64,000 nucleotides of DNA from Xanthobacteraceae bacterium (GTDB lineage: Bacteria > Pseudomonadota > Alphaproteobacteria > Rhizobiales > Xanthobacteraceae): positions 1 through 64,000 of the forward strand of contig JARBUD010000023.1 of the NCBI GenBank assembly GCA_029239875.1, given 5' to 3'. The translations under genes were made by a program, and so were the position numbers. Within the stretch, counting starts at the first letter, position 1. Every line of letters begins with the position of its first letter. Positions 1 through 64,000 of this stretch are shown here, one piece after another. Under the pieces are notes generated by a model. The model worked only from the letters and a program-made list of their open reading frames with translations, did not search any database and was not told the origin of the DNA.

Positions 1-99
1 CGGGCGAAGTGCGAGGATTGCCAAAGCCTCGGCAATCCCCTCCATCGCGTTATGCAAAAGAATCCTCGCGGTCCCGCCTTAAGGCATTGAATGTGAAAG
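1..99. repeat. Left arm of a perfect long inverted repeat
   Basis: Bases 1-99 are the exact reverse complement of bases 424-522, with no mismatch found on reading both strands. The match stops at 99/424 (the next pair mismatches) and may continue to the left of the window. Each arm carries an internal hairpin with an 8-bp stem (GGATTGCC / GGCAATCC). No transposase is visible between the arms. The arms could be two opposed copies of a larger repeat, or the flanks of an invertible segment. Confidence 0.9.
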
Positions 100-423
100 T
101 ATAGGTCACGTGCCAGGCAGCTATTATTTAATAGAATTAATCTACAAGGATGAAGTTAAGAAAGGAGGTGGAGGCATGTCTATGGAGATGATCAAAAAAT
201 AATCTCTTACGTTCTGCGCGTAAAAAGGTACATATTTGTTTTAATGTGAGTATTGGCGGGTTTCCTATTGGGGTCACTTTTTGAGCTGGAGGTGTGGTGC
301 CAACCCTCTGGGGATACAAGCGGGTAGCCGAATCTGCTACAAAAACGGCGATTGGCTAGCCATCGGCAGGATGACTGAGTAGGAGCTGCGCAGAATCCCC
401 ACTGCCCATGAATGGTGAATACC
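100..423. other. AT-richer spacer between the inverted repeat arms
   Basis: This 324-bp spacer is clearly lower in GC than its surroundings. It holds no recognisable protein; a 60-codon minus-strand frame at 137-319 has no family resemblance I know. It contains a strong Shine-Dalgarno before an 8-codon frame (176-202, listed separately) and a short hairpin after it (TTACG...CGTAA, about 207-222). It may be a foreign remnant. Confidence 0.5.
176..202 (+). CDS. Possible 8-codon leader-like mini-ORF
   Basis: An AAGGAGGTGGAGGC ribosome binding site stands directly before ATG at 176. The frame reads MSMEMIKK and then a TAA stop. The site is unusually close to the anti-Shine-Dalgarno consensus. 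A TTACG/CGTAA hairpin follows the stop. It could be a regulatory leader peptide, or the surviving start of a gene truncated by rearrangement. No downstream gene in the same direction was recognised, so this call is tentative. Confidence 0.2.
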   Translation: MSMEMIKK

Positions 424-522
424 CTTTCACATTCAATGCCTTAAGGCGGGACCGCGAGGATTCTTTTGCATAACGCGATGGAGGGGATTGCCGAGGCTTT
501 GGCAATCCTCGCACTTCGCCCG
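424..522. repeat. Right arm of the long inverted repeat
   Basis: Exact inverted copy of bases 1-99. It includes the internal hairpin at about 486-510. The sequence beyond 522 cannot be compared because the partner lies outside the window. No known insertion-sequence end was recognised. Confidence 0.9.
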
Positions 523-915
523 CCATCCAACGGTTTTGCCGCTCTGCCGCTGAACTACACGGTCTCCACGTCCCCATATCTGCTTACGACTCGTTCCGCG
601 CGGTGCGAAGCACTGCCGGAGCTGCGCGACTTTGCAGCTCTTGCCGACGGCATCGTGCGAGCAGCGGGCTGTTGTCGAAACCTGAGTGTGGCTTGTCGCG
701 CCGTGGATCCTCGCATGCGGTCGGAAAAGGTGGCGTGGATCTGGGCTATACCGAGGCCTGACGGTCGAGTGATGGGCGCTCAGGCAGGCGTTGATGGCAG
801 GTGTGGACCGGCTGGACCGGCGTCGATCGACCGGACAAGCGCGGAGCGGTCCCAGGCGGCGCGTTTTTGGCCGCGCTCCTGGAAACCGCTCCGTCTGCAT
901 TGCGCCGCCATGGCC
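523..915. other. Intergenic stretch with no recognised gene
   Basis: This GC-rich stretch lies between the inverted repeat and the end of the DUF995 gene. Open frames exist on both strands, including a very long plus-strand frame continuing over the minus-strand operon, but none resembles a known protein. A tRNA D-arm-like string occurs at 541-560 on the minus strand without the rest of a tRNA. Confidence 0.5.
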
Positions 916-1425
916 TTAGCCACGCGCGCTCAGCTGCTTCAGCTCCAGCTTCACCTTGCCGACGCCGGCGCTCGCCTCGTCGCCGGCCTTGAACTTGGCA
1001 TACTCGTCACCGGCGGCCGACTGCGCGTGCTTGAAGACGTACCACGCGCCGCCCGGCTCCTTCTGCTGGTAGATCACCTGCTCGCCCGTCATGCGATGAC
1101 CGAAGCAGGTGATGTTGCGTCCGGACGGCCCGGTGCCATGCCAGATGGCGGAGAAGCAGACGCGGCCGAAGGGCGTCACGCGCCACTCGCCTTCGCCATA
1201 GCTGGCGTCCTTGCCGGAACCCGACCACGCGACGAAGCGGCGATCCGGCGAGAAATAGGCGGCTCCGTCCGACCAGACCCAGGTCTTGCCGGCGTAGAGC
1301 GTATAGAGATCGTTCGGCCGCAGCGCCGTCACGGCGGCCGGACGTGGGGCAGCCTCGGTGCTCGCCGAAAGGGTAGCAGTCATCGAGATGGCGATGGCTG
1401 CCAGAGCCAGTGTGGAGGTTCTCAT
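916..1425 (-). CDS. Secreted DUF995 family protein
   Basis: A 169-aa protein with an N-terminal signal peptide (MRTSTLALAAIAISMTATLS, cleavage probably near residue 26). The mature part has the DUF995 pattern: a TWVWSDGAAYFSPD segment, SYGEGEWRV, two cysteines in CFSAIWH and ITCFGHR, and EPGGAWYVFKH. DUF995 proteins are small exported proteins found mainly in Rhizobiales; their biochemical role is unknown. It is the last gene of the exopolysaccharide operon, 69 bp after the GH26-like gene. The ATG has AAGGAAG about 7 bases upstream. I infer a role in cell-surface polysaccharide handling from context only. Confidence 0.8.
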   Translation of the reverse strand: MRTSTLALAAIAISMTATLSASTEAAPRPAAVTALRPNDLYTLYAGKTWVWSDGAAYFSPDRRFVAWSGSGKDASYGEGEWRVTPFGRVCFSAIWHGTGPSGRNITCFGHRMTGEQVIYQQKEPGGAWYVFKHAQSAAGDEYAKFKAGDEASAGVGKVKLELKQLSARG

Positions 1426-1494
1426 GATGATCTTCCTTTCTGTCTGCTTGATGGATGGGCAGCGTCGCCGCGAACGCCGGCGCGCCGCGGGGTC

Positions 1495-2424
1495 TCAGTT
1501 CACGAAGCCACGCTGAAGCCGCCAGTCGGGCCGTCCATAGGGCTCCGGCCAGGCGTAGGGATCGGTGGCGTTGAAGTAGACCACCGCGACCAGCTGCGGG
1601 AATTCGCCTCCCGGGGCGCGCGAGTCCTGGAGCCACTGCTCCATGAACGCGCTGTCGCCCTGGAAGCCCAGCTCGGCAACCACGATGGGCTTGCCGAAAC
1701 CGACGACGCGCTTGTAGGCGGGGCCGAGGGCCTCCTTGAAGCTGCGGGCGTGGCCGTACTGGTCGACGTCGTACTGCTGGAGATCGAGCACGGTCAGCCC
1801 GATCTCGTCGACATAGGCGTCGCCCGGATAATAGGCGGCGAGGCGCTCCTCGCCGCGCGGCGACCACATGAAGCGGGCTTGCGGCGCGTCGATCCGGCAT
1901 TGGGAAACGAAATGCCGATAGGCCGCGGCATAGTCGCTGGGCGCCCAGCTCGACCAGGGGAAATGGCCGTTGGGCAGGTCCATTTCCTGGGCCCACCGGA
2001 TGGTCACGGGGCGGCCGAGCTTGCCGATCTCGCTGCACACCGACCTTGCCGGCCCGTCATAGGCGCCGGCGAGGATGCCGTGCAGCAACTGCTCGCTGGG
2101 GACGTTCGCCGCCGGCGACCAGGACCATGGCTCGACGGTGACCATCAGGTCGCGACGGCGCTCGCGGGCATAGGCGTCCGCCTTCGCCAGCGAGGTTGGG
2201 TCGGAATCGCGCCACGGGATGTAGACGTGCTCGATGCCGACGCTCTTGTCTCCCGCGAAGACGCCCTCGGGGTCATAGACGCCGAACTTCATCTGGTCGC
2301 CGGACTTCGCCGGCGGCCGCGGCGCAGGCTGGGACAGGCCCGGCGCGACGAGCGTGACCGCCGCCGCCAGTGTCACCAGGCCGGACACCGCTGCAACATA
2401 AGCCTTCTTGGACAGAGGTCTCAT
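1495..2424 (-). CDS. GH26-like glycoside hydrolase (beta-mannanase type), secreted
   Basis: A 309-aa protein with an N-terminal membrane anchor or signal sequence (residues 8-30). It resembles GH26 / ManB-type glycosidases: a barrel-like fold, a likely acid/base glutamate in WAQEMD (E147), a WSPR segment near 187 and a likely nucleophile in KPIVVAELGF (E251). It acts outside the cytoplasm. It lies 19 bp after the UDP-sugar dehydrogenase gene in an exopolysaccharide operon, so it probably trims, releases or edits the polymer made by the neighbouring membrane glycosyltransferase, a common pairing in EPS clusters. The true substrate is not readable from sequence. AAGGAGA precedes the ATG. Confidence 0.75.
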   Translation of the reverse strand: MRPLSKKAYVAAVSGLVTLAAAVTLVAPGLSQPAPRPPAKSGDQMKFGVYDPEGVFAGDKSVGIEHVYIPWRDSDPTSLAKADAYARERRRDLMVTVEPWSWSPAANVPSEQLLHGILAGAYDGPARSVCSEIGKLGRPVTIRWAQEMDLPNGHFPWSSWAPSDYAAAYRHFVSQCRIDAPQARFMWSPRGEERLAAYYPGDAYVDEIGLTVLDLQQYDVDQYGHARSFKEALGPAYKRVVGFGKPIVVAELGFQGDSAFMEQWLQDSRAPGGEFPQLVAVVYFNATDPYAWPEPYGRPDWRLQRGFVN

Positions 2425-2443
2425 TGCTTGTCTCCTTCCGTTT

Positions 2444-3835
2444 TCACTTGACGAGGATCGAAGCCGGCTCGCTGGGGATCGGCGGCGAGACGACCAGCTC
2501 CGGCGGCAGCTGGTGGACGGGGCCGCGAGGAGCGGGGCGGCCGATGTTCACCAGGTGGAAGCCGAAGCGGCGGGCGAGTTCCGGCGGGTACATGTTGCGC
2601 AGGTCGACCATGACGGGCGTGCGCATGATCCGATGCAGGCGGCCGAGGTCGAGCGAGCGCACCTCGTCCCACTCGGTCATCATCACGACCACGTCGGCGT
2701 CGGCCGCACATCGATAGGGATCGTCGTGGAACGCCACGTCGCTCAGCCGGTCGCGCGCCTGCCGCTGGCCCTGCGGGTCGTAGGCCGCGACCTCGGCGCC
2801 TGCCCGCTGCAGGTGGCGGATCAGCGGGATCGACGGCGCCTCCCGCATGTCGTCGGTGTCCGGCTTGAAGGTCAGGCCGAGCACGGCGATCTTCATACCG
2901 GTCACCGAACCGCCCGCCGCCCGCAGTACCTTCTGGGCCATGCGGTGCTTGCGGGCATTGTTGGCGGCGACGGTGCCTTCGACCACCCGCAGCGACACGC
3001 CATATTCCTGCGCGGTGTGCAGCAGGGCGCAGGTATCCTTCGGGAAGCAGGAGCCGCCGTAGCCGGGGCCGGCGAGCAAAAAAGCGCCGCCGATGCGGCT
3101 GTCGAGGCCGACGGCGGTGGCGAGCTCGGTCACGTCGCCCCCGACCTTCTCGCACAGATCGGCCATCTCGTTGATGAAGCTGATCTTGGTGGCGAGGAGG
3201 GCGTTGGCGGCGTACTTGATCAGCTCGGAGGTGCGCCGGCGGGTGACGATCTGCGGCGCGCCGGTGGCCTGCAGCGGCAGGTAGAGCCTGCGCAGCGTCT
3301 CCTCCGCCGCGGCGTCCTCGACCCCGAACACGATCCGGTCGGGGTGCTGGAAATCGGGGAGGGCGGAACCCTCGCGCAGGAATTCCGGGTTCGAGGCGAC
3401 GCAAAACGGCATGTCGGGACGAGTGCGCCGGATGATCTCCTCGACCGCGTCGCCGGTGCCGACCGGGACGGTCGATTTGACGACCACGGTGAGCGGACCC
3501 GTCATGGCATTGGCGATGTCCTTCGCCGCGCCGTACACCAGCGAGAGATCGGGCTCGCCGTCACTGTCACGCGGCGGTGTGCCGACGCAGATGAACGCGA
3601 CCTCGGCGCCGTCCAGCGCCTCCCGGGCCTGGGTGGTGAAGGTGAGGCGGCCCGTGGCGATGTTGCGCCCGAGGAGCACGTCGATGTCCGGCTCGTAGAT
3701 CGGGCTCCTGCCGTTGCGCAGCTTCTCCACCGTGGCGGCGTTCGTGTCGACGCAGACGACGCGGTTGCCCATTTCGGCGAAGCACACGCCGGCGACCAGG
3801 CCGACGTAGCCGGTTCCTATGACTGCGACTTTCAT
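2444..3835 (-). CDS. ugd: UDP-glucose 6-dehydrogenase (UGD family)
   Basis: A 463-aa cytosolic enzyme expected to oxidise UDP-glucose to UDP-glucuronate with NAD+. It has the N-terminal Rossmann motif GTGYVGL, a VKSTVPVGTGD segment, and the catalytic cysteine in GPGYGGSCFPKD, followed by the second nucleotide-binding domain with FKPDTDDMREAPS. Length is typical of the family. The ATG at 3835 overlaps the stop of the upstream glycosyltransferase by 4 bp, so translation is probably coupled. Together with the epimerases at 5772-7777 it supplies UDP-glucuronate and downstream UDP-sugars. GDP-mannose dehydrogenase is the main alternative within the superfamily, but the neighbours favour UDP-glucose. 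Confidence 0.9.
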   Translation of the reverse strand: MKVAVIGTGYVGLVAGVCFAEMGNRVVCVDTNAATVEKLRNGRSPIYEPDIDVLLGRNIATGRLTFTTQAREALDGAEVAFICVGTPPRDSDGEPDLSLVYGAAKDIANAMTGPLTVVVKSTVPVGTGDAVEEIIRRTRPDMPFCVASNPEFLREGSALPDFQHPDRIVFGVEDAAAEETLRRLYLPLQATGAPQIVTRRRTSELIKYAANALLATKISFINEMADLCEKVGGDVTELATAVGLDSRIGGAFLLAGPGYGGSCFPKDTCALLHTAQEYGVSLRVVEGTVAANNARKHRMAQKVLRAAGGSVTGMKIAVLGLTFKPDTDDMREAPSIPLIRHLQRAGAEVAAYDPQGQRQARDRLSDVAFHDDPYRCAADADVVVMMTEWDEVRSLDLGRLHRIMRTPVMVDLRNMYPPELARRFGFHLVNIGRPAPRGPVHQLPPELVVSPPIPSEPASILVK

Positions 3836-5775
3836 TCTGTTCTCCCGAAATTCCGCCTGCTCGGCGATTGGTCGACCTGTTGGCCGACGGACGGGGATGC
3901 GTTCCCCTGCTGGGGCCTCTCGGCCCAGGGCGGCACGAAGATGAGCTTGTGGCTGCCGTAGCCGAGGCCGGCCCCGGCGGCGGAGAAGACGGTGTAGGTG
4001 TAGGAGATCGGCAGCGCTCCCCAGGCGAGGGCGCCGAGACCTTCCGGGCCACGCTGGAAAGCGGCCACGAGGGGCAGCGCGAGCAGCCCGGCGACGAGCC
4101 CGGCCTCGATCTGCTTCCGGCCGCGCGGGCGTCGGCCTTCCGGATTCTCGATCCGGTGGCGCACCAGGATGACGATGACCAGGCCGGCGTAGAGCACCGC
4201 GTTGACGATGGCGAAGATGTAGAAGCCGCTTGCCGGCCCGACATTGTCCAGCAGGAGCACCGGCGCGGCCGAGCCGAGCGATATCGCGGCGTAGGGGGCG
4301 ACGACGCGCATCGGCACCGGCTCGACCGCGCCCTTGCCCTTCGGCGTGACGCGGAAATCGACGAAGGAGCCGGTGAAGAAGTCGCGCAGCGCGTAGATCG
4401 TGCCGAGCAGCGACCACGGCCACTTCGCCAGCACGAAGAGGATTTCCTCCCAGCTGAGCACCCGCGCATTCATCGGCCGCAGCCAGCCGCCGGCCCGCCA
4501 GCGGTAGATCATGCACAGCAGCACGATCGACATCGGCGCGTAGTGCACGAGGAAGTCGTAATAGGTGACGTCGGCGAAATGCTCGCGGCTGACGAGGGCC
4601 ACGACCGGCATCAGGAACAGCAGCGCCCAGATGCTCGAATAGAGCGGATACCAGAACTGGCAGAACAGGAACTGGAAGCGCAGGCGCGCAGGTAGGAGCG
4701 GCACGAGCGCGGGCGAGTAGCGCAGCAGAATGGTGACCAGGCTGCGCGCCCACTGGAATTCTTGCGTGGCAAGGTCCGCGAAGTTGCGCGGGCCGTCGCC
4801 GTTGGCGATGGCATCTATGGCATGGACGCCGCGCCAGCCGCCGGCGTTCATCATCAGCGTGGTGGAGTGGTCCTCGGCCAGTTCCGGGCCAAGCCCGCCG
4901 ATGGCCTCCAGCGCCTCGGTGCGCACCGCATAGTGCGAGCCGATGCACAGCGGCGCCCAGCCGCCGGTGTAGCCGGCCTGAAGCGGACCGTGCATCGAGG
5001 CTTCGGCGTAGAGGCGGGCGCGTGCCGCCCAGCTCTCGTCGGCGTTGCGGTCGCAGATGCTCGGCGCCGACACATAGCCGATCCTCGGATCGCTGAAGGG
5101 GGCGAGCATGCGCTCGAGGTAATGCCGGCTCGGCACGTGGTCGGCGTCCATCTGGACGACGAAATCGTACAGCCGATAGCCGAAGTGATCGTAGAAATAG
5201 GCGAGGTTGCCTTCCTTGCAGCGTACCCGGCGCGGCCAGTCCTGCCGCTGATAATCGTCGACGCCCTTGCGCGTCGAGACCCGGACGCCGTGCGCCGCGC
5301 ACCAGGCGAGGGTGTCGGCCGAGGGATCCTCGTCCGCCAGCCAGGTATCATGAGGGTAGGGCTGCGCGATCATGGCTTCGAGCGTGCGCGCCACGACCTC
5401 GAACGGCTCGGACGGCGCCTTCGTCACCACCATGGCGACGCGGCTGCCCTCGGGCAGCTGCGCCGCGCCCACGGGCTTGCGGCTGCCGACGAAGACGGTG
5501 AAGAAGTACACCGGCATCAGCGTGAGCCAGCCGAAAGGCAAGCTCGCGAAGACGAAGCGCCCGATGCTGGTGATGTGGGCGGGGTCGAGCCACCAGACCC
5601 AGAAATAGAGATAGGCGGCGATCCAGGCGGAGATGGCGAGGACAAGCTCGACCCGCTGCGCCGGCGAGAGCAGCGGCACGAGGGTCGCGCGCGGACGGTT
5701 GTAGGGCCGCCGGTCGGCGAAGGGCTCAGGCCTGTCGTCCGCCGCCGAGAGGATGACCGGAGGGACGTCGCTCAC
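3832..5775 (-). CDS. Membrane processive GT2 glycosyltransferase (cellulose synthase-like)
   Basis: A 647-aa membrane protein. Two N-terminal membrane segments (about 40-60 and 72-95) precede a cytosolic GT2 domain, and about six further segments follow. The processive-GT2 signature is present: an acidic ADEDPS, DADH (DxD-like), AEDHST (the TED-like base motif) and QEFQWARS (a Q-x-x-x-W variant of QxxRW). Such enzymes polymerise a nucleotide sugar and extrude the chain through the inner membrane. It overlaps galE and ugd by 4 bp each, so this operon probably makes one polysaccharide. No PilZ domain is evident. The polymer made cannot be told from sequence. Confidence 0.85.
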   Translation of the reverse strand: MSDVPPVILSAADDRPEPFADRRPYNRPRATLVPLLSPAQRVELVLAISAWIAAYLYFWVWWLDPAHITSIGRFVFASLPFGWLTLMPVYFFTVFVGSRKPVGAAQLPEGSRVAMVVTKAPSEPFEVVARTLEAMIAQPYPHDTWLADEDPSADTLAWCAAHGVRVSTRKGVDDYQRQDWPRRVRCKEGNLAYFYDHFGYRLYDFVVQMDADHVPSRHYLERMLAPFSDPRIGYVSAPSICDRNADESWAARARLYAEASMHGPLQAGYTGGWAPLCIGSHYAVRTEALEAIGGLGPELAEDHSTTLMMNAGGWRGVHAIDAIANGDGPRNFADLATQEFQWARSLVTILLRYSPALVPLLPARLRFQFLFCQFWYPLYSSIWALLFLMPVVALVSREHFADVTYYDFLVHYAPMSIVLLCMIYRWRAGGWLRPMNARVLSWEEILFVLAKWPWSLLGTIYALRDFFTGSFVDFRVTPKGKGAVEPVPMRVVAPYAAISLGSAAPVLLLDNVGPASGFYIFAIVNAVLYAGLVIVILVRHRIENPEGRRPRGRKQIEAGLVAGLLALPLVAAFQRGPEGLGALAWGALPISYTYTVFSAAGAGLGYGSHKLIFVPPWAERPQQGNASPSVGQQVDQSPSRRNFGRTE

Positions 5776-6758
5776 GAGTGTCCCCCATTGGCATGATAGC
5801 GCACGGCTGTGGCGACGATCGCGTCGAGGTCCGAATGACGCGGCGCGAAGCCGAGAATGCCGCGTGCCCGTGTGACGTCGGCATAGAGCGCGGGCGGATC
5901 GCCGATGCGACGCGGCGCGATGTGGATCGGCACGCTGCAGTTCATCTGGCGCTCGACCGCGCGGATCAGCTGCAGGATCGAGGTTCCGGTGCCCGAGCCC
6001 AGATTGGCCACGAGGCTATCGCCGCCGCTGAGCAGGTGGTCCAGCGCGCGAACATGGGCTTCGGCCAGATCGCTGACATGAACGAAGTCCCGCACGCAGG
6101 TGCCGTCGGGCGTCGGGTAGTCGTCGCCGTAGATCTCCAGCGGCCCGGCCTGGCCCATGGCGGCCATGATCGTCAGGGGGACGATGTGGGTCTCGGGGTC
6201 GTGCCGCTCGCCGAGCTCAAGCTGGGGGTCGGCGCCGGCAGCATTGAAGTAGCGCAGGGCGGCGAAATGCAGCCCGCTCGCATGTGCCTCGTCGGCCAGC
6301 ATTTCCTCAGCCATGAGCTTGGTCCGACCGTAGGGATTGATCGGGCATTGCTCGGCGGCCTCCGAAACGGGGAGGCGATCCGGGATGCCGTAGGTGGCGC
6401 AGGAGCTGGAGAAGACGAGGTGGTGCACATCCGCGAGCCGGCAGGCTTCGAGCAGCGACAGCGTGCCTCCCACATTGGTGCGGTAGTAGCGCGCGGGGAT
6501 GTGCACCGACTCGCCGACATAGGCGAGCGCCGCGAAGTGGATGACGGCGCTTATGCCGTGGTCGCGCATCGCCTCGGCGAGGCGCGGGGTGTCGAGTATG
6601 TCGCCGTACACGAAGGGTCCCCACCGCACCGCGTCGCGGTGGCCGAGGGAAAGGTTGTCGAAGGCGACGGGGCGGAAGCCGTTGGCCGCGAGCGCCTTGC
6701 AGGCGTGGCTGCCGATATAGCCGGCTCCGCCGGTGACGAGGATGCGGGGCGCGGTCAT
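5772..6758 (-). CDS. galE: UDP-glucose 4-epimerase
   Basis: A 328-aa short-chain dehydrogenase/reductase of the extended type. The NAD-binding motif is GGAGYIGS, with SSSCATYG carrying the catalytic Ser/Thr region and YGRTK the YxxxK pair. [18 protein letters not shown] and the C-terminal [12 protein letters not shown] segment are characteristic of GalE. It interconverts UDP-glucose and UDP-galactose in the cytosol for polysaccharide synthesis. It overlaps its upstream and downstream operon partners by 4 bp each. Confidence 0.92.
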
Positions 6759-7777
6759 GCGACGGCCTCCCGCACATCCGGCTCACGAACCAGTTCCTCG
6801 CGGAAATAGTCGATGGTGAGCGCGAGCCCGTCTTCCAGAGAGATGGTGGGAACCCAGCCCAGCAGGCGGGTCGCCTCGCCGATGTCCGGGCAGCGCCGGC
6901 GTGGATCGTCCACCGGCAGCGGCCGGTGCGAGATGCGCGAGGACGATCCCGTCATGCGCCGCACGATGCCGGCGAAGTCCTGGATGGTCCGCTCGTCGGG
7001 ATTACCGATATTAATCGGGCCTTCCACGCCGTCGGGCGTCGCCATCAGGCGTATGAGCGCTTCGACGGTTTCGTCGACGTAGCAGAAGGACCGTGTCTGC
7101 GAGCCGTCGCCGTAGACGGTCATGTCGGTTCCGCGCAGCGCCTCGATGATGAGGTTCGAGGTCACCCGCCCGTCGTCGCCGCGCATGCGCGGGCCGTAGG
7201 TGTTGAAGATCCGGGCGATCTTGATGCGGGTGCCGAAACGCCTTGCATAGTCGACGAACAGGCTCTCGGCGCAGCGCTTGCCCTCGTCGTAGCAGGCGCG
7301 CGGTCCCGTGGGGTCGACATACCCCCAGTAGGTCTCCGACTGCGGGCTGACCTGCGGGTCGCCATAGACCTCGGAGGTCGACGCCTGCAGGATGCGCGCA
7401 TCGTTTTCCTTCGCCAGCTTCAGGAGGTTCAGCGCGCCGAGGACGCTGGTCTTGGTCGTATGCACCGGATCGGCCCCATAGGCTGTGGGCGAGGCCGGGC
7501 AGGCGAGGTTGTAGATTTCGTCGACATCCACGGCGATCGGATCGATCACGTCGTGGCGGACGAGCGAGAAACGCGAATGACCAATCAGGTGTTCGACGTT
7601 CTGTCGCCGCCCCGTCGAAAAATTATCCAGGCAGATCACATAGGCTCCACCTTTGATCAATCGATCGCAAAGGTGTGAACCAATAAAACCAGCGCCGCCG
7701 GTGATCAAAATTCTCCGATCGTGCGCTGCATCGGCGATGTCGTAAGTCGTGAGGACACGCGTCATCGTTCCTTGCAT
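6755..7777 (-). CDS. NAD-dependent epimerase, UDP-glucuronate decarboxylase (UXS)-like
   Basis: About 340 aa. [12 protein letters not shown] binds [12 protein letters not shown] and YDEGKR hold the catalytic residues, and NTYGPRM and NIGNPDERT are typical of UDP-glucuronate decarboxylase and dTDP-glucose dehydratase-like enzymes. UXS would turn the UDP-glucuronate made by Ugd into UDP-xylose. It is the first gene of the polysaccharide operon. Three starts are possible: TTG 7798, ATG 7777 (AAGG 9 bases upstream, chosen) and ATG 7765. Confidence 0.8.
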
Positions 7778-8201
7778 GATGCAGAACCTTGGAAGCAAAT
7801 CTGATGGGGGGATTGAGGCTGTCGGATTGAGCGCGTGACAGCGGGATGCAGGCAGATACGACGGCGCGTTCCTGCTAGACGCCAGGATCGAAAGTTACGC
7901 AGTTGTATTTAGTGCATGAGGCTGCACCGCTCGGGTGCCTGTCGCTTCTTCACAAGATATCTAACTCCGTAATGCCACCGGGATCGCCTAAAGCTGGTAG
8001 TCTGGATAATTAGATAACAATTCAAAATTACATCAAACTTACACTCTTTCTAAAATCTTTATAAAATCACGCGCGATGATTCGCCGATTTTTGGTCGGAT
8101 TTTCGGGGCGACGGACGTCCGCTGCATCTCGCTGGACGATAAGGGCAATTGGCCCGCCCTTGGGACGGCTAGAGGCGCTCGTGCAGGGGGCTTCTAGCAG
8201 G
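7778..8201. other. AT-richer intergenic region before the polysaccharide operon
   Basis: A 424-bp gap between the sensor kinase stop and the first gene of the polysaccharide operon, both on the minus strand. GC falls sharply at 7965-8075. It must contain the operon promoter, but I cannot point to a convincing -35/-10 pair. A weak hairpin at 8141-8161 (AAGGGC / GCCCTT) could end the kinase transcript. No gene is seen. Confidence 0.5.
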
Positions 8202-9554
8202 TCAGGCCGGGTTGACCCACCTGATCGCGAATATGCTGCCGCCGCCCGCACGCGGCTCCACGCTGGCGACGGCGTGGTGGCGGGCGGCGATCTCGGCGAC
8301 GATCGCGAGCCCGAGGCCGGTGCCGGAACTCGCGGTGTTCGGGCTGCGCTGAAAGCGTTCGAAGATGGCCATGCGCTCGTCGGCCGGCACGCCCTGACCG
8401 CGATCGAGCACGCAGATCGCCGGCTCGGACGTCACCTGGACGTCTATCGGCGTTCCTGCCGGCGTATGGGCGAGCGCGTTCTCGACGAGGTTGGTGACGG
8501 CCAGCGCGATCGCCTGCGCATTTCCGCGGATCATGACCGGCCGGTTGGGCGCCGTCATTTCCATGCGGCGCCCTTCCTGCATCGCCAGCGGAGCAAGCAG
8601 CGCCACCGCGTGGCGCACCACTCGCGCAAGATCGATGTCCTCGTCCATCGCGAGCGGCTTGGCATCCAGCCTCGCCACCTGCAACAGCTGGGACACGGAC
8701 CGGCTTAGGCGCGCCGTGTCCTGGGCGAGGCTTTCCTTTGCCGGCCCCTCCGGCAGCATGTCGATGCGTGCCGTCAGCACGGCCACCGGCGTCCGCAGTT
8801 CGTGCGCGGCATCGGTGGTGAAGCGCCGCTCGACGTCATAGGCGCGCTCCAATCGCGCCAGTGCCGCATTGACCGCCTTGACGAGCGGGGTGATTTCGCG
8901 CGGCAGTCCGTGGCTCGAGATCTGCCCCTCCGCCCCTCCGGGCGTGATCGTCCGCGCCTCGTCCGCCGCTCGCGCGATTGGACTGAAGGCTCGGTTGAGC
9001 GTGTGCATCATCACGATCCACGTCACCAGCAGCAGGGGCAGCGCGAGCCACAGCATGAGCACGGCGACTTCGCGGATGATGCTGTCGAAGAGCACGTCCT
9101 CGTGCATGCTGTCCTGGCCGACGACGATGCGGAAGCCATCATAGGTCGTTGAATAGACGTACCAGGGTTCGCCGCCCTTGTGGGGTATGAGAAAGAACTC
9201 CCCCGGCCGGGCTGCCATGGCGCGCGCGGCCAGCGACGCGGCTGTCGGCGACGAGGCGGTGACGACGGTGCCGTCGCGCTCCAGCACGATGTAAAAATAG
9301 GAATCGTGGGAATGCATATAGGCGTCGGCGAGCACGACCGGCAGCGACAGCACGGGCGGTTCGACGCGGGTATCGAGATTGCGCACGATGTCTGCAGCCT
9401 GATCCTGCAAGGCTCGATCGTGCATCGAGCCGACGGTCCATAAGGAGAAGAGCATGAACACGGCCGGCGGGCCGAGCACGGCTGCCGCCAGTACTGCGAG
9501 CAGCCGTGTTGCCAAGCGACGCTTCAGTGACCACGAGCGCGAAACCACGCTCAC
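8202..9554 (-). CDS. Two-component sensor histidine kinase (QseC/TctE type)
   Basis: A 450-aa membrane kinase. One membrane segment is at about 14-40, followed by a periplasmic sensor of about 125 residues, a second segment at about 165-185, a HAMP-like linker, and the kinase core: H-box TTDAAHELRTPVA, N-box NLVENALAHTP, G1 DRGQGVP, F-box FERFQRS and G2 GTGLGLAI. GTG start, overlapping the response regulator stop by 4 bp. It presumably phosphorylates the regulator encoded just upstream. It sits next to the polysaccharide operon, which it may control (inference). The signal is unknown. Confidence 0.9.
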   Translation of the reverse strand: MSVVSRSWSLKRRLATRLLAVLAAAVLGPPAVFMLFSLWTVGSMHDRALQDQAADIVRNLDTRVEPPVLSLPVVLADAYMHSHDSYFYIVLERDGTVVTASSPTAASLAARAMAARPGEFFLIPHKGGEPWYVYSTTYDGFRIVVGQDSMHEDVLFDSIIREVAVLMLWLALPLLLVTWIVMMHTLNRAFSPIARAADEARTITPGGAEGQISSHGLPREITPLVKAVNAALARLERAYDVERRFTTDAAHELRTPVAVLTARIDMLPEGPAKESLAQDTARLSRSVSQLLQVARLDAKPLAMDEDIDLARVVRHAVALLAPLAMQEGRRMEMTAPNRPVMIRGNAQAIALAVTNLVENALAHTPAGTPIDVQVTSEPAICVLDRGQGVPADERMAIFERFQRSPNTASSGTGLGLAIVAEIAARHHAVASVEPRAGGGSIFAIRWVNPA

Positions 9555-10225
9555 GAGGCTTCTTCCAGCAGATAGCCGATACCGCGCAGCGTGTGGATTT
9601 CGGGGCTCGCGCCGGCCCCCATCAGCTTGCGGCGCAGGCGATGCAGCAACACCTCGACCGCGTTGGATTCCAGCTCGTCGTCAAAGCTATAGAGCGCGCG
9701 CTCGATGCAGTCCCGCGTGAGGACACGCCCGGAGCGCCGCATGAAGAGTTCGAGCAGCCCCAGTTCACGGCGCGAAAGCGGGAGGGGCGCCTTGGAGACG
9801 GTGACGCTGCGGTCCGCAGTGTTCAGCGCGACGTTTCCGACGACGATGTTGGCGCCGAGCGCCTGGTTCGGGCGGCGCAACAGGGCCCGCAGCCGCGCCA
9901 CCAGTTCGGCCATATGGAAAGGCTTGAGAACATAGTCGTCGCCGCCTTGCTCCAGTCCGCGGATCCGGTCGGCCAGGCTGTCCCGGGCGGTGAGGATGAG
10001 GACGGGAATGGCGAGGCCCTTGGCGCGCTGGCGCTTGAGCAGGTCGAGCCCGTCGCCATCGGGCAGCCGGAGATCGAGCACGGCTATGTCATAGCGCTCG
10101 GTCTCCAGCGCAGCCTCGGCATCGCTCACGGTCCGCACGCGATCGATGGCGAAGCCGGCGGCCTTCAGGCCGGCTTCGAGCAGGCAGGCGAGTTCGCGTT
10201 CGTCTTCCACCAGCAGCAGGCGCAT
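9551..10225 (-). CDS. OmpR/PhoB-family response regulator
   Basis: A 224-aa regulator. The receiver domain (1-115) has the acidic pair in VEDE, phospho-acceptor D51 in VLDLRLPDGDG, the LTA threonine region and K in LKPF. The C-terminal winged helix (about 130-220) has LSRRELGLLELF, RVLTRDCIE, the VEVLLHRLRRKL recognition helix and TLRGIGYLL. It is the cognate partner of the kinase that overlaps its stop codon. The class resembles TctD, QseB and PmrA. Confidence 0.93.
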   Translation of the reverse strand: MRLLLVEDERELACLLEAGLKAAGFAIDRVRTVSDAEAALETERYDIAVLDLRLPDGDGLDLLKRQRAKGLAIPVLILTARDSLADRIRGLEQGGDDYVLKPFHMAELVARLRALLRRPNQALGANIVVGNVALNTADRSVTVSKAPLPLSRRELGLLELFMRRSGRVLTRDCIERALYSFDDELESNAVEVLLHRLRRKLMGAGASPEIHTLRGIGYLLEEAS

Positions 10226-10527
10226 TGCTTTGCCCCCATCACTCCGCGGCCATCACATCTTTCCATTTCGGTTTCCACGTTATGTACCCATGGGTTGTGT
10301 CAAAGGCCGCACGTACGAGACGGTATTTTGGTGTTCAGGTCATAAGTAAAATTCACCCCGCCCAAGCTGTCCTGCGGATGCGGCGAGGACCGATCCTTGG
10401 CCGGGGCAATCTACCTCGCTGCACGATGTCATTTTTTCTATGGGGAAGCGAACGTCTTTGATCAGGCTCAAACACCCGGAGGGTCTGCTCCCGAAGATGT
10501 GAATATTGATTTCTGCGCGGGCGGGAA

Positions 10528-10545
10528 TGCGTAAGCTGTTACCGG
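10528..10545. promoter_or_regulatory. Candidate operator sharing 16 bp with the dnaA upstream palindrome
   Basis: TGCGTAAGCTGTTACCGG carries inverted half-sites GTAA/TTAC around GCTG. The 16-bp string ATGCGTAAGCTGTTAC (10527-10542) recurs exactly at 29858-29873. Both copies lie in AT-richer non-coding DNA. The identity of any binding protein is unknown. Confidence 0.35.
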
Positions 10546-10590
10546 AGTATATTATACGGGGTACCAGTAGAATTTGTGGGCGTGCATACA

Positions 10591-10610
10591 AGGTAACTCT
10601 TTAGTTGCCT
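10591..10610. promoter_or_regulatory. Inverted repeat, candidate operator
   Basis: AGGTAACT-CTTT-AGTTGCCT is an inverted repeat with 8-bp arms and one mismatch. It lies in non-coding DNA between the GGDEF/EAL gene and the two-component operon. It could be a regulator site; no function is established. Confidence 0.25.
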
Positions 10611-10702
10611 GGGGCGCCGTTCCGCCAATGTCTCCAATCCAGCGCGCTGGATAGAAAGCTCATTCGCTCGCTGTCGGATGGAAGCCGGAATGCGGCGGCG
10701 CC

Positions 10703-12946
10703 CTAGCGCGCGAGGGGGATCGCCTCGAAGATCTCCGCCGCGTCGACCGGGCGGTGGAAATAGAAGCCCTGGAATAGCGTGGCGCCGAGTTCCTTCAGCC
10801 GGACGAGCTGCGCCTCCTCCTCGACCCCCTCGATCACCAGCTCCAGCCCCAGCGAATGGGCGATGGAGACCGCGGCGCGGATCTGCGCCTCGTCGATCGG
10901 GTCGTGCAGCAGGTCGCGGGTAACGGTCCAGTCGATCTTGATGCCGTCGACCGGGAGCTGCTTGAGGGCCTCGAAGGAATTGTAGCCATTGCCGAAGTCG
11001 TCGAGCGAGACATGCACGCCGAGCTCGCGCATCTCGGCGAGGAAGGCGGAGACCTGCGGGGCGTCGTAGATCTCGTCCGTCTCGGTGATCTCGATGCGCA
11101 GCGCCCGCTCGACGCCGGGATTGGTGCGCACGAGGTCGAGCAGCCGGCTCTGGAATGCGATGTTGGCGAGCGTGTGCACGCCGAGATTCATCGACACGTA
11201 CTGGTCATCGCCGGCGGCGATGAGCTGCATCGCGTAGCCCACGCACTGGCGGCAGACCCAGCTGTCGATGCGGCCCATCAGCCCGAGCCGGCGCGCCGCC
11301 GGCAGGAACTGGGCCGGGCTGCAATAGGCGTTGTCCTCGTTGCGCAGGCGGATTAGCGCCTCGTAGCCGAGGATGCGGCGCCTCTCGTCGACGATCGCCT
11401 GCAGATGCAGCGTGAAGCGGTTCAGCTCCAGGCCGAGCCGGATGCGCTCGGCCCAGCCGAGCCGCTGCTGCGTCGTGCTCACCTTGGGGTCGCCCAGATC
11501 GTAGATCTGCACGCGGTCGCGCCCCGCCTCCTTTGCGACCCGGCAGGCGGTGTCGGCGGCGGCGAGCAGGCTGGCGGCGCTGTGCCGGTCCGGCTGGGCG
11601 AGGCTCAGTCCGACGCTGACCGTCAGCGAGAAGCGATGCCCGCCGACCCGGAAGACATGGCTGTGGGTGGCGGCGTGGAGCCGATGCGCGATGCTCATCA
11701 CCTCGTTCTCGTCGAGTTCGGTGAGCACCATGGCGAACTCGTCGGCGCCGATCCGCGCCAGCATGTCGTCGCCGCGCAGCTGGCAGCGCAGGAAGCGGCC
11801 GACCTCGCGCAGCAGGTCGTCGGCCGCGGCATGGCCGACGGCGTCGTTGATGCCCTTGAAATGGTCGATGTCGATGACGCCGACCCAGAGATTGCCTGTC
11901 TCGCCGTCGCGCAGCAGCTGGTCGAGCCGCTCCTCCAGCGCGAAGCGGTTGGGCAGGCCGGTCAGCATGTCGTTGCGGGCCTGCTGGGCGATCAGGCGGG
12001 CGAAGTCCGCCAGCGCCTCGGTGTGCTGGCGCAGCTGCTCGCGCATGGCGATGAGCTCGGCCTCGCGCTTCTTCTGCGTGGTCAGGTCGGTCCAGATGCC
12101 CACCGTGCCGCCATTCGGCAGCCGGCGATGGCTGGCGAGGATCCAGCCGCCGTCGCGCAGCGCGATCTCGACCGGCTGCTGCGCCGACCGGGCGAGCCGC
12201 TCGCGGATCGCGCCGTCGCCAGGGCCGCGGGCGAAGAAGCCTTTCGCCTCCGCCCCATCCAGCACGTCCGACAGACGCTGGCCCGCCTCGAGGGCGAGGT
12301 CGGCGCCGGCGAAGATCCGCCGCATGCCGCTGTTGACGAGTTCGATCCGATCCTCGGCATCGAGGACGATGAGGCCGGCGGGAACGCCGTCTATGGCGTC
12401 GTCCAGCCGGGCCTCGGCGGCCTTCAGCGCGGAGACGTCGCTCCAGGTCGACACGGTCCAGCCGTCGGAGGTGCGCCGCTCGCGCGCCTGCACCCAGCCG
12501 CCATTCTCCAGCGGGATCATGAAGGGCTCCCCATCGGCCTCGGCGTGGCGCTGCAGCCTTCGCGCGACATATTGTTCGGGATCGGGCGCCCAGCGCCATT
12601 CGCCGCTGGGTACGGAGGCGAGCGCATAGAAGGTGAGGCCCTGCAGATCGCCGAGCGGCTCAAGAAAGGGGAAGAGTTCGAGGAAGCGCCGGTTGTGGAA
12701 GACGAGGCGGTCCTGGTCGTCGAACACCGCGAAGCCGTCGCGCATGATGTCGAGCAGCCCGGCGAAGTTGCAGTCGCCAAGTCTCGCTCCGGTCCGCCCT
12801 GCCGACTTGGGGCAGGGACCGGACATGTTCGACCGTCCAGCGTTCACCATTCCGAATGGTCCATTCCATCCGGCTTCCGCTTCCGCGCCCGCACGGCGGT
12901 CACAGGATCGCGTTTCGCCCCACCGCTTTCCGAGGAATGCGGACAT
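10703..12946 (-). CDS. PAS-PAS-GGDEF-EAL cyclic-di-GMP protein
   Basis: A 747-aa soluble protein. Two PAS-like domains (about 60-175 and 180-295) precede a GGDEF domain (about 330-490) and an EAL domain (about 500-745). The GGDEF signature is changed to GADEF (in RIGADEFAM), so cyclase activity is uncertain. EAL residues look largely intact: YEALIR, the N of SMNLG, EITETDE, LDDFGNGYNSF, KID and a late QGFYF, although the usual IEGVET reads IEGVEEE. It is therefore more probably a phosphodiesterase, or a bifunctional sensor, than a cyclase. No membrane segments. The next in-frame ATG is at 12850. It may link c-di-GMP to the nearby polysaccharide genes (inference). Confidence 0.88.
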   Translation of the reverse strand: MSAFLGKRWGETRSCDRRAGAEAEAGWNGPFGMVNAGRSNMSGPCPKSAGRTGARLGDCNFAGLLDIMRDGFAVFDDQDRLVFHNRRFLELFPFLEPLGDLQGLTFYALASVPSGEWRWAPDPEQYVARRLQRHAEADGEPFMIPLENGGWVQARERRTSDGWTVSTWSDVSALKAAEARLDDAIDGVPAGLIVLDAEDRIELVNSGMRRIFAGADLALEAGQRLSDVLDGAEAKGFFARGPGDGAIRERLARSAQQPVEIALRDGGWILASHRRLPNGGTVGIWTDLTTQKKREAELIAMREQLRQHTEALADFARLIAQQARNDMLTGLPNRFALEERLDQLLRDGETGNLWVGVIDIDHFKGINDAVGHAAADDLLREVGRFLRCQLRGDDMLARIGADEFAMVLTELDENEVMSIAHRLHAATHSHVFRVGGHRFSLTVSVGLSLAQPDRHSAASLLAAADTACRVAKEAGRDRVQIYDLGDPKVSTTQQRLGWAERIRLGLELNRFTLHLQAIVDERRRILGYEALIRLRNEDNAYCSPAQFLPAARRLGLMGRIDSWVCRQCVGYAMQLIAAGDDQYVSMNLGVHTLANIAFQSRLLDLVRTNPGVERALRIEITETDEIYDAPQVSAFLAEMRELGVHVSLDDFGNGYNSFEALKQLPVDGIKIDWTVTRDLLHDPIDEAQIRAAVSIAHSLGLELVIEGVEEEAQLVRLKELGATLFQGFYFHRPVDAAEIFEAIPLAR

Positions 12947-13056
12947 TCCGGCAATAGAATACTATTTCAGGGCCCGTGCAACCAAGCGGGGGCGACATTT
13001 CCCGTTGCCGGCCGTGGTTTGTCCTGAAAAGGTAAACCAACGATGCGGAGGTGATC

Positions 13057-13212
13057 ATGGCTGCTGGTTCGACCGGGCTCGGGACCACGGGCCGCTGGAT
13101 CGCGGCGATCGGGGTCGTGGCGCTGCTAGGTGCGGCGATCAGCCTGTGGGCGCGTCACGGTGCCGCCGTTTTCTTCGACATGGTAGCGGCTGGAATTGCC
13201 TATTGTTTCTGA
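13057..13212 (+). CDS. Small single-span membrane protein
   Basis: A 51-aa frame starting at ATG 13057 with a strong GGAGGTG site 5 bases upstream. It has one hydrophobic helix (about residues 13-31, IAAIGVVALLGAAIS) and ends in FFDMVAAGIAYCF. The frame ends 66 bp before the SCO1-type gene on the same strand, so the two probably form an operon. I know no name for the product. The strong ribosome site and membrane helix support a real gene; a role near copper or oxidase assembly is only a guess from position. Confidence 0.6.
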   Translation: MAAGSTGLGTTGRWIAAIGVVALLGAAISLWARHGAAVFFDMVAAGIAYCF

Positions 13213-13278
13213 CCGCGAACGGGTGCGCCGGCAGGGCGCGTCCCGCTTTCGCGGCCGTCAACACGCATCCCGGTCGCC

Positions 13279-13869
13279 ATGTCCAATCGCCGTATCCTTC
13301 TCTTGCTGGCCGCCTTCGTCGTCGGCGCCGTCGTCATCGTCGCCGGCGCGCTGGCGCTGCGGCCGCAAGCCCCGACCACGGTTTCCGGCCAGATCGCCAT
13401 CGGCGGTCCCTTCGAGCTTGTCGACCAGGACGGGCAGAAGGTCACCCAGGAGAGCTTCGTCGGCGAGCCGACGCTCGTCTTCTTCGGCTTCACCCATTGT
13501 CCGGACATCTGCCCGACCACGCTGTTCGAGATGTCCCAGCTCTTCGAGGCGATGGGGCCGGACGCGAGCAAGGTGACCGGGCTGTTCATCACCGTCGATC
13601 CCGAGCGCGACACGCCGGAGGCGATGAAGTCCTATCTCGGCAGCTTCCACCCTAGCATCCAGGCCCTGACCGGTACGCCCGAGCAGGTCGCCGCCGTCAT
13701 CAAGGCCTACCGTGCCTACGCCAAGAAGGTGCCGACGCAGGACGGCGACTACACGATGGACCACACCGCCATCGTCTATCTGATGGGCAAGGACGGCGCC
13801 TTCATCGCCCCGTTCAACCTGAAGCGGCCGCCCGCCGAGGCCGCCGCCGAGCTGCGCCGCTACCTCTAG
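13279..13869 (+). CDS. SCO1/SenC-type copper chaperone
   Basis: A 196-aa protein with an N-terminal membrane anchor (residues 5-27) and a periplasmic thioredoxin-like domain. The copper ligands are present: the CPDIC cysteines (in HCPDICPTT) and a distal histidine in MDHTAIVYL. The VDPERDTPEAMKSYL segment is typical of the family. SCO proteins deliver copper to the CuA site of cytochrome c oxidase or act as thiol reductants. The oxidase operon is about 21 kb away (34417 onward). The last 56 bp overlap the 3' end of the converging glycosyltransferase gene. Confidence 0.9.
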   Translation: MSNRRILLLLAAFVVGAVVIVAGALALRPQAPTTVSGQIAIGGPFELVDQDGQKVTQESFVGEPTLVFFGFTHCPDICPTTLFEMSQLFEAMGPDASKVTGLFITVDPERDTPEAMKSYLGSFHPSIQALTGTPEQVAAVIKAYRAYAKKVPTQDGDYTMDHTAIVYLMGKDGAFIAPFNLKRPPAEAAAELRRYL

Positions 13870-15745
13870 CGGGCAGCCGGATGATGCGCGGGCGACGGTG
13901 CGAGGTGCGCGCCAGCCCGTGATCGGTCTTCTCCCAGCGATAGGGCGCGATCACCAGGTGGAACAGCGCCCGCCAGGCGGCGGCTGACATCATCAGCCAG
14001 TAGACTGGCACGAGCGGCAGCACCCGCCATAGGCCGGGCACGCGTCGCCGCCGCATGCCGAGGGCGATGGCGACCATGGCGCTGGCATAGCCGAGCACGA
14101 GCACGCAGAGGCTGATCCAGTCGAGGACGAGCGTGCCGAGCGACGGGGCGCTCGCGGGCTGCGTCCACAGATCCAGCAGCACGCCGAGGACGAGGAATGG
14201 ATTGATCAGCGCGGCGGCGACCCCGCTGCCGAGCAGGAAGACCAGCGCGAGTGCTCCGGTCAGTCCGGCTCCCCGCGCCAGCTTCCGCGGGCGGCGGGCA
14301 TGGACTAGCAGGGTCTGCATCCACCCCTTGTACCAGCGGGTGCGCTGGCGCATCCACGCGCCGAAGCGGCGGGGCGCCTCCTCGTCGGTGGTCGAGGCGA
14401 TGACGGCGGTCTGCCAGCCCGACGCCGCGAGGCGCACGCCGAGGTCGGCATCCTCGGTCACGTTGTACGGGTCCCAGGCGCCGACGCCCTCCAGCGCGTC
14501 GCGCCGGAAATGGTTCGATGTGCCGCCGAGCGGCAAGGGCAGGCGGCAGGTGGCGAGCATCGGCAGGACGACGTCGAAATAGCCGGCATATTCCGCCGCG
14601 AACTGGCGGGTGATCCAGCCATCGGCGAGATTGTCGATGGCAAGCCGCGCCTGGACGCAGCCGAGCCTCTCGCTGCCGGATGCGGCGAAGACGGTGCAGA
14701 CCTCGCGCAATTGCAGCGGGTCGGGAATGTCCTCGGCGTCGTAGACGCCGACATAGGTACCGCGCGCGAAGGGGAGGGCGGCGTTCATCGCCTTGGGCTT
14801 GGTGCGCGGGCCGAGAGCGGGCGCGACGATCACCTCGAAGCCAGGCCGGTCCGCACGAATCGCCAGCGCCGCCGCGGTCTCCGCGTCGTCGGGCTCGACC
14901 ACCAGCAGGATCTGCAGCTTCTCGCGTGGATAGTCGAGCGCATCGAGCGCGTCGACGAGCTGAGGAACCACCCGCGCCTCGCGGTAGAGCGGCACGATGA
15001 GGCTGTACAGCGGCAGCGCGGCGTCGCGGCGCATGGGCGGCGGCGCGGGCTGCGGGGGCAGGCTGCAGGCGGTGAATTTCAGCAACGCGCCGCCGAGCAG
15101 CAGAAGGCTGAGCAGGGGCACCGACAGCCAGATGCCGATCGCGGACATCTGGCCAAGCGGCGTGAACAGCGCCACCACCGCCATCACGAGAACGGCGAAG
15201 ACGTAGCGGGACTCCCGTAACGTCCCTGCGCTCAGCTCCGGATGGCGGCGCTTCAGCTCGTTGGCCGCGCGCCAGCCGAGCTGCCCGGCGAAACTCCGCT
15301 GCACATAGGCGGTGAGCCGCTCCGGTGTGGTCAGGCGCAGCTGGCCGCGCAGCTCGGGGCGCCGGGCGAGGGTGTCGGCGAGCCGTCGCAGCCTAAGCCC
15401 GCGCGCCGCCAGGACGACGCACCCGTCGCCGCAGCGCATCAGGCCGGATTTCAGCAGCGCGGCGATGCTGTCCGGGTGTAGGCGCGATGGCGCAACCGCG
15501 TCCAGCGGCTCGAACGGCACGTCGAGCTCGCGCGCCGCCCCTCCCGCGAGCACGTCGGCCGAGGCATGGCCGGCCGCGAGCACCACCTCGTCCACGCCGA
15601 CCCCCAGCCGGCGCGCGCGGCGCAGCGCGTAGAACCTGTCGGCGGTGGAAAGCCGATCGGCGACGCCCGCCGCCTCGACCGGCAGGTCAAGGCTCGCCGC
15701 AGCCGTACCCCATTCCGGCTCCGTCCCGCCCGCCTGTGGCGTCAT
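13814..15745 (-). CDS. Membrane GT2 glycosyltransferase with N-terminal MshEN-like region
   Basis: A 643-aa protein. The N-terminal 150 residues resemble the MshEN / GspE-N fold seen before some rhizobial glycosyltransferases. Membrane segments at about 190-240 are followed by a GT2 domain (IVPLYREARVVPQL, VVEPDD, YDAEDIPDP, a TEDADLG base motif and QRTRWYKGW as the QxxRW motif). Three or more C-terminal membrane segments follow. It probably makes or decorates a surface polysaccharide. ATG 15745 has GAGGGGG about 7 bases upstream; a TTG at 15775 would add 10 residues. Its 3' end converges on and overlaps sco1. Confidence 0.85.
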   Translation of the reverse strand: MTPQAGGTEPEWGTAAASLDLPVEAAGVADRLSTADRFYALRRARRLGVGVDEVVLAAGHASADVLAGGAARELDVPFEPLDAVAPSRLHPDSIAALLKSGLMRCGDGCVVLAARGLRLRRLADTLARRPELRGQLRLTTPERLTAYVQRSFAGQLGWRAANELKRRHPELSAGTLRESRYVFAVLVMAVVALFTPLGQMSAIGIWLSVPLLSLLLLGGALLKFTACSLPPQPAPPPMRRDAALPLYSLIVPLYREARVVPQLVDALDALDYPREKLQILLVVEPDDAETAAALAIRADRPGFEVIVAPALGPRTKPKAMNAALPFARGTYVGVYDAEDIPDPLQLREVCTVFAASGSERLGCVQARLAIDNLADGWITRQFAAEYAGYFDVVLPMLATCRLPLPLGGTSNHFRRDALEGVGAWDPYNVTEDADLGVRLAASGWQTAVIASTTDEEAPRRFGAWMRQRTRWYKGWMQTLLVHARRPRKLARGAGLTGALALVFLLGSGVAAALINPFLVLGVLLDLWTQPASAPSLGTLVLDWISLCVLVLGYASAMVAIALGMRRRRVPGLWRVLPLVPVYWLMMSAAAWRALFHLVIAPYRWEKTDHGLARTSHRRPRIIRLPARGSGAARRRPRRAAASG

Positions 15746-15826
15746 GCGGCGGCCCCCTCGCCTAGCCAGCACCAAGACGGTAGAAGAGCGCTGCGCGGCG
15801 GATGCCGAACCAAGCGCGAGGCCAGT

Positions 15827-16744
15827 GTGCGGTATTTTGTTCCGGTAGTTAAGTCCCTGGCGGCGAAATGGCTGGCCGCCGGCCTGCTCGCGGCGGCGCT
15901 GTCATCCTCCGTCGCCGGCGTGGCCTCGGCGCAGACCGCGGCCCAGCCCGGCGCTACGTCCGGCAAGGACGTGCCGGCGGTGGCGGTGCCGGGCTTCTGG
16001 GACCCCAAGCGCCGGCCGGAGCGGCCCGACGTCACCCGCCTGCCGACGCAGATACGCTTCGTGACGACGGACGACTATCCCCCCTTCAGCTTCCGCGGCG
16101 AGGACGGCCGGCCGGTGGGCTTCAACGTCGACGTTGCCCGCGCCATCTGCACCGAGCTCGCCATCCGCTGCACGCTGGAGGTGATGCCTTTCGACGCGCT
16201 GGTCGAGGCGCTGGAGACCGGCAAGGCGGATGCTGCCATCGCCGGCCTTGCCATCACCCCGGCGAGCCGGGAGAAGCTCGATTTCACCGACCGCTATTTC
16301 CGCTCGCCGGCGCGCTTCGTCGCCCGGCGAGGCGACGCGGCAACGCAGGTCACGCCGGACGTGCTTGCCTCCAAGTCGGTCGGCGTTGTGGCGGACACGT
16401 CGCACGAGGCCTATCTGCGCGACTTCTTCGGCGAGATCGCCATCAAGCCCTATGCCGATTCCGAGACGGTGCGCGCCGCGCTGCAGAAGGGCGACGTCGA
16501 CCTCATCTTCGGCGACGGCGTGCAGCTGGCGCTCTGGCTCAACGGCACCGCCTCCAACAATTGCTGCGCCTTCGTCGGCGGTCCCTTCACCGAGAGCCTC
16601 TATTTCGGCGAGGGCATGGGCATCGCGGTGAAGCGCGGCAACGAGGCGCTGCGCCAGTCGCTCAATTATGCGCTGGCCCAGCTATGGGAGGAGGGGGTCT
16701 ATACCGACCTCTATCTGCGCTGGTTCCCGATCAGCGTTTATTGA
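15827..16744 (+). CDS. Periplasmic amino-acid-type solute-binding protein
   Basis: A 305-aa protein with a signal peptide ending near SVAGVASAQ. The mature domain is SBP_bac_3: IRFVTTDDYPPFSFRGEDG, VGFNVDVARAICTEL, DAAIAGLAITPASREKLDFT and a C-terminal LWEEGVYTDLYLRWF. Such proteins bind polar amino acids or related compounds for ABC importers. No permease or ATPase is adjacent, so it is an orphan here. The GTG start at 15827 has GAGG 5 bases upstream; longer in-frame starts lie over the divergent gene and are unlikely. Confidence 0.85.
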   Translation: MRYFVPVVKSLAAKWLAAGLLAAALSSSVAGVASAQTAAQPGATSGKDVPAVAVPGFWDPKRRPERPDVTRLPTQIRFVTTDDYPPFSFRGEDGRPVGFNVDVARAICTELAIRCTLEVMPFDALVEALETGKADAAIAGLAITPASREKLDFTDRYFRSPARFVARRGDAATQVTPDVLASKSVGVVADTSHEAYLRDFFGEIAIKPYADSETVRAALQKGDVDLIFGDGVQLALWLNGTASNNCCAFVGGPFTESLYFGEGMGIAVKRGNEALRQSLNYALAQLWEEGVYTDLYLRWFPISVY

Positions 16745-16803
16745 GCGCCTAGCGTATGGCGGCGTTGTTTTGTAGCCTCCCAGAGGTAAGCAGGGAGGGT
16801 CAA

Positions 16804-17415
16804 ATGCGGATCTGTCGAAGCCTTCTGATTTTGGCGGGATTCTGGATCTGGGCGGATGCTGCGTCGGCTCAGCCCTACACTGACCCGACGATCGGGTTTT
16901 CGATCGTGAAGCCGTCTGACTGGTTTTTCATTGATGAGGGTGAAATTGAGCGGTCTCTGCAAATGCAGAAGCTGGACAATGAGGCACTGGAGGCTTTGAT
17001 CAAGAAAAGTGCCGACAAGCCGCTTGTCGCGCTGAGTAAGTTCAGGGAGCCGTATGACGACGCAAATCCAAGTGTGATCATCAATGTGCAACCTGCGGGT
17101 CCGTTCAAGGGCGCCGCCCCGGCGCATATCGCCAAGGCGATGACCGCGGTAATGACCAAGCTGTTGAGGGACGTGCGGCTGGAGGAATGTTCGGAAGACA
17201 CTAGTTTGTCGGGCCTTCCGGCGGCGTATTGCCAGTTCACTTATATATTTGTGACATCGGCTGGTGATTTCCCGAGCCGTACCCGGCTCTGGATCGTCAG
17301 GCGACAGGAGCATTTGTTCATCATCACGGGCTCCGCTCGACAGGACGAGCGCAACGGAACGCTGGCAGAGGTCAATGCCGTGATCCGCAACATCACGATC
17401 GACTTGCGCAGCTGA
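16804..17415 (+). CDS. Secreted hypothetical protein (PsbP/DcrB-like)
   Basis: A 203-aa protein with a signal peptide (MRICRSLLILAGFWIWADA, cleavage probably after ASA). The mature part opens with YTDPTIGFSIVKPSDW, a pattern common in PsbP/DcrB/DUF1795-type domains, and has two cysteines (LEECSED and AAYCQF) that could pair. GGGAGGG lies 4 bases before the ATG. GC is lower than in the neighbours, which may point to acquisition. The function is not known; an exported lipoprotein-like or envelope role is all I would claim. Confidence 0.65.
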   Translation: MRICRSLLILAGFWIWADAASAQPYTDPTIGFSIVKPSDWFFIDEGEIERSLQMQKLDNEALEALIKKSADKPLVALSKFREPYDDANPSVIINVQPAGPFKGAAPAHIAKAMTAVMTKLLRDVRLEECSEDTSLSGLPAAYCQFTYIFVTSAGDFPSRTRLWIVRRQEHLFIITGSARQDERNGTLAEVNAVIRNITIDLRS

Positions 17416-17526
17416 TCCGTCTGTTGGTAGCCATTTCCGACCGCATTTCCGGCAAAACCGGTTTCCACTTTGGCACCGCGTGCTCTAGGGTCCGCGCCCA
17501 TTCTTTGCAGGCCCGGAGGGGACATC

Positions 17527-19185
17527 ATGACGGCGACCGCCCAGGTCGAGGATATTGCAGCCGAACTGCATGAGCTGGCTTCGAATGCCAGCGCGTGGCC
17601 GTTCGAGGAGGCCCGCAAGATCGTCGAGCGCCTGAAGCGGAAACCGAAATCCGAGGTCCTTTTCGAGACCGGCTACGGCCCGTCGGGCCTGCCGCATATC
17701 GGCACCTTCGGCGAGGTGGCGCGCACCACCATGGTGCGCCACGCCTTCCGCGTGCTCACCGAGGACAAGATCCCGACGCGGCTGCTGTGCTTCTCCGACG
17801 ACATGGACGGCATGCGCAAGATTCCGGAGAACGTGCCGGATCCCGTTGCGCTGCGCCCCTATCTGCAGATGCCGCTGACCGCGGTGCCGAACCCGTTCGG
17901 CGGCAACTACGCCTCGTTCGGCGACCACAACAACGCGATGCTGCGGCGCTTCCTCGACACGTTCGGCTTCGACTACGAGTTCGCCAGCGCCACCGACTAC
18001 TACAAGTCCGGCAAGCTCGACGCGGTGCTGCTGAAGGCGGCGGAGAAGTACGACGCCATCATGGAAGTGATGCTGCCGACGCTCGGCGAGGAGCGGCAGG
18101 CGACCTATTCGCCCTTCCTGCCGATCTCGCCGACGAGCGGCCGCGTGCTCTACGTGCCGCTGAAGGAGGTGAACGCCAAGGCGGGTACCATCACCTTCAC
18201 CGACGAGGACGGGGTGGACAAGACCGTGCCGGTCACCGGCGGTCAGGTGAAGCTGCAGTGGAAGCCGGATTTCGGCGCCCGCTGGGCGGCGCTCGACGTC
18301 GATTTCGAGATGTTCGGCAAGGACCACCAGACCAACGCGCCGATTTATGACGCGATCTGCGAGATCCTCGGCGGCAAGGCGCCCGAGCACTACGTCTACG
18401 AGCTGTTCCTCGACGAGAACGGCCAGAAGATCTCCAAGTCAAAGGGCAACGGCCTGACCATCGACGAGTGGCTGACCTATGCCAGCCCGGAGAGCCTGGC
18501 GCTCTACATGTTCCAGTCGCCGCGCTCGGCCAAGAAGCTGCACTTCGACGTCATTCCGAAGGCGGTGGACGAGTATTTCAACTTCCTCGCCCGCTACCCG
18601 ACGCAGGACTGGAAGAACCGGCTCGGCAACCCGGTCTGGCACATCCACTCCGGCAACCCGCCGGTGGAGGAGCTGCCGGTGACCTTCGGGCTGATGCTGA
18701 AGCTCGCCTCGGCCTCCAACGCCGAGGACAAGTCGGTGCTGTGGCGCTTCATCCAGCGCTATGCGCCGGGCACCTCGCCGGCCACCCACCCGACCGTCGA
18801 CAAGCTCGCCGGCTATGCCGTGCGCTACTTCGTCGACCGGGTGAAGCCGCGGCGCGTCTTCCGCCTGCCCGACGAGGTGGAGGCCAAGGCGCTTGCCGCC
18901 CTCGACGCTGCGCTGGCGCCGCTCGACGGCTCGGACCGCGACGCGATCCAGAACGCCGTGCTCGATGTTGGCCGCGCCGAGCCGCGCTACCAGGATATGA
19001 AGCGCAAAGGGCCGGAAGGCGGACCGGGCGTGTCGTTCCTCTGGTTCAGCGCGCTCTACGAGCTGCTGCTGGGCGAGAAGGAAGGGCCGCGCTTCGGCTC
19101 CTTCGTCGCCGCCTACGGCATCCCGGAGACGCGCGCGCTCATCGCCCGTGCGCTGGCGGGCGAATTGGCGCAAGGCGCGGCATAA
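17527..19185 (+). CDS. lysS: Lysyl-tRNA synthetase, class I
   Basis: A 552-aa cytosolic enzyme that charges tRNA-Lys. It is a class I (Rossmann) enzyme: the HIGH motif reads PHIGTFGE and the KMSKS motif reads [20 protein letters not shown] and the helical C-terminal anticodon-binding part match LysRS-I. Alphaproteobacteria commonly use this archaeal-type enzyme in place of the class II LysS. A GGAGGGG site precedes the ATG at 17527. A GC hairpin follows the stop at once. Confidence 0.95.
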
Positions 19186-19188
19186 GAA

Positions 19189-19208
19189 GGCGCGGCTTAG
19201 GCCGCGCC
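19189..19208. terminator. Hairpin between converging lysS and TPP-enzyme genes
   Basis: GGCGCGGC-TTAG-GCCGCGCC is a perfect 8-bp stem with a 4-base loop, three bases after the lysS stop and just before the end of the converging gene. Neither side has a long T-run. It is probably a bidirectional terminator or transcript end. Confidence 0.7.
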
Positions 19209-19211
19209 GTC

Positions 19212-20903
19212 TCACCCCACCGAACGGTCGGCCAGCGCCTTCTCGCGCAGGGCGCTGAGCGTCGTGGTGGGGGTGATCGCTTCCGGGTCGAGCTTCACAT
19301 GCACCACCGCCGGCAAGCCGGCGGCGAAGGCCGCGTCGAGCGCGGGCACGAACTCCGCATCCGTTTCCACGGTCACCCCGAAGCCGCCGAAGGCGCGGGC
19401 ATAGGCGGCGAAATCCGGGTTCCTCAGCGCCGTGCCGTAGACGCGGGTAGGAAATTCGCGCTCCTGATGCATGCGGATGGTGCCGTACATGCCGTTGTCG
19501 ATCACCACGGCGACCACGGGAATGCCGTACTGCACGGCGGTGGCGAATTCCTGCCCCGTCATCAGGAAATCGCCGTCGCCGCAGACCGCGACCACGGTGC
19601 GTTCGGGATAAGCGCGCTTGGCCGCCACCGCCGCCGGGAAGCCATAGCCCATCGAGCCGGAGGTCGGCGCCAGCTGGGTGCCGAAGCTGCGGAAGCGGTG
19701 GAAGCGGTGCACCCAGGTGGCGAAGTTGCCGGCGCCGTTGCAGATGGTTGTGTCCTCCGGCAGCGCGCGCAGATAGCGCACGAGCGTCGCCATCTGCACC
19801 GGACCGGGGTTCGAGGGCGGCTCCTCGCTCCAGGCGAGATAGTCGTCGTGTACCGCCTGGCGCCAGTCGTCCCAGGGGACGACATGCGGCGGCTGCACGC
19901 CTTCCAGCGCCGCGGCGAAGGCGGCGCTGGAAGCGTTGATCGCCAGCGTCGGCTGGTAGACGCGGCCGAGCTCGTCGGCCTCGGCATGGACATGCACGAA
20001 GGGCACGCCCGGATCGGGGATGGGAAACAGGCTGTAGCCCTGCGAGGGCACCTCGCCGAGCCGCCCGCCGGCGACGATGACGAGGTCGGCCACCTTCAGC
20101 CGGGCGACCAGCTTCGGGTTGATGCCGAGCCCGACATCGCCGGCATAGCAGGGATGGTCGGCGGGAAAGAGCATCTGCCGGCGGAAGCTGACGGCGACCG
20201 GGAGGTCGCAACGCTCGGCGAAGCGCACGAGGGCGGCGACCGCCTTCGGGTTCCAGCGGGTGCCGCCGACGATCATGATCGGGCGTTCCGCCTCCCAGAG
20301 CAGCTTCTGCAGCCGCATCATGTCGGTGAGGCCCGGCCAGGTCTCGGCGGGCTCGACCGACGGCGCGTCCGGGACGTCGGCATATTCGCTCAGCACGTCC
20401 TCCGGCAGGGCAATCACCACCGGGCCGGGCCGGCCCTGCATGGCGACGCGGAAGGCGCGAGCGATGATCTCCGGGATGCGCGCGGCCTCGTCGATCTCCA
20501 CCGCCCATTTCGCCAGCGTGCCGAACACGGCGCGGTAGTCGACCTCCTGGAACGCCTCGCGCCCGCGCATGGAGCGGGCGATCTGGCCGACGAACAGGAT
20601 CATCGGCGTCGAATCTTGCTGGGCGATGTGCACGCCGGCGCTGGCATTGGTCGCCCCCGGCCCGCGGGTGACGAAGCAGATGCCCGGCCGTCCGGTAAGT
20701 TTGCCCGACGCCTCCGCCATCATCGCCGCGCCGCCTTCCTGCCGGCAGACGACGAAGTCGACCTCGGTGTCCGAGAGCGCGTCGAGCACGTCGAGATAGC
20801 TCTCGCCCGGCACGCCGAAGGCGCGGGTGACGCCGTTGGCGAGGAGGGCGTCGACGAGGAGATGGGCGCCGGTGCGGGCGGTGGGGGAATGGGCAGCGTT
20901 CAT
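19212..20903 (-). CDS. Thiamine-pyrophosphate enzyme, acetolactate synthase-like
   Basis: A 563-aa protein of the acetolactate synthase / benzoylformate decarboxylase superfamily. The N-terminal domain has FGVPGESYLDVL and the cofactor-activating glutamate in CRQEGGAA, a central domain follows, and the C-terminal TPP-binding motif runs from GDGDFLMTGQE to IDNGMYGTI. No regulatory subunit gene (ilvN) is adjacent, and the gene stands alone, so a catabolic or specialised role is more likely than branched-chain amino acid synthesis. Substrate unknown. ATG start at 20903. Confidence 0.8.
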   Translation of the reverse strand: MNAAHSPTARTGAHLLVDALLANGVTRAFGVPGESYLDVLDALSDTEVDFVVCRQEGGAAMMAEASGKLTGRPGICFVTRGPGATNASAGVHIAQQDSTPMILFVGQIARSMRGREAFQEVDYRAVFGTLAKWAVEIDEAARIPEIIARAFRVAMQGRPGPVVIALPEDVLSEYADVPDAPSVEPAETWPGLTDMMRLQKLLWEAERPIMIVGGTRWNPKAVAALVRFAERCDLPVAVSFRRQMLFPADHPCYAGDVGLGINPKLVARLKVADLVIVAGGRLGEVPSQGYSLFPIPDPGVPFVHVHAEADELGRVYQPTLAINASSAAFAAALEGVQPPHVVPWDDWRQAVHDDYLAWSEEPPSNPGPVQMATLVRYLRALPEDTTICNGAGNFATWVHRFHRFRSFGTQLAPTSGSMGYGFPAAVAAKRAYPERTVVAVCGDGDFLMTGQEFATAVQYGIPVVAVVIDNGMYGTIRMHQEREFPTRVYGTALRNPDFAAYARAFGGFGVTVETDAEFVPALDAAFAAGLPAVVHVKLDPEAITPTTTLSALREKALADRSVG

Positions 20904-20979
20904 GATGACAACTCGACGCGGAGGAGGCCGGCACTCTAGAGCGCCGCGCCGAACGGTGCGAGTGGACCTTTCGCCGATC

Positions 20980-21459
20980 TCAGACGAAGCCGATCCAGCG
21001 GCCGGCCACCAGCGCGGCGAGCCAGAGCAGTACCGAAGCTACCGCCGATGCCCGCACCCCAGCGCTGACCGGAGCGCCGGCAAGCGCGCGCGCATAGGCC
21101 GGATTGGCGTGCTGCACCATGACGTTGGCGAGCGCCAGGGCGACCAGGCCGAGCTTGATCAGGAACGCCGGGTTGCCGAGATATTCGCGCGGCTGGACGG
21201 TAAACAGCCAGAAGCCCGTGGTGAGCGCCAGCGCCACGCCACAGGCGGCGACGCGCGCATTGAGCGGGCCGAGCACGGTGAGCGGCACGCTGCGCAGCCC
21301 GCCGAGCAGCCTGAAATCCAGCACCAGGATCGAGCCGAGCAGCAGCGCGATGCCGAGCACATGCATTGCGTTGATGAGGAGATACGCCGTGCCAGAGCTC
21401 TGCAGCCAGCGGGCGCCGGGCCAGCTTCCGAGCAAGGCGACGAGGCCGGCCAGATCCAT
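20980..21459 (-). CDS. Four-helix integral membrane protein (DUF2214/DUF6644-like)
   Basis: A 159-aa hydrophobic protein with about four membrane segments (about 20-48, 62-87, 97-117 and 132-155). An INAMHVLGIALLLGSILVLD segment carrying a histidine resembles small haem-associated or DUF2214-type membrane proteins. It follows the DUF6152-like gene by 15 bp on the same strand, so the two are probably one operon. Function unknown. Confidence 0.6.
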   Translation of the reverse strand: MDLAGLVALLGSWPGARWLQSSGTAYLLINAMHVLGIALLLGSILVLDFRLLGGLRSVPLTVLGPLNARVAACGVALALTTGFWLFTVQPREYLGNPAFLIKLGLVALALANVMVQHANPAYARALAGAPVSAGVRASAVASVLLWLAALVAGRWIGFV

Positions 21460-21474
21460 TGGCGGTGGCGGTGG

Positions 21475-21870
21475 TCAGTTGGTGATCCGCTCCGGGTACA
21501 TGTCGTAATTCTTGCCGGCGAGGGTGATGCGCACCGCCTTCATGTGCGGCTTGGTGGAATCGCGGTTGCGGTTGCCAAGCACGGTGACGGCGTCGCCCGG
21601 TTTCGCCGTGTCGCCGGTGAAGCCGGAATCGGCGGTCTGGCGCGGATTGCCGAGATCGACCTGCCAGAGCACGCCGTCCTTGGCGGTGACGTGCAGCACC
21701 GGGTGCGGCGGCGCCATGGAGATGGTCTTGATGGTGCCCTGAAGCGTCATCTGCTCGGACTCGGCCCAGCTCCAGCCATGATGCGCCAGCGCCGGTGCGG
21801 CGAGGGCCAGCACGCCGGCGAGGGCGGCGGCGGAGAGATGAAGAGAAGGGAGGCGGATCGCGGTCGACAT
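21475..21870 (-). CDS. Exported DUF6152-like protein
   Basis: A 131-aa protein with a signal peptide (residues 1-28, ending APALAHH) and a small OB-like domain that begins HHGWSWAES and has LQGTIKTISMAPPHPVLHV and KPGDAVTVLGNRNRD. This is the usual look of DUF6152 periplasmic proteins, often paired with a small membrane protein as here. AGGAG lies 6 bases before ATG 21870. Function unknown. Confidence 0.65.
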   Translation of the reverse strand: MSTAIRLPSLHLSAAALAGVLALAAPALAHHGWSWAESEQMTLQGTIKTISMAPPHPVLHVTAKDGVLWQVDLGNPRQTADSGFTGDTAKPGDAVTVLGNRNRDSTKPHMKAVRITLAGKNYDMYPERITN

Positions 21871-21975
21871 GGGAGGCTCCTGTCGTTGCGGAAGTCGCCT
21901 CACACTAGGACGCGGGCATGCGACAGGGCGAGCTATCCCCGCGCCACATCTTTGACAGCGCCATCCTTTAATCGC

Positions 21976-22066
21976 CGTCATCCCGGCCGCAGCGAAGCGG
22001 AGAGCCGGGATCGCTCTCCATTCTGGATGCGATCCTGGATCGGCCTTTCGGCCGCCCGGGATGACG
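21976..22066. repeat. Intergenic palindromic repeat, family A, copy 1
   Basis: A 91-bp element with inverted termini CGTCATCCCGG / CCGGGATGACG and internal palindromes. A homologous copy lies in the opposite orientation at 48968-49057. It sits just beyond the gyrB stop and could fold into a transcript-ending hairpin. Confidence 0.85.
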
Positions 22067-22087
22067 AATAGTGCGAACGATTAAGCC

Positions 22088-24583
<2,496 letters not shown>

Positions 24584-25198
24584 TTATTTCGTGGCCACCA
24601 GAACGGCGGCGCCGGCCATCGCCGTGCCGCAGGTCCGGTTGATCAACCTTATGCCGCGCGGGCTGGCGGCAAGGCGTCGCGCCCGGTGGGCCAGCGCCAC
24701 ATAGCTGCCGAACACGACCGTCAGCACCACCGTGATGACACCGCAGAGCTCGGCAAAGCCCAGCATCGTCAAATGGTTGAGGTCGACGATGCTCGGCAGA
24801 AGAGCGAGGTAGAAGGCCATCGCCTTCGGGTTGCCCAGCGTCATCCCCAGCCCGGTGAGGAACAGGCCGGCGCGCGAATCCGCCTCGCGGATCGGCATCG
24901 CTTCCGCCGGCTGCGCCGGCGCCGTCCACAGCTGCCAGGCGAGATAGATCAGATAGGCAGCCGCAGCCAGTCTCACAAGGAAGAACAGGGAGCCCAGCGT
25001 GACGGTAAGCGCCGCGAGGCCGAGCGCCGCGGCGGCGAGCCACACCATGTCGCCGAGCACGATGCCGGCGACGAGAAGCGCGGCCCCCTTGCGCCCGCGC
25101 ACCAGTGTGCGGGCGACGAGCGCGATGACGCTCGGTCCCGGCGAGGCGGCGGCCAGCCCAAGCGCGGCGGCGAAGACGATGAGGTCGAGAATACCCAT
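24584..25198 (-). CDS. LysE/RhtB-family amino-acid exporter
   Basis: A 204-aa membrane protein with about six segments. The N-terminal FAAALGLAAASPGPSVIALV is the LysE/RhtB signature, and GLGMTLGNPKAMAFYLALLP is the second conserved motif. Family members export amino acids or derivatives. The ATG at 25198 follows GAGAGGGG; a longer frame to 25255 is open but less likely. It lies between recF and gyrB on the same strand. Confidence 0.85.
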   Translation of the reverse strand: MGILDLIVFAAALGLAAASPGPSVIALVARTLVRGRKGAALLVAGIVLGDMVWLAAAALGLAALTVTLGSLFFLVRLAAAAYLIYLAWQLWTAPAQPAEAMPIREADSRAGLFLTGLGMTLGNPKAMAFYLALLPSIVDLNHLTMLGFAELCGVITVVLTVVFGSYVALAHRARRLAASPRGIRLINRTCGTAMAGAAVLVATK

Positions 25199-25280
25199 GC
25201 CCCTCTCGTGCGCGTGCGCACGCGCGAGGTCAAGTGCTGCTTTGCACGAATGCATCCTCGGAGCCTGACCGAAGAAGCCT

Positions 25281-25388
25281 CCTCATCCTGAGGTGCCGCC
25301 GGAGGCGGCCTCGAAGGATGCTCGAGAGCGCGCGCCCGGCTGAGCGTCCTACGAGGCTTGCCCGGTGGCCAAGCACCTCAGGATGAGG
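25281..25388. repeat. Intergenic palindromic repeat, family B, copy 1
   Basis: A 108-bp element bounded by CCTCATCCTGAGGTGC and GCACCTCAGGATGAGG, with an inner GCCGCC...GGCGGC hairpin and a CTCGAAGGATG core. Related copies lie at 33422-33529 and 45032-45133, and split halves at 48842-48953. This copy lies between recF and the lysE-type gene. Confidence 0.85.
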
Positions 25389-25426
25389 TCGATCCTCGCG
25401 GAAATCGGAATTCTAGGGTCGGAGCC

Positions 25427-26605
25427 TCAGGATGCGGAGTTTGTAGGCTCCGGCGCGATCTGTCCCGGCCGCACCTCGAAACGCTCGGCCCGCGCGCCCA
25501 GCGCTGCGAAGGCGGAAGGATCGGCACCAGTCATCCAGACCTGCGAGCCGAGAGCGTCCAACGCCTCGAACAGAGCGGCACGGCGGGCGGGGTCGAGATA
25601 GGCGACGACGTCGTCGAGCAGCATCACCGGCGCCATGCCGGCCATCTCGCCGACGAGCCGGGCATGGGCGAGCGCGAGGCCGATCAGCAGCGCCTTCTGC
25701 TCGCCAGTGGAGCCTTGAGCGGCCGGGATGGCCTTTGGCCCGTGACCGACGAGCAGGTCGGTGAGGTGAGGCCCCTCCAGCGTGCGGCCGGCGGCGCGGT
25801 CGCGCGGGCGAGCGGCGCGCAAGGCGAGGCGGTACTGGTCCTCGACCACGGTCGCCGGCTCGCGGGCCAGGGCGCGCTCCACCTCGCCCTCCAGTGCCAC
25901 GCTGGCCCAGGGGAAGAGCGAGGCGTCGTCACGGCTTTGCGCGATGTTGGCGGCGAGGCGGCGCACGGTCTCCAGCCGCGCGGCGGCGACGGCGATGGCG
26001 AGGTCGGCGAGTTCGTGCTCGACCGCGTCGAGATAGCGCGGGTCGGTCGCGACGTCCTCCAGCAGCCGATTGCGCGAGCGCAGCGCCCGCTCCAGCGCGT
26101 TCACGCGCGCGCCGTGCTCGGCGTCGACCGCCAGCACCAGCCGGTCGAGGAAGCGCCGGCGCTCGGAAGGCGGGCCGGTGAACAGCCCGTCCATATCGGG
26201 GGTGAGCCAGACCACGCGCAGATGGTCGGCGAAGGCGGCGGCCGAGCCGACTGGCTCGCCGTCGATGCGGCAGCGGCGCGAGCGCGCCTCGCCGGCGTCG
26301 GCCTCGAGCCCGGTGCCCAGTGTCACCTCGCCATAGGCCCCGTCGACCACGGCGGACACCGCCCATCCCGACGCCTGCGTGCCACCCGGTCCGCGCGCGG
26401 CGAACTGGTCGAGCGAGGCCCGGCGCAGGCCCCGGCCGGGCGCCAGCAGCGAGATGGCTTCCAAGAGGTTGGTCTTGCCGACGCCGTTCGGGCCAACCAG
26501 CACCACCGGGCCGTCGCCGGCCCGGATATCGGCATGATGGTAACTGCGGAAATCCGTCAGCCGCAGGCGGGTGATGCGAGCCGAAGATGTCGTGTTCGCG
26601 CTCAC
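25427..26605 (-). CDS. recF: DNA replication and repair protein RecF
   Basis: A 392-aa SMC-like ATPase that helps load RecA at gaps. Walker A is GPNGVGKTN (near residue 40), with LRLTDFRSY before it. The ABC-type signature region lies around GSTGEQKALLIGLALAHA and Walker B is MLLDDVVAYLD. GTG start at 26605 overlaps the dnaN stop by 4 bp (GTGA), so translation is probably coupled. Confidence 0.95.
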   Translation of the reverse strand: MSANTTSSARITRLRLTDFRSYHHADIRAGDGPVVLVGPNGVGKTNLLEAISLLAPGRGLRRASLDQFAARGPGGTQASGWAVSAVVDGAYGEVTLGTGLEADAGEARSRRCRIDGEPVGSAAAFADHLRVVWLTPDMDGLFTGPPSERRRFLDRLVLAVDAEHGARVNALERALRSRNRLLEDVATDPRYLDAVEHELADLAIAVAAARLETVRRLAANIAQSRDDASLFPWASVALEGEVERALAREPATVVEDQYRLALRAARPRDRAAGRTLEGPHLTDLLVGHGPKAIPAAQGSTGEQKALLIGLALAHARLVGEMAGMAPVMLLDDVVAYLDPARRAALFEALDALGSQVWMTGADPSAFAALGARAERFEVRPGQIAPEPTNSAS

Positions 26606-27717
26606 ACGCGCATCGGCATCAGCACATAGAGCGCGCCGCGCTTCTCCGGGTCCTGCACCAGCGTGGGCGAGCCCGGATCGGCGAGCTTCAGCTCGGCCGT
26701 GCCGCCTTCGATCTGCGAGGTGATGTCGAGCAAATAGCGGCTGTTGAAGCCGATATCGATCGGCTCGGCGGCGTACTCGACCTCGATCTCCTCGGTCGCG
26801 CTGCCCGAATCCGGGTTGGTGACCGAGAGGGTCAGCTTGCCGTCAGCGATGGAGAGCTTCACCGCCCGGCCGCGCTCGCTCGCCACGGTCGACACGCGGT
26901 CGACGGCGGAGGCGAAGTCGGCCTTGTCCACCACCAGCGTCTTGTCGTTGCCGAGCGGGATGACGCGGCCATAGTCGGGGAAGGTGCCGTCGATCAGCTT
27001 CGAGGTCAGCACCACGCGGTCGAGCGAGACGCGGATCTTGGCAGTGGAGAGCTCCACCGTCACCTCGGCCTCGGCGTCTTCGGCGAGGCGCTGGATCTCG
27101 GCGACCGCCTTGCGGGGCACGATGACGCCCGGCATGCCCGTCGCGCCCGCCGGAGAGGTGGTCTGCGCCTGGGCGAGGCGGTGGCCGTCGGTCGCGACCG
27201 CGCGCAGCACCGGGCCGCCGGCATCGGCGACGTGCAGATAGATGCCGTTGAGATAATAGCGCGTCTCTTCGGTCGAGATGGCGAACTGGGTCTTGTCGAC
27301 CAGGCGCTTCAGCTCCCCGGCGGCCAGGGTGAAGCGGTGCGTCATCTCGCCGGCGGCCAGATCGGGAAACTCGGTCTCCGGCAGCGTCTGCAGCGCGAAG
27401 CGCGAGCGCCCGGCGCGCACGGTCAGCGTGCCGCGGTCGCCGGAGGTCTCGATCTGCACCTGCGCACCTTCGGGCAGCTTGCGCACGATGTCGTAGATGG
27501 TGTGCGCCGGCACGGTGGTGGCGCCTTCCTGGCCCACTTCCGCGGCGATTGTCTCGACGATCTCGATGTCGAGGTCGGTGGCGCGCAAAGCAAGCCCGCG
27601 CGCATCGGTGCGCATCAGCACGTTCGCGAGGATCGGTATGGTGTTGCGCCGCTCGACGACACGATGGACGTGGGCCAGAGACTTGAGCAACTCGGCCCGC
27701 TCGACGGTGACCTTCAT
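26602..27717 (-). CDS. dnaN: DNA polymerase III beta subunit (sliding clamp)
   Basis: A 371-aa clamp protein that starts MKVTVERAELLKSL, with VVERRNTIPILANVLM. It forms the processivity ring for the replicative polymerase. The C-terminus YVLMPMRV is the conserved clamp end. ATG 27717 is chosen over the longer open frame because it matches the conserved N-terminus. It lies 223 bp after dnaA and overlaps recF by 4 bp. Confidence 0.97.
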   Translation of the reverse strand: MKVTVERAELLKSLAHVHRVVERRNTIPILANVLMRTDARGLALRATDLDIEIVETIAAEVGQEGATTVPAHTIYDIVRKLPEGAQVQIETSGDRGTLTVRAGRSRFALQTLPETEFPDLAAGEMTHRFTLAAGELKRLVDKTQFAISTEETRYYLNGIYLHVADAGGPVLRAVATDGHRLAQAQTTSPAGATGMPGVIVPRKAVAEIQRLAEDAEAEVTVELSTAKIRVSLDRVVLTSKLIDGTFPDYGRVIPLGNDKTLVVDKADFASAVDRVSTVASERGRAVKLSIADGKLTLSVTNPDSGSATEEIEVEYAAEPIDIGFNSRYLLDITSQIEGGTAELKLADPGSPTLVQDPEKRGALYVLMPMRV

Positions 27718-27940
27718 GGCCGCGACACCCGTGGCTTTAGAAAAAGGGGAACGCGCACGGAGCGCGGCTGGCGCGGGCGCGGCCCGGCAACGCGCCCCGG
27801 GCGGGCGGCGCGGGCGCGCCGCCGGGGGCGTCGACATTGCCGTCAGCGCTGCTGCAACGCAAGCGCCGCACGGGGAGATGCGCCGAATTAGTGGGGAAAT
27901 CTGCGGTGATTGCGGGGAAGACGGCGCTGGGCGCCGCCTC

Positions 27941-29452
27941 TCACTCGTCGCTGACGAGCCGCTTCAGCGTCTCGACCTCTTCGGCGAGCGCCCGGTCGGT
28001 GCCGACGAGGCCGTCGATCTTGCGCACGGCGTGCAACACGGTGGTGTGGTCGCGCCCGCCGAAGCGCCGGCCGATCTCCGGCAGGGAGCGCAGGGTCAGC
28101 GTCTTGGCGAGGTACATCGCGATCTGGCGCGGTTTCACCACGTTTGCGGTGCGGCGCTGCGAGAGGATGTCGGCGCGGCTGACATTGTAGTGCTTGGCGA
28201 CGATGCGCAGGATGTCGTCCACCCGCACGCGCTTGGGCTCGCCCGAGCGCACGAGGTCGCGCACCGCGGTCTCGGCCATCTCCAGCGTGATCGCGCGGGA
28301 GGTGAGCTGGTTGTGCGCCAGCAGGCGGTTGAGCGCACCGTCGAGGTCGCGTCCGTTCTGCCCGCAATGGCGGGCGATGAAGGACAAAACGTCGCCGGGC
28401 ACGTTGAAGCCGGGATGCTGCTGGCCGAGCATGGCGACGCGGGCCGCCAGGATCTCAAGCTTCAGTTCCTCGTCGAGCGGGGCGATCTCCACCACCAGGC
28501 CGCCGGCGAGGCGCGAGCGCACGCGCTCCTCCAGTGCGTCGAGCTCGGCCGGCGGACGGTCGGCGGCGATCACGACCTGGCGGCCGGAATCCATCAGCGC
28601 GTTGAGGGTGTGGCAGAATTCCTGCTGCACGCTCTTGCCCTGCAGGAACTGCAGGTCGTCGATCACCAGCGTGTCGATGCCGCGCAGCTGCTCCTTGAAG
28701 GCGAGCGCCGACTGGCTCTTCAGCGCGGCGACGAAGCCGTACATGAAGCGCTCGGCGGTCAGGTAGACGACGCGGCGGCCCTTGTCGGCGCCGGCGGCGG
28801 CAATGGCCTGCAGCAGGTGCGTCTTGCCGAGGCCGACGGCGGCATGGAGATAAAGCGGGTTGAACACCGGGCCGCTGCCGGCCGGCGCGCTCGCCACCTT
28901 CTGCGCCGCCGCATGGGCGAGGCGGTTGGACTCGCCGAGCCGGTAGGTGGCGAAGGTCAGGCGCGGGTCGAGCGGCGAGCCGTTGCCCACCTCCGCCGAA
29001 TTGGCGGCAACAGCCATAGCAGCGGCCGGCTCGGCGACGGCAACGCGGACGGCCGGCGTCACGGTGCGGATGGTCGCAGAGCCGGCGCCGGGGGCGCGCA
29101 GCACGGCGGTGCGCACGATCAGCTCGACGCGGCCGGCCGAGGCTTCTTCCTGCCAGAGCACGGAGAGGCGGTCGATATAATGCTGCTGGATCCAGGTCTT
29201 GAGGAAGCGCGTCGGCACGGAGAGCCGCACGAGGCCGCCTTGGACGCCGTCGAGCTCGAGGCGCGGGAACCAGCTGGAATAGACTTCCTCGCCGATCTCC
29301 GCCCGCAGCCGCCGGCGAACCCGGTCCCAGGCTTCGCGGGTATGATTTGCCTCGCGGGCGTCACTGTCCTTGCCGGCGCGTGCCGCTGCGCTGGAGGCCG
29401 GACCGGAGAAATGGGCCTGGCCTGAGGGTTCGATACCATCGGACTTGAACAT
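27941..29452 (-). CDS. dnaA: Chromosomal replication initiator DnaA
   Basis: A 503-aa initiator. Domain I carries WDRVRRRL and SSWFPRLEL. The AAA+ domain has Walker [13 protein letters not shown], Walker [10 protein letters not shown] and the sensor region [11 protein letters not shown]. The C-terminal DNA-binding domain has the DnaA signature [15 protein letters not shown]. The start at ATG 29452 (GGAG 5-6 bases upstream) gives a normal length; the frame stays open to 29590. It is followed by dnaN, recF and gyrB. Confidence 0.96.
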
Positions 29453-30535
29453 GATCGCTCCGCGTTTCTTTTGCGGTTGTTGGGGCGCACGAAGGGCTGG
29501 CACCGCAACGACGCCGCTTGCGCGGCACCGGGGTCGGCTGCCTTCTGTGCGAATGAAAAGTGTGACGAGCCGGCGCGGGTCGTCGGTCAATCGCGTCGGG
29601 TCAATCGCTCGACGCTGTCATTAGACGACCGACGTCCCCGCCTCAACCGGGCGGTTCACGGAAGACCGCGGGTGCGGAACGAGCGCAACACAACAGGGGG
29701 TCCCAGAGCTCCTTGGCGATCCGTCCATCCTCGGTCGGACCGGCGATGCAATCTGGGCACGCATCCCCTCGCGCGTTCGTTCGCGTAATCATAGCAGCCC
29801 CTTCACGGCAAGATCGTTGCCGTCCCTAGCAGTCTTCATTCTTGTGGATGCACCTATATGCGTAAGCTGTTACGCACTACACCCGCAGCTGCCCTCTGGA
29901 AACCATAGCAGTCTGCGCTGTTCCGCCAGAAACGGTGCGAAACATGGAGGAGGACAGGTGATGATTACAGCACACAACTTCCTCCTCACGTAAAATGAGC
30001 AGTTGGAAAACTCAACTTTTCGCTGAGGTGCCCGGCAGGACCGGGATGAAGACAACATACACAGCGGCCCCCGCCTGCGCAACGCCGTTGGTGCGCGTCT
30101 CGCCGCTTCGGGGTGCCGCGGGAGCCGAATCAGGCGCCTAAAATAGAACCATCAGCCGGCAAATCTCTGAGTCGCTTGCAAGATTCTGCGACGCTTCGTG
30201 ACGGCTCTTTCCGCAGCTAATTTTCGCGCCCGAGGGGGCGGGTAGGGAGACTCCCTGCCGATTCGGAAGGGCCGGTTCCGTGTGGACCACAAGTTATTGA
30301 TTTAGTTTGCATATCTCTGCGCGGCCGCTGGCCGTCGCATCGGGCGGCGGGCAGGTTTGCCGGCTGCTTCGGGGCGTCCTGGGAGTCAAGGGCGTGCGCT
30401 CCGTTGCACACGGGATCATTTCCGTCGCTACCGCGATGTGACGGTTCTGCAACAGGGCGTCGGGGCGACCGTGAGTGGCGGGGGCGCCCGCCAGACGCCG
30501 CCTGGCTGCCGCAGCGGGTGAGGTCGCGCCAACGC
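29453..30535. other. Long intergenic region between rpsT and dnaA
   Basis: About 1.1 kb without a convincing gene, lower in GC than its surroundings at 29840-30040 and 30140-30320. It must hold the dnaA promoter. Two DnaA-box-like strings are visible: TTGTGGATGC at 29842-29851 and the palindrome TGTGGACCACA at about 30281-30291, next to an AT-rich run (30292-30315). It is a candidate replication origin or dnaA control region, but the boxes are few and imperfect. Confidence 0.35.
29859..29876. promoter_or_regulatory. 18-bp palindrome upstream of dnaA
   Basis: TGCGTAA-GCTG-TTACGCA has perfect 7-bp arms around a 4-base centre, the geometry of a dimeric regulator site. The 16 bases ATGCGTAAGCTGTTAC also occur at 10527-10542. 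It lies about 400 bp upstream of the dnaA start, close to a DnaA-box-like string. The cognate protein is unknown. Confidence 0.45.
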
Positions 30536-30563
30536 AAAAAAAGCCCGGCCTGGCGGCCGGGCT
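30536..30563 (-). terminator. Rho-independent terminator of rpsT
   Basis: On the minus strand the sequence after rpsT forms AGCCCGGCC-GCCA-GGCCGGGCT followed by a T-run (A-run 30536-30542 on the plus strand). It is the strongest intrinsic terminator in this part of the window. Confidence 0.92.
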
Positions 30564-30598
30564 CCGTAAACTCTTGGTTGCAGACCGCGAAGGTGCGA

Positions 30599-30865
30599 TC
30601 AGGCGCCCAGCTTGGCGAGACGCTGAGCGAGGCGCGAGACCTTGCGCGAGGCGGTGTTCTTGTGGAGCACGCCCTTCTGGGCAGCCCGCATGATCTCCGG
30701 CTCTGCGGCCTTGAAGGCGACATCCGCAGCAGTGCGGTCGCCGGAGGCGATGGCCTCCTCGATCTTGCGCACGAAGGTGCGCATCCGCGAGCGGCGGTTC
30801 TTGTTGACCTCGGTGCGGCGCTCGATCTTGCGGGCCGCTTTCTTGGCGGAAGGCGTATTGGCCAT
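30599..30865 (-). CDS. rpsT: 30S ribosomal protein S20
   Basis: An 88-aa basic protein: [17 protein letters not shown], then [13 protein letters not shown] and [18 protein letters not shown], all diagnostic for bS20, which binds 16S rRNA. It is usually placed next to dnaA in Rhizobiales, as here. A clear intrinsic terminator follows. Confidence 0.97.
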
Positions 30866-31058
30866 CGGCCATCCTCTTCGTCGTCGCAGGAACGGGCGAG
30901 CCGCTCGTGCCGGAATGTGATTGCAAAAGCTGATGCGAGCCTGCCCCGGAGGAGCCCCGCGTGAGTGGCGGGCTTATAGTCGCGGGGGGGCGCCGCGTCA
31001 ACATGAAAGGCGCGCGGCACCGCCCTTCGCAAAACGCCTAGCGGTTTTGGCAAAACGC

Positions 31059-31832
31059 CTAGCGGTTCTGGAACGAGGCGCCGCGCTTCTCGGCGAAGGC
31101 GGCCATGCCCTCCTTCTGGTCCGCCGTGGCGAACAGCGCCTGGAACAGCCGGCGCTCGAATCGGATGCCTTCCGCCAGCGTGGTCTCGAGCGCCCGGTCG
31201 ACGCTCTCCTTGGCCATCATCACCGCCGGCAGTGACAGGCCGGCGATGACGTCGGCAACCTTCATCGCCTCCTCGCGCAGCGAGGCCAGCGGCACGACGC
31301 GCGAGACGAGGCCGTAGCGGTCCGCCTCGTCGGCTGTCAGCGTACGGCCGGTGAGCACCATCTCCATCGCCTTGGCCTTGCCGACCGCGCGGGTGAGGCG
31401 CTGCGAGCCGCCGGCGCCGGGCATGATGCCGAGCTGGATCTCCGGCTGGCCGAAGCGGGCATTGTCGGCGGCGAGGATGATGTCGCACATCATGGCGATC
31501 TCGCAGCCGCCGCCCAGCGCATAGCCGGCCACCGCCGCCACCACCGGCTTGCGGCAGCGCGACAGCCGCTCCCAGGAGGTGATGAAGTCATCGACATAGG
31601 TCGCAGGGAAGGTCAGCGCCTGCATCTCCTTGATGTCGGCGCCGGCGGCGAAGACGCGTTCCGAGCCGGTCAGCACGATGCAGCCGATGCCGGCATCGGC
31701 CTCGAAGGCGTCGAGCGCCCGGCCGAGCTCGGCGATGAGCGCCGAATTCAGCGCGTTGAGCGCCTTCGGCCGGTTCAGCGTGATGACGCCGACGCGCCCG
31801 TTGGTCTCGACGAGGATGTTGTCATAGGCCAT
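31059..31832 (-). CDS. Enoyl-CoA hydratase
   Basis: A 257-aa crotonase-fold enzyme for hydration of 2-enoyl-CoA in fatty-acid beta-oxidation. The oxyanion-hole region is AAGADIKEM, and the catalytic glutamates are in GGGCEIAMMCD and GQPEIQLGIMPGAGGSQRL. It ends in MAAFAEKRGASFQNR, as in short-chain enoyl-CoA hydratases. It follows mutM by 13 bp on the same strand. The order mutM-echA-rpsT-dnaA is widespread in the Hyphomicrobiales. Confidence 0.94.
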   Translation of the reverse strand: MAYDNILVETNGRVGVITLNRPKALNALNSALIAELGRALDAFEADAGIGCIVLTGSERVFAAGADIKEMQALTFPATYVDDFITSWERLSRCRKPVVAAVAGYALGGGCEIAMMCDIILAADNARFGQPEIQLGIMPGAGGSQRLTRAVGKAKAMEMVLTGRTLTADEADRYGLVSRVVPLASLREEAMKVADVIAGLSLPAVMMAKESVDRALETTLAEGIRFERRLFQALFATADQKEGMAAFAEKRGASFQNR

Positions 31833-31845
31833 GGCGCGGCGGCTC

Positions 31846-32745
31846 CTATCGCTGACATGTCGCACAGTAAAAGGTGGAGCGCCCGCTCTGCACAAGCCGG
31901 GCGATGGTGCCGCGGCAGCCGGGGTTCAGGCAGGCCTCGCCCTCGCGGTCATAGGCGCGGAAGGTGTGCTGGAAATAGCCGAGCGTGCCGTCGACCTGCG
32001 CATGGTCGCGCAGCGTCGAGCCGCCGGCGGCGATCGCCTCCTCCAGCACGTCGCGGACGATATCGACCAGCCGGCGCGTGGCGGCGGTCGGCTTGCCGGC
32101 TGCGGTGACGAGGCTCGCGGCCTGCCGTTCGGGCGAGAGGCCGGCGCGGTGCAGCGCCTCGCACACATAGATGTTGCCGAGCCCGGCGACGACCTTCTGG
32201 TCGAGCAGCGCCGCCTTGATCGGCGTGCGTCGTCCGGCGAGCGCGCGGGCGAGCCCTTCCGCGTTGAAATCAGTGCCGAGCGGCTCCGGGCCGATGTCAC
32301 GGAACAGCGGGTGTTCTTCGAGGGAGGCGCGTGGCACCAGCAGCATGGCACCGAAGCGGCGCGGGTCGTTGTAGACGACCTCGATGCCGCCCTCCATGCG
32401 GAAGGCCACATGGTCGTGCGCGGACGCCTTGGAGCGGGCCATGACGAAGTCGCCGGGCGTGGAGGGCACACCCTCGTCCGGCTCGATGCGGAAGGAGCCG
32501 GACATGCCGAGATGCATGACCAGCACCTCCGGCGCCGCGCCGTCCTCCGGCTCGATGTCGGCGACGAGATATTTGGCGCGGCGGCCGAGCCTGCCGATGC
32601 GCCGGCCGGTCAGCCGCTCGGCGAAGCGTTCGGGCAGGGGCCAGCGCAGGTCCGGGCGGCGGGCGACGGCGGCGAGGATGCGCCGGCCTTCCATCACCGG
32701 GGCGAGCCCGCGCCGGACGGTCTCGACTTCAGGCAGCTCGGGCAT
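31846..32745 (-). CDS. mutM: Formamidopyrimidine-DNA glycosylase
   Basis: A 299-aa repair enzyme that removes oxidised purines such as 8-oxoguanine. It starts [14 protein letters not shown], where the N-terminal proline is the catalytic nucleophile. It has [26 protein letters not shown] (helix-two-turn-helix) and the C-terminal zinc finger CLNPGC...FYCATC. Complete. Confidence 0.97.
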
Positions 32746-32774
32746 GGAAGCGCGGTTTCCTCAGCAAGCACTCT

Positions 32775-33395
32775 TTATATAGGGAGGTCGCGCAGGAAGC
32801 GCCTCAGCTCGTCGATGCCGGTGAAGCAGTGGGCGCGCAGGCCGGCGGCGAGCGCCCCCTCCACATTGGCGATCTTGTCGTCGATCATCACCGCTTCCTC
32901 CGGCGCGACGCCGTAGAGCGTGGCGACACCTTTATATATGGCGGGAGCGGGCTTCTTGCCGCCGAACTCGGCCGCGACGTGCATGGCCGGGCCGAACACC
33001 TCGCGCAGCCCCGGCACCAGCACGTCGAAATGCTCCCTCATGATGAAGCCGTTATTCGTCAGCAGCGCGATTGCGACGCGCTCGCGCAGCCCGGCCACGA
33101 GATTGACCATCTCCATGTCGAGCGTCATGGCGAGCGCGCGGGTGCGCAGCCAGTCCTCGCGCCCGAACGGCACGCCCAGCGCCGCGCCGATGGCGGCGAC
33201 ATAGGCGTCGGGGCTGAGCTCGCCGGTGTCGGAGGCGTCCTCGATGCCGCTGGTCCAGATCAGCCGCTCGATATCGGCGATGGAGAGCCCCGCCATCCGC
33301 GCTATGGCGGCGCGGCGCGCGTCGACGTCGTAGCGCAGCATCACGTCGTCCATGTCGAAGACGAGGAGGCGCGGAGGGGAGGGGGTGTCGTTCAT
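32775..33395 (-). CDS. HAD-superfamily hydrolase (subfamily IA)
   Basis: A 206-aa haloacid dehalogenase-like phosphatase. Motif I is LVFDMDDVML (nucleophile Asp13 region), motif II LLTNNG, motif III lysine in FGGKKPAP, and motif IV VMIDDKIANVEGA. The cap between motifs I and II is helical. The substrate is unknown. It ends 30 bp before mutM on the same strand. Confidence 0.88.
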   Translation of the reverse strand: MNDTPSPPRLLVFDMDDVMLRYDVDARRAAIARMAGLSIADIERLIWTSGIEDASDTGELSPDAYVAAIGAALGVPFGREDWLRTRALAMTLDMEMVNLVAGLRERVAIALLTNNGFIMREHFDVLVPGLREVFGPAMHVAAEFGGKKPAPAIYKGVATLYGVAPEEAVMIDDKIANVEGALAAGLRAHCFTGIDELRRFLRDLPI

Positions 33396-33421
33396 CGCCG
33401 CCTGCTGATCCGCATGAACAA

Positions 33422-33529
33422 CCTCACCCTGACGTGCCCGGCGTTTCGCCGGGCCTCGAAGGATGTTCGTCCGGGTGCGCTATCACGAGCAGCCTTCGAG
33501 GCTCGCTGCGCTCGCACCTCAGGATGAGG
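33422..33529. repeat. Intergenic palindromic repeat, family B, copy 2
   Basis: It shares the CCTCGAAGGATG core, and its right end CTCGCTGCGCTCGCACCTCAGGATGAGG matches the copy at 45032-45133. The inner hairpin reads CCCGGCG...CGCCGGG, so the loop arms differ but co-vary. It lies between the HAD gene and the IalB-like gene. Confidence 0.85.
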
Positions 33530-33581
33530 GGGCATTGAGGGGAAAGCCGTCAGAGTAAGGCATCCCCACAAGCCGCCCGCC

Positions 33582-34097
33582 TCACGGCAGCGCGTCGAAG
33601 CCCTCGCCGAAGCCCTTGAGGCTGAGCGGGATGCCGATGCCTTCCTCCGGCGTCTGGAAGACGATGAAGGTGGCGTTCTGGCCGTTGCGTAGCTGGCCGA
33701 TCAGCTTGTCGTCCATTACCACCTCGGCGACGCAGCCATTCGGCACGCAGCGCACGAAGCCGGCGCGGCCGACATCGGCATTGTCGATCTTCAGCCCGAG
33801 GCCCGAGGGCAGCAGCACGCCGAGTGGCGCGAGCACGCGCAGAAGCCGGCTCTTCTGGTCCACCGTCTTCAGCACGATCACGGTGAGGCCGACATTGGGG
33901 CGGTCGTCCGCCTGCACGCTCTGCAGCAGCACGCACTGCTCCGACTGGGCGCCCGGGGGCGTGTCGCAGCGAATCTGCCACTCACCGTGCACGGAGCGCA
34001 CGACCCCCTGCGCCGCCGCGCCGTCGGCTGTGGCGATCAAGGCGGCTGCGGCAAGCACCGCGAAGAAGGCTGAACGGAGTGCCGCATAGCCGGGCAT
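33582..34097 (-). CDS. IalB-family (invasion-associated locus B) periplasmic protein
   Basis: A 171-aa protein with a signal peptide (cut near ADGAAAQ). The mature part has VHGEWQIRCDTPPGAQSEQCVLLQS, PLGVLLPSGLGLKID, and RCVPNGCVAEVVM, the spacing and cysteines of the IalB family. IalB was named in Bartonella for erythrocyte invasion, but the family is widespread in non-pathogenic Rhizobiales, where the role is not defined. ATG 34097 has GGGAGAG just upstream. Confidence 0.85.
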   Translation of the reverse strand: MPGYAALRSAFFAVLAAAALIATADGAAAQGVVRSVHGEWQIRCDTPPGAQSEQCVLLQSVQADDRPNVGLTVIVLKTVDQKSRLLRVLAPLGVLLPSGLGLKIDNADVGRAGFVRCVPNGCVAEVVMDDKLIGQLRNGQNATFIVFQTPEEGIGIPLSLKGFGEGFDALP

Positions 34098-34346
34098 GGC
34101 TCTCTCCCGAAAAGTGTCGTCGCTTAAGTCTTCTAAAGAATCGCCAGCGGCGGACAAGGCGAATCGTGCCGAGCCCCTGCCGGGGCCGGCGGAGCGGGGC
34201 GCGTACAACGCCCCAGAGCCGTGTCAACAATGCGGCCGAGAATGCGGGATCGTCCTGCGCCGCGCAGGTAGAACGTTTCCAGCCACCGACGTCATGTCGC
34301 AGGAGGGGACGGGTCGTGGCGCGTTGCCCAGGTGTCCTTTTTGTGT

Positions 34347-34360
34347 TTGATGAGGATCAA
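34347..34360. promoter_or_regulatory. FNR/FixK box upstream of the cta operon
   Basis: TTGAT-GAGG-ATCAA matches the FNR/FixK consensus TTGAT-N4-ATCAA at every defined position. It ends 56 bp before the ctaC start, a position where a CRP/FNR-family protein could activate or block the promoter. Oxygen-dependent control of the aa3 oxidase is inferred. Confidence 0.7.
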
Positions 34361-34416
34361 ATGCCACTGGCCCGGCACGCGGTTTTCACGGTCATGGCCG
34401 GGTCGCGGGGGATTTG

Positions 34417-35325
34417 ATGGGAGTGACGATCGCGATGAATTCGTGGATCCGCAATGCTGCGCGCATGGCCGCCGGCCTTGCCGGAGGTGTCTTCGGCATG
34501 TTCGTGCTGGCGCTGGCCGGCACCGGGGCGGCACTGGCGGGCACGGGGCAGCCCTCGCCGTGGCAGATCAATCTTCAAGGAGCCGCCTCTCCGGTGATGG
34601 AGAGCATCCACTCCTTCCACTTCTTCCTTCTGGTCATCATCGTCGCCGTCGTCCTTCTGGTGCTGGTGCTGCTGGTCGTCGTGATGGTCAAGTTCAACGA
34701 GAAGGCCAATCCGGTGCCTTCTCGGACCACCCACAACACGTTGATCGAGGTGCTGTGGACCGTCGTCCCGGTGCTCATCCTGGTGGCGATCGCGATCCCG
34801 TCCTTCCGTCTGCTGTTCCTGCAGCTCGACCTGCCGAAGGCCGACCTCACCGTGAAGGTGACGGGGCACCAGTGGTACTGGTCCTATGAATATCCCGACA
34901 ACGGTCCCTTCAGCTTCGACAGCCTGATGGTGCAGACCGCCGATCTGAAGCCGGACCAGCCGCGTCTGCTCTCCGTCGACAACGAGGTGGTGGTGCCGGT
35001 CAACAAGATCGTGCGCATCCAGGTCACCGCCGCCGACGTGATCCACTCCTTCGCCCTGCCGTCGTTCGGCGTGAAGATCGACGCCCTGCCGGGCCGCCTG
35101 AACGAAAGCTGGTTCCAGGCGACCAAGGAGGGGGTGTATTATGGCCAGTGTTCGGAGCTGTGCGGGCGCGACCATGCCTTCATGCCGATCGCCATCCGCG
35201 TGGTGAGCGAGGCGGAATTCGCGACCTGGGTCGCCGAGGCCAAGCAGAAATTCGCCAGCACCGGCGCGCCGGCGCAGGTCGCGCAGGGCGAGCCGGCCGC
35301 CGGGCTGGTCGCCGCCACGCGCTAA
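34417..35325 (+). CDS. ctaC: Cytochrome c oxidase subunit II
   Basis: A 302-aa CuA-bearing subunit of the aa3-type oxidase. A signal peptide (to about residue 40) is followed by two membrane helices (about 68-95 and 110-130) and a periplasmic cupredoxin domain. The CuA ligands are visible in VIHSFALPSF and YGQCSELCGRDHAFM. GHQWYWSYEYPD carries the aromatic electron-entry patch. Start ambiguity: TTG 34414, ATG 34417 (chosen) and ATG 34435. Confidence 0.95.
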   Translation: MGVTIAMNSWIRNAARMAAGLAGGVFGMFVLALAGTGAALAGTGQPSPWQINLQGAASPVMESIHSFHFFLLVIIVAVVLLVLVLLVVVMVKFNEKANPVPSRTTHNTLIEVLWTVVPVLILVAIAIPSFRLLFLQLDLPKADLTVKVTGHQWYWSYEYPDNGPFSFDSLMVQTADLKPDQPRLLSVDNEVVVPVNKIVRIQVTAADVIHSFALPSFGVKIDALPGRLNESWFQATKEGVYYGQCSELCGRDHAFMPIAIRVVSEAEFATWVAEAKQKFASTGAPAQVAQGEPAAGLVAATR

Positions 35326-36984
<1,659 letters not shown>

Positions 36985-37132
36985 TCCGGCAGGACGTTGA
37001 GACGAGACTCGGCGCGATGAAGGTCGCGCCGGTCGCACGATAGGGCAGGGAGACGGGCCGTCCGATACGGGTCCTCCCCCGCCGCAGTCGCATCGCCGGA
37101 CGCCTGACGTCGCGCGATGCCGGAGTGAAGTG

Positions 37133-38068
37133 ATGAGCGACGTCGCCTCGCGCGAATACGAGCTGAGCCGCACCGGGCCGTCGCAGGCCTCGGTGTCGGA
37201 CTATGTCGCGCTGCTGAAGCCGCGGGTCATGTCGCTGGTGATCTTCACCGCGCTCGTCGGCATCGTGCGCGCGCCGGGCGAGGTGCATCCGGTCATCGCC
37301 TTCACCGCGCTGCTGTGCATCGCCATCGGCGCCGGCGCCTCTGGCGCGCTCAACATGTGGTGGGATGCGGACATCGACGCGGTGATGAGCCGCACCAAGC
37401 GCCGCCCGATTCCTGCCGGCCGGGTGACGCCGGGCGAGGCGCTCGCCTTCGGCATGACGCTCGCCGTCGGCTCGGTGCTGGTGCTCGGCCTGCTGGTGAA
37501 CGAGCTCGCCGCCGCGCTGCTCGCCTTCACCATCTTCTTCTACATCGTCATCTACACGATGTGGCTGAAGCGCTGGACGCCGCAGAACATTGTCATCGGC
37601 GGCGCCGCCGGGGCCTTCCCGCCCATGGTGGGCTGGGCCGCCGCCTCGGGCGGCATCGGCCTGGAGAGCGTGCTGCTCTTCCTCATCATCTTCTTCTGGA
37701 CCCCGCCGCACTTCTGGGCGCTGGCGCTGTACAAGTCCGGCGACTACGAGCGCGCCGGCGTGCCCATGCTCCCGGTCGTCGCCGGCACCGCCGAGACCCG
37801 CCGCCAGATCCTGCTCTACACGCTGATCCTGGTGCCGCTCGCCATGTCGCCCTTCTTCCTGGGCATGGCGGGGATCGGCTACGGGATCGTCTCGGGCGTC
37901 ACCGGCGCGCTGATGCTGCTGCTCGCGGTGCAGGTCTATCGCCGCCGCGAGGGTGCTCCGGCCGAGCAGGCCGCCAGGCGCCTGTTCGGCTTCTCCATCC
38001 TCTATCTCTTCCTGCTCTTCGCCGTGCTCCTGGTGGAGGCGGTGGCGCCGGCCGGGTTCGGGCTCTGA
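37133..38068 (+). CDS. ctaB: Protoheme IX farnesyltransferase (haem O synthase)
   Basis: A 311-aa UbiA-family prenyltransferase with about nine membrane helices. [21 protein letters not shown] is the prenyl-diphosphate/Mg-binding aspartate motif, and [17 protein letters not shown] and [25 protein letters not shown] are typical of CtaB. It adds a farnesyl group to haem b to make haem O, the precursor of haem a for the oxidase. GGAG is 9 bases before ATG 37133. Confidence 0.96.
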
Positions 38069-38090
38069 GCGCATGCTGGCGAGGACCCCC

Positions 38091-38273
38091 ATGGCGGATG
38101 AGAACAAGAAGCCGGAGCCGCAGGACGACGGCGTGGTGCTCACCGACGAGCAGAAGCGCCGCCGGCGTGCGCGCTCCATCGCCATCGCGGTCGTGCTCGG
38201 CGCGCTCTGCGTGCTGTTCTACGTCGTGACCATCGTGAAGCTCGGCCCGGCCGTGCTGGTCCGGCCGCTGTGA
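38091..38273 (+). CDS. Small membrane protein of the cta operon (CoxF-like)
   Basis: A 60-aa protein with a charged N-terminus (VVLTDEQKRRRRARS) and one membrane helix (about 31-52). Rhizobial oxidase operons have a small gene, often called coxF, between ctaB and ctaG; position and layout fit. It starts 22 bp after ctaB and ends 7 bp before ctaG. A role in oxidase assembly or stability is inferred. Confidence 0.75.
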   Translation: MADENKKPEPQDDGVVLTDEQKRRRRARSIAIAVVLGALCVLFYVVTIVKLGPAVLVRPL

Positions 38274-38280
38274 GGCAGTG

Positions 38281-38919
38281 ATGGCGGAAGACCCCGGCAT
38301 GCCCCCAGAGACGCCCGCTGAGACGCCTCTCGCCACGCCCCGCGCGAAGCCGCGGACGAGGAATCACCGGCTGGTGGCGGTCAGCTGCGCCGCCTTCGTC
38401 GCGGCGATGGTCGGCGCGTCCTACGCTGCCGTGCCGCTCTACCAGATGTTCTGCCAGATCACCGGTTTCGGCGGCGCCACCCGTGTCGCCACCGAGGCGC
38501 CCGCCCATCCACTGGAGCGCACGCTCGAGATCCGCTTCGACGCCAATGTGGCGCCGGGCCTCGACTGGAGCTTCGAGCCGGAGGTGCGTTCGATGACGGT
38601 GCGCGTCGGCGAGACCAAGATGGCCTTCTACCGCGCCCACAACCGCAGCGACCGGCCGCTGACGGCGAGCGCGACCTACAACGTGACGCCGGCCCAGTCC
38701 GGCTACCATTTCGCCAAGACGCAGTGCTTCTGCTTCACCGAGCAGACGCTGCAGCCGGGCGAGACCCTCGACATGCCGGTCGTCTTCTTTGTCGATCCCG
38801 CTTTCGTGGAGGATCCGGAGATGGCGGGCGTCAAGACGATCACGCTTTCCTACACCTTCTTCCAGAAGGCGGCGCCGGTGGCCGCGGGCACGGAGAAGGC
38901 CGGAAAGACCCCCTTGTGA
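38281..38919 (+). CDS. ctaG: Cytochrome c oxidase assembly protein CtaG (Cox11 type)
   Basis: A 212-aa copper chaperone with an N-terminal membrane anchor (about 36-58) and a periplasmic beta-domain. FCQITGFGG follows the anchor, and the copper-binding motif is in AKTQCFCFTEQTL, with PVVFFVDP after it. Cox11 inserts CuB into subunit I. A GTG at 38278 just before the ATG is an alternative start. Confidence 0.95.
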   Translation: MAEDPGMPPETPAETPLATPRAKPRTRNHRLVAVSCAAFVAAMVGASYAAVPLYQMFCQITGFGGATRVATEAPAHPLERTLEIRFDANVAPGLDWSFEPEVRSMTVRVGETKMAFYRAHNRSDRPLTASATYNVTPAQSGYHFAKTQCFCFTEQTLQPGETLDMPVVFFVDPAFVEDPEMAGVKTITLSYTFFQKAAPVAAGTEKAGKTPL

Positions 38920-38989
38920 CGGGCAGAACGCCACATTGCGGCCGCAACGCCGGCCCGCTAGAGAAGTAGACGAACGGAGAGCGCGACCC

Positions 38990-39826
38990 ATGGCCGAGGC
39001 CCACGCCAGACACCACGACTACCATATCGTCGACCCGAGCCCGTGGCCGGCCGTCGTATCGGTGTTCGCCTTCGTCCTCGCGGCCGGCGCCGTGTTCTGG
39101 ATGCACGGCCAGCTCACCATCCTGGTGATGGTCGTCGGCCTGATCGGCGTCGTCTACACCATGTGCGTGTGGTGGCGGGACATCATCCGCGAGGCCGAGC
39201 ATGGGCATGCGCACACGCCGGTGGTGCAGCTCCACTATCGCTACGGCATGATCCTGTTCATCGCCTCCGAGGTGATGTTCTTCGTTGCCTGGTTCTGGGC
39301 CTTCTTCGACGCCGCGCTGTTCCCCGGCGAAGCGATCAACTATGCCCGGGCCGAGTTCACTGGCGGGCATTGGCCGCCGAACGGCATCGAGACCTTCAAC
39401 CCGTGGCACCTGCCGCTGCTCAACACGCTGATCCTGCTGACCTCGGGCACCACGCTGACCTGGGCGCACCACGCGCTGGTGCATGGCGACCGCGACAGCG
39501 CCAAGTGGGGCCTGTGGCTCACCGTCGGCCTCGGCGCGATCTTCTCCATGCTGCAGGCCTATGAGTACAGCCACGCGGAGTTCGCCTTCTCGGGCAACAT
39601 CTACGGCGCCACCTTCTTCATGGCGACCGGCTTCCACGGCTTCCACGTGATCGTCGGCACCATCTTCCTCGCCGTCTGCCTCGGTCGTCTCTATGCCGGT
39701 CACTTCACGCCGACCCATCATTTCGGCTTCGAGGCGGCGGCCTGGTACTGGCACTTCGTCGACGTGGTCTGGTTGTTCCTCTTCACCTTCATCTATGTGT
39801 GGGGCAGCTCGGGCGCGCCGCACTAG
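38990..39826 (+). CDS. ctaE: Cytochrome c oxidase subunit III
   Basis: A 278-aa subunit with seven membrane helices. HHDYHIVDPSPWP opens the protein; ASEVMFFVAWFWAFF, TWAHHALVHGDR, LQAYEY and TGFHGFHVIVG are conserved in subunit III; WYWHFVDVVWLFLF ends it. It stabilises the oxidase core. A strong terminator follows, so the cta operon ends here. Confidence 0.97.
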   Translation: MAEAHARHHDYHIVDPSPWPAVVSVFAFVLAAGAVFWMHGQLTILVMVVGLIGVVYTMCVWWRDIIREAEHGHAHTPVVQLHYRYGMILFIASEVMFFVAWFWAFFDAALFPGEAINYARAEFTGGHWPPNGIETFNPWHLPLLNTLILLTSGTTLTWAHHALVHGDRDSAKWGLWLTVGLGAIFSMLQAYEYSHAEFAFSGNIYGATFFMATGFHGFHVIVGTIFLAVCLGRLYAGHFTPTHHFGFEAAAWYWHFVDVVWLFLFTFIYVWGSSGAPH

Positions 39827-39847
39827 CCCGACGGTACATTCTGGATC

Positions 39848-39874
39848 GGGGGCGGCCACGTGCCGCCCCTTTTC
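39848..39874 (+). terminator. Rho-independent terminator after ctaE
   Basis: GGGGCGGC-CACGT-GCCGCCCC followed by TTTT, 22 bp after the ctaE stop. It separates the oxidase operon from the DUF983/SURF1 pair. Confidence 0.9.
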
Positions 39875-39941
39875 GTTTCAAGGCCCGCCATCGGGCGCAC
39901 TGCGGATTTTCAACCGCCGGGCAACGGAGTAGAAGCCGAGC

Positions 39942-40343
39942 ATGGACCTTCAGCCTTTCCACACCGGCGTGTCTCCCTACCAGGCGGGACTGACCTGCCG
40001 CTGCCCGCGCTGCGGGCGGGGGCGCCTGTTCAGCGGCTTCCTCAAGGTGGCGCCGTCCTGCGAGAATTGCGGGCTGGACTACAGCTTCGACGATTCCGGC
40101 GATGGCCCGGTGGTGTTCATCATCCTGGCCGCCGGCTCGCTGGTGGTCGGCCTCGCTCTCTGGGTCGAGCTGACCTGGCAGCCGCCGCTCTGGGTGCATG
40201 CCATGCTCTGGACGCCGCTGGTGCTGATCTCGACCCTCGGCCTGCTGCGCCCGCTGAAGGCAACGCTGATCGCGCTGCAATACGCCAAGCGTGCGCAGGA
40301 GGGGCGCCTCGACCAGGGGCATCCCGACAAGGGTGGGGCGTGA
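39942..40343 (+). CDS. DUF983 membrane protein
   Basis: A 133-aa protein with an N-terminal zinc-ribbon-like CRCPRCGRGRLF...CENCG and two membrane helices (about 56-75 and 82-102). DUF983 proteins regularly stand between subunit III and SURF1 genes in alphaproteobacteria, as here, which suggests a part in oxidase biogenesis. The stop overlaps the SURF1 start by 4 bp. Confidence 0.9.
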   Translation: MDLQPFHTGVSPYQAGLTCRCPRCGRGRLFSGFLKVAPSCENCGLDYSFDDSGDGPVVFIILAAGSLVVGLALWVELTWQPPLWVHAMLWTPLVLISTLGLLRPLKATLIALQYAKRAQEGRLDQGHPDKGGA

Positions 40344-41086
40344 GCGCTTCCGGCAGCGCCGTGCGCAAGCTGCTGCCCGTCGGGCTGGTCGTCCTCGCCG
40401 CCTTCGGCGTGCTGGTCGGCCTCGGCGCGTGGCAGCTGGAGCGCCTCGCCTGGAAGGAAGGCCTCATCGCCAAGGTGGAAGCCCGCATCCATCGCGAGCC
40501 GGTGGACCCGCCGGCCGAGGCCGACTGGCCGGAGGTCGATTATGACCGCGACGAATATCGCCGGGTGAGCGTGCAGGGCCGCCTGCGGCACGACCTTGAA
40601 GTACAGGTCTATGCGCTGATCGATACCGCACCCGACGGCTCGGGTGGGCCGGGCTACTGGGTGATCACGCCGCTGGTGACGGCGGACGGCTCCACCATCC
40701 TGATCAACCGCGGCTTCGTGCCGACCGACCGCCGCTCCCCCGCGACGCGTGCGGAAGGGCAGGTCGACGGCGTCGTCTCCGTCACCGGCCTGCTGCGCCT
40801 GCCGGAGGAGGCGGCGCTGTTCACGCCGGCCAACGATCCGGACAAGGACAGCTGGTTCGTGCGCGATCCCGAGGCCATCGCGAGCGCCAAGGGGCTGGTG
40901 CGCGTCGCTCCCTTCCTCATCGACGCCGATGCGACGCCCAATCCCGGCGGCCTGCCGCGCGGCGGGCTGACCCGCATCGCCTTCCCCAACCGGCACCTCG
41001 AATATGCGCTGACCTGGTTCGGCCTGGCCGCCACGCTGCTCGGCGTCTTCGCGGCCTATGCCTGGGGCCGCCTGCGGCGCGGGTGA
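40340..41086 (+). CDS. SURF1-family oxidase assembly protein
   Basis: A 248-aa protein with membrane helices at each end (about 10-30 and 218-238) around a periplasmic domain. LGAWQLERLAWKEGLI, YRRVSVQGRL, GGPGYWVITPL, INRGFVPTDRR and NRHLEYALTWFGLA are SURF1 hallmarks. SURF1 helps insert haem a into subunit I. GTG start within the GTGA overlap with DUF983. Confidence 0.94.
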   Translation: MSASGSAVRKLLPVGLVVLAAFGVLVGLGAWQLERLAWKEGLIAKVEARIHREPVDPPAEADWPEVDYDRDEYRRVSVQGRLRHDLEVQVYALIDTAPDGSGGPGYWVITPLVTADGSTILINRGFVPTDRRSPATRAEGQVDGVVSVTGLLRLPEEAALFTPANDPDKDSWFVRDPEAIASAKGLVRVAPFLIDADATPNPGGLPRGGLTRIAFPNRHLEYALTWFGLAATLLGVFAAYAWGRLRRG

Positions 41087-41217
41087 GGGAAGGTCGCTAC
41101 CTCTCGCTACCTTTTTCGCCGCATTGCCTGCGCCTACCGCGGCGGAGCTCCATCGCTTGCTTGCCTCCGCTCGCCCCCGCCACTAGTTTGCCGCCGATTT
41201 CTCCAGCGGAGACGTGC

Positions 41218-42627
41218 GTGCGCTACATCTCGACCCGCGGCGAAGCCCCCGTGCTCGCCTTCTCCGACGCGCTGCTCGCCGGCCTTGCGCGCGACGGCGG
41301 CCTCTACGTGCCGGAGACCTTCCCGGCGCTCGCACCGGCCGACATGGCGCGCCTCGCCGGACGCCCCTATGCCGAGGTGGCGGCGAAGGTGATCGCGCCC
41401 TTCGTCGACGAGGTGTTCACCCCCGAGGTGCTGCGCCCGATGCTGGCCGAGGCCTATGCGAGCTTCCGTCACCCGGCGACGACGCCGCTGGTGCAGATCG
41501 CGCCCAACCGCTTCGTGCTGGAGCTGTTCCACGGCCCGACGCTCGCCTTCAAGGACGTGGCGATGCAGCTGCTCGGGCGCATGATGGACCATGTGCTCAC
41601 CCTGCGCGACGAGCGCGCCACGATCGTTGGCGCCACCTCGGGCGATACCGGCAGCGCGGCCATCGAGGCGTTCCGCGGCCGCGCGCGCACCGACGTGTTC
41701 ATTCTTTATCCCGCCGGCCGCGTCTCAGAGGTGCAGCGCCGGCAGATGACGACGGTGCCGGACGCCAACGTCCACGCCATCGCCGTCGAGGGCACCTTCG
41801 ACGACTGCCAGGCGCATGTGAAGGCGATGTTCAACCATCACGCCTTCCGCGACCGGCTGCGCCTCGCTGGCGTGAACTCGATCAACTGGGCGCGCATCGT
41901 CGCGCAGGTGGTCTACTATTTCGTCGCCGGTGCCGCGCTCGGCTCGCCTCACCGGCCGGTCTCCTTCGTGGTGCCGACCGGCAATTTCGGCGACGTGCTC
42001 GCCGGCTTCGTCGCCAAGCGCATGGGCCTGCTGGTCGACCGGCTGGTGATCGCCACCAACGTCAACGACATCCTCGCCCGCACGCTGGCCTCCGGCCGCT
42101 ACGAGGTGACGGGCGTCGTGCCGTCCTCCTCGCCCTCGATGGACATCCAGGTCTCGTCTAACTTCGAGCGTGTGCTGTTCGAGGCGCTGGACCGCGACGC
42201 CGGCGCGCTGCGCGGGCTGATGGCGGCGCTCAACCAGTCCGGCGCCTTCTCGCCGTCCAACCGGGCGCTGGAGGCGATCCGTGCCGATTTCGACGCCGGC
42301 CGCACCGACGAGGCGAAGACCGCCGAGACCATCGCCCGCGTGCGCCGCGAGACCGGCTACCTGCTCGATCCGCATTCGGCGGTGGCGGTCTCGGTGGCCG
42401 AGCGCATCCAGCACGATCCGCGCGTGCCGCAGGTGGTGCTGGCGACCGCGCATCCGGCCAAGTTCCCCGACGCGGTGGAGCGCGCCTGCGGCGAGCGTCC
42501 GGCGCTGCCGCCGCATCTCGCCGACCTGATGGAGCGCGAGGAGCGCACGCCGACCTTGCCCAACGACATCGCCGCCATCGAGGCCTATATCTCCCGCCAC
42601 GCCCGCGCCGCGGAGCCCGCCCTGTGA
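41218..42627 (+). CDS. thrC: Threonine synthase
   Basis: A 469-aa PLP enzyme that converts O-phosphohomoserine to threonine. It starts VRYISTRGEAPVLAFSDALL, and the Schiff-base lysine is in LAFKDVAMQLLGRM. GATSGDTGSAA and VPTGNFGDVLAGF bind the phosphate and cofactor. GTG start with GGAG 7 bases upstream. It overlaps the M16 peptidase gene by 4 bp. Confidence 0.96.
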   Translation: MRYISTRGEAPVLAFSDALLAGLARDGGLYVPETFPALAPADMARLAGRPYAEVAAKVIAPFVDEVFTPEVLRPMLAEAYASFRHPATTPLVQIAPNRFVLELFHGPTLAFKDVAMQLLGRMMDHVLTLRDERATIVGATSGDTGSAAIEAFRGRARTDVFILYPAGRVSEVQRRQMTTVPDANVHAIAVEGTFDDCQAHVKAMFNHHAFRDRLRLAGVNSINWARIVAQVVYYFVAGAALGSPHRPVSFVVPTGNFGDVLAGFVAKRMGLLVDRLVIATNVNDILARTLASGRYEVTGVVPSSSPSMDIQVSSNFERVLFEALDRDAGALRGLMAALNQSGAFSPSNRALEAIRADFDAGRTDEAKTAETIARVRRETGYLLDPHSAVAVSVAERIQHDPRVPQVVLATAHPAKFPDAVERACGERPALPPHLADLMEREERTPTLPNDIAAIEAYISRHARAAEPAL

Positions 42628-43907
42628 GTGCCGATACCGCCGGCCCGCGTATCACGAAGCTAGAGTCAGGCGTCACCGTCGTCACCGACGCGATGCCTCA
42701 CCTCGCCACCGCCTCGCTCGGCATCTGGGCCGGCGCCGGCTCGCGCGACGAGGAGGCGGACGAGCACGGCATCTCGCACCTCCTCGAGCACATGGCGTTC
42801 AAGGGCACGAAGCGCCGCTCCGCCCGCGCAATCGCCGAGGAGATCGAGGCGGTCGGCGGCGACATCAACGCCGCCACCAGCGTCGAGCACACCACCTACA
42901 ATGCCCGCGTGCTGGCGCAGGACGTGCCGCTCGCCATCGACGTGCTGTCCGACATCCTCGCCGAACCGGCCTTCGATCCGGAGGAGCTCACGCGCGAGCA
43001 CAACGTCATCGTGCAGGAGATCGGCGCCGCCCTGGACACGCCGGACGACCTCGTCTTCGACCTGTTCCAGGAGCGGGCCTTCCCCGGCCAGCCGATCGGC
43101 CGTTCCATCCTCGGCACGCCTCAGAGCGTGCGCTCCTTCGGGCCGGATCGGCTGCGCACCTATCTCGACCGCAACTACCGGGCGCCGAAGCTGATCGTCG
43201 CCGCCGCCGGCGCGGTGGACCACGATTCCATCGTCGCCGAGGTTGACAGGCGTCTCGGCGGCTTCGGGCGCGAGGACAAGCCGGCGCCGGTCGCGGGTCA
43301 CTACCAGGGCGGCGTCGAGATCGGCGGCGGGCGCGACCTGGAGCAGGCGCATCTGCTGATCGGCCTGCCGGGTCTCTCCTACCGCGATCCCGGCTTCCAC
43401 GCGCTGCAGGTGTTCACCAATGTGCTGGGCGGGGGCATGTCCTCGCGCCTGTTCCAGGAGGTGCGCGAGGCACGCGGTCTCTGCTACGCGGTCTACTCCT
43501 TCCACTGGGGCTATGCCGACACCGGCTTGTTCGGCGTCTATGCCGGCACCGACGGCGGCGATGTCGACGAACTGGTCGACGTGGTGGTGGACGAGATCGC
43601 CGGCGCCATCGAAACCATGACCGAGGTCGAGCTCGCCCGCTCCAAGGCGCAGGCCAAGGTCGGGCTGCTGGCGGCGCTGGAGAGCTCCGGCGCGCGTGCC
43701 GACCAGCTCGCCCGCCAGATGCTCGCTTTCGGCCGGCCGATCCCGCTGGAGGAGATCGTCGCCAAGGTGGAGGCGGTGACGCTGGAGGACGCCAAGGCGG
43801 CGGGCAGGGCGCTGATCGCCCGCGGCCGGCCCACCTTTGCCGCGCTCGGACCTGCAAAGCCTCTTGAATCGGCGGCGCGCATCGCGGAACGTCTATCCGC
43901 AGCATAA
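42624..43907 (+). CDS. M16-family zinc metallopeptidase (processing peptidase-like)
   Basis: A 427-aa protein of the pitrilysin/mitochondrial processing peptidase group. The inverted zinc motif is HLLEHMAFKGT (HxxEH) with the distal glutamate in HNVIVQEIG. LGGGMSSRLFQEVREARGLCYAVYSF is the C-terminal substrate-cleft segment. In Rhizobiales this gene regularly follows thrC. GTG start overlapping thrC by 4 bp. The substrate is unknown. Confidence 0.92.
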   Translation: MSADTAGPRITKLESGVTVVTDAMPHLATASLGIWAGAGSRDEEADEHGISHLLEHMAFKGTKRRSARAIAEEIEAVGGDINAATSVEHTTYNARVLAQDVPLAIDVLSDILAEPAFDPEELTREHNVIVQEIGAALDTPDDLVFDLFQERAFPGQPIGRSILGTPQSVRSFGPDRLRTYLDRNYRAPKLIVAAAGAVDHDSIVAEVDRRLGGFGREDKPAPVAGHYQGGVEIGGGRDLEQAHLLIGLPGLSYRDPGFHALQVFTNVLGGGMSSRLFQEVREARGLCYAVYSFHWGYADTGLFGVYAGTDGGDVDELVDVVVDEIAGAIETMTEVELARSKAQAKVGLLAALESSGARADQLARQMLAFGRPIPLEEIVAKVEAVTLEDAKAAGRALIARGRPTFAALGPAKPLESAARIAERLSAA

Positions 43908-43928
43908 CCCGCCTTCACGGCACACCGC

Positions 43929-44585
43929 ATGGCCCTGTTCCGTACTGTTTCCTGGCATGAGCCGCCGTCGCTCATCGAAGGCGAGCGGGTGGTGCTGCGC
44001 ATGCCGCAGATGTCGGACTTCGCCGCCTGGGCGTCGCTGCGCGAGGAGAGCCGCAGCTTCCTCACGCCGTGGGAGCCGATCTGGCCGCCCTACGACCTTA
44101 CCCGTGGCTCGTTCCGTCGCCGGATGCGCCGCTATGCGCGCGACGTGCGGGAGGATGCCGCCTATCCCTTCCTGGTCTTCCGCCGCCCCGATCGTGTGCT
44201 GCTCGGCGGGCTATCGCTGTCCAATGTCCGGCGCGGCGTCACCCAGACGGCGAGCCTGGGCTACTGGATGGGCGCACGCCATGCCGGCAAGGGTTATATG
44301 AGCGCGGCGGTGCGGGCGCTGCTGCCCTTCGCCCATGGCACGCTGGGCCTTAGGCGCATCGAGGCGGCCTGCTTGCCGCACAACGAGCCCTCCATCCGCC
44401 TGCTGGAGCGCACCGGCTTCCGCCGCGAGGGCTATGGGCGGGAATATCTCTGCATCAACGGCGTCTGGCAGGACCACCTGCTCTATGCCCGTCTCGGCAG
44501 CGACGCCATCGGGCCGGCGGCAGGTATCGATGCCCCCAGTTTAGTGCCGTTCGAAAGTGGAAGAGAGTTGAACGGCGACAGCTAG
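43929..44585 (+). CDS. GNAT N-acetyltransferase (RimJ/RimL type)
   Basis: A 218-aa acetyltransferase. RVVLRMPQMSDFAAWASLREES is the usual start of RimJ-type domains; LGYWMGARHAGKGYMSAAVRALLPFA binds acetyl-CoA, and LRRIEAACLPHNEPSIRLLERTGF is the conserved C-terminal motif. It may acetylate the N-terminus of a ribosomal or other protein. It follows the M16 gene by 21 bp. Confidence 0.9.
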   Translation: MALFRTVSWHEPPSLIEGERVVLRMPQMSDFAAWASLREESRSFLTPWEPIWPPYDLTRGSFRRRMRRYARDVREDAAYPFLVFRRPDRVLLGGLSLSNVRRGVTQTASLGYWMGARHAGKGYMSAAVRALLPFAHGTLGLRRIEAACLPHNEPSIRLLERTGFRREGYGREYLCINGVWQDHLLYARLGSDAIGPAAGIDAPSLVPFESGRELNGDS

Positions 44586-44628
44586 TCTAGAATTCATAAA
44601 GATGGGCTAGGTAAGACTGCTTAGATCG

Positions 44629-44640
44629 GATCACGTGATC
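44629..44640. promoter_or_regulatory. 12-bp perfect palindrome upstream of bfd
   Basis: GATCACGTGATC is a perfect palindrome in the AT-richer gap between the GNAT gene and bfd, followed by a 7-bp-stem hairpin (44638-44661). It may belong to the 3' end of the upstream transcript or to the bfd control region. No regulator is assigned. Confidence 0.25.
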
Positions 44641-44706
44641 GGCAGATAGGGTTTTGCCGATTGACGGCCTGGCGGAATAGGGCGAAAAGAAAAGACGAGA
44701 GCAAAA

Positions 44707-44723
44707 TTTAGAATAATTCTAAG
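44707..44723. promoter_or_regulatory. Irr-type iron control element upstream of bfd
   Basis: TTTAGAATAATTCTAAG matches the ICE consensus TTTRGAAYNRTTCYAAA at 16 of 17 positions. It ends 28 bp before the bfd start, a position expected for repression by the haem-responsive Fur-family regulator Irr under low iron. Confidence 0.8.
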
Positions 44724-44751
44724 TGGCCCGTCACTTTGGTTCTGCCTTTCG

Positions 44752-44982
44752 ATGATCGTCTGCTCCTGCAATGTGCTGTCCGACCGTCAGATCCGCGACG
44801 CGGTGACGGAGACGCAGGCCGTGCGCACGGCGGGTCAGGTCTATCGCTGCCTCGGCTGCTCCGCCCAGTGCGGCCGCTGCGCCCGCACCATCCGCAAGCT
44901 CATCGACGACGTGAACGCCTCCGCCTGCGGCGGCTGTGCCCGCGAATGCCCGGTCTCCGCCCACGCCATGCCGGCGGAGTGA
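44752..44982 (+). CDS. bfd: Bacterioferritin-associated ferredoxin
   Basis: A 76-aa [2Fe-2S] protein: MIVCSCNVLSD opens it, and the cluster cysteines are CxC (CSCN) plus CxxC (CGRC in CSAQCGRCARTIR). Bfd delivers electrons to bacterioferritin to release stored iron. The C-terminus has extra cysteines (ACGGCARECP), beyond the minimal Bfd. An Irr-type box lies just upstream, and bfr follows on the same strand with its own box. Confidence 0.92.
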   Translation: MIVCSCNVLSDRQIRDAVTETQAVRTAGQVYRCLGCSAQCGRCARTIRKLIDDVNASACGGCARECPVSAHAMPAE

Positions 44983-45031
44983 GCGCGCCGTCTACTAGGC
45001 GTCCCCATCCCTGAGAACATGTAGCGCGCCC

Positions 45032-45133
45032 ACATCCCGAGGTGCCGCCAAAGGCGGCCTCGAAGGATGCTCGCCTTGGCGCACCCGGACGAGCGTCCTT
45101 CGGGGCTCGCTGCGCTCGCACCTCAGGATGAGG
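45032..45133. repeat. Intergenic palindromic repeat, family B, copy 3
   Basis: GAGGTGCCGCCAAAGGCGGCCTCGAAGGATGCTCG on the left closely matches copy 1 (25281), and the right end matches copy 2 (33422). It lies between bfd and bfr. Confidence 0.85.
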
Positions 45134-45222
45134 TTCATCAGGCGGCGCTGATGTGCAACGCCATCCCTGTTGAAACGGTCCGTGCTTTTCGCGCCGCGGC
45201 CTGCTTTGCGGCTTGCGCCATT

Positions 45223-45239
45223 GTTGGAACCATTCTAAA
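45223..45239. promoter_or_regulatory. Irr-type iron control element upstream of bfr
   Basis: GTTGGAACCATTCTAAA matches the ICE consensus at 16 of 17 positions. It ends 37 bp before the bfr start, so a bound regulator should block the promoter when iron is low. Confidence 0.8.
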
Positions 45240-45276
45240 CAATGGCGGCTCATCGCGAACAGGAGAGGCCGCAGCC

Positions 45277-45756
45277 ATGAAGGGCGATCCCAAGGTCATC
45301 GAATATCTCAACCGCGGCGTCCGCTCGGAGCTTACCGCGATCAACCAGTACTGGCTGCATTACCGCATGCTCGACAACTGGGGTTACAAGAAGCTCGCCG
45401 CCAAGTGGCGCGCGGAATCGATCGAGGAGATGCACCACGCGGATCGCTTCATCGACCGCATCCTCTTCCTCGACGGCTTCCCGAACCTGCAGGTGCTCGA
45501 CCCGCTGCGCATCGGCCAGGACGTGAAGGAAGTGGTGGAATGCGACCTTGCCGCCGAGGTCGAGGCGCGCTCGCTCTATCAGGAGGCCGCCACCTATTGC
45601 GAGACGGTGCAGGACTATCCGAGCCGCGACCTGTTCAAGGCGCTGATGGCGGACGAGGAAGGCCATATCGACTTCCTCGAGACCCAGCTCGACCTGATCG
45701 ACAAGCTCGGCCTCCAGCTCTACGCCCAGCACCATATCGGCGATCTCGACGACTGA
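45277..45756 (+). CDS. bfr: Bacterioferritin
   Basis: A 159-aa ferritin-fold subunit of the 24-mer iron store. The diiron ligands E18, E51, H54, E94, E127 and H130 can be counted in the sequence, and the haem-ligand Met52 is in [10 protein letters not shown]. Length is standard. AGGAGAGG precedes the ATG. An Irr-type box is upstream and a clear terminator follows, so bfr is a single-gene transcript. Confidence 0.97.
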
Positions 45757-45780
45757 GCGCCGCTCTTTCGACGCTCCATG

Positions 45781-45809
45781 AAAGGCCGGTCCCTCGACCG
45801 GCCTTTTTC
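45781..45809 (+). terminator. Rho-independent terminator of bfr
   Basis: AAGGCCGGT-CCCTCG-ACCGGCCTT followed by TTT(C), 25 bp after the bfr stop. Confidence 0.92.
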
Positions 45810-45885
45810 GTTGCGCTACCGGCCGCACTCGGCACATGCCGCTGCGTCTGCGCGGATTTCGTCGGAAACCCCTGCTCAGTTTTGT

Positions 45886-45902
45886 ATTAGACTTATTCTA
45901 AG
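45886..45902. promoter_or_regulatory. Degenerate Irr-type box upstream of the ferric-iron transporter
   Basis: ATTAGACTTATTCTAAG matches the ICE consensus at 14 of 17 positions. It lies 119 bp before the binding-protein start, further out than in bfd and bfr. Such upstream sites are compatible with activation by Irr under iron limitation (inference). Confidence 0.6.
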
Positions 45903-46021
45903 CTATTGAGTTAACGTAGTTTTTCTTTGACCCGCGGACGGGGCTCCGCTACCGCCTCCGGCATACCTAACGTCAACCCGCGATCGTCATGGTCGGCGGG
46001 TGCTGCACGCAGGAGACGAGA

Positions 46022-47071
46022 ATGGTCAGGACCCCCGCCAATTCCCTCGCCCGCCGCCTCGCCTTCGCCGGCTCGCTCGCCGCCGGCCTCGCGCTCGCGT
46101 CGTTCGGCGCCTCGGCCGAGGAAGTGGTGAACATCTACACCACGCGCGAGCCGGGCCTCGCCAAGCCGCTCTTCGACGCCTTCACCGAGAAGACCGGCGT
46201 CAAGGTCAACAGCGTCTTCGTCAAGGACGGCCTCGCCGAGCGCGTGAAGGCCGAGGGCGAGGGCTCGCCCGCCGACGTGCTGATGACCGTCGACATCGGC
46301 TCGCTGCTCGACCTCGTCGACCAGGGCGTCACCCAGCCGGTGAAGTCGAACGTGCTGGAGAAGGCGATCCCCGCGGGCCTGCGCGCCCCGGACGGCTCGT
46401 GGTACGCGCTCTCGGCGCGCGCCCGCGTCGCCTATCTCTCCAAGGACCGGGTGAAGCTCGACGCCATCACCTATGAGGACTTCGCCGACCCGAAGTACAA
46501 GGGCGAGGTCTGCATCCGCTCCGGCAAGCACCCCTATAACACCGCGCTGATCGCCGCCTTCATCGTTCATCACGGCGAGGCGAAGGCGGAGGAGTGGCTG
46601 AAGGGCGTGAAGGCCAACCTCGCCCGCAAGGCCGCCGGCGGCGACCGCGAAGTGGCGCGCGACATCCTTGGTGACATCTGTGACCTCGGCCTCGCCAATT
46701 CCTACTATGTGGGCCTGATGCGCTCCGGCAAGGGCGGCCCCGAGCAGGAGGCATGGGCCAAGGCGATCAACGTCGTGCTGCCCACCTTCCAGGGCGGCGG
46801 CACCCATGTGAACATCTCCGGCGCCACGGTCGCCAAGAACGCGCCGAACAAGGGCAACGCCGTCAAGCTGCTGGAATATCTCGTCTCGCCCGAGGCGCAG
46901 GACCTCTACGCCAAGGGCAATTACGAATATCCCGTCGTGCCCGAGGCCCCGGTCGATCCGATCATCGCCGCCTTCGGCCCGCTCAAGGTCGACAATGTCG
47001 ACCTCGTCGCGGTCGCCAAGGCGCGCAAGGCGGCGGCCGACCTCGCCGACAAGGTCGGCTTCGACAACTGA
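46022..47071 (+). CDS. Ferric-iron ABC transporter, periplasmic binding protein (FbpA/FutA type)
   Basis: A 349-aa protein with a signal peptide (cut near FGASAEE). The mature domain starts VVNIYTTREPGLAKPLFDAF, and DLGLANSYYVGLM holds the tandem tyrosines that bind Fe(III) in FbpA-type proteins. SARARVAYLSKDRV and FQGGGTHVNISGA are family landmarks. It binds periplasmic ferric iron for the permease encoded 73 bp downstream. An Irr-like box lies upstream. Confidence 0.92.
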   Translation: MVRTPANSLARRLAFAGSLAAGLALASFGASAEEVVNIYTTREPGLAKPLFDAFTEKTGVKVNSVFVKDGLAERVKAEGEGSPADVLMTVDIGSLLDLVDQGVTQPVKSNVLEKAIPAGLRAPDGSWYALSARARVAYLSKDRVKLDAITYEDFADPKYKGEVCIRSGKHPYNTALIAAFIVHHGEAKAEEWLKGVKANLARKAAGGDREVARDILGDICDLGLANSYYVGLMRSGKGGPEQEAWAKAINVVLPTFQGGGTHVNISGATVAKNAPNKGNAVKLLEYLVSPEAQDLYAKGNYEYPVVPEAPVDPIIAAFGPLKVDNVDLVAVAKARKAAADLADKVGFDN

Positions 47072-47144
47072 CGGGACGGGTGGCCCCGCGCCGCCCGGTC
47101 AGCCTCTGTCCCGGAGCGGCATCGCTCCGGGGACGTTCCGCGAC

Positions 47145-48809
47145 ATGACCTCGACTGTTAGCGACAGTTCTGCGCCCCTGCGCGCCCCCGGCCACCCGCT
47201 CCTGCGGGCGGCGACGGGGGCGGTTGTGCTTCTGGTGCTGCTGCCGCTCATCGCGCTGCTGTGGACGGCGCTCAACGGCTCGGGCGATCTCTGGCCGCAC
47301 CTGATCGCCAACGTCATCCCGCACGCGCTCATGGAGACGGCGCTGCTCGTGCTCGGCGTCGGCGTCGTGGCGGGGGTGATCGGCACCGGCACGGCTTGGC
47401 TAGTGGCGGTGTGCCGCTTCCCCGGACGGGCGGTGTTCGAATGGGCGCTGCTGCTGCCCCTCGCCATCCCGACCTACATCCAGGCCTTCGTCTATGTCGA
47501 CGCGGTGCACCCGCTCGGGCCGATCCCGACGCTGATCCGCACCACCTTCGGCCTTAGGCCGCGCGACCTCTGGCTGCCGGAGGTGCGCTCGCTGCCCGGC
47601 TGCATCGTGCTGCTCGGGCTGGTGCTCTACCCTTACGTCTACCTCGCCGCCCGCTCCGCCTTCCTGGTGCAGACCGCCTCGGTGCTGGACGCGGCGCGCA
47701 CGCTCGGCGTCGGCGCGACCGAGGCGTTCTTCCGCATCGCCCTACCGCTCGCCCGCCCCGCCATCGCGGTGGGCGTGACGCTGGCGCTGATGGAGACCGT
47801 GAACGACATCGGCGCCTCCGAATTCCTCGGCGTGCAGACGTTGACCCTGTCGATCTATTCGACCTGGCTCAACCGCTCCAGCCTGCCCGGCGCGGCGCAG
47901 ATCGCGCTGTTCATGCTGGCGCTGATGATCGGCCTTGTGCTGCTCGAGCGCTGGGGCCGGCGGCATCTCCGCGTCGCCAACATAGGTGGGCGCTCCTATG
48001 CGCCGGTGCGCCGCCCGCTCAGCGCGGGGCAGGGGACGATCGCGTTCCTTGCCTGCTTCCTCCCGGTGCTGCTCGGCTTCCTGATGCCCGCCGGTCATCT
48101 GGCTCTCGCCGCCTGGAAGCGCATCCAGTTCCACGGGATCCCGCAGGCCATCCTCGTCGAGACGGTGACCACCGCGCTGTTCGCGGCCATCGGCACGGTG
48201 CTGGCGCTCGCCTGCGGCTTCCTCGTGGCGGTGGCGCTGCGCAGCGGCGCGCTGCGCTCGGGGCTCGCTTTGCGCCTCGCCAGCCTCGGCTATGCTGTGC
48301 CGGGAACGGTGCTGGCGGTGGGCCTGCTGGTGCCGCTCGCCGGCTTCGACAACATGGTCTCGCATGTGAGCCAGCAGATCACTGGAATCTCCACCGGGCT
48401 GCTGCTGTCCGGCTCTGGCGCGGCGCTGATCATCGCCTATGTGATCCGGTTCCTCGCCATTCCCGTCGGCGGGCTGGAGGCCGGCTACGGCAAGATCGGC
48501 ACCTCGCTCGACATGGCGGCACGCAGCCTCGGCGAGCAGCCGGGCGGGGTGATCAGGCGCATCCACCTGCCGCTGTTGCGCCCCGCGCTCGGGGCGGCGG
48601 CGCTCCTGGTCTTCGTCGACTGCATGAAGGAACTGCCGGCGACGCTGATGCTGCGCCCGCTGAATTTCGAGACGCTGGCGAGCCACGTCTATGCCGAGGC
48701 CGCGCGCGGCACTTATGAGGACGGCGCGCTGGCGGCGCTGCTCATCGTGCTGGTGGGCCTCGCACCGGTCATCCTGCTGGCGCGGCTGAGTCGGCCGCAG
48801 AACGATTGA
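47145..48809 (+). CDS. Ferric-iron ABC transporter, fused two-domain permease (FbpB type)
   Basis: A 554-aa inner-membrane permease with two homologous halves of about six helices each. Both halves carry an EAA-type loop that docks the ATPase: DAARTLGVGATEAFFRIALPLARP and the second copy around MAARSLGEQPGG...LPLLRPAL. A GC hairpin (about 47111-47130) lies between the two transporter genes. No ATPase gene follows; the next gene is on the other strand, so the energising subunit must be encoded elsewhere. Confidence 0.92.
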   Translation: MTSTVSDSSAPLRAPGHPLLRAATGAVVLLVLLPLIALLWTALNGSGDLWPHLIANVIPHALMETALLVLGVGVVAGVIGTGTAWLVAVCRFPGRAVFEWALLLPLAIPTYIQAFVYVDAVHPLGPIPTLIRTTFGLRPRDLWLPEVRSLPGCIVLLGLVLYPYVYLAARSAFLVQTASVLDAARTLGVGATEAFFRIALPLARPAIAVGVTLALMETVNDIGASEFLGVQTLTLSIYSTWLNRSSLPGAAQIALFMLALMIGLVLLERWGRRHLRVANIGGRSYAPVRRPLSAGQGTIAFLACFLPVLLGFLMPAGHLALAAWKRIQFHGIPQAILVETVTTALFAAIGTVLALACGFLVAVALRSGALRSGLALRLASLGYAVPGTVLAVGLLVPLAGFDNMVSHVSQQITGISTGLLLSGSGAALIIAYVIRFLAIPVGGLEAGYGKIGTSLDMAARSLGEQPGGVIRRIHLPLLRPALGAAALLVFVDCMKELPATLMLRPLNFETLASHVYAEAARGTYEDGALAALLIVLVGLAPVILLARLSRPQND

Positions 48810-48841
48810 GGTTTGACGGCGGGCGCAAACGGGGCCGTCCT

Positions 48842-48883
48842 GCGTCCTTCGAGGCTCGCTGCCGCTCGCACCTCAGGATGAGG
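48842..48883. repeat. Family B repeat, right half only
   Basis: GCGTCCTTCGAGGCTCGCTGC...CACCTCAGGATGAGG corresponds to the right half of the family B elements. It is followed, not preceded, by a left half at 48916, so the order is swapped relative to intact copies. Confidence 0.75.
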
Positions 48884-48915
48884 TGGGTCGAGAGGAACCC
48901 GACTGAATTAACGAT

Positions 48916-48953
48916 CTTCATGCTGAGGTGCCGGGCGCAGCCCGGCCTCGAAG
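48916..48953. repeat. Family B repeat, left half only
   Basis: CTTCATGCTGAGGTGCCGGGCGCAGCCCGGCCTCGAAG corresponds to the left half of family B with its own inner hairpin. Together with 48842-48883 it looks like a rearranged pair or two eroded copies. Confidence 0.75.
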
Positions 48954-48967
48954 CACGCAGATCTCTC

Positions 48968-49057
48968 CGTCATCCCGGACAGCCGAAGGCCGATCCGGGA
49001 TCGCGTAAACATTGGAGAGCGATCCCGGCTCTTCGCTGCGCTCCGGCCGGGATGACG
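48968..49057. repeat. Intergenic palindromic repeat, family A, copy 2
   Basis: A 90-bp element with CGTCATCCCGG / CCGGGATGACG ends. Its reverse complement aligns along its length with 21976-22066, including GATCGCTCTCCA and GATCGGCCTTTCGGC segments. It lies between two converging genes and may serve as a transcript end. Confidence 0.85.
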
Positions 49058-49068
49058 ACGTCAGGTAA

Positions 49069-51036
<1,968 letters not shown>

Positions 51037-51260
51037 CCTCGCCTCCCTTGCTTCTTGCGTTGTCCCGGATCGGCGCACCGGCGCCTCGGCCTTTTGGCCG
51101 AGTCATAGCGTCCGGTTCGCTTCCTGTCAGGCCATCAAACAGACACAGAAGGACAGGATGTTCCAGCCGCTTTGAAACGGATCAGTGCCGCCCGCGCGGC
51201 CTGACCTTGCGCGGCTTCGTCCCGATGCTGTAGCGAGGGCCGGGGGCACGTCGAACCTAG

Positions 51261-53147
51261 ATGAAGAAACTCGTTCCGATCCTTCTCCTGCCCATCGTGG
51301 CGGCGCTGGCCGTCGGCGTCGTTGCGTCCCGGCTCGCGACGCAGGAGAAGCTGCGGCACGAGGTGGAAGCGATGGTGCAGGCCGCGATCGGCCGTCAGCC
51401 CGAGATCACCGGCGACGTTTCATTCTCCGTATTCCCGTGGCCGGCCATCGAGGTCGGCGGTCTGACCATCGACGACCCGCGGGCCCGGCTGGAGGTCGGC
51501 GAGGCGCGCATCGTGCTCAACCTCCTGCCGCTGCTGACCGGGCGCGCCAGCCCGGACTATATCGAGCTGACCGACGCCGACCTCACCCTCGCCGATCCCG
51601 GCGACAGCATGCAGGCGCTGGGCGCCCTGATCACCGGCCTCGGCGCCGCCGAATCCGATGCCGACCTCTATGTCACCGACGGCAGCGTGAAGGTCGCGCA
51701 CGGCGAGGGCGGCGAGATGCTTATTCCGCAGGCTGATATGCGTATCAGCTGGCGCGGCGGCCGCGACGTGGCCGCCAAGGGCCGGGCGACCTGGCGCGGC
51801 GAGCCGCTGGATATCGATCTCAACCTGTCCGGCCTTGATGCGCTCGCCTCCGGCGGCATCGGCAGCCTGAAGCTCGCCGTGTCCGGGACGCCGGCGGAGC
51901 TGTCCTTCCAGGGCGGCGCACGGCTTGCCGGCGGACCGGTGGTGACCGGCACGCTCGCCATCGCCTCGCGCCAGCTGCGCGACGCGCTGGAATGGCTCGA
52001 CCTCGACGCGCCGACCGAGCGCGGCTTTGGCAATTTCGCCCTCAACGCCAGCGCGCAGCTCTCCGCCAAGGGCGCGGTGCTGGGCGAGGCGCGCATCGAG
52101 CTCGACGGCAATGCCGGCGTCGGCGGCTTCAATCTGCGCTTCGACGGCGGCCGGGCCACCGTGCAGGGCTCGCTGGCGAGTGAGCGGCTCGATCTCTCGC
52201 CCTATGGCCAGCTTGCGCTGTCCGGTAGCCAGGGCGGCACCTGGAGCAGCGACGCCATCGACCTGCGCCGCACCCGCGCGCTCGACGTCGACCTCCGCCT
52301 CTCCGCCCAGCAGGTGCGCGCGGGCGACGCCGAGCTGCAGCGCATGGCGGCGAGCGCGACGCTGAGGGGTGGCAAGCTCTCCCTCACCATCGGCGAGGCC
52401 GAGGCGTGGGGCGGCCTCTTCCGCGCCGCGCTGCACGTCTCGCCGCTCGACAAGGCCGCCGGCGCCAGGAATGCCGGTGCCCAAGAGGCGGCTGCCCAAG
52501 CGGCCGGCGCCGACGTGCGCGTCGACCTCTCGGCCGACGACGTGGCGCTGGCGCAGGCGCTCGGCGAATTGTTCGGGATGCCGCGGCTGGAAGGGAACGG
52601 CTCCTTCCGCCTCTCGGCCGGCGGGTCGGGCGCCAGCATCATGGACATCGTGGCCAATCTGAACGGCACCTTCACGCTGAGCGGCGAGCAGGGGGCACTC
52701 GTCGGCATCGACGTCGGACGCGTCCTGGCGCGGCTGGAGAAGCGCCCGCTCTCCGGCGCCGGCGATCTGCGCGGCGGACGCACGCCCTATGACAGCATCG
52801 CCATCGACGCCAGCATCGAGGATGGCATCGCCAAGCTCGACCGCGTCGACCTCGCCAGCGCCAAGCTGCGGGTCGGCCTCGCCGGCGAGAGTTCCATCGC
52901 CGCGCGCGACCTCGACTTCGCCGGCACCGCCCAGCTGGTCGGTCCGCCGGCCGATGCGAAAGCAGCCGCAAATCCGGACGCGGCGGTGGCGACGCCGGCT
53001 TCCTTCGAGCTGCCCTTCATCGTTCGCGGCGACTGGGATCGGCCCATCGTACTGCCGGACCCGCAGGCGCTGATCCGCCGCTCCGGCGCCGCAAGGCCGC
53101 TGTTCGGCGGGCCCGACAAGATGGGCATCGCCGGCCCGCTGCCGTGA
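51261..53147 (+). CDS. AsmA-family protein
   Basis: A 628-aa protein with an N-terminal membrane anchor (KKLVPILLLPIVAALAVGVV) followed by a long beta-rich periplasmic region with repeated glycine- and serine-flanked strands. ISFSVFPWPAIEVGGLTIDDPR near the start and a C-terminal AsmA_2-like part (RMAASATLRGGKLSLTIGEAEAWGG, FRLSAGGSGASIMDIVANLNGTFTLSGEQGALVGIDV) define the family. AsmA-like proteins are bridge-like lipid-transfer or outer-membrane homeostasis factors. Single gene, plus strand. Confidence 0.85.
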   Translation: MKKLVPILLLPIVAALAVGVVASRLATQEKLRHEVEAMVQAAIGRQPEITGDVSFSVFPWPAIEVGGLTIDDPRARLEVGEARIVLNLLPLLTGRASPDYIELTDADLTLADPGDSMQALGALITGLGAAESDADLYVTDGSVKVAHGEGGEMLIPQADMRISWRGGRDVAAKGRATWRGEPLDIDLNLSGLDALASGGIGSLKLAVSGTPAELSFQGGARLAGGPVVTGTLAIASRQLRDALEWLDLDAPTERGFGNFALNASAQLSAKGAVLGEARIELDGNAGVGGFNLRFDGGRATVQGSLASERLDLSPYGQLALSGSQGGTWSSDAIDLRRTRALDVDLRLSAQQVRAGDAELQRMAASATLRGGKLSLTIGEAEAWGGLFRAALHVSPLDKAAGARNAGAQEAAAQAAGADVRVDLSADDVALAQALGELFGMPRLEGNGSFRLSAGGSGASIMDIVANLNGTFTLSGEQGALVGIDVGRVLARLEKRPLSGAGDLRGGRTPYDSIAIDASIEDGIAKLDRVDLASAKLRVGLAGESSIAARDLDFAGTAQLVGPPADAKAAANPDAAVATPASFELPFIVRGDWDRPIVLPDPQALIRRSGAARPLFGGPDKMGIAGPLP

Positions 53148-53168
53148 GATCCTGACCCCTTCACTTTC

Positions 53169-53252
53169 CCTCATCCCCGGGTTTGACCCGGGGACCCAGC
53201 CTTTCGGCCTGTACCCGGTCACTGGGTGGCCGGGTCAGCCCGGTCATGAGGG
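53169..53252. repeat. Intergenic palindromic repeat, type C
   Basis: CCTCATCCCCGGGTTTGACCCGGGG opens it, with a 6-bp inner stem, and CCGGGTCAGCCCGGTCATGAGG closes it as the inverted end. Only one copy of this type was seen. It lies between converging genes and probably ends both transcripts. Confidence 0.7.
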
Positions 53253-53279
53253 CGGAGGGTGGCTGCCGCCGAGCGGGGC

Positions 53280-54143
53280 TCAGGCCGTGGGTGCGCCCCA
53301 CGCCTCCTCGACCTCCTGCAGATAGCGCTGCGAGACCGGGACGCGGCGGCCGTTCTTCAACAATACCGAGCCCGCGCGTGCCGCCCGCTCGAAGCGCTCT
53401 ACCGCCTCCTCCGCGACCCACCAGGAGCGGTGCACCTGCCGCCCTGCGACCGGGTCGGTCTCGGCGATGGCATCGCGCAGGCGCATCAGCACCAGCGCCG
53501 AGCCACGCCCGGTGTGCACGCGCACATAATGGTCCTGCATCTCCAGGCACAGGATCGGGCCGCGCAGCTCGGGCGGAAGACGGGCGATCAGAAGGGAGGT
53601 CGACGGGGAGGCGGGCCGCATATCGTCCGCGACGGCGGGCGCAGGATCGATGACGGGGGCAGGGACCGGCCGGGAGGCCGTCCCCCGGACGAACGCCGGC
53701 ACCAGCCGGTCGCCGAGCAGGGTCACCACCGATCCGACGACGACGATCTGGAAGTAGAGCTCGGAGACTTCGCCGACGGAGGCTTCCCATCCGTTCAGGG
53801 CGTTGATGGCCACCCCGGTGACGGGGATCATCGGCACGGCGGCGAGGGCGATCACCGCCACGCGCCGGGCGCCGGGGCCGAGCTCCTTGAACAGCGCGCT
53901 CCGGTCCAGCCAGAGTTCCGTCAGCGCCGCCACTATGAACCAGGAGGCGAACAGGCCGCACCAGAATCCCAGCCGCGCCAGGAACGATTCTTCCTCGACG
54001 CCGAACGGCCCCACCCAGGTGAACACCGGCGCCAGGGCCAGCGCCAGGCAAAGCTCCGCCGAGCGCCGCCGCAGCCAGTCCTCGCTTATCGCTTCGTTCA
54101 TCCCCTTCGCGAATTCGCGCATCGCGAAAAGCTCCGTGCCCAT
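53280..54143 (-). CDS. Membrane-bound LytTR-domain transcription regulator
   Basis: About 287 aa. Four membrane helices (about 30-45, 55-75, 90-110 and 128-148) precede a cytoplasmic LytTR DNA-binding domain (about 185-280) with PPELRGPILCLEMQDHYVRVHTGRG, LVLMRLRDAI, GRQVHRSWWVA and LKNGRRVPVSQRYLQEV. Such membrane-LytTR proteins act without a separate receiver domain. Start choice is uncertain: GTG 54155, ATG 54143 or ATG 54119, the last having the better-placed GGAG. Confidence 0.85.
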   Translation of the reverse strand: MGTELFAMREFAKGMNEAISEDWLRRRSAELCLALALAPVFTWVGPFGVEEESFLARLGFWCGLFASWFIVAALTELWLDRSALFKELGPGARRVAVIALAAVPMIPVTGVAINALNGWEASVGEVSELYFQIVVVGSVVTLLGDRLVPAFVRGTASRPVPAPVIDPAPAVADDMRPASPSTSLLIARLPPELRGPILCLEMQDHYVRVHTGRGSALVLMRLRDAIAETDPVAGRQVHRSWWVAEEAVERFERAARAGSVLLKNGRRVPVSQRYLQEVEEAWGAPTA

Positions 54144-54267
54144 GCCTGACGGCACCGTAACGAAGAATCTGGCGCAAATACGAAGCCGCGCTGGTTGTCC
54201 GGCGCCCGTGACGCGATGAACGGCTTGGAAATTCTAGGCCCGTCCAGTTGTGCTTCCGAGCTGACCA

Positions 54268-54951
54268 GTGAAACCGCACTCCTTGCAAGAAGAATTCCTG
54301 CACCCGGCGCTCCGCGCGCCGCAACCCGCCTCCGCAAGGCAGGCGAGCCCCTATCTCGACCAGAGCCGGCGTATCGCCCTGATCGGCGTCCTGGTGGCGG
54401 TGGCGGCCGGGTGCCTCTTCGTCTCCGACAGCCTGTGGGGCCGCGATTCCCTGATGGAGAGCGTGCTCACGAGCCTCGGCCAGTGCCTGATCATGGCCGC
54501 CGTGCTGGGGCGCCTGTGGTCGACGCTCTATATCGGCGGGCGCAAGAATGCCTGCCTGGTGACCAGGGGGCCTTACTCGCTCTCGCGCAACCCGCTCTAC
54601 TTCTTCTCGATCCTCGGTGCGGTCGGCGCCGGGCTCGTCTTTGGCAGCCTGCTGGTGGCGGCTCTGCTCGGCGGCTCCATCTATCTGCTGCTCGATCGCG
54701 CCGCGCGCGACGAGGCGGAGCTGCTGCACGGCAGCTTCGGACAGTCCTATGCCGATTACGCCGAGCGCGTTCCGCTGCTCTGGCCGCGCCTCTCGGGCTA
54801 CGAGGACGCCACGGAGCCGGGCTTCCGCCCCTCGGCGCTCGGCCGCGCGCTGCGCGACGGCCTGCTGTTCCTGATGCTGCTGCCGGCCGCCGAGATCGCC
54901 GGCTACGCCAAGGCCGCCGGCCAGCTGCCGCGGCTTGTCCCGCTGTTCTGA
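54268..54951 (+). CDS. Isoprenylcysteine carboxyl methyltransferase-like membrane protein
   Basis: A 227-aa membrane protein with about five helices. The signature GPYSLSRNPLYFFSILG is that of ICMT/PEMT-type methyltransferases, and DEAELLHGSFGQSYADYAERVPLLWP is the conserved C-terminal part that binds SAM. The methyl acceptor in bacteria is unknown. GTG start. Its stop lies 5 bp before the left repeat of the integrated island, so before integration it converged on the histidine kinase gene. Confidence 0.85.
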   Translation: MKPHSLQEEFLHPALRAPQPASARQASPYLDQSRRIALIGVLVAVAAGCLFVSDSLWGRDSLMESVLTSLGQCLIMAAVLGRLWSTLYIGGRKNACLVTRGPYSLSRNPLYFFSILGAVGAGLVFGSLLVAALLGGSIYLLLDRAARDEAELLHGSFGQSYADYAERVPLLWPRLSGYEDATEPGFRPSALGRALRDGLLFLMLLPAAEIAGYAKAAGQLPRLVPLF

Positions 54952-54956
54952 AACCT

Positions 54957-54988
54957 ACTCCGCCAGCACGCGCGTCGAGGGGAAGGTG
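54957..54988. repeat. attL: 32-bp direct repeat at the left island end
   Basis: This 32-bp string (ACTCCGCCAGCACGCG... to GGAAGGTG) is identical to 63831-63862. It copies the last codons of the histidine kinase gene at the right end. The first flanking bases on each side differ (T before here, C before the right copy). Confidence 0.95.
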
Positions 54989-55006
54989 CTTCCGGAAGAG
55001 TGACGT

Positions 55007-55018
55007 AGGTTGTTGATC
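55007..55018. repeat. Candidate left integrase arm site
   Basis: AGGTTGTTGATC, 18 bp inside attL. Its exact inverted copy GATCAACAACCT is at 63806-63817, 13 bp inside attR. A second shared motif, CACTGGACCAAA, lies in direct orientation at 55050-55061 and 63772-63783. Confidence 0.5.
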
Positions 55019-55124
55019 AGGCTAGAGATTTTCGGCCGTCGATGCGTTGCACTGGACCAAAAACTTGGATTGCCGTCAAGCGACGCGCGATAATTTTCGC
55101 CAGCGGTGTGAGCGCGTATCTGAG

Positions 55125-55970
55125 TTAGGCAGATAAGTGAGATTCCCCCTCCGGGGTGGGGCCTCCGTTAACTCGGGCATCGAGGTCGAGCAGCCAACGT
55201 AGGTAGCTGGCCCCTTGGCTAACCATCAGCGCGCCCAAGCTCTGCGGCATATCATGAGGCTCCTCGCTCCCCGGCGCGTGACGCTCGAAATGCGCAGCGT
55301 CAATCCAGTCCTTGTAGCCATTAAGGGCCGCTGTAGCTTCACGCGCGAGCTGAGGCGTGCCGGAATAAACGGCTTGCACGAGCGGGCCGTAGACCTGTTC
55401 GACCCGGCCTGCGACGAGACGAGGCTGCGCAGGGTCCACCAGTCTGAACAGCGCCTCGTTGGCTCGAAAGGTATGATACGTCGCAGACGACCAGTTGGGA
55501 TTGATGGGCGTAAGGGCGGCCTGTCCCAACTCGAACTCCGCCCGTACAGCGCGATAACGAGCGTTGGTGAGACCCGCGAGAGCGGAGCGAACGGCAGCCG
55601 CGAACTCTAGGTCGACCTTGGGGCGAACTGAACCATCCTCCGCGACTTCGTAAGCGACACTCTCCTGAGCGAAAATCGCATTGACGCGGGCAATGATCGG
55701 CGGGCGCCGGTCCTGCTGGCGCGTGCAAATGGCCAGCGTGACAAAGTCGAGCAGGTCCCTGAGTGGGCAATCCTTCAGCCATCCGTCCCAGTTATAGCTG
55801 TCCCACACGAATGGTACTTCTGCCCCCAACTCGCGACGGATAAGCGCGGCCAATTCACTAGAGAGCCATCTTTCATTATCCGCGAGTGCGAGAAGGCGAA
55901 CGCGTAGTCGACGGCTATCAGGAAGCAGCGCCTCCGGCTGCATGTAGGCTCGGCTGTAGAGCGTCGGCAT
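55125..55970 (-). CDS. Hypothetical protein with AbiJ-NTD4-like N-terminal region
   Basis: A 281-aa protein of unknown function. The segments PLRDLLDFVTLAI and ARVNAIFAQESVAYEVAEDG, followed by a predicted helical part, resemble the AbiJ N-terminal domain 4 found in abortive-infection proteins; the resemblance was seen by eye and is weak. The C-terminal half (FRANEALFRLV, YSGTPQLAREATAALNGYKDW) is helical with no motif known to me. An ATG at 56111 would add 47 residues of low plausibility; ATG 55970 follows GGGAAG. It is divergent from the serine recombinase gene. A defence role is inferred from the island setting. Confidence 0.5.
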   Translation of the reverse strand: MPTLYSRAYMQPEALLPDSRRLRVRLLALADNERWLSSELAALIRRELGAEVPFVWDSYNWDGWLKDCPLRDLLDFVTLAICTRQQDRRPPIIARVNAIFAQESVAYEVAEDGSVRPKVDLEFAAAVRSALAGLTNARYRAVRAEFELGQAALTPINPNWSSATYHTFRANEALFRLVDPAQPRLVAGRVEQVYGPLVQAVYSGTPQLAREATAALNGYKDWIDAAHFERHAPGSEEPHDMPQSLGALMVSQGASYLRWLLDLDARVNGGPTPEGESHLSA

Positions 55971-56141
55971 GAAGGGCTTCCCGTGGGACGAGGAAAGTAC
56001 CACAACGTCTGATCCGTCCAATAGACCTTGCCCATCCGGACACGTCCGCTTCTGCGCCCAAGTGCGTCCAATAGGATGGGTGTTGACATTTTGGTCGCGC
56101 TCGACTCTCATGCCTAGACCTTTTGGACACGAGGGTAGGGC

Positions 56142-56903
56142 ATGGCGCGTATTGTCGATCCGCTTGAACGGCTGCTAAAGCAGCAGCAGAAGCTCGAACG
56201 CCAGCGGGCGCGGCTGGAGCGCGAGGTGGCGCAGCGTGCCGGGATGCCACCGCGCGAAGAGTCGCTCCAGCCACGGCCGAACGGCACGCCTATGCCAGCC
56301 CCGGCGCCGCTGCTGGTCGGCTATGCCCGCACCTCCACGGCGGAGCAGGCGGCCGGGCTGGAAGCCCAGCAGCGTGACCTTGGCGCGGCGGGGTGCGGTC
56401 GGGTGTTCAGCGAGCAGGCATCGTCGATCGGCAGCCGGGCGGAGCTGTCGCGGGCGTTGGACTTCGTGCGCGAGGGGGACACGCTGGTCGTCACTAAAAT
56501 TGACCGGCTCGCGCGCTCCACCATCCACCTGTGGGAAATCGTCCGTGACCTCGACATAAAGGGCGTCAGCTTGCGGGTGCTGAACCTCGGGGGCGAGATG
56601 GTGGACACACGCAGCGCCACCGGGCGGTTGATCCTCAACATCTTCGCGGGGTTTGCCCAGTTCGAGCGCGAGATGATGCTGGAACGCCAGAAGGAGGGCA
56701 TCGCCAAGGCTAAGGCCGAAGGCCGCTACACCGGCCGCAAGCCTTCGGCGCGGCTGAAGGCGGATGACGCACGGCGCCTGCATGCCGAGGGCAAGACCGT
56801 GACGGAGATAGCCAAGGCTCTCGGCATTGGCCGAGCAAGCGTGTATCGAGCGCTAGAGACGGCGCCGGGGACCGCACAGGATACCGCATTGCCGGTCGCG
56901 TGA
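56142..56903 (+). CDS. Serine recombinase (resolvase/invertase family) with N-terminal extension
   Basis: A 253-aa protein. Residues 1-55 form a glutamine/arginine-rich, coiled-coil-like extension (LKQQQKLERQRARLEREVAQR) not usual in this family. The catalytic domain follows: GYARTSTAEQ with the serine nucleophile, TKIDRLARS with arginine, and the long E-helix ILNIFAGFAQFEREMMLERQ. A C-terminal helix-turn-helix (TEIAKALGIGRASVYRAL) binds DNA. It may resolve, invert or excise DNA within the island, distinct from the tyrosine integrase. GAGGGTAGGG precedes the ATG. Confidence 0.9.
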   Translation: MARIVDPLERLLKQQQKLERQRARLEREVAQRAGMPPREESLQPRPNGTPMPAPAPLLVGYARTSTAEQAAGLEAQQRDLGAAGCGRVFSEQASSIGSRAELSRALDFVREGDTLVVTKIDRLARSTIHLWEIVRDLDIKGVSLRVLNLGGEMVDTRSATGRLILNIFAGFAQFEREMMLERQKEGIAKAKAEGRYTGRKPSARLKADDARRLHAEGKTVTEIAKALGIGRASVYRALETAPGTAQDTALPVA

Positions 56904-56947
56904 CGGAAGGCTAGCCTCGCAGCTCTCCTCGTGTCACTTGGGCCGGC

Positions 56948-59900
56948 ATGACCGACGTCGAGCGCTTCATTTCCCGTTGGACAGGCCGCGACGGCGGGCA
57001 GGAGCGCGCCAACTACGCCCTGTTCCTCACAGAGTTCTGCCGCTTGATAGGCGTGGAGTCGCCGGAGCCGGCTGCGCACGCCACCGAGCTGAACGCCTAT
57101 GTCTTCGAGCGGGCTGTGACGTTCCGCGAGCCGGACGGCTCCACCGCGAAAGGCCGCATCGACCTCTACAAGCGCGGCTGCTTCGTGCTGGAGGCCAAGC
57201 AGAGCCGGCAGGGCGAGGGGCCGAAAGCCGCAGCGGGCGGGGAGCAGCAGCAGGCGCTCTCCCCCATTGAGGAGCCGCCGCAGGGGCGCCGCGTGAGCCG
57301 CCGCTGGGACGTGTTGATGATGAACGCCCGCCGTCAGGCGGAGGACTACGCCAAGGCGCTGCCGCCTGCCGAGGGCTGGCCGCCCTTCCTCATCGTCTGC
57401 GATGTCGGCAACTGCTTCGAGCTGTATGCGGACTTCTCCGGGCAGGGGAAGAACTATGCGCAGTTTCCGGATCGGCAGGGCTTCCGCATCTTCCTCCAAG
57501 ACCTGCGCTCGGAAGAGATCCGGGAGCGGCTGAAAAAGGTCTGGACCGACCCGCACAGCCTCGACCCGACCAAGCGCGCCGCCAAGGTCACGCGCGACAT
57601 TGCCGAGCGCCTCGCCAAGGTGTCGAAGTTCCTTGAGGAGCAGCGCGGGGCGGACGGCAGACCGCGCTACAAGCGCGAGGCCATCGCCTCCTTCCTCATG
57701 CGCTGCCTGTTTACGATGTTCGCGGAGGACGTGGAGCTTATTCCGAAGGAGAGCTTCAAGCGCGTGCTGGACCGCTGCCGGGCGAACCCGGAACTGCTGC
57801 CGGAGCTGGTAGGGCAGCTCTGGGAAGCGATGGACGCCGGCACCTTCGCCTTCGCCATCGAGGCCAAGGTGAAGCGCTTCAACGGCTACCTGTTCAAGGA
57901 TCGGACGGTGCTGCCGCTGCCGCGCGAGGAGATTGGCGAGCTGTTCGAGGCCGCCAAGGCCAACTGGCGCGAGGTGGAACCGGCCATCTTCGGCACGCTG
58001 CTGGAGCAGGCATTAGACCCGGTGGAGCGGCGTAAGCTCGGCGCGCACTACACCCCGCGCGCCTATGTCGAGCGGCTGGTAGTCGCTACCGTCATCGAAC
58101 CGCTGCGGGCGGAATGGGACCTCGTGCGCGCCACCGCCGAGCGGCTGAGCAGCGAGAGCAATCCCGGAGCCGCTTTGGCGGAGGTGACGAAGTTCCATGC
58201 GCAGCTTTGCGGCGTGCGCGTGCTGGACCCCGCCTGCGGCACCGGCAACTTCCTCTATGTCGCCCTGGAGCTGATGAAGCGGCTGGAAGGCGAGGTGCTG
58301 GAAGCGGTGGCTGACCTTGGCGGGCAGGAAGCGCTAGGTCTGGACCGCCACACCATCGACCCGCACCAGTTTCTCGGCATGGAGCTGAACCCGCACGCCG
58401 CCGCCATTGCCGAGCTGGTGGTGTGGATCGGCTTCCTGCAATGGTTTTTCCGCACGCAAGGCGGTCAGCCGACCGAGCCTATTCTGCGCGACTTCAAGAC
58501 CATCAAGGCGATGGACGCGGTGCTGCTGCACGACGGCAGCGAACCGGCGCTGGACGAGGCGAGCCGGCCGGTGATGCAGATGGATGCGGAGGGGCGCCGC
58601 GTGCCGGTGCTCGCCTTCCGCAACCCGCGCCTGCCGCCATGGCCGGAAGCGGAGTACATCGTCGGCAACCCGCCCTTCATCGGCGGGAAGGATGTGCGCG
58701 GCCGGCTGGGCGATGGCTATGCCAAGGCGCTGTGGGCGGCGCACCCGCACATGAACGAGAGCGCCGATTTCGTCATGTACTGGTGGGACCGCGCGGCCGA
58801 CTTGCTGACCCGTCGCGGAACCCGGCTGCGGCGGTTCGGGTTCGTCACCACCAATTCCATCACGCAGGAGTTTTCCCGCCGCGTCATGGCGGCGCGGATG
58901 AAGGCGAAGAAGCCCATTTCGCTGCTGATGGCGATACCGGACCACCCGTGGACCAAAGCCACCCGCGACGCGGCGGCGGTGCGCATTGCCATGACGGTGG
59001 CGTCGACCGGCAAGCACGACGGCGTGCTGAGCGAAGTCGTGCGCGAGGGGGGGCTGGAAGGCGACGCACCGACAATCGAGTACGCGGACTACCGAGGCGA
59101 GATCAATCCTGACCTGACCGTTGGCGCCGATGTAACAAGCGCGACAGGCCTTCGCTCCAACGACTTCATTTCGTCGCCCGGCATGAAGCTCCACGGTTCA
59201 GGCTTCATCATCAGCCCAGCCGAAGCCGAAGCTGTGGGTCTAGGCAAGCGTGAGGGCCTAGAAGCATTTGTGCGGCCGTATCGGAATGGCCGTGACCTCG
59301 CAGCACGTGGGCGCGGCGTCCTTGTCATCGACCTGTTTGGGTTGGAGGAAGAGGAGGTGCGTCGGGATTACCCCGAGGTATATCAGCGCTTGTTGACAGT
59401 GCGTGCCGCACGAGATGAGCAATGCCTCCGGTCGAACACGCCCGATGCAATCGAATACGCTAAGCGCTGGTGGGTGTTTGGAAAGCCGCGACAGGAGCTG
59501 AGAGGAGCACTGAGGGGGCTGCGCCGCTACGTTGCTACGGTTGAGACATCGAAGCACAGGGTCTTCCAGTTCCTGCCGGAGGATATCGTTCCGGACAATA
59601 TGCTCGTATGCATTGCCAGCGAGGATGCGTTTGTTCTTGGCGTTCTGTCGTCCCGGACGCACGTCGTTTGGGCTCTGCGTGCCGGTGGATGGCTCGGCAT
59701 CGGCAATGACCCGCGTTACTCCAAATCGCGGGTCTTCGACCCTTTCCCCTTCCCGGACGCCTCCGAGCCACTGAAAGTCGACATCCGCGCCGTTGCTGAG
59801 GAACTAGACGCCTTCCGCAAGGCCCGGCAGGTGGAGCATCCGCGTCTGACCCTCACGCAGATGTACAATGTGCTGGAGAAGCTGAGAGTCGGCGCACCAC

Positions 59901-60418
59901 TCGACGAGGACGACGAGCGCATCCGCGACGAGGGATTGGTACTGGTTCTGAAAGAGCTGCACGACCGGCTCGACGCGCGGGTGTTGGATGCCTATGGCTG
60001 GCCGCATAACCTTTCCGACGAGGACATCATCGCCCGCCTCGTGGCGCTCAACAAGCAGCGCGCCAAGGAGGAGGCTCGGGGCCTGATCCGCTGGCTGCGG
60101 CCAGACTACCAGAAGGCCCGCGCCGGCCTCGCGACCTCCGTGCGGCCGGAAGAGACGCAGGACAGCATGGCACTGGTGGTGGACGCCGCTAGGGAGCAGA
60201 AGCCGCAATTCCCGGCGGACGAGGTGGAGCGTACCGCCGCTATCATGGCCGCGCTTGCCAACGCCTCCGGCACCGTGGATGCCGCCGCCATCGCCGCGGG
60301 CTTCCGGCAGGGCAAGCGTGTCGAGCCGCAGATACAGGCCACCCTCGCCTCACTGGTCCGCATGGGCTTTGCCAGCAGCCCGGACGGCCGCAGCTTCATG
60401 TTCCGCCGCGTGGCATGA
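56948..60418 (+). CDS. MmeI-like type II restriction-modification enzyme (nuclease-methyltransferase fusion)
   Basis: A 1156-aa single-chain enzyme. The N-terminal nuclease domain has a PD-(D/E)xK site (D72, E82 and K84, in GRIDLYKRGCFVLEAKQ). A helical spacer follows. The amino-methyltransferase core has motif I DPACGTGNF (427-435), LGMELNPHAAAIAELVVWIGF, and catalytic motif IV NPPF (574-577). A target recognition domain follows (about 714-940), then a helical C-terminus. MmeI-type enzymes methylate one strand and cut at a fixed distance. There is no separate methylase or specificity subunit. The DNA for the recognition domain is lower in GC than the rest, a sign of domain exchange. Confidence 0.88.
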   Translation: MTDVERFISRWTGRDGGQERANYALFLTEFCRLIGVESPEPAAHATELNAYVFERAVTFREPDGSTAKGRIDLYKRGCFVLEAKQSRQGEGPKAAAGGEQQQALSPIEEPPQGRRVSRRWDVLMMNARRQAEDYAKALPPAEGWPPFLIVCDVGNCFELYADFSGQGKNYAQFPDRQGFRIFLQDLRSEEIRERLKKVWTDPHSLDPTKRAAKVTRDIAERLAKVSKFLEEQRGADGRPRYKREAIASFLMRCLFTMFAEDVELIPKESFKRVLDRCRANPELLPELVGQLWEAMDAGTFAFAIEAKVKRFNGYLFKDRTVLPLPREEIGELFEAAKANWREVEPAIFGTLLEQALDPVERRKLGAHYTPRAYVERLVVATVIEPLRAEWDLVRATAERLSSESNPGAALAEVTKFHAQLCGVRVLDPACGTGNFLYVALELMKRLEGEVLEAVADLGGQEALGLDRHTIDPHQFLGMELNPHAAAIAELVVWIGFLQWFFRTQGGQPTEPILRDFKTIKAMDAVLLHDGSEPALDEASRPVMQMDAEGRRVPVLAFRNPRLPPWPEAEYIVGNPPFIGGKDVRGRLGDGYAKALWAAHPHMNESADFVMYWWDRAADLLTRRGTRLRRFGFVTTNSITQEFSRRVMAARMKAKKPISLLMAIPDHPWTKATRDAAAVRIAMTVASTGKHDGVLSEVVREGGLEGDAPTIEYADYRGEINPDLTVGADVTSATGLRSNDFISSPGMKLHGSGFIISPAEAEAVGLGKREGLEAFVRPYRNGRDLAARGRGVLVIDLFGLEEEEVRRDYPEVYQRLLTVRAARDEQCLRSNTPDAIEYAKRWWVFGKPRQELRGALRGLRRYVATVETSKHRVFQFLPEDIVPDNMLVCIASEDAFVLGVLSSRTHVVWALRAGGWLGIGNDPRYSKSRVFDPFPFPDASEPLKVDIRAVAEELDAFRKARQVEHPRLTLTQMYNVLEKLRVGAPLDEDDERIRDEGLVLVLKELHDRLDARVLDAYGWPHNLSDEDIIARLVALNKQRAKEEARGLIRWLRPDYQKARAGLATSVRPEETQDSMALVVDAAREQKPQFPADEVERTAAIMAALANASGTVDAAAIAAGFRQGKRVEPQIQATLASLVRMGFASSPDGRSFMFRRVA

Positions 60419-60457
60419 GGCGCGTCGGCGTGATGGGGTTGCGAACCGCATCCGCGT

Positions 60458-60493
60458 GAATTAATTCGCGTCTGTCTGTCGGGGGACGGACGC
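60458..60493. promoter_or_regulatory. Palindrome and hairpin upstream of the zinc-ribbon gene
   Basis: GAATTAATTC (60458-60467) is a perfect 10-bp palindrome. It is followed by a hairpin with 9-bp arms and one mismatch (GCGTCTGTC at 60468-60476, GACGGACGC at 60485-60493). The pair sits 18 bp before the next start. It may end the restriction-modification transcript or act as an operator for the zinc-ribbon/ParB-like operon. Confidence 0.35.
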
Positions 60494-60511
60494 AGATTTC
60501 TCGGGTTTCGC

Positions 60512-61171
60512 ATGGCACTCTGTCGCGTCCCCGGATGCGGCGCTGAGGCGACCCGCTTCGGGCATTACTGCACGACCCACAAGTCCCGCATCCGGCGCCA
60601 TGGCGACGTTGCCCAGCTTGGTGTCACGAAGGCCGCGCTGGCACCGCATGTGGACCGCGTGCGCGCCCGCATCGCTAAGAACGCCGAGAGCCCCCTCTGG
60701 CCGCAGTGTGATGCCCGTTGGGGCGCCACGGTGGAGCACGCACAGGGTATCATCGCGGCCTTTCAGGGCGGCCGGGCGGTGAACCGCTTCGAGCTGAGGG
60801 CGGCCGGTGAGGTCGTTCGGCTAGCGGAAGTCGAGGCGCGGGTGGTGGTCGAGACGGTGGCGGCTCTGTACCTGATGCGTGACGCAGAGCCCCGCAAGTT
60901 CCGCTCCGACGCCGCCTTCAATGCCCAGCTCGTGCGCCGGGTGCGGGGCCTCTCGGAGGTCAATGCGGGCGTGTGGTTCGATCATGCGAGCGGCCGGACG
61001 AAGCGCGTCTATCGCGACGTTCCCCCCGCCGTGTCCGCCATCTTCGCGCAATGGCTGGTCGAGACGTTGGGTGTAGTGGGGCTGCGCTTGGCAGAACTGG
61101 AACGACGGGAGCAGGAGGAGGCCGCCGCCAAGCGCGACGCCTTCCTCCACGCGCTGGAGGATTTGACGTGA
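60512..61171 (+). CDS. Hypothetical protein with N-terminal zinc ribbon
   Basis: A 219-aa protein. The first 25 residues hold CRVPGCGAEATRFGHYCTTHK, a C-x4-C...C-x2-H zinc-binding pattern. The rest is mostly helical (FELRAAGEVVRLAEVEARVVVETVAALYLM, LAELERREQEEAAAKRDAFLHALEDL) and ends in a charged helix. I do not recognise the family. The stop overlaps the ParB-like start by 4 bp (GTGA), so the two products are probably made together and may interact. Confidence 0.7.
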   Translation: MALCRVPGCGAEATRFGHYCTTHKSRIRRHGDVAQLGVTKAALAPHVDRVRARIAKNAESPLWPQCDARWGATVEHAQGIIAAFQGGRAVNRFELRAAGEVVRLAEVEARVVVETVAALYLMRDAEPRKFRSDAAFNAQLVRRVRGLSEVNAGVWFDHASGRTKRVYRDVPPAVSAIFAQWLVETLGVVGLRLAELERREQEEAAAKRDAFLHALEDLT

Positions 61172-61998
61172 AGGTGACGAGCATCGAGGCCGTGCGGAAA
61201 GCGGCCGTGGAAGCCAAGGGCGAGGCCACGAAGGCTTTTGCCGTGAAGCTGGACGACATTCGGCGCGATTCAGCGTTTCAGGTGCGCGTTGATCTCGACA
61301 CGGGCCACGTCGGCAGGCTCGTAGGAGCCATCAAGGCGGGGGCCGAACTGCCGCCCATCACGATTGCTTTCTGCGATGAGGATAAAGAGCCGGTGGTCGT
61401 GGACGGGCACCACCGTTGCCGAGCTTTCCGGCAGACTGGCGCTACCACCGTCAATGCCGTCGCGATGGCGCTGCCACGCTCGCTGGCACTGTGGCGAGCG
61501 GCGGATGCGAACACCAAGCACGGCCTGCCGCTCAAGCCGCGAGAGCGTCGGGAGATGTTCCGAACATATGTCCGCACTCGCCAGCACGTCCTCAAAGCCG
61601 GATACGGTAAGGACGGCAGCAGCCTCGCGGGGCAGTTCAAGTCCTATGAGGACATCGCGCGGGAACTGGCCATCCCAAAGCCCACGGTGTGGCGATGGAT
61701 GCAGAAGGATTTCAAGAAGACGGCACTCAAGATGGGTGGAGCGGCGGAGTTTGTCGGAGAGGGCGGCGCAGCGCCGACTCGCGAGGACCATGAAAAAGAG
61801 CTTGAGGCTGCCCGTTCCGCCCTTGCGAAACTGCGGCAGGCGTTCGGCGATGCGTCGGATTATTGGGTGCGGGACGAGATATTGACCCTCGCCCGAAGCA
61901 TGCTGGCGATGATCGGGGACCAGCACGAGGCCGAAGATGAGCTTTCCCTGCATTGGGAAGACGAGCCGTTGACGCCACAGGACCACGGCGTATTCTAG
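61168..61998 (+). CDS. ParB/Srx-domain protein with helix-turn-helix
   Basis: A 276-aa protein. Residues 25-110 form a ParB/sulfiredoxin-like domain with FAVKLDDIRRDSAFQVR, LPPITIAFCDEDKEPVVVDGHHRCRAFRQTGA; the DGHHR stretch is the nucleotide-binding/catalytic motif of this fold. SYEDIARELAIPKPTVWRWMQK is a helix-turn-helix, and a helical tail follows. No ParA partner is present, so chromosome-type partition is unlikely; a DNA-binding CTPase/ATPase or regulator role on the island is more plausible. GTG start. Confidence 0.75.
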   Translation: MKVTSIEAVRKAAVEAKGEATKAFAVKLDDIRRDSAFQVRVDLDTGHVGRLVGAIKAGAELPPITIAFCDEDKEPVVVDGHHRCRAFRQTGATTVNAVAMALPRSLALWRAADANTKHGLPLKPRERREMFRTYVRTRQHVLKAGYGKDGSSLAGQFKSYEDIARELAIPKPTVWRWMQKDFKKTALKMGGAAEFVGEGGAAPTREDHEKELEAARSALAKLRQAFGDASDYWVRDEILTLARSMLAMIGDQHEAEDELSLHWEDEPLTPQDHGVF

Positions 61999-62145
61999 CC
62001 TTTACAACACTTTGGACCTCTCAGTCGTTTCATTGAGATGGTTCAGTCAACAACGGGAAGGCTCGGGAGCTCAGAAGATAAGGAGCTGCGGCCGCAATGT
62101 CGGACCAATGCGTTGTTGCTAACCGCGAGGGGAACCGGAGCGCGG
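61999..62145. other. Intergenic gap between converging ParB-like and integrase genes
   Basis: A 147-bp gap between converging genes. I see no gene and no clear terminator with a T-run. Confidence 0.4.
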
Positions 62146-63759
62146 TCAATCCACCTCGTAGCGCGGCACCTTGTTCAGTTCCGCCACGAGCACCTCGGGG
62201 CTTACATGCTCGTAGGAGCGGGCGACGCCCTTGACCGTGTGCCCTACTAGAATGTCGCGGATGGACGGCTCCACCTTCGCCTCGGTCAACCGGGTCTTGA
62301 GCGTATGCCGCCATGCATGATTGGGCTGGAGTCGGGGGTCGAGCTTCGCTGTGTCGCGCACCCATTTGGCGAGGTGCAGCGCGCGTGTCTCCGCCTGCGA
62401 GGTCTTGGCATCGGCTTGCCTGCGCTCGGGGTCGTAGAAGAGAGGCCCCAGCCCGCGCGAGGCCACGAAGGCGGGAAAACCAAGCTCCACGAGGTGCTCA
62501 TGCAGGAAGGCGCGCCGGGCCTGCCCACTCTTCACCGTGCCAGCCTCGGGTGTGATGTCGAGGACCCAGACGCCGCCCTCTTGGCGCACGTCCACACCAC
62601 GTAGCTGCGTCATTTCCCGGACACGGGCGCCCGTGTAGGCACAGAGCCATGGCACCCAGCGCCGTGTAAAAGCCTGCGTCGGGTTCTTCGGGTCGTCCTG
62701 CACGGCAAGCGCGGCGCCGAGCACGGCCTCGATCTCATCGGCACGGAAATTCGGCTGACGTTCGCGCACCCGCTTTGGCGTCTTCGGCTTCACAGTCGCA
62801 GCGGCGTTGCTGGTCAGGAGACGCCCGCCCTCATAGGACGCTGCCCAGCCGAGAACAGATTTGAGGGCCGTCAGGCTGTTATCGCGGATGGTCTTCCCGG
62901 AGACGCCTTCGACCTCCAGCCTGTGTTTCACCCATCGCCAGAGGTCATCCTCCGTGATGGACCGCACGTCCATGCCGTTCAAGAAGGCGTCGCAGGCCCG
63001 GATCGACGGGGCGTAGACCTTCAACGTGCCGGGGGAAATCTCGGGATGAGCGTCCTTCCATTGCTTGAACAGCGCCGGCAACGTCAACTTCTCGCCTGAC
63101 GCAGCGGCGCTGCCAGAGGGCTTTGAGACCGGCGCAGTACGCTCCCACATCGGGAACCGTGCGGGGCGCTCATCGGGGCTGTAGTCGCCGCTAGCAAGCT
63201 GCATGAGCCGCTGGTGAGCGGCATAGAACTGGTCCTCCATCGCCTCCATGAACAGCGGGAGTGAAGCCGGCGCGAGGGTCACGCCCTCGTCCAAGAAGAA
63301 CTGAGCGAGGTGTCCCCGGTCGTGCAGGAAAGCATGCACCCGTTGGGTCGTCTTCGGCCCGCGCGGCGTCTCATCCAGAGGCGAGATGTCACGTTCATCC
63401 AGCAGACCGCCCGTAGCCTCCAGCGCTTGAAGAGCTTCGAGGGAGAGTTGCCAGCCCTCGGGTGTGGTGCTGGCATCATCGTCATGGCGTGCCACGAACC
63501 ACTGGTACCACCGCCCAGCCAACGCCAGAGCCTGCTTACGCGAGAGAACAGTTATGCCGTCCGCCAGCGCAGCGAACCGCGCCTCCCACTCGGCATGCAG
63601 TTCAGCGTTCCGCCTGCGGGCCTCGTCGCGGTCAGTGCCTAGCCAGCGCACAATCTCGGTCTTGCCGATGCGCGCACGGAGAGCTTCGGGGACGACCTTC
63701 CGGAAACGCCAGCGTCCGGACGTCCGGTTGAGCTTCGGAGAGGGGTAGGCCATGCGCAT
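62146..63759 (-). CDS. Tyrosine-type site-specific integrase
   Basis: A 537-aa recombinase. The N-terminus RFRKVVPEALRARIGKTEIVRWLGTD is the DUF6538-type arm-binding region. A core-binding domain (about residues 225-320) precedes the catalytic domain with R in YTGARVREMTQL, HxxR in NHAWRHTLKTRL, H in ILVGHTV and nucleophile Y in ARSYEHVSPEV. It should integrate and excise the island at the 32-bp repeat. ATG 63759 is chosen (GAGG 8 bases upstream); GTG 63774 and ATG 63753 are alternatives. Confidence 0.93.
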   Translation of the reverse strand: MRMAYPSPKLNRTSGRWRFRKVVPEALRARIGKTEIVRWLGTDRDEARRRNAELHAEWEARFAALADGITVLSRKQALALAGRWYQWFVARHDDDASTTPEGWQLSLEALQALEATGGLLDERDISPLDETPRGPKTTQRVHAFLHDRGHLAQFFLDEGVTLAPASLPLFMEAMEDQFYAAHQRLMQLASGDYSPDERPARFPMWERTAPVSKPSGSAAASGEKLTLPALFKQWKDAHPEISPGTLKVYAPSIRACDAFLNGMDVRSITEDDLWRWVKHRLEVEGVSGKTIRDNSLTALKSVLGWAASYEGGRLLTSNAAATVKPKTPKRVRERQPNFRADEIEAVLGAALAVQDDPKNPTQAFTRRWVPWLCAYTGARVREMTQLRGVDVRQEGGVWVLDITPEAGTVKSGQARRAFLHEHLVELGFPAFVASRGLGPLFYDPERRQADAKTSQAETRALHLAKWVRDTAKLDPRLQPNHAWRHTLKTRLTEAKVEPSIRDILVGHTVKGVARSYEHVSPEVLVAELNKVPRYEVD

Positions 63760-63805
63760 ATTGGGTCGCCTCACTGGACCAAAGAGGCGGCCGAAACTCC
63801 TTCTA

Positions 63806-63817
63806 GATCAACAACCT
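63806..63817. repeat. Candidate right integrase arm site
   Basis: GATCAACAACCT, the exact inverted copy of 55007-55018, lies between the integrase gene and attR. Confidence 0.5.
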
Positions 63818-63828
63818 GTTGGAAACTA

Positions 63829-64000
63829 TCACTCCGCCAGCACGCGCGTCGAGGGGAAGGTGATCTCGACGATGGTGCCGACGTCGACCGCGCTGCGGAT
63901 GTTGAAGCTGGCGCGGTTGGCTTCCGCCAGCGCCTTGGTCAGCGGCAGGCCGAGCCCAGTGCCGCCGGAGCCGGCGCGCCCGGAGGTGGCGATCTGACGG
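63829..64000 (-). CDS. Sensor histidine kinase, C-terminal end (partial)
   Basis: Only the last 57 codons are in the window; the gene continues beyond base 64000. The G2 box GSGGTGLGLPLTKALAEANR and the end VGTIVEITFPSTRVLAE identify the ATPase domain of a PAS-type sensor kinase of the kind common in Rhizobiales (PleC/DivJ/PdhS group possible). The island has integrated at its stop codon without changing the protein. Confidence 0.85.
   Translation of the reverse strand, partial: RQIATSGRAGSGGTGLGLPLTKALAEANRASFNIRSAVDVGTIVEITFPSTRVLAE
63831..63862. repeat. attR: 32-bp direct repeat inside the histidine kinase 3' end
   Basis: Identical to 54957-54988. On the minus strand it encodes TFPSTRVLAE and the first base of the stop codon. 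At this end the stop reads TGA, the last two bases from the island; at the left end the same reading gives TAG. Confidence 0.95.

Follow-up and report, generated by a model that had tools for sequence, protein, structure and literature searches.

A probable site-specific integrative island at a histidine kinase gene end in Ancylobacter, with an MmeI-type enzyme and an exchangeable gene

We analyzed a 64,000-nucleotide stretch of contig JARBUD010000023.1 (GCA_029239875.1, Xanthobacteraceae bacterium), here called the window. It contains an 8.9-kb unit that is very probably a site-specific integrative island of Ancylobacter. Its tyrosine integrase would act at the end of a histidine kinase gene, and its serine resolvase and res site would reduce multimers. 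An MmeI-type enzyme and one exchangeable gene, placed between the left integrase arm and res, would make it a defence carrier, and a coupled pair, ZnR and a ParB-like protein, would serve its maintenance or the control of its recombination. The features are as follows, with the basis of each in brackets.

54957..54988, + strand: left direct repeat of 32 bp, the att copy on the side away from the kinase (exact repeat; single copy in unoccupied relatives)
54989..55123, no strand: conserved left arm carrying AGGTTGTTGATC...TTCGGCCG, in inverted orientation to the right arm (DNA comparison)
55128..55967, - strand: variable cargo gene for a 280-aa protein with sub-threshold similarity to AbiJ_NTD4 (comparison of islands)
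56015..56042, + strand: res box I, 28 bp, putative crossover site (assigned by comparison)
56065..56097, + strand: res box II, 33 bp, 22-bp spacer from box I (sequence comparison)
56103..56129, + strand: res box III, approximate limits (conserved block; limits by eye from the Tn3/SGI1 layout)
56142..56903, + strand: serine resolvase, 253 aa, extended by ~55 aa at the N terminus (Pfam; structure matches)
56948..60418, + strand: MmeI-family single-chain restriction-modification enzyme, 1156 aa (Pfam; PADLOC; structure match)
59183..59758, + strand: MmeI-type target recognition domain (TRD), Pfam residues 746-937, apparently exchanged segment (Pfam; comparison)
60512..61171, + strand: ZnR, 219 aa, with an N-terminal C-x4-C-x10-C-x2-H motif (no known family)
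61168..61998, + strand: ParB-like protein, 276 aa, ParB-type N domain and HTH, overlapping ZnR by 4 bases (profile and fold matches)
62146..63774, - strand: tyrosine integrase with N-terminal DUF6538, 542 aa (Pfam)
63775..63830, no strand: right arm bearing the left-arm motifs in inverted form (comparison; BLAST of arms)
63831..63862, + strand: right direct repeat of 32 bp, the att copy in the 3' end of the kinase gene (exact repeat)
63829..64000, - strand: 3' end of the histidine kinase target gene (open frame extends beyond the window)

The island is bounded by a perfect 32-bp direct repeat at 54957-54988 and 63831-63862, exactly as the first-pass annotation had proposed. When the genome was searched with up to 3 mismatches, the repeat was present at these two places only. 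The longest exact direct repeat in 20 first-order Markov control windows of the same size was 16-23 bp. The histidine kinase frame runs through the right copy up to its own stop codon. The repeats flank an integrase-bearing unit with one copy inside a conserved gene end, which is the arrangement of an integrative island. A tRNA was rejected as the integration target: the window contains no tRNA, and the target is the kinase gene end. No known RNA was found at gathering score in the window. The left arm plus att showed 70-86% DNA identity to four other islands, and BLAST aligned the left arm with the right arm at 25/32 matching positions (E 3e-4). The left-arm motifs are likely integrase arm sites.

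The integrase matched PF00589 with 29.3 bits (cut-off 27.1) and DUF6538 with 42.6 bits. It would recombine the att of the element with the terminal 32 bp of the kinase gene, whose end would stay intact. Among the six island proteins, no excisionase or replication family was matched.

Related genomes provided occupied and unoccupied forms of the same site. The integrase was found beside the kinase in 6 of 27 Ancylobacter genomes having the site, starting 58-71 bp from the kinase end; in the remaining 21 it was absent, as judged over 1.5 kb beyond the kinase. One of the six integrases, that of G021, was truncated. Two unoccupied genomes, G015 and G041, were examined closely for exact abutment. 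In both, the flanks of the A. polymorphus island joined with an overlap of exactly 32 bp, and the repeat was present in exactly one copy. On the kinase tree, at least three island gains or losses were required (shuffles averaged 5.5, and 4 of 500 came out as low). Thus, the single-copy site and the phylogenetic patchiness expected in the first-pass annotation were both observed, suggesting that the island is or has been mobile. Three plasmid records matched the island over 1-5% of the query only; a plasmid copy of the island was rejected on these short matches. Our literature search, limited to open-access papers, found no report of such an island in Ancylobacter.

Pfam, PADLOC and PHROGs searches and the C-x4-C-x10-C-x2-H motif bore out most genes named in the first-pass annotation (integrase, serine recombinase, MmeI-type enzyme, ParB-like and zinc-ribbon-like proteins). 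For ZnR, the sole family match was a marginal one in PHROGs. A search for solved structural relatives gave no relative, with three rows at E 0.09-0.75, and its structure model (mean pLDDT 59.1) was too weak for structure search. The ParB-like protein fell below the Pfam cut-off and matched phrog_1033 at 8e-14. In a profile search it matched ParB structures (best 1.8e-10), and its model (mean pLDDT 70) matched Noc, ParB and KorB in Foldseek with E down to 1.4e-6 but TM of only ~0.3-0.5. It has the ParB N domain and HTH. No ParA was found among the six island proteins.

A serine recombinase relative was present near all 10 ZnR loci and 6 of 8 ParB-like loci (16 of 18 in the order), and in none of 20 control stretches. 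In L139 and L144, two large proteins beside ZnR matched no PHROGs family. The linkage suggests that the ZnR/ParB-like pair serves element maintenance or recombination control and is not cargo. Tentatively, ZnR, the ParB-like protein and the resolvase with res might form one conserved element-borne module, common to islands with unrelated integrases and partly to a minimal plasmid. Such a module might control the circular form of small elements by multimer resolution and by ParA-free, ParB-type clustering or synapsis; an island built on it might be a platform that exchanges restriction specificity and a second defence gene between species.

In another reading, the island is a phage satellite or depends in some other way on a helper, as the first-pass annotation had suggested. 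A resident phage or conjugative element would then package or mobilise it, and the ZnR/ParB-like pair would sense the helper. The six proteins matched no transfer or phage structural family, as the first-pass annotation had noted, and no replication gene of the island's own was recognised. Phage ParB-like proteins were frequent fold matches, a ParB-like relative occurred in one phage record, and a phage-type Rha/anti-repressor gene lies at one distant ZnR locus, L144. The host genome has two matches to phrog_2, the large terminase family (6e-14 and 1.1e-4), neither tied to the island. However, none of the six proteins is a packaging or capsid-interference gene product as in phage satellites. 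One scan each of viral contigs gave no ParB-like or ZnR relative, and no ZnR relative was found in phages. The host genome also gave no match to PF03135 (VirB4-type), in a search that was positive in only 1 of 14 control genomes. We consider a helper-dependent element unlikely, and the site-specific island with its own maintenance pair remains the preferred reading.

The serine recombinase matched PF00239 with 133 bits. Its structure matches were Tn3 resolvase, gamma-delta resolvase and DNA-invertase. The first-pass annotation had counted two recombinases; both are present, but the serine enzyme is of the resolvase type, and its role as a second integrase was rejected on the structure matches. 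The DNA directly upstream has a 28-22-33 layout plus a third block, with box I and box II centres 52.5 bp apart. In the excerpts of PMC12217951 and PMC9943657, SGI1/Tn3 res sites have a 28-bp box I, a 22-bp spacer and a spacing of generally five helical turns. The window site is thus a three-box res with a 28-bp box I and a spacer of ~22 bp upstream of the resolvase gene, as in Tn3-type res.

Box II was located in 12 of 14 sites tried, with spacers of 21-23 bp, a value partly built in outside the window since the box I search was confined to 46-54 bp upstream of box II. The search expression missed the res of G009 and G021 despite 97% identity to the window. Box I symmetry was weak in the four most distant sites. 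DNA relatives of res occurred in 16 of 391 family genomes, 9 of the 16 within the genus, and two of the 16 (L083 and L084) were not res-like. By analogy with SGI1, the resolvase and its res-like site are probably a multimer-resolution system. They would turn multimers of the circle, whether excised or newly entered, into monomers.

Different genes occupy the cargo position in the five compared islands. Between the islands of A. tetraedralis and A. amanitiformis, identity is 98.4% over a 318-bp stretch running from res into the resolvase gene and 92% over the left 126 bp, and unrelated genes lie between left end and res. The gene in this position appears to have been exchanged between species and replaced up to the res edge. 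In the window, the cargo gene probably starts near 55967 and not at 56111, since codons 1 to ~33 of the long ORF (56111-56015) fall within the res-like block that is conserved. The first-pass annotation had called its product AbiJ-like. The gene is there, but its match to AbiJ_NTD4 is sub-threshold (23.7 bits, cut-off 34). Of four other cargo proteins from this site that were searched, three (G009, G005 and G021) gave no Pfam or PADLOC match. The exchangeable gene is probably of the defence type.

Replacement up to the res edge raises the question of whether the serine recombinase is a cassette-capture enzyme that swaps cargo at res box I, with res as an acquisition platform and not a multimer-resolution site. 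Homology to the window island stopped at 56010-56018, the outer edge of box I, in six of six comparisons (L053, L054, L055, L056, L063 and L065), and islands that have other integrases (L063, L065 and L086) carry different genes next to a res and resolvase of the same kind. Crossover at the box I centre, however, predicts that the outer half-site follows the cargo. The outer halves of G000, G008 and G021 were identical (14/14) although each has a different cargo. G005 and G016 share a backbone but not a cargo and agreed at 13/14, whereas G016 and G008, with the same cargo type, agreed at 11/14. No second box I was found between att and box I in six islands (best 11-14 mismatches of 28, no better than shuffles). 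Res-by-res cargo exchange is disfavoured by these half-sites and by the lack of a second box I, and cassette capture appears quite improbable. We continue to regard res as the probable site of multimer resolution.

The MmeI-type enzyme contains four MmeI Pfam domains and was assigned to type IIG by PADLOC with 1664 bits. MmeI structure 5hr4 was matched at 2.3e-36. The enzyme has the D-x9-E-x-K nuclease motif (RIDLYKRGCFVLEAK) and the LDPACGTGNF and NPPF methylase motifs, as defined in an excerpt of PMC4833311. Nuclease, helical, methylase and recognition domains lie in one chain, the composition of type IIL, and the enzyme would act in restriction and defence. Between A. tetraedralis and A. 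amanitiformis, the MmeI domains are 98-99% identical and the TRD 73%. Between the window and A. polymorphus, the domains are 96, 87 and 90% identical and the TRD 58%; the window and G009 have the TRD in common. These comparisons indicate that the recognition domain is exchanged between species inside otherwise conserved MmeI-type enzymes. Parts of the ParB/integrase segment also appear to be exchanged between species.

Some island copies are dead, because G021 has lost the middle of its island in a large internal deletion and G019 retains a frameshifted MmeI gene alone; the G019 alignment starts in the final bases of the resolvase gene, as a remnant of an island should. This deletion, and MmeI genes between the kinase and the next gene in 2 of the 21 genomes lacking the integrase (G017, intact, and G019), would also fit a chromosomal defence hotspot, where restriction genes come and go by homologous recombination around a relic integrase in an immobile unit, but the integrase is open over its full length in the window and four other species (G008, G009, G005 and G016), the repeats are complete, and integrase relatives occur at other places within the genus, so we give this alternative little credence.

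The first-pass description of a compact defence-type integrative island agrees with the complete repeats, the defence-type content and the absence of recognised transfer genes. The island offers a small, bounded natural system with unoccupied same-site controls, suited to following how restriction specificity (by recognition-domain exchange) and the cargo gene change independently. It also draws attention to two protein families that accompany serine recombinases and to which no function has been assigned in these elements. An action of the pair on the circular form, if real, would help account for the stability of islands without replication or transfer genes.

The integrase of SGI1, like that of the island, is of the tyrosine type. 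In the excerpts of PMC12217951 and PMC9035990, SGI1 family islands carry an integrase, lie at the trmE 3' end, and have a three-box res immediately upstream of a Tn3-like resolvase, with variable cargo next to res; some members have restriction-modification systems. The present island likewise lies at a conserved gene 3' end and combines an integrase, a Tn3-like resolvase with res upstream, and cargo beside res. The first-pass annotation could not name this combination, but integrase plus resolvase with res is the SGI1 family arrangement in the excerpt of PMC12217951, so the kind is already known. We did not file the island as an SGI1 member because no rep, mobilisation or T4SS genes were recognised among its six proteins. 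It also differs in size (8.9 kb versus an SGI1 backbone of 26-28 ORFs), in its intact res, which cargo does not interrupt, and in the additional conserved ZnR/ParB-like pair. The lack of recognisable transfer and replication genes and the two uncharacterised conserved proteins set it apart from the SGI1-like kind.

GInt islands (PMC5385486) are likewise genomic islands defined by recombination genes, tyrosine recombinases included, but four genes are essential for their recombination, whereas the island has one tyrosine integrase and a serine resolvase. With MmeI-type (type IIL) enzymes, the island enzyme shares the four Pfam domains, the nuclease and methylase motifs and a single recognition domain; it is longer (1156 versus 919 aa) and lies within an integrative island, and its recognition domain varies from species to species. 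Plasmid p1318-9 of Roseomonas marmotae (NZ_CP061100.1; 3,454 bp) encodes relatives of the resolvase (64.7%) and the ParB-like protein (34.5%). Its three annotated genes include no integrase, ZnR or restriction gene, and CCAATAG-type and GGGAC motifs, similar by eye to those of the island, lie upstream of its resolvase gene.

The island is bounded by a perfect 32-bp repeat (the att site), found at just two places in the 5.07-Mb genome with up to three mismatches allowed. The longest exact repeats in 20 first-order Markov windows were 16–23 bp, all shorter than 32 bp. The island has the following order, from left to right:

54957–54988, left copy of the repeat, followed by a conserved arm
55128–55967, minus strand, variable cargo gene (280 aa)
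res-like site
plus strand, serine resolvase gene
plus strand, MmeI-type enzyme gene
plus strand, gene of ZnR, a protein with an N-terminal C-x4-C-x10-C-x2-H motif
plus strand, ParB-like gene, with a 4-base overlap with the ZnR gene
62146–63774, minus strand, tyrosine integrase gene
63831–63862, right copy of the repeat, located where a 974-codon minus-strand frame ends; this frame extends beyond the window

From its sequence, the 974-codon frame was read as a histidine kinase. The G+C content was 64.9% for the island and 67.8% for the part of the window left of it.

The four contigs obtained as matches of the ParB-like alignment belong to Ancylobacter (order Hyphomicrobiales, family Xanthobacteraceae) and correspond to G008 (A. 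polymorphus DSM 2457), G017 (A. crimeensis), G016 (A. amanitiformis DSM 15561), and G005 (A. tetraedralis DSM 5895), which are listed in the window's genus. At up to three mismatches, the att site was present in 27 of 30 genus genomes and absent from G044, G002, and G011. It adjoined the kinase end in all 27. The integrase started 58–71 bp from the kinase end in six of them, namely the window's genome (G000), G005, G008, G009, G016, and G021 (truncated); no integrase was found within 1.5 kb past the kinase in the other 21. The G016 island was spread over two contigs, and its second repeat had four mismatches. The two sequences flanking the G008 island adjoin each other in the unoccupied genomes G015 and G041, overlapping by exactly 32 bp. 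From the ends and these unoccupied sites, the integrase would integrate and excise the island at the kinase end. On the kinase tree, the occupied label required at least three changes, against a shuffled mean of 5.5 with 4 of 500 shuffles equally low, indicating that the island is clustered, yet not confined to one branch. In two of the 21 integrase-free genomes, the MmeI-type gene stood by itself between the kinase and the following gene; it was intact in G017 (L178, G017:C20) and frameshifted in G019 (L179, G019:C1). The G019 gene matched the G008 island at 94.5–95.4%, with the alignment starting in the final bases of the resolvase gene, and is apparently an island remnant. A large internal loss was observed in G021 (L055, G021:C7), where a truncated MmeI-type gene adjoins the truncated integrase.

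Compared with solved structures, the serine enzyme matched DNA invertases and gamma-delta and Tn3 resolvases, all with similar scores. The block between cargo and resolvase start was conserved in two loci (L063 and L065) where the DNA for the resolvase N-terminus failed to align. In the window's copy of it, box I (28 bp) and box II (33 bp) are separated by a 22-bp spacer, with their centers 52.5 bp apart, and a third block stops about 13 bp ahead of the resolvase start codon. Published work gives the SGI1 res layout as 28 bp, a 22-bp spacer, 30 bp, a 2-bp spacer, and 25 bp, with sites I and II generally five helical turns apart between centers (PMC12217951), and a 22-bp linker for Tn3 res (PMC9943657). 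Of 391 family genomes covered by a DNA search, 16 had a match to the block; two of these matches (L083 and L084) were not res-like in appearance. Box II was located in 12 of 14 sites tried, with spacers of 21–23 bp, a range partly built in because box I was sought only 46–54 bp upstream of box II. Box I symmetry was weak in the distant sites of G088, G211, G117, and G219. Judging from this layout, the resolvase and res would resolve multimers. SGI1 multimers are reported to be rapidly eliminated once resolution is reactivated (PMC12217951).

The gene between the left arm and res differed among islands. The res-side end of homology to the window's island fell at 56010–56018 in all six comparisons, and in five of six island pairs the left-side end fell about 124–171 bp from the left end. 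In the sixth pair, G008/G016, which has a common cargo type, homology resumed past the repeat. Between G005 and G016, the 318 bp running from res into the resolvase were 98.4% identical and the 126 bp at the left end 92%; the genes between these stretches differed.

Cargo genes at the variable position
Window: sub-threshold AbiJ_NTD4
G008: protein with FRG domain (PADLOC PDC-S15)
G016: like the G008 gene by DNA alone (74.7% over 1608 bp, resolvase start included)
G009, G005, G021: no Pfam or PADLOC match
L063 (related res and resolvase, other integrase): HNH_2 protein and protein with weak HATPase match
L086 (G136; related res, 78% resolvase, other integrase): PD-T4-3-like GIY-YIG protein and type I restriction subunits

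The variable gene may conceivably give second-line defence. The window's AbiJ-like cargo has a 35% relative at L189 (G042:C9), from a species with an unoccupied kinase site. One possible exchange route is a crossover within box I. The outer half of box I was identical among G000, G008, and G021 despite three different cargos; it matched at 13 of 14 positions in G005/G016 (different cargos) and at 11 of 14 in G016/G008 (common cargo type). No second box I was found between att and res. Because the outer half does not track cargo and a second box I was not found, the sequences modestly disfavor this route.

The recognition domain (TRD) of the MmeI-type enzyme also varied. Identities of the N-terminal, methylase, TRD, and C-terminal parts were 96, 87, 58, and 90% for window/G008, and 99, 98, 73, and 99% for G005/G016 (the G016 N-terminus is incomplete at a contig end). 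The TRD of the window was 93% identical to that of G016, and the window and G009 enzymes were 99–100% identical in every part. The D-x9-E-x-K, LDPACGTGNF, and NPPF motifs, as defined in PMC4833311, are all present in the window's enzyme, and with these in place it would restrict DNA. Between the window and G009 (L054), DNA identity was 98–99% for the N-terminal part of the integrase, 62–73% for the remainder, and 58–68% in windows spanning the ParB-like gene; by this comparison, the window's integrase gene is a mosaic relative to G009. Elsewhere in the G016 chromosome, L058 (G016:C4) encodes a 66% identical integrase and a different serine recombinase. A family of unknown function, phrog_4756, is common to L058:6829–8190 (454 aa) and L140:9705–11105 (467 aa), near recombinase genes.

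ZnR had no Pfam, PADLOC, or NCBIfam match and a marginal PHROGs match to an HNH endonuclease (E 0.0093). The ParB-like protein had a ParB N domain by profile; its fold match covered the N domain and HTH with a low TM-score (model mean pLDDT 70.3). Among 397 order genomes, 11 had relatives of ZnR (9 outside the genus); among 341 family genomes, 25 had relatives of the ParB-like protein (18 outside it). We examined ten ZnR loci, one from each of the nine outside-genus genomes and one plasmid, and eight ParB-like loci from the 18 genomes, the best seven and G198. The linkage count left out ten weaker ParB-like genomes, the second ZnR locus of G571, and the weak match in G007 (L154), which has a serine recombinase at the locus. 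A serine recombinase relative was present in 10/10 ZnR and 6/8 ParB-like loci (7/8 when a predicted-frame search added L146), and an integrase relative in 4/10 and 5/8, respectively. Neither was detected in 20 control stretches (19 kb each), drawn from 20 genomes of which 14 were also test genomes. These stretches were taken at arbitrary offsets and not matched for mobile DNA of other kinds, so the linkage may in part reflect only location inside mobile islands. The linked serine recombinases were mostly distant (30–50% identity; 73% in L144).

Three of the examined loci carry restriction genes: L138 encodes a type I enzyme, L150 type I subunits, and L140 a type IIG enzyme. An AAA protein from a candidate defence family is encoded in L137, and L144 has a phage-type Rha/anti-repressor gene. 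PADLOC gave no match for four of ten neighbor proteins submitted. Directly after ZnR, L139:5294–8128 (945 aa) and L144:6738–9071 (778 aa) encode large proteins with similar N-terminal stretches and no PHROGs family. The 3,454-bp Roseomonas marmotae plasmid p1318-9 (L155, NZ_CP061100.1) is annotated with three genes, encoding a resolvase, an HTH protein, and a ParB-like protein; a Pfam search of two of the three proteins gave no replication family. A motif series upstream of its resolvase is similar to the island's. In L136 (MW202545.1), a phage ParB-like gene is flanked, per annotation, by antitoxin-like and restriction-type genes.

Islands of this kind are already known. Apparently new here are this Ancylobacter island family, its module exchange pattern, and the recombinase-linked ZnR/ParB-like pair, none of which turned up in the searches made of an open-access library. 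The pair may act in partition-like stabilisation or may control the direction of recombination. SGI1 is comparable in part: its parS-like sites are bound by ParB of the helper plasmid, as PMC10954446 describes.
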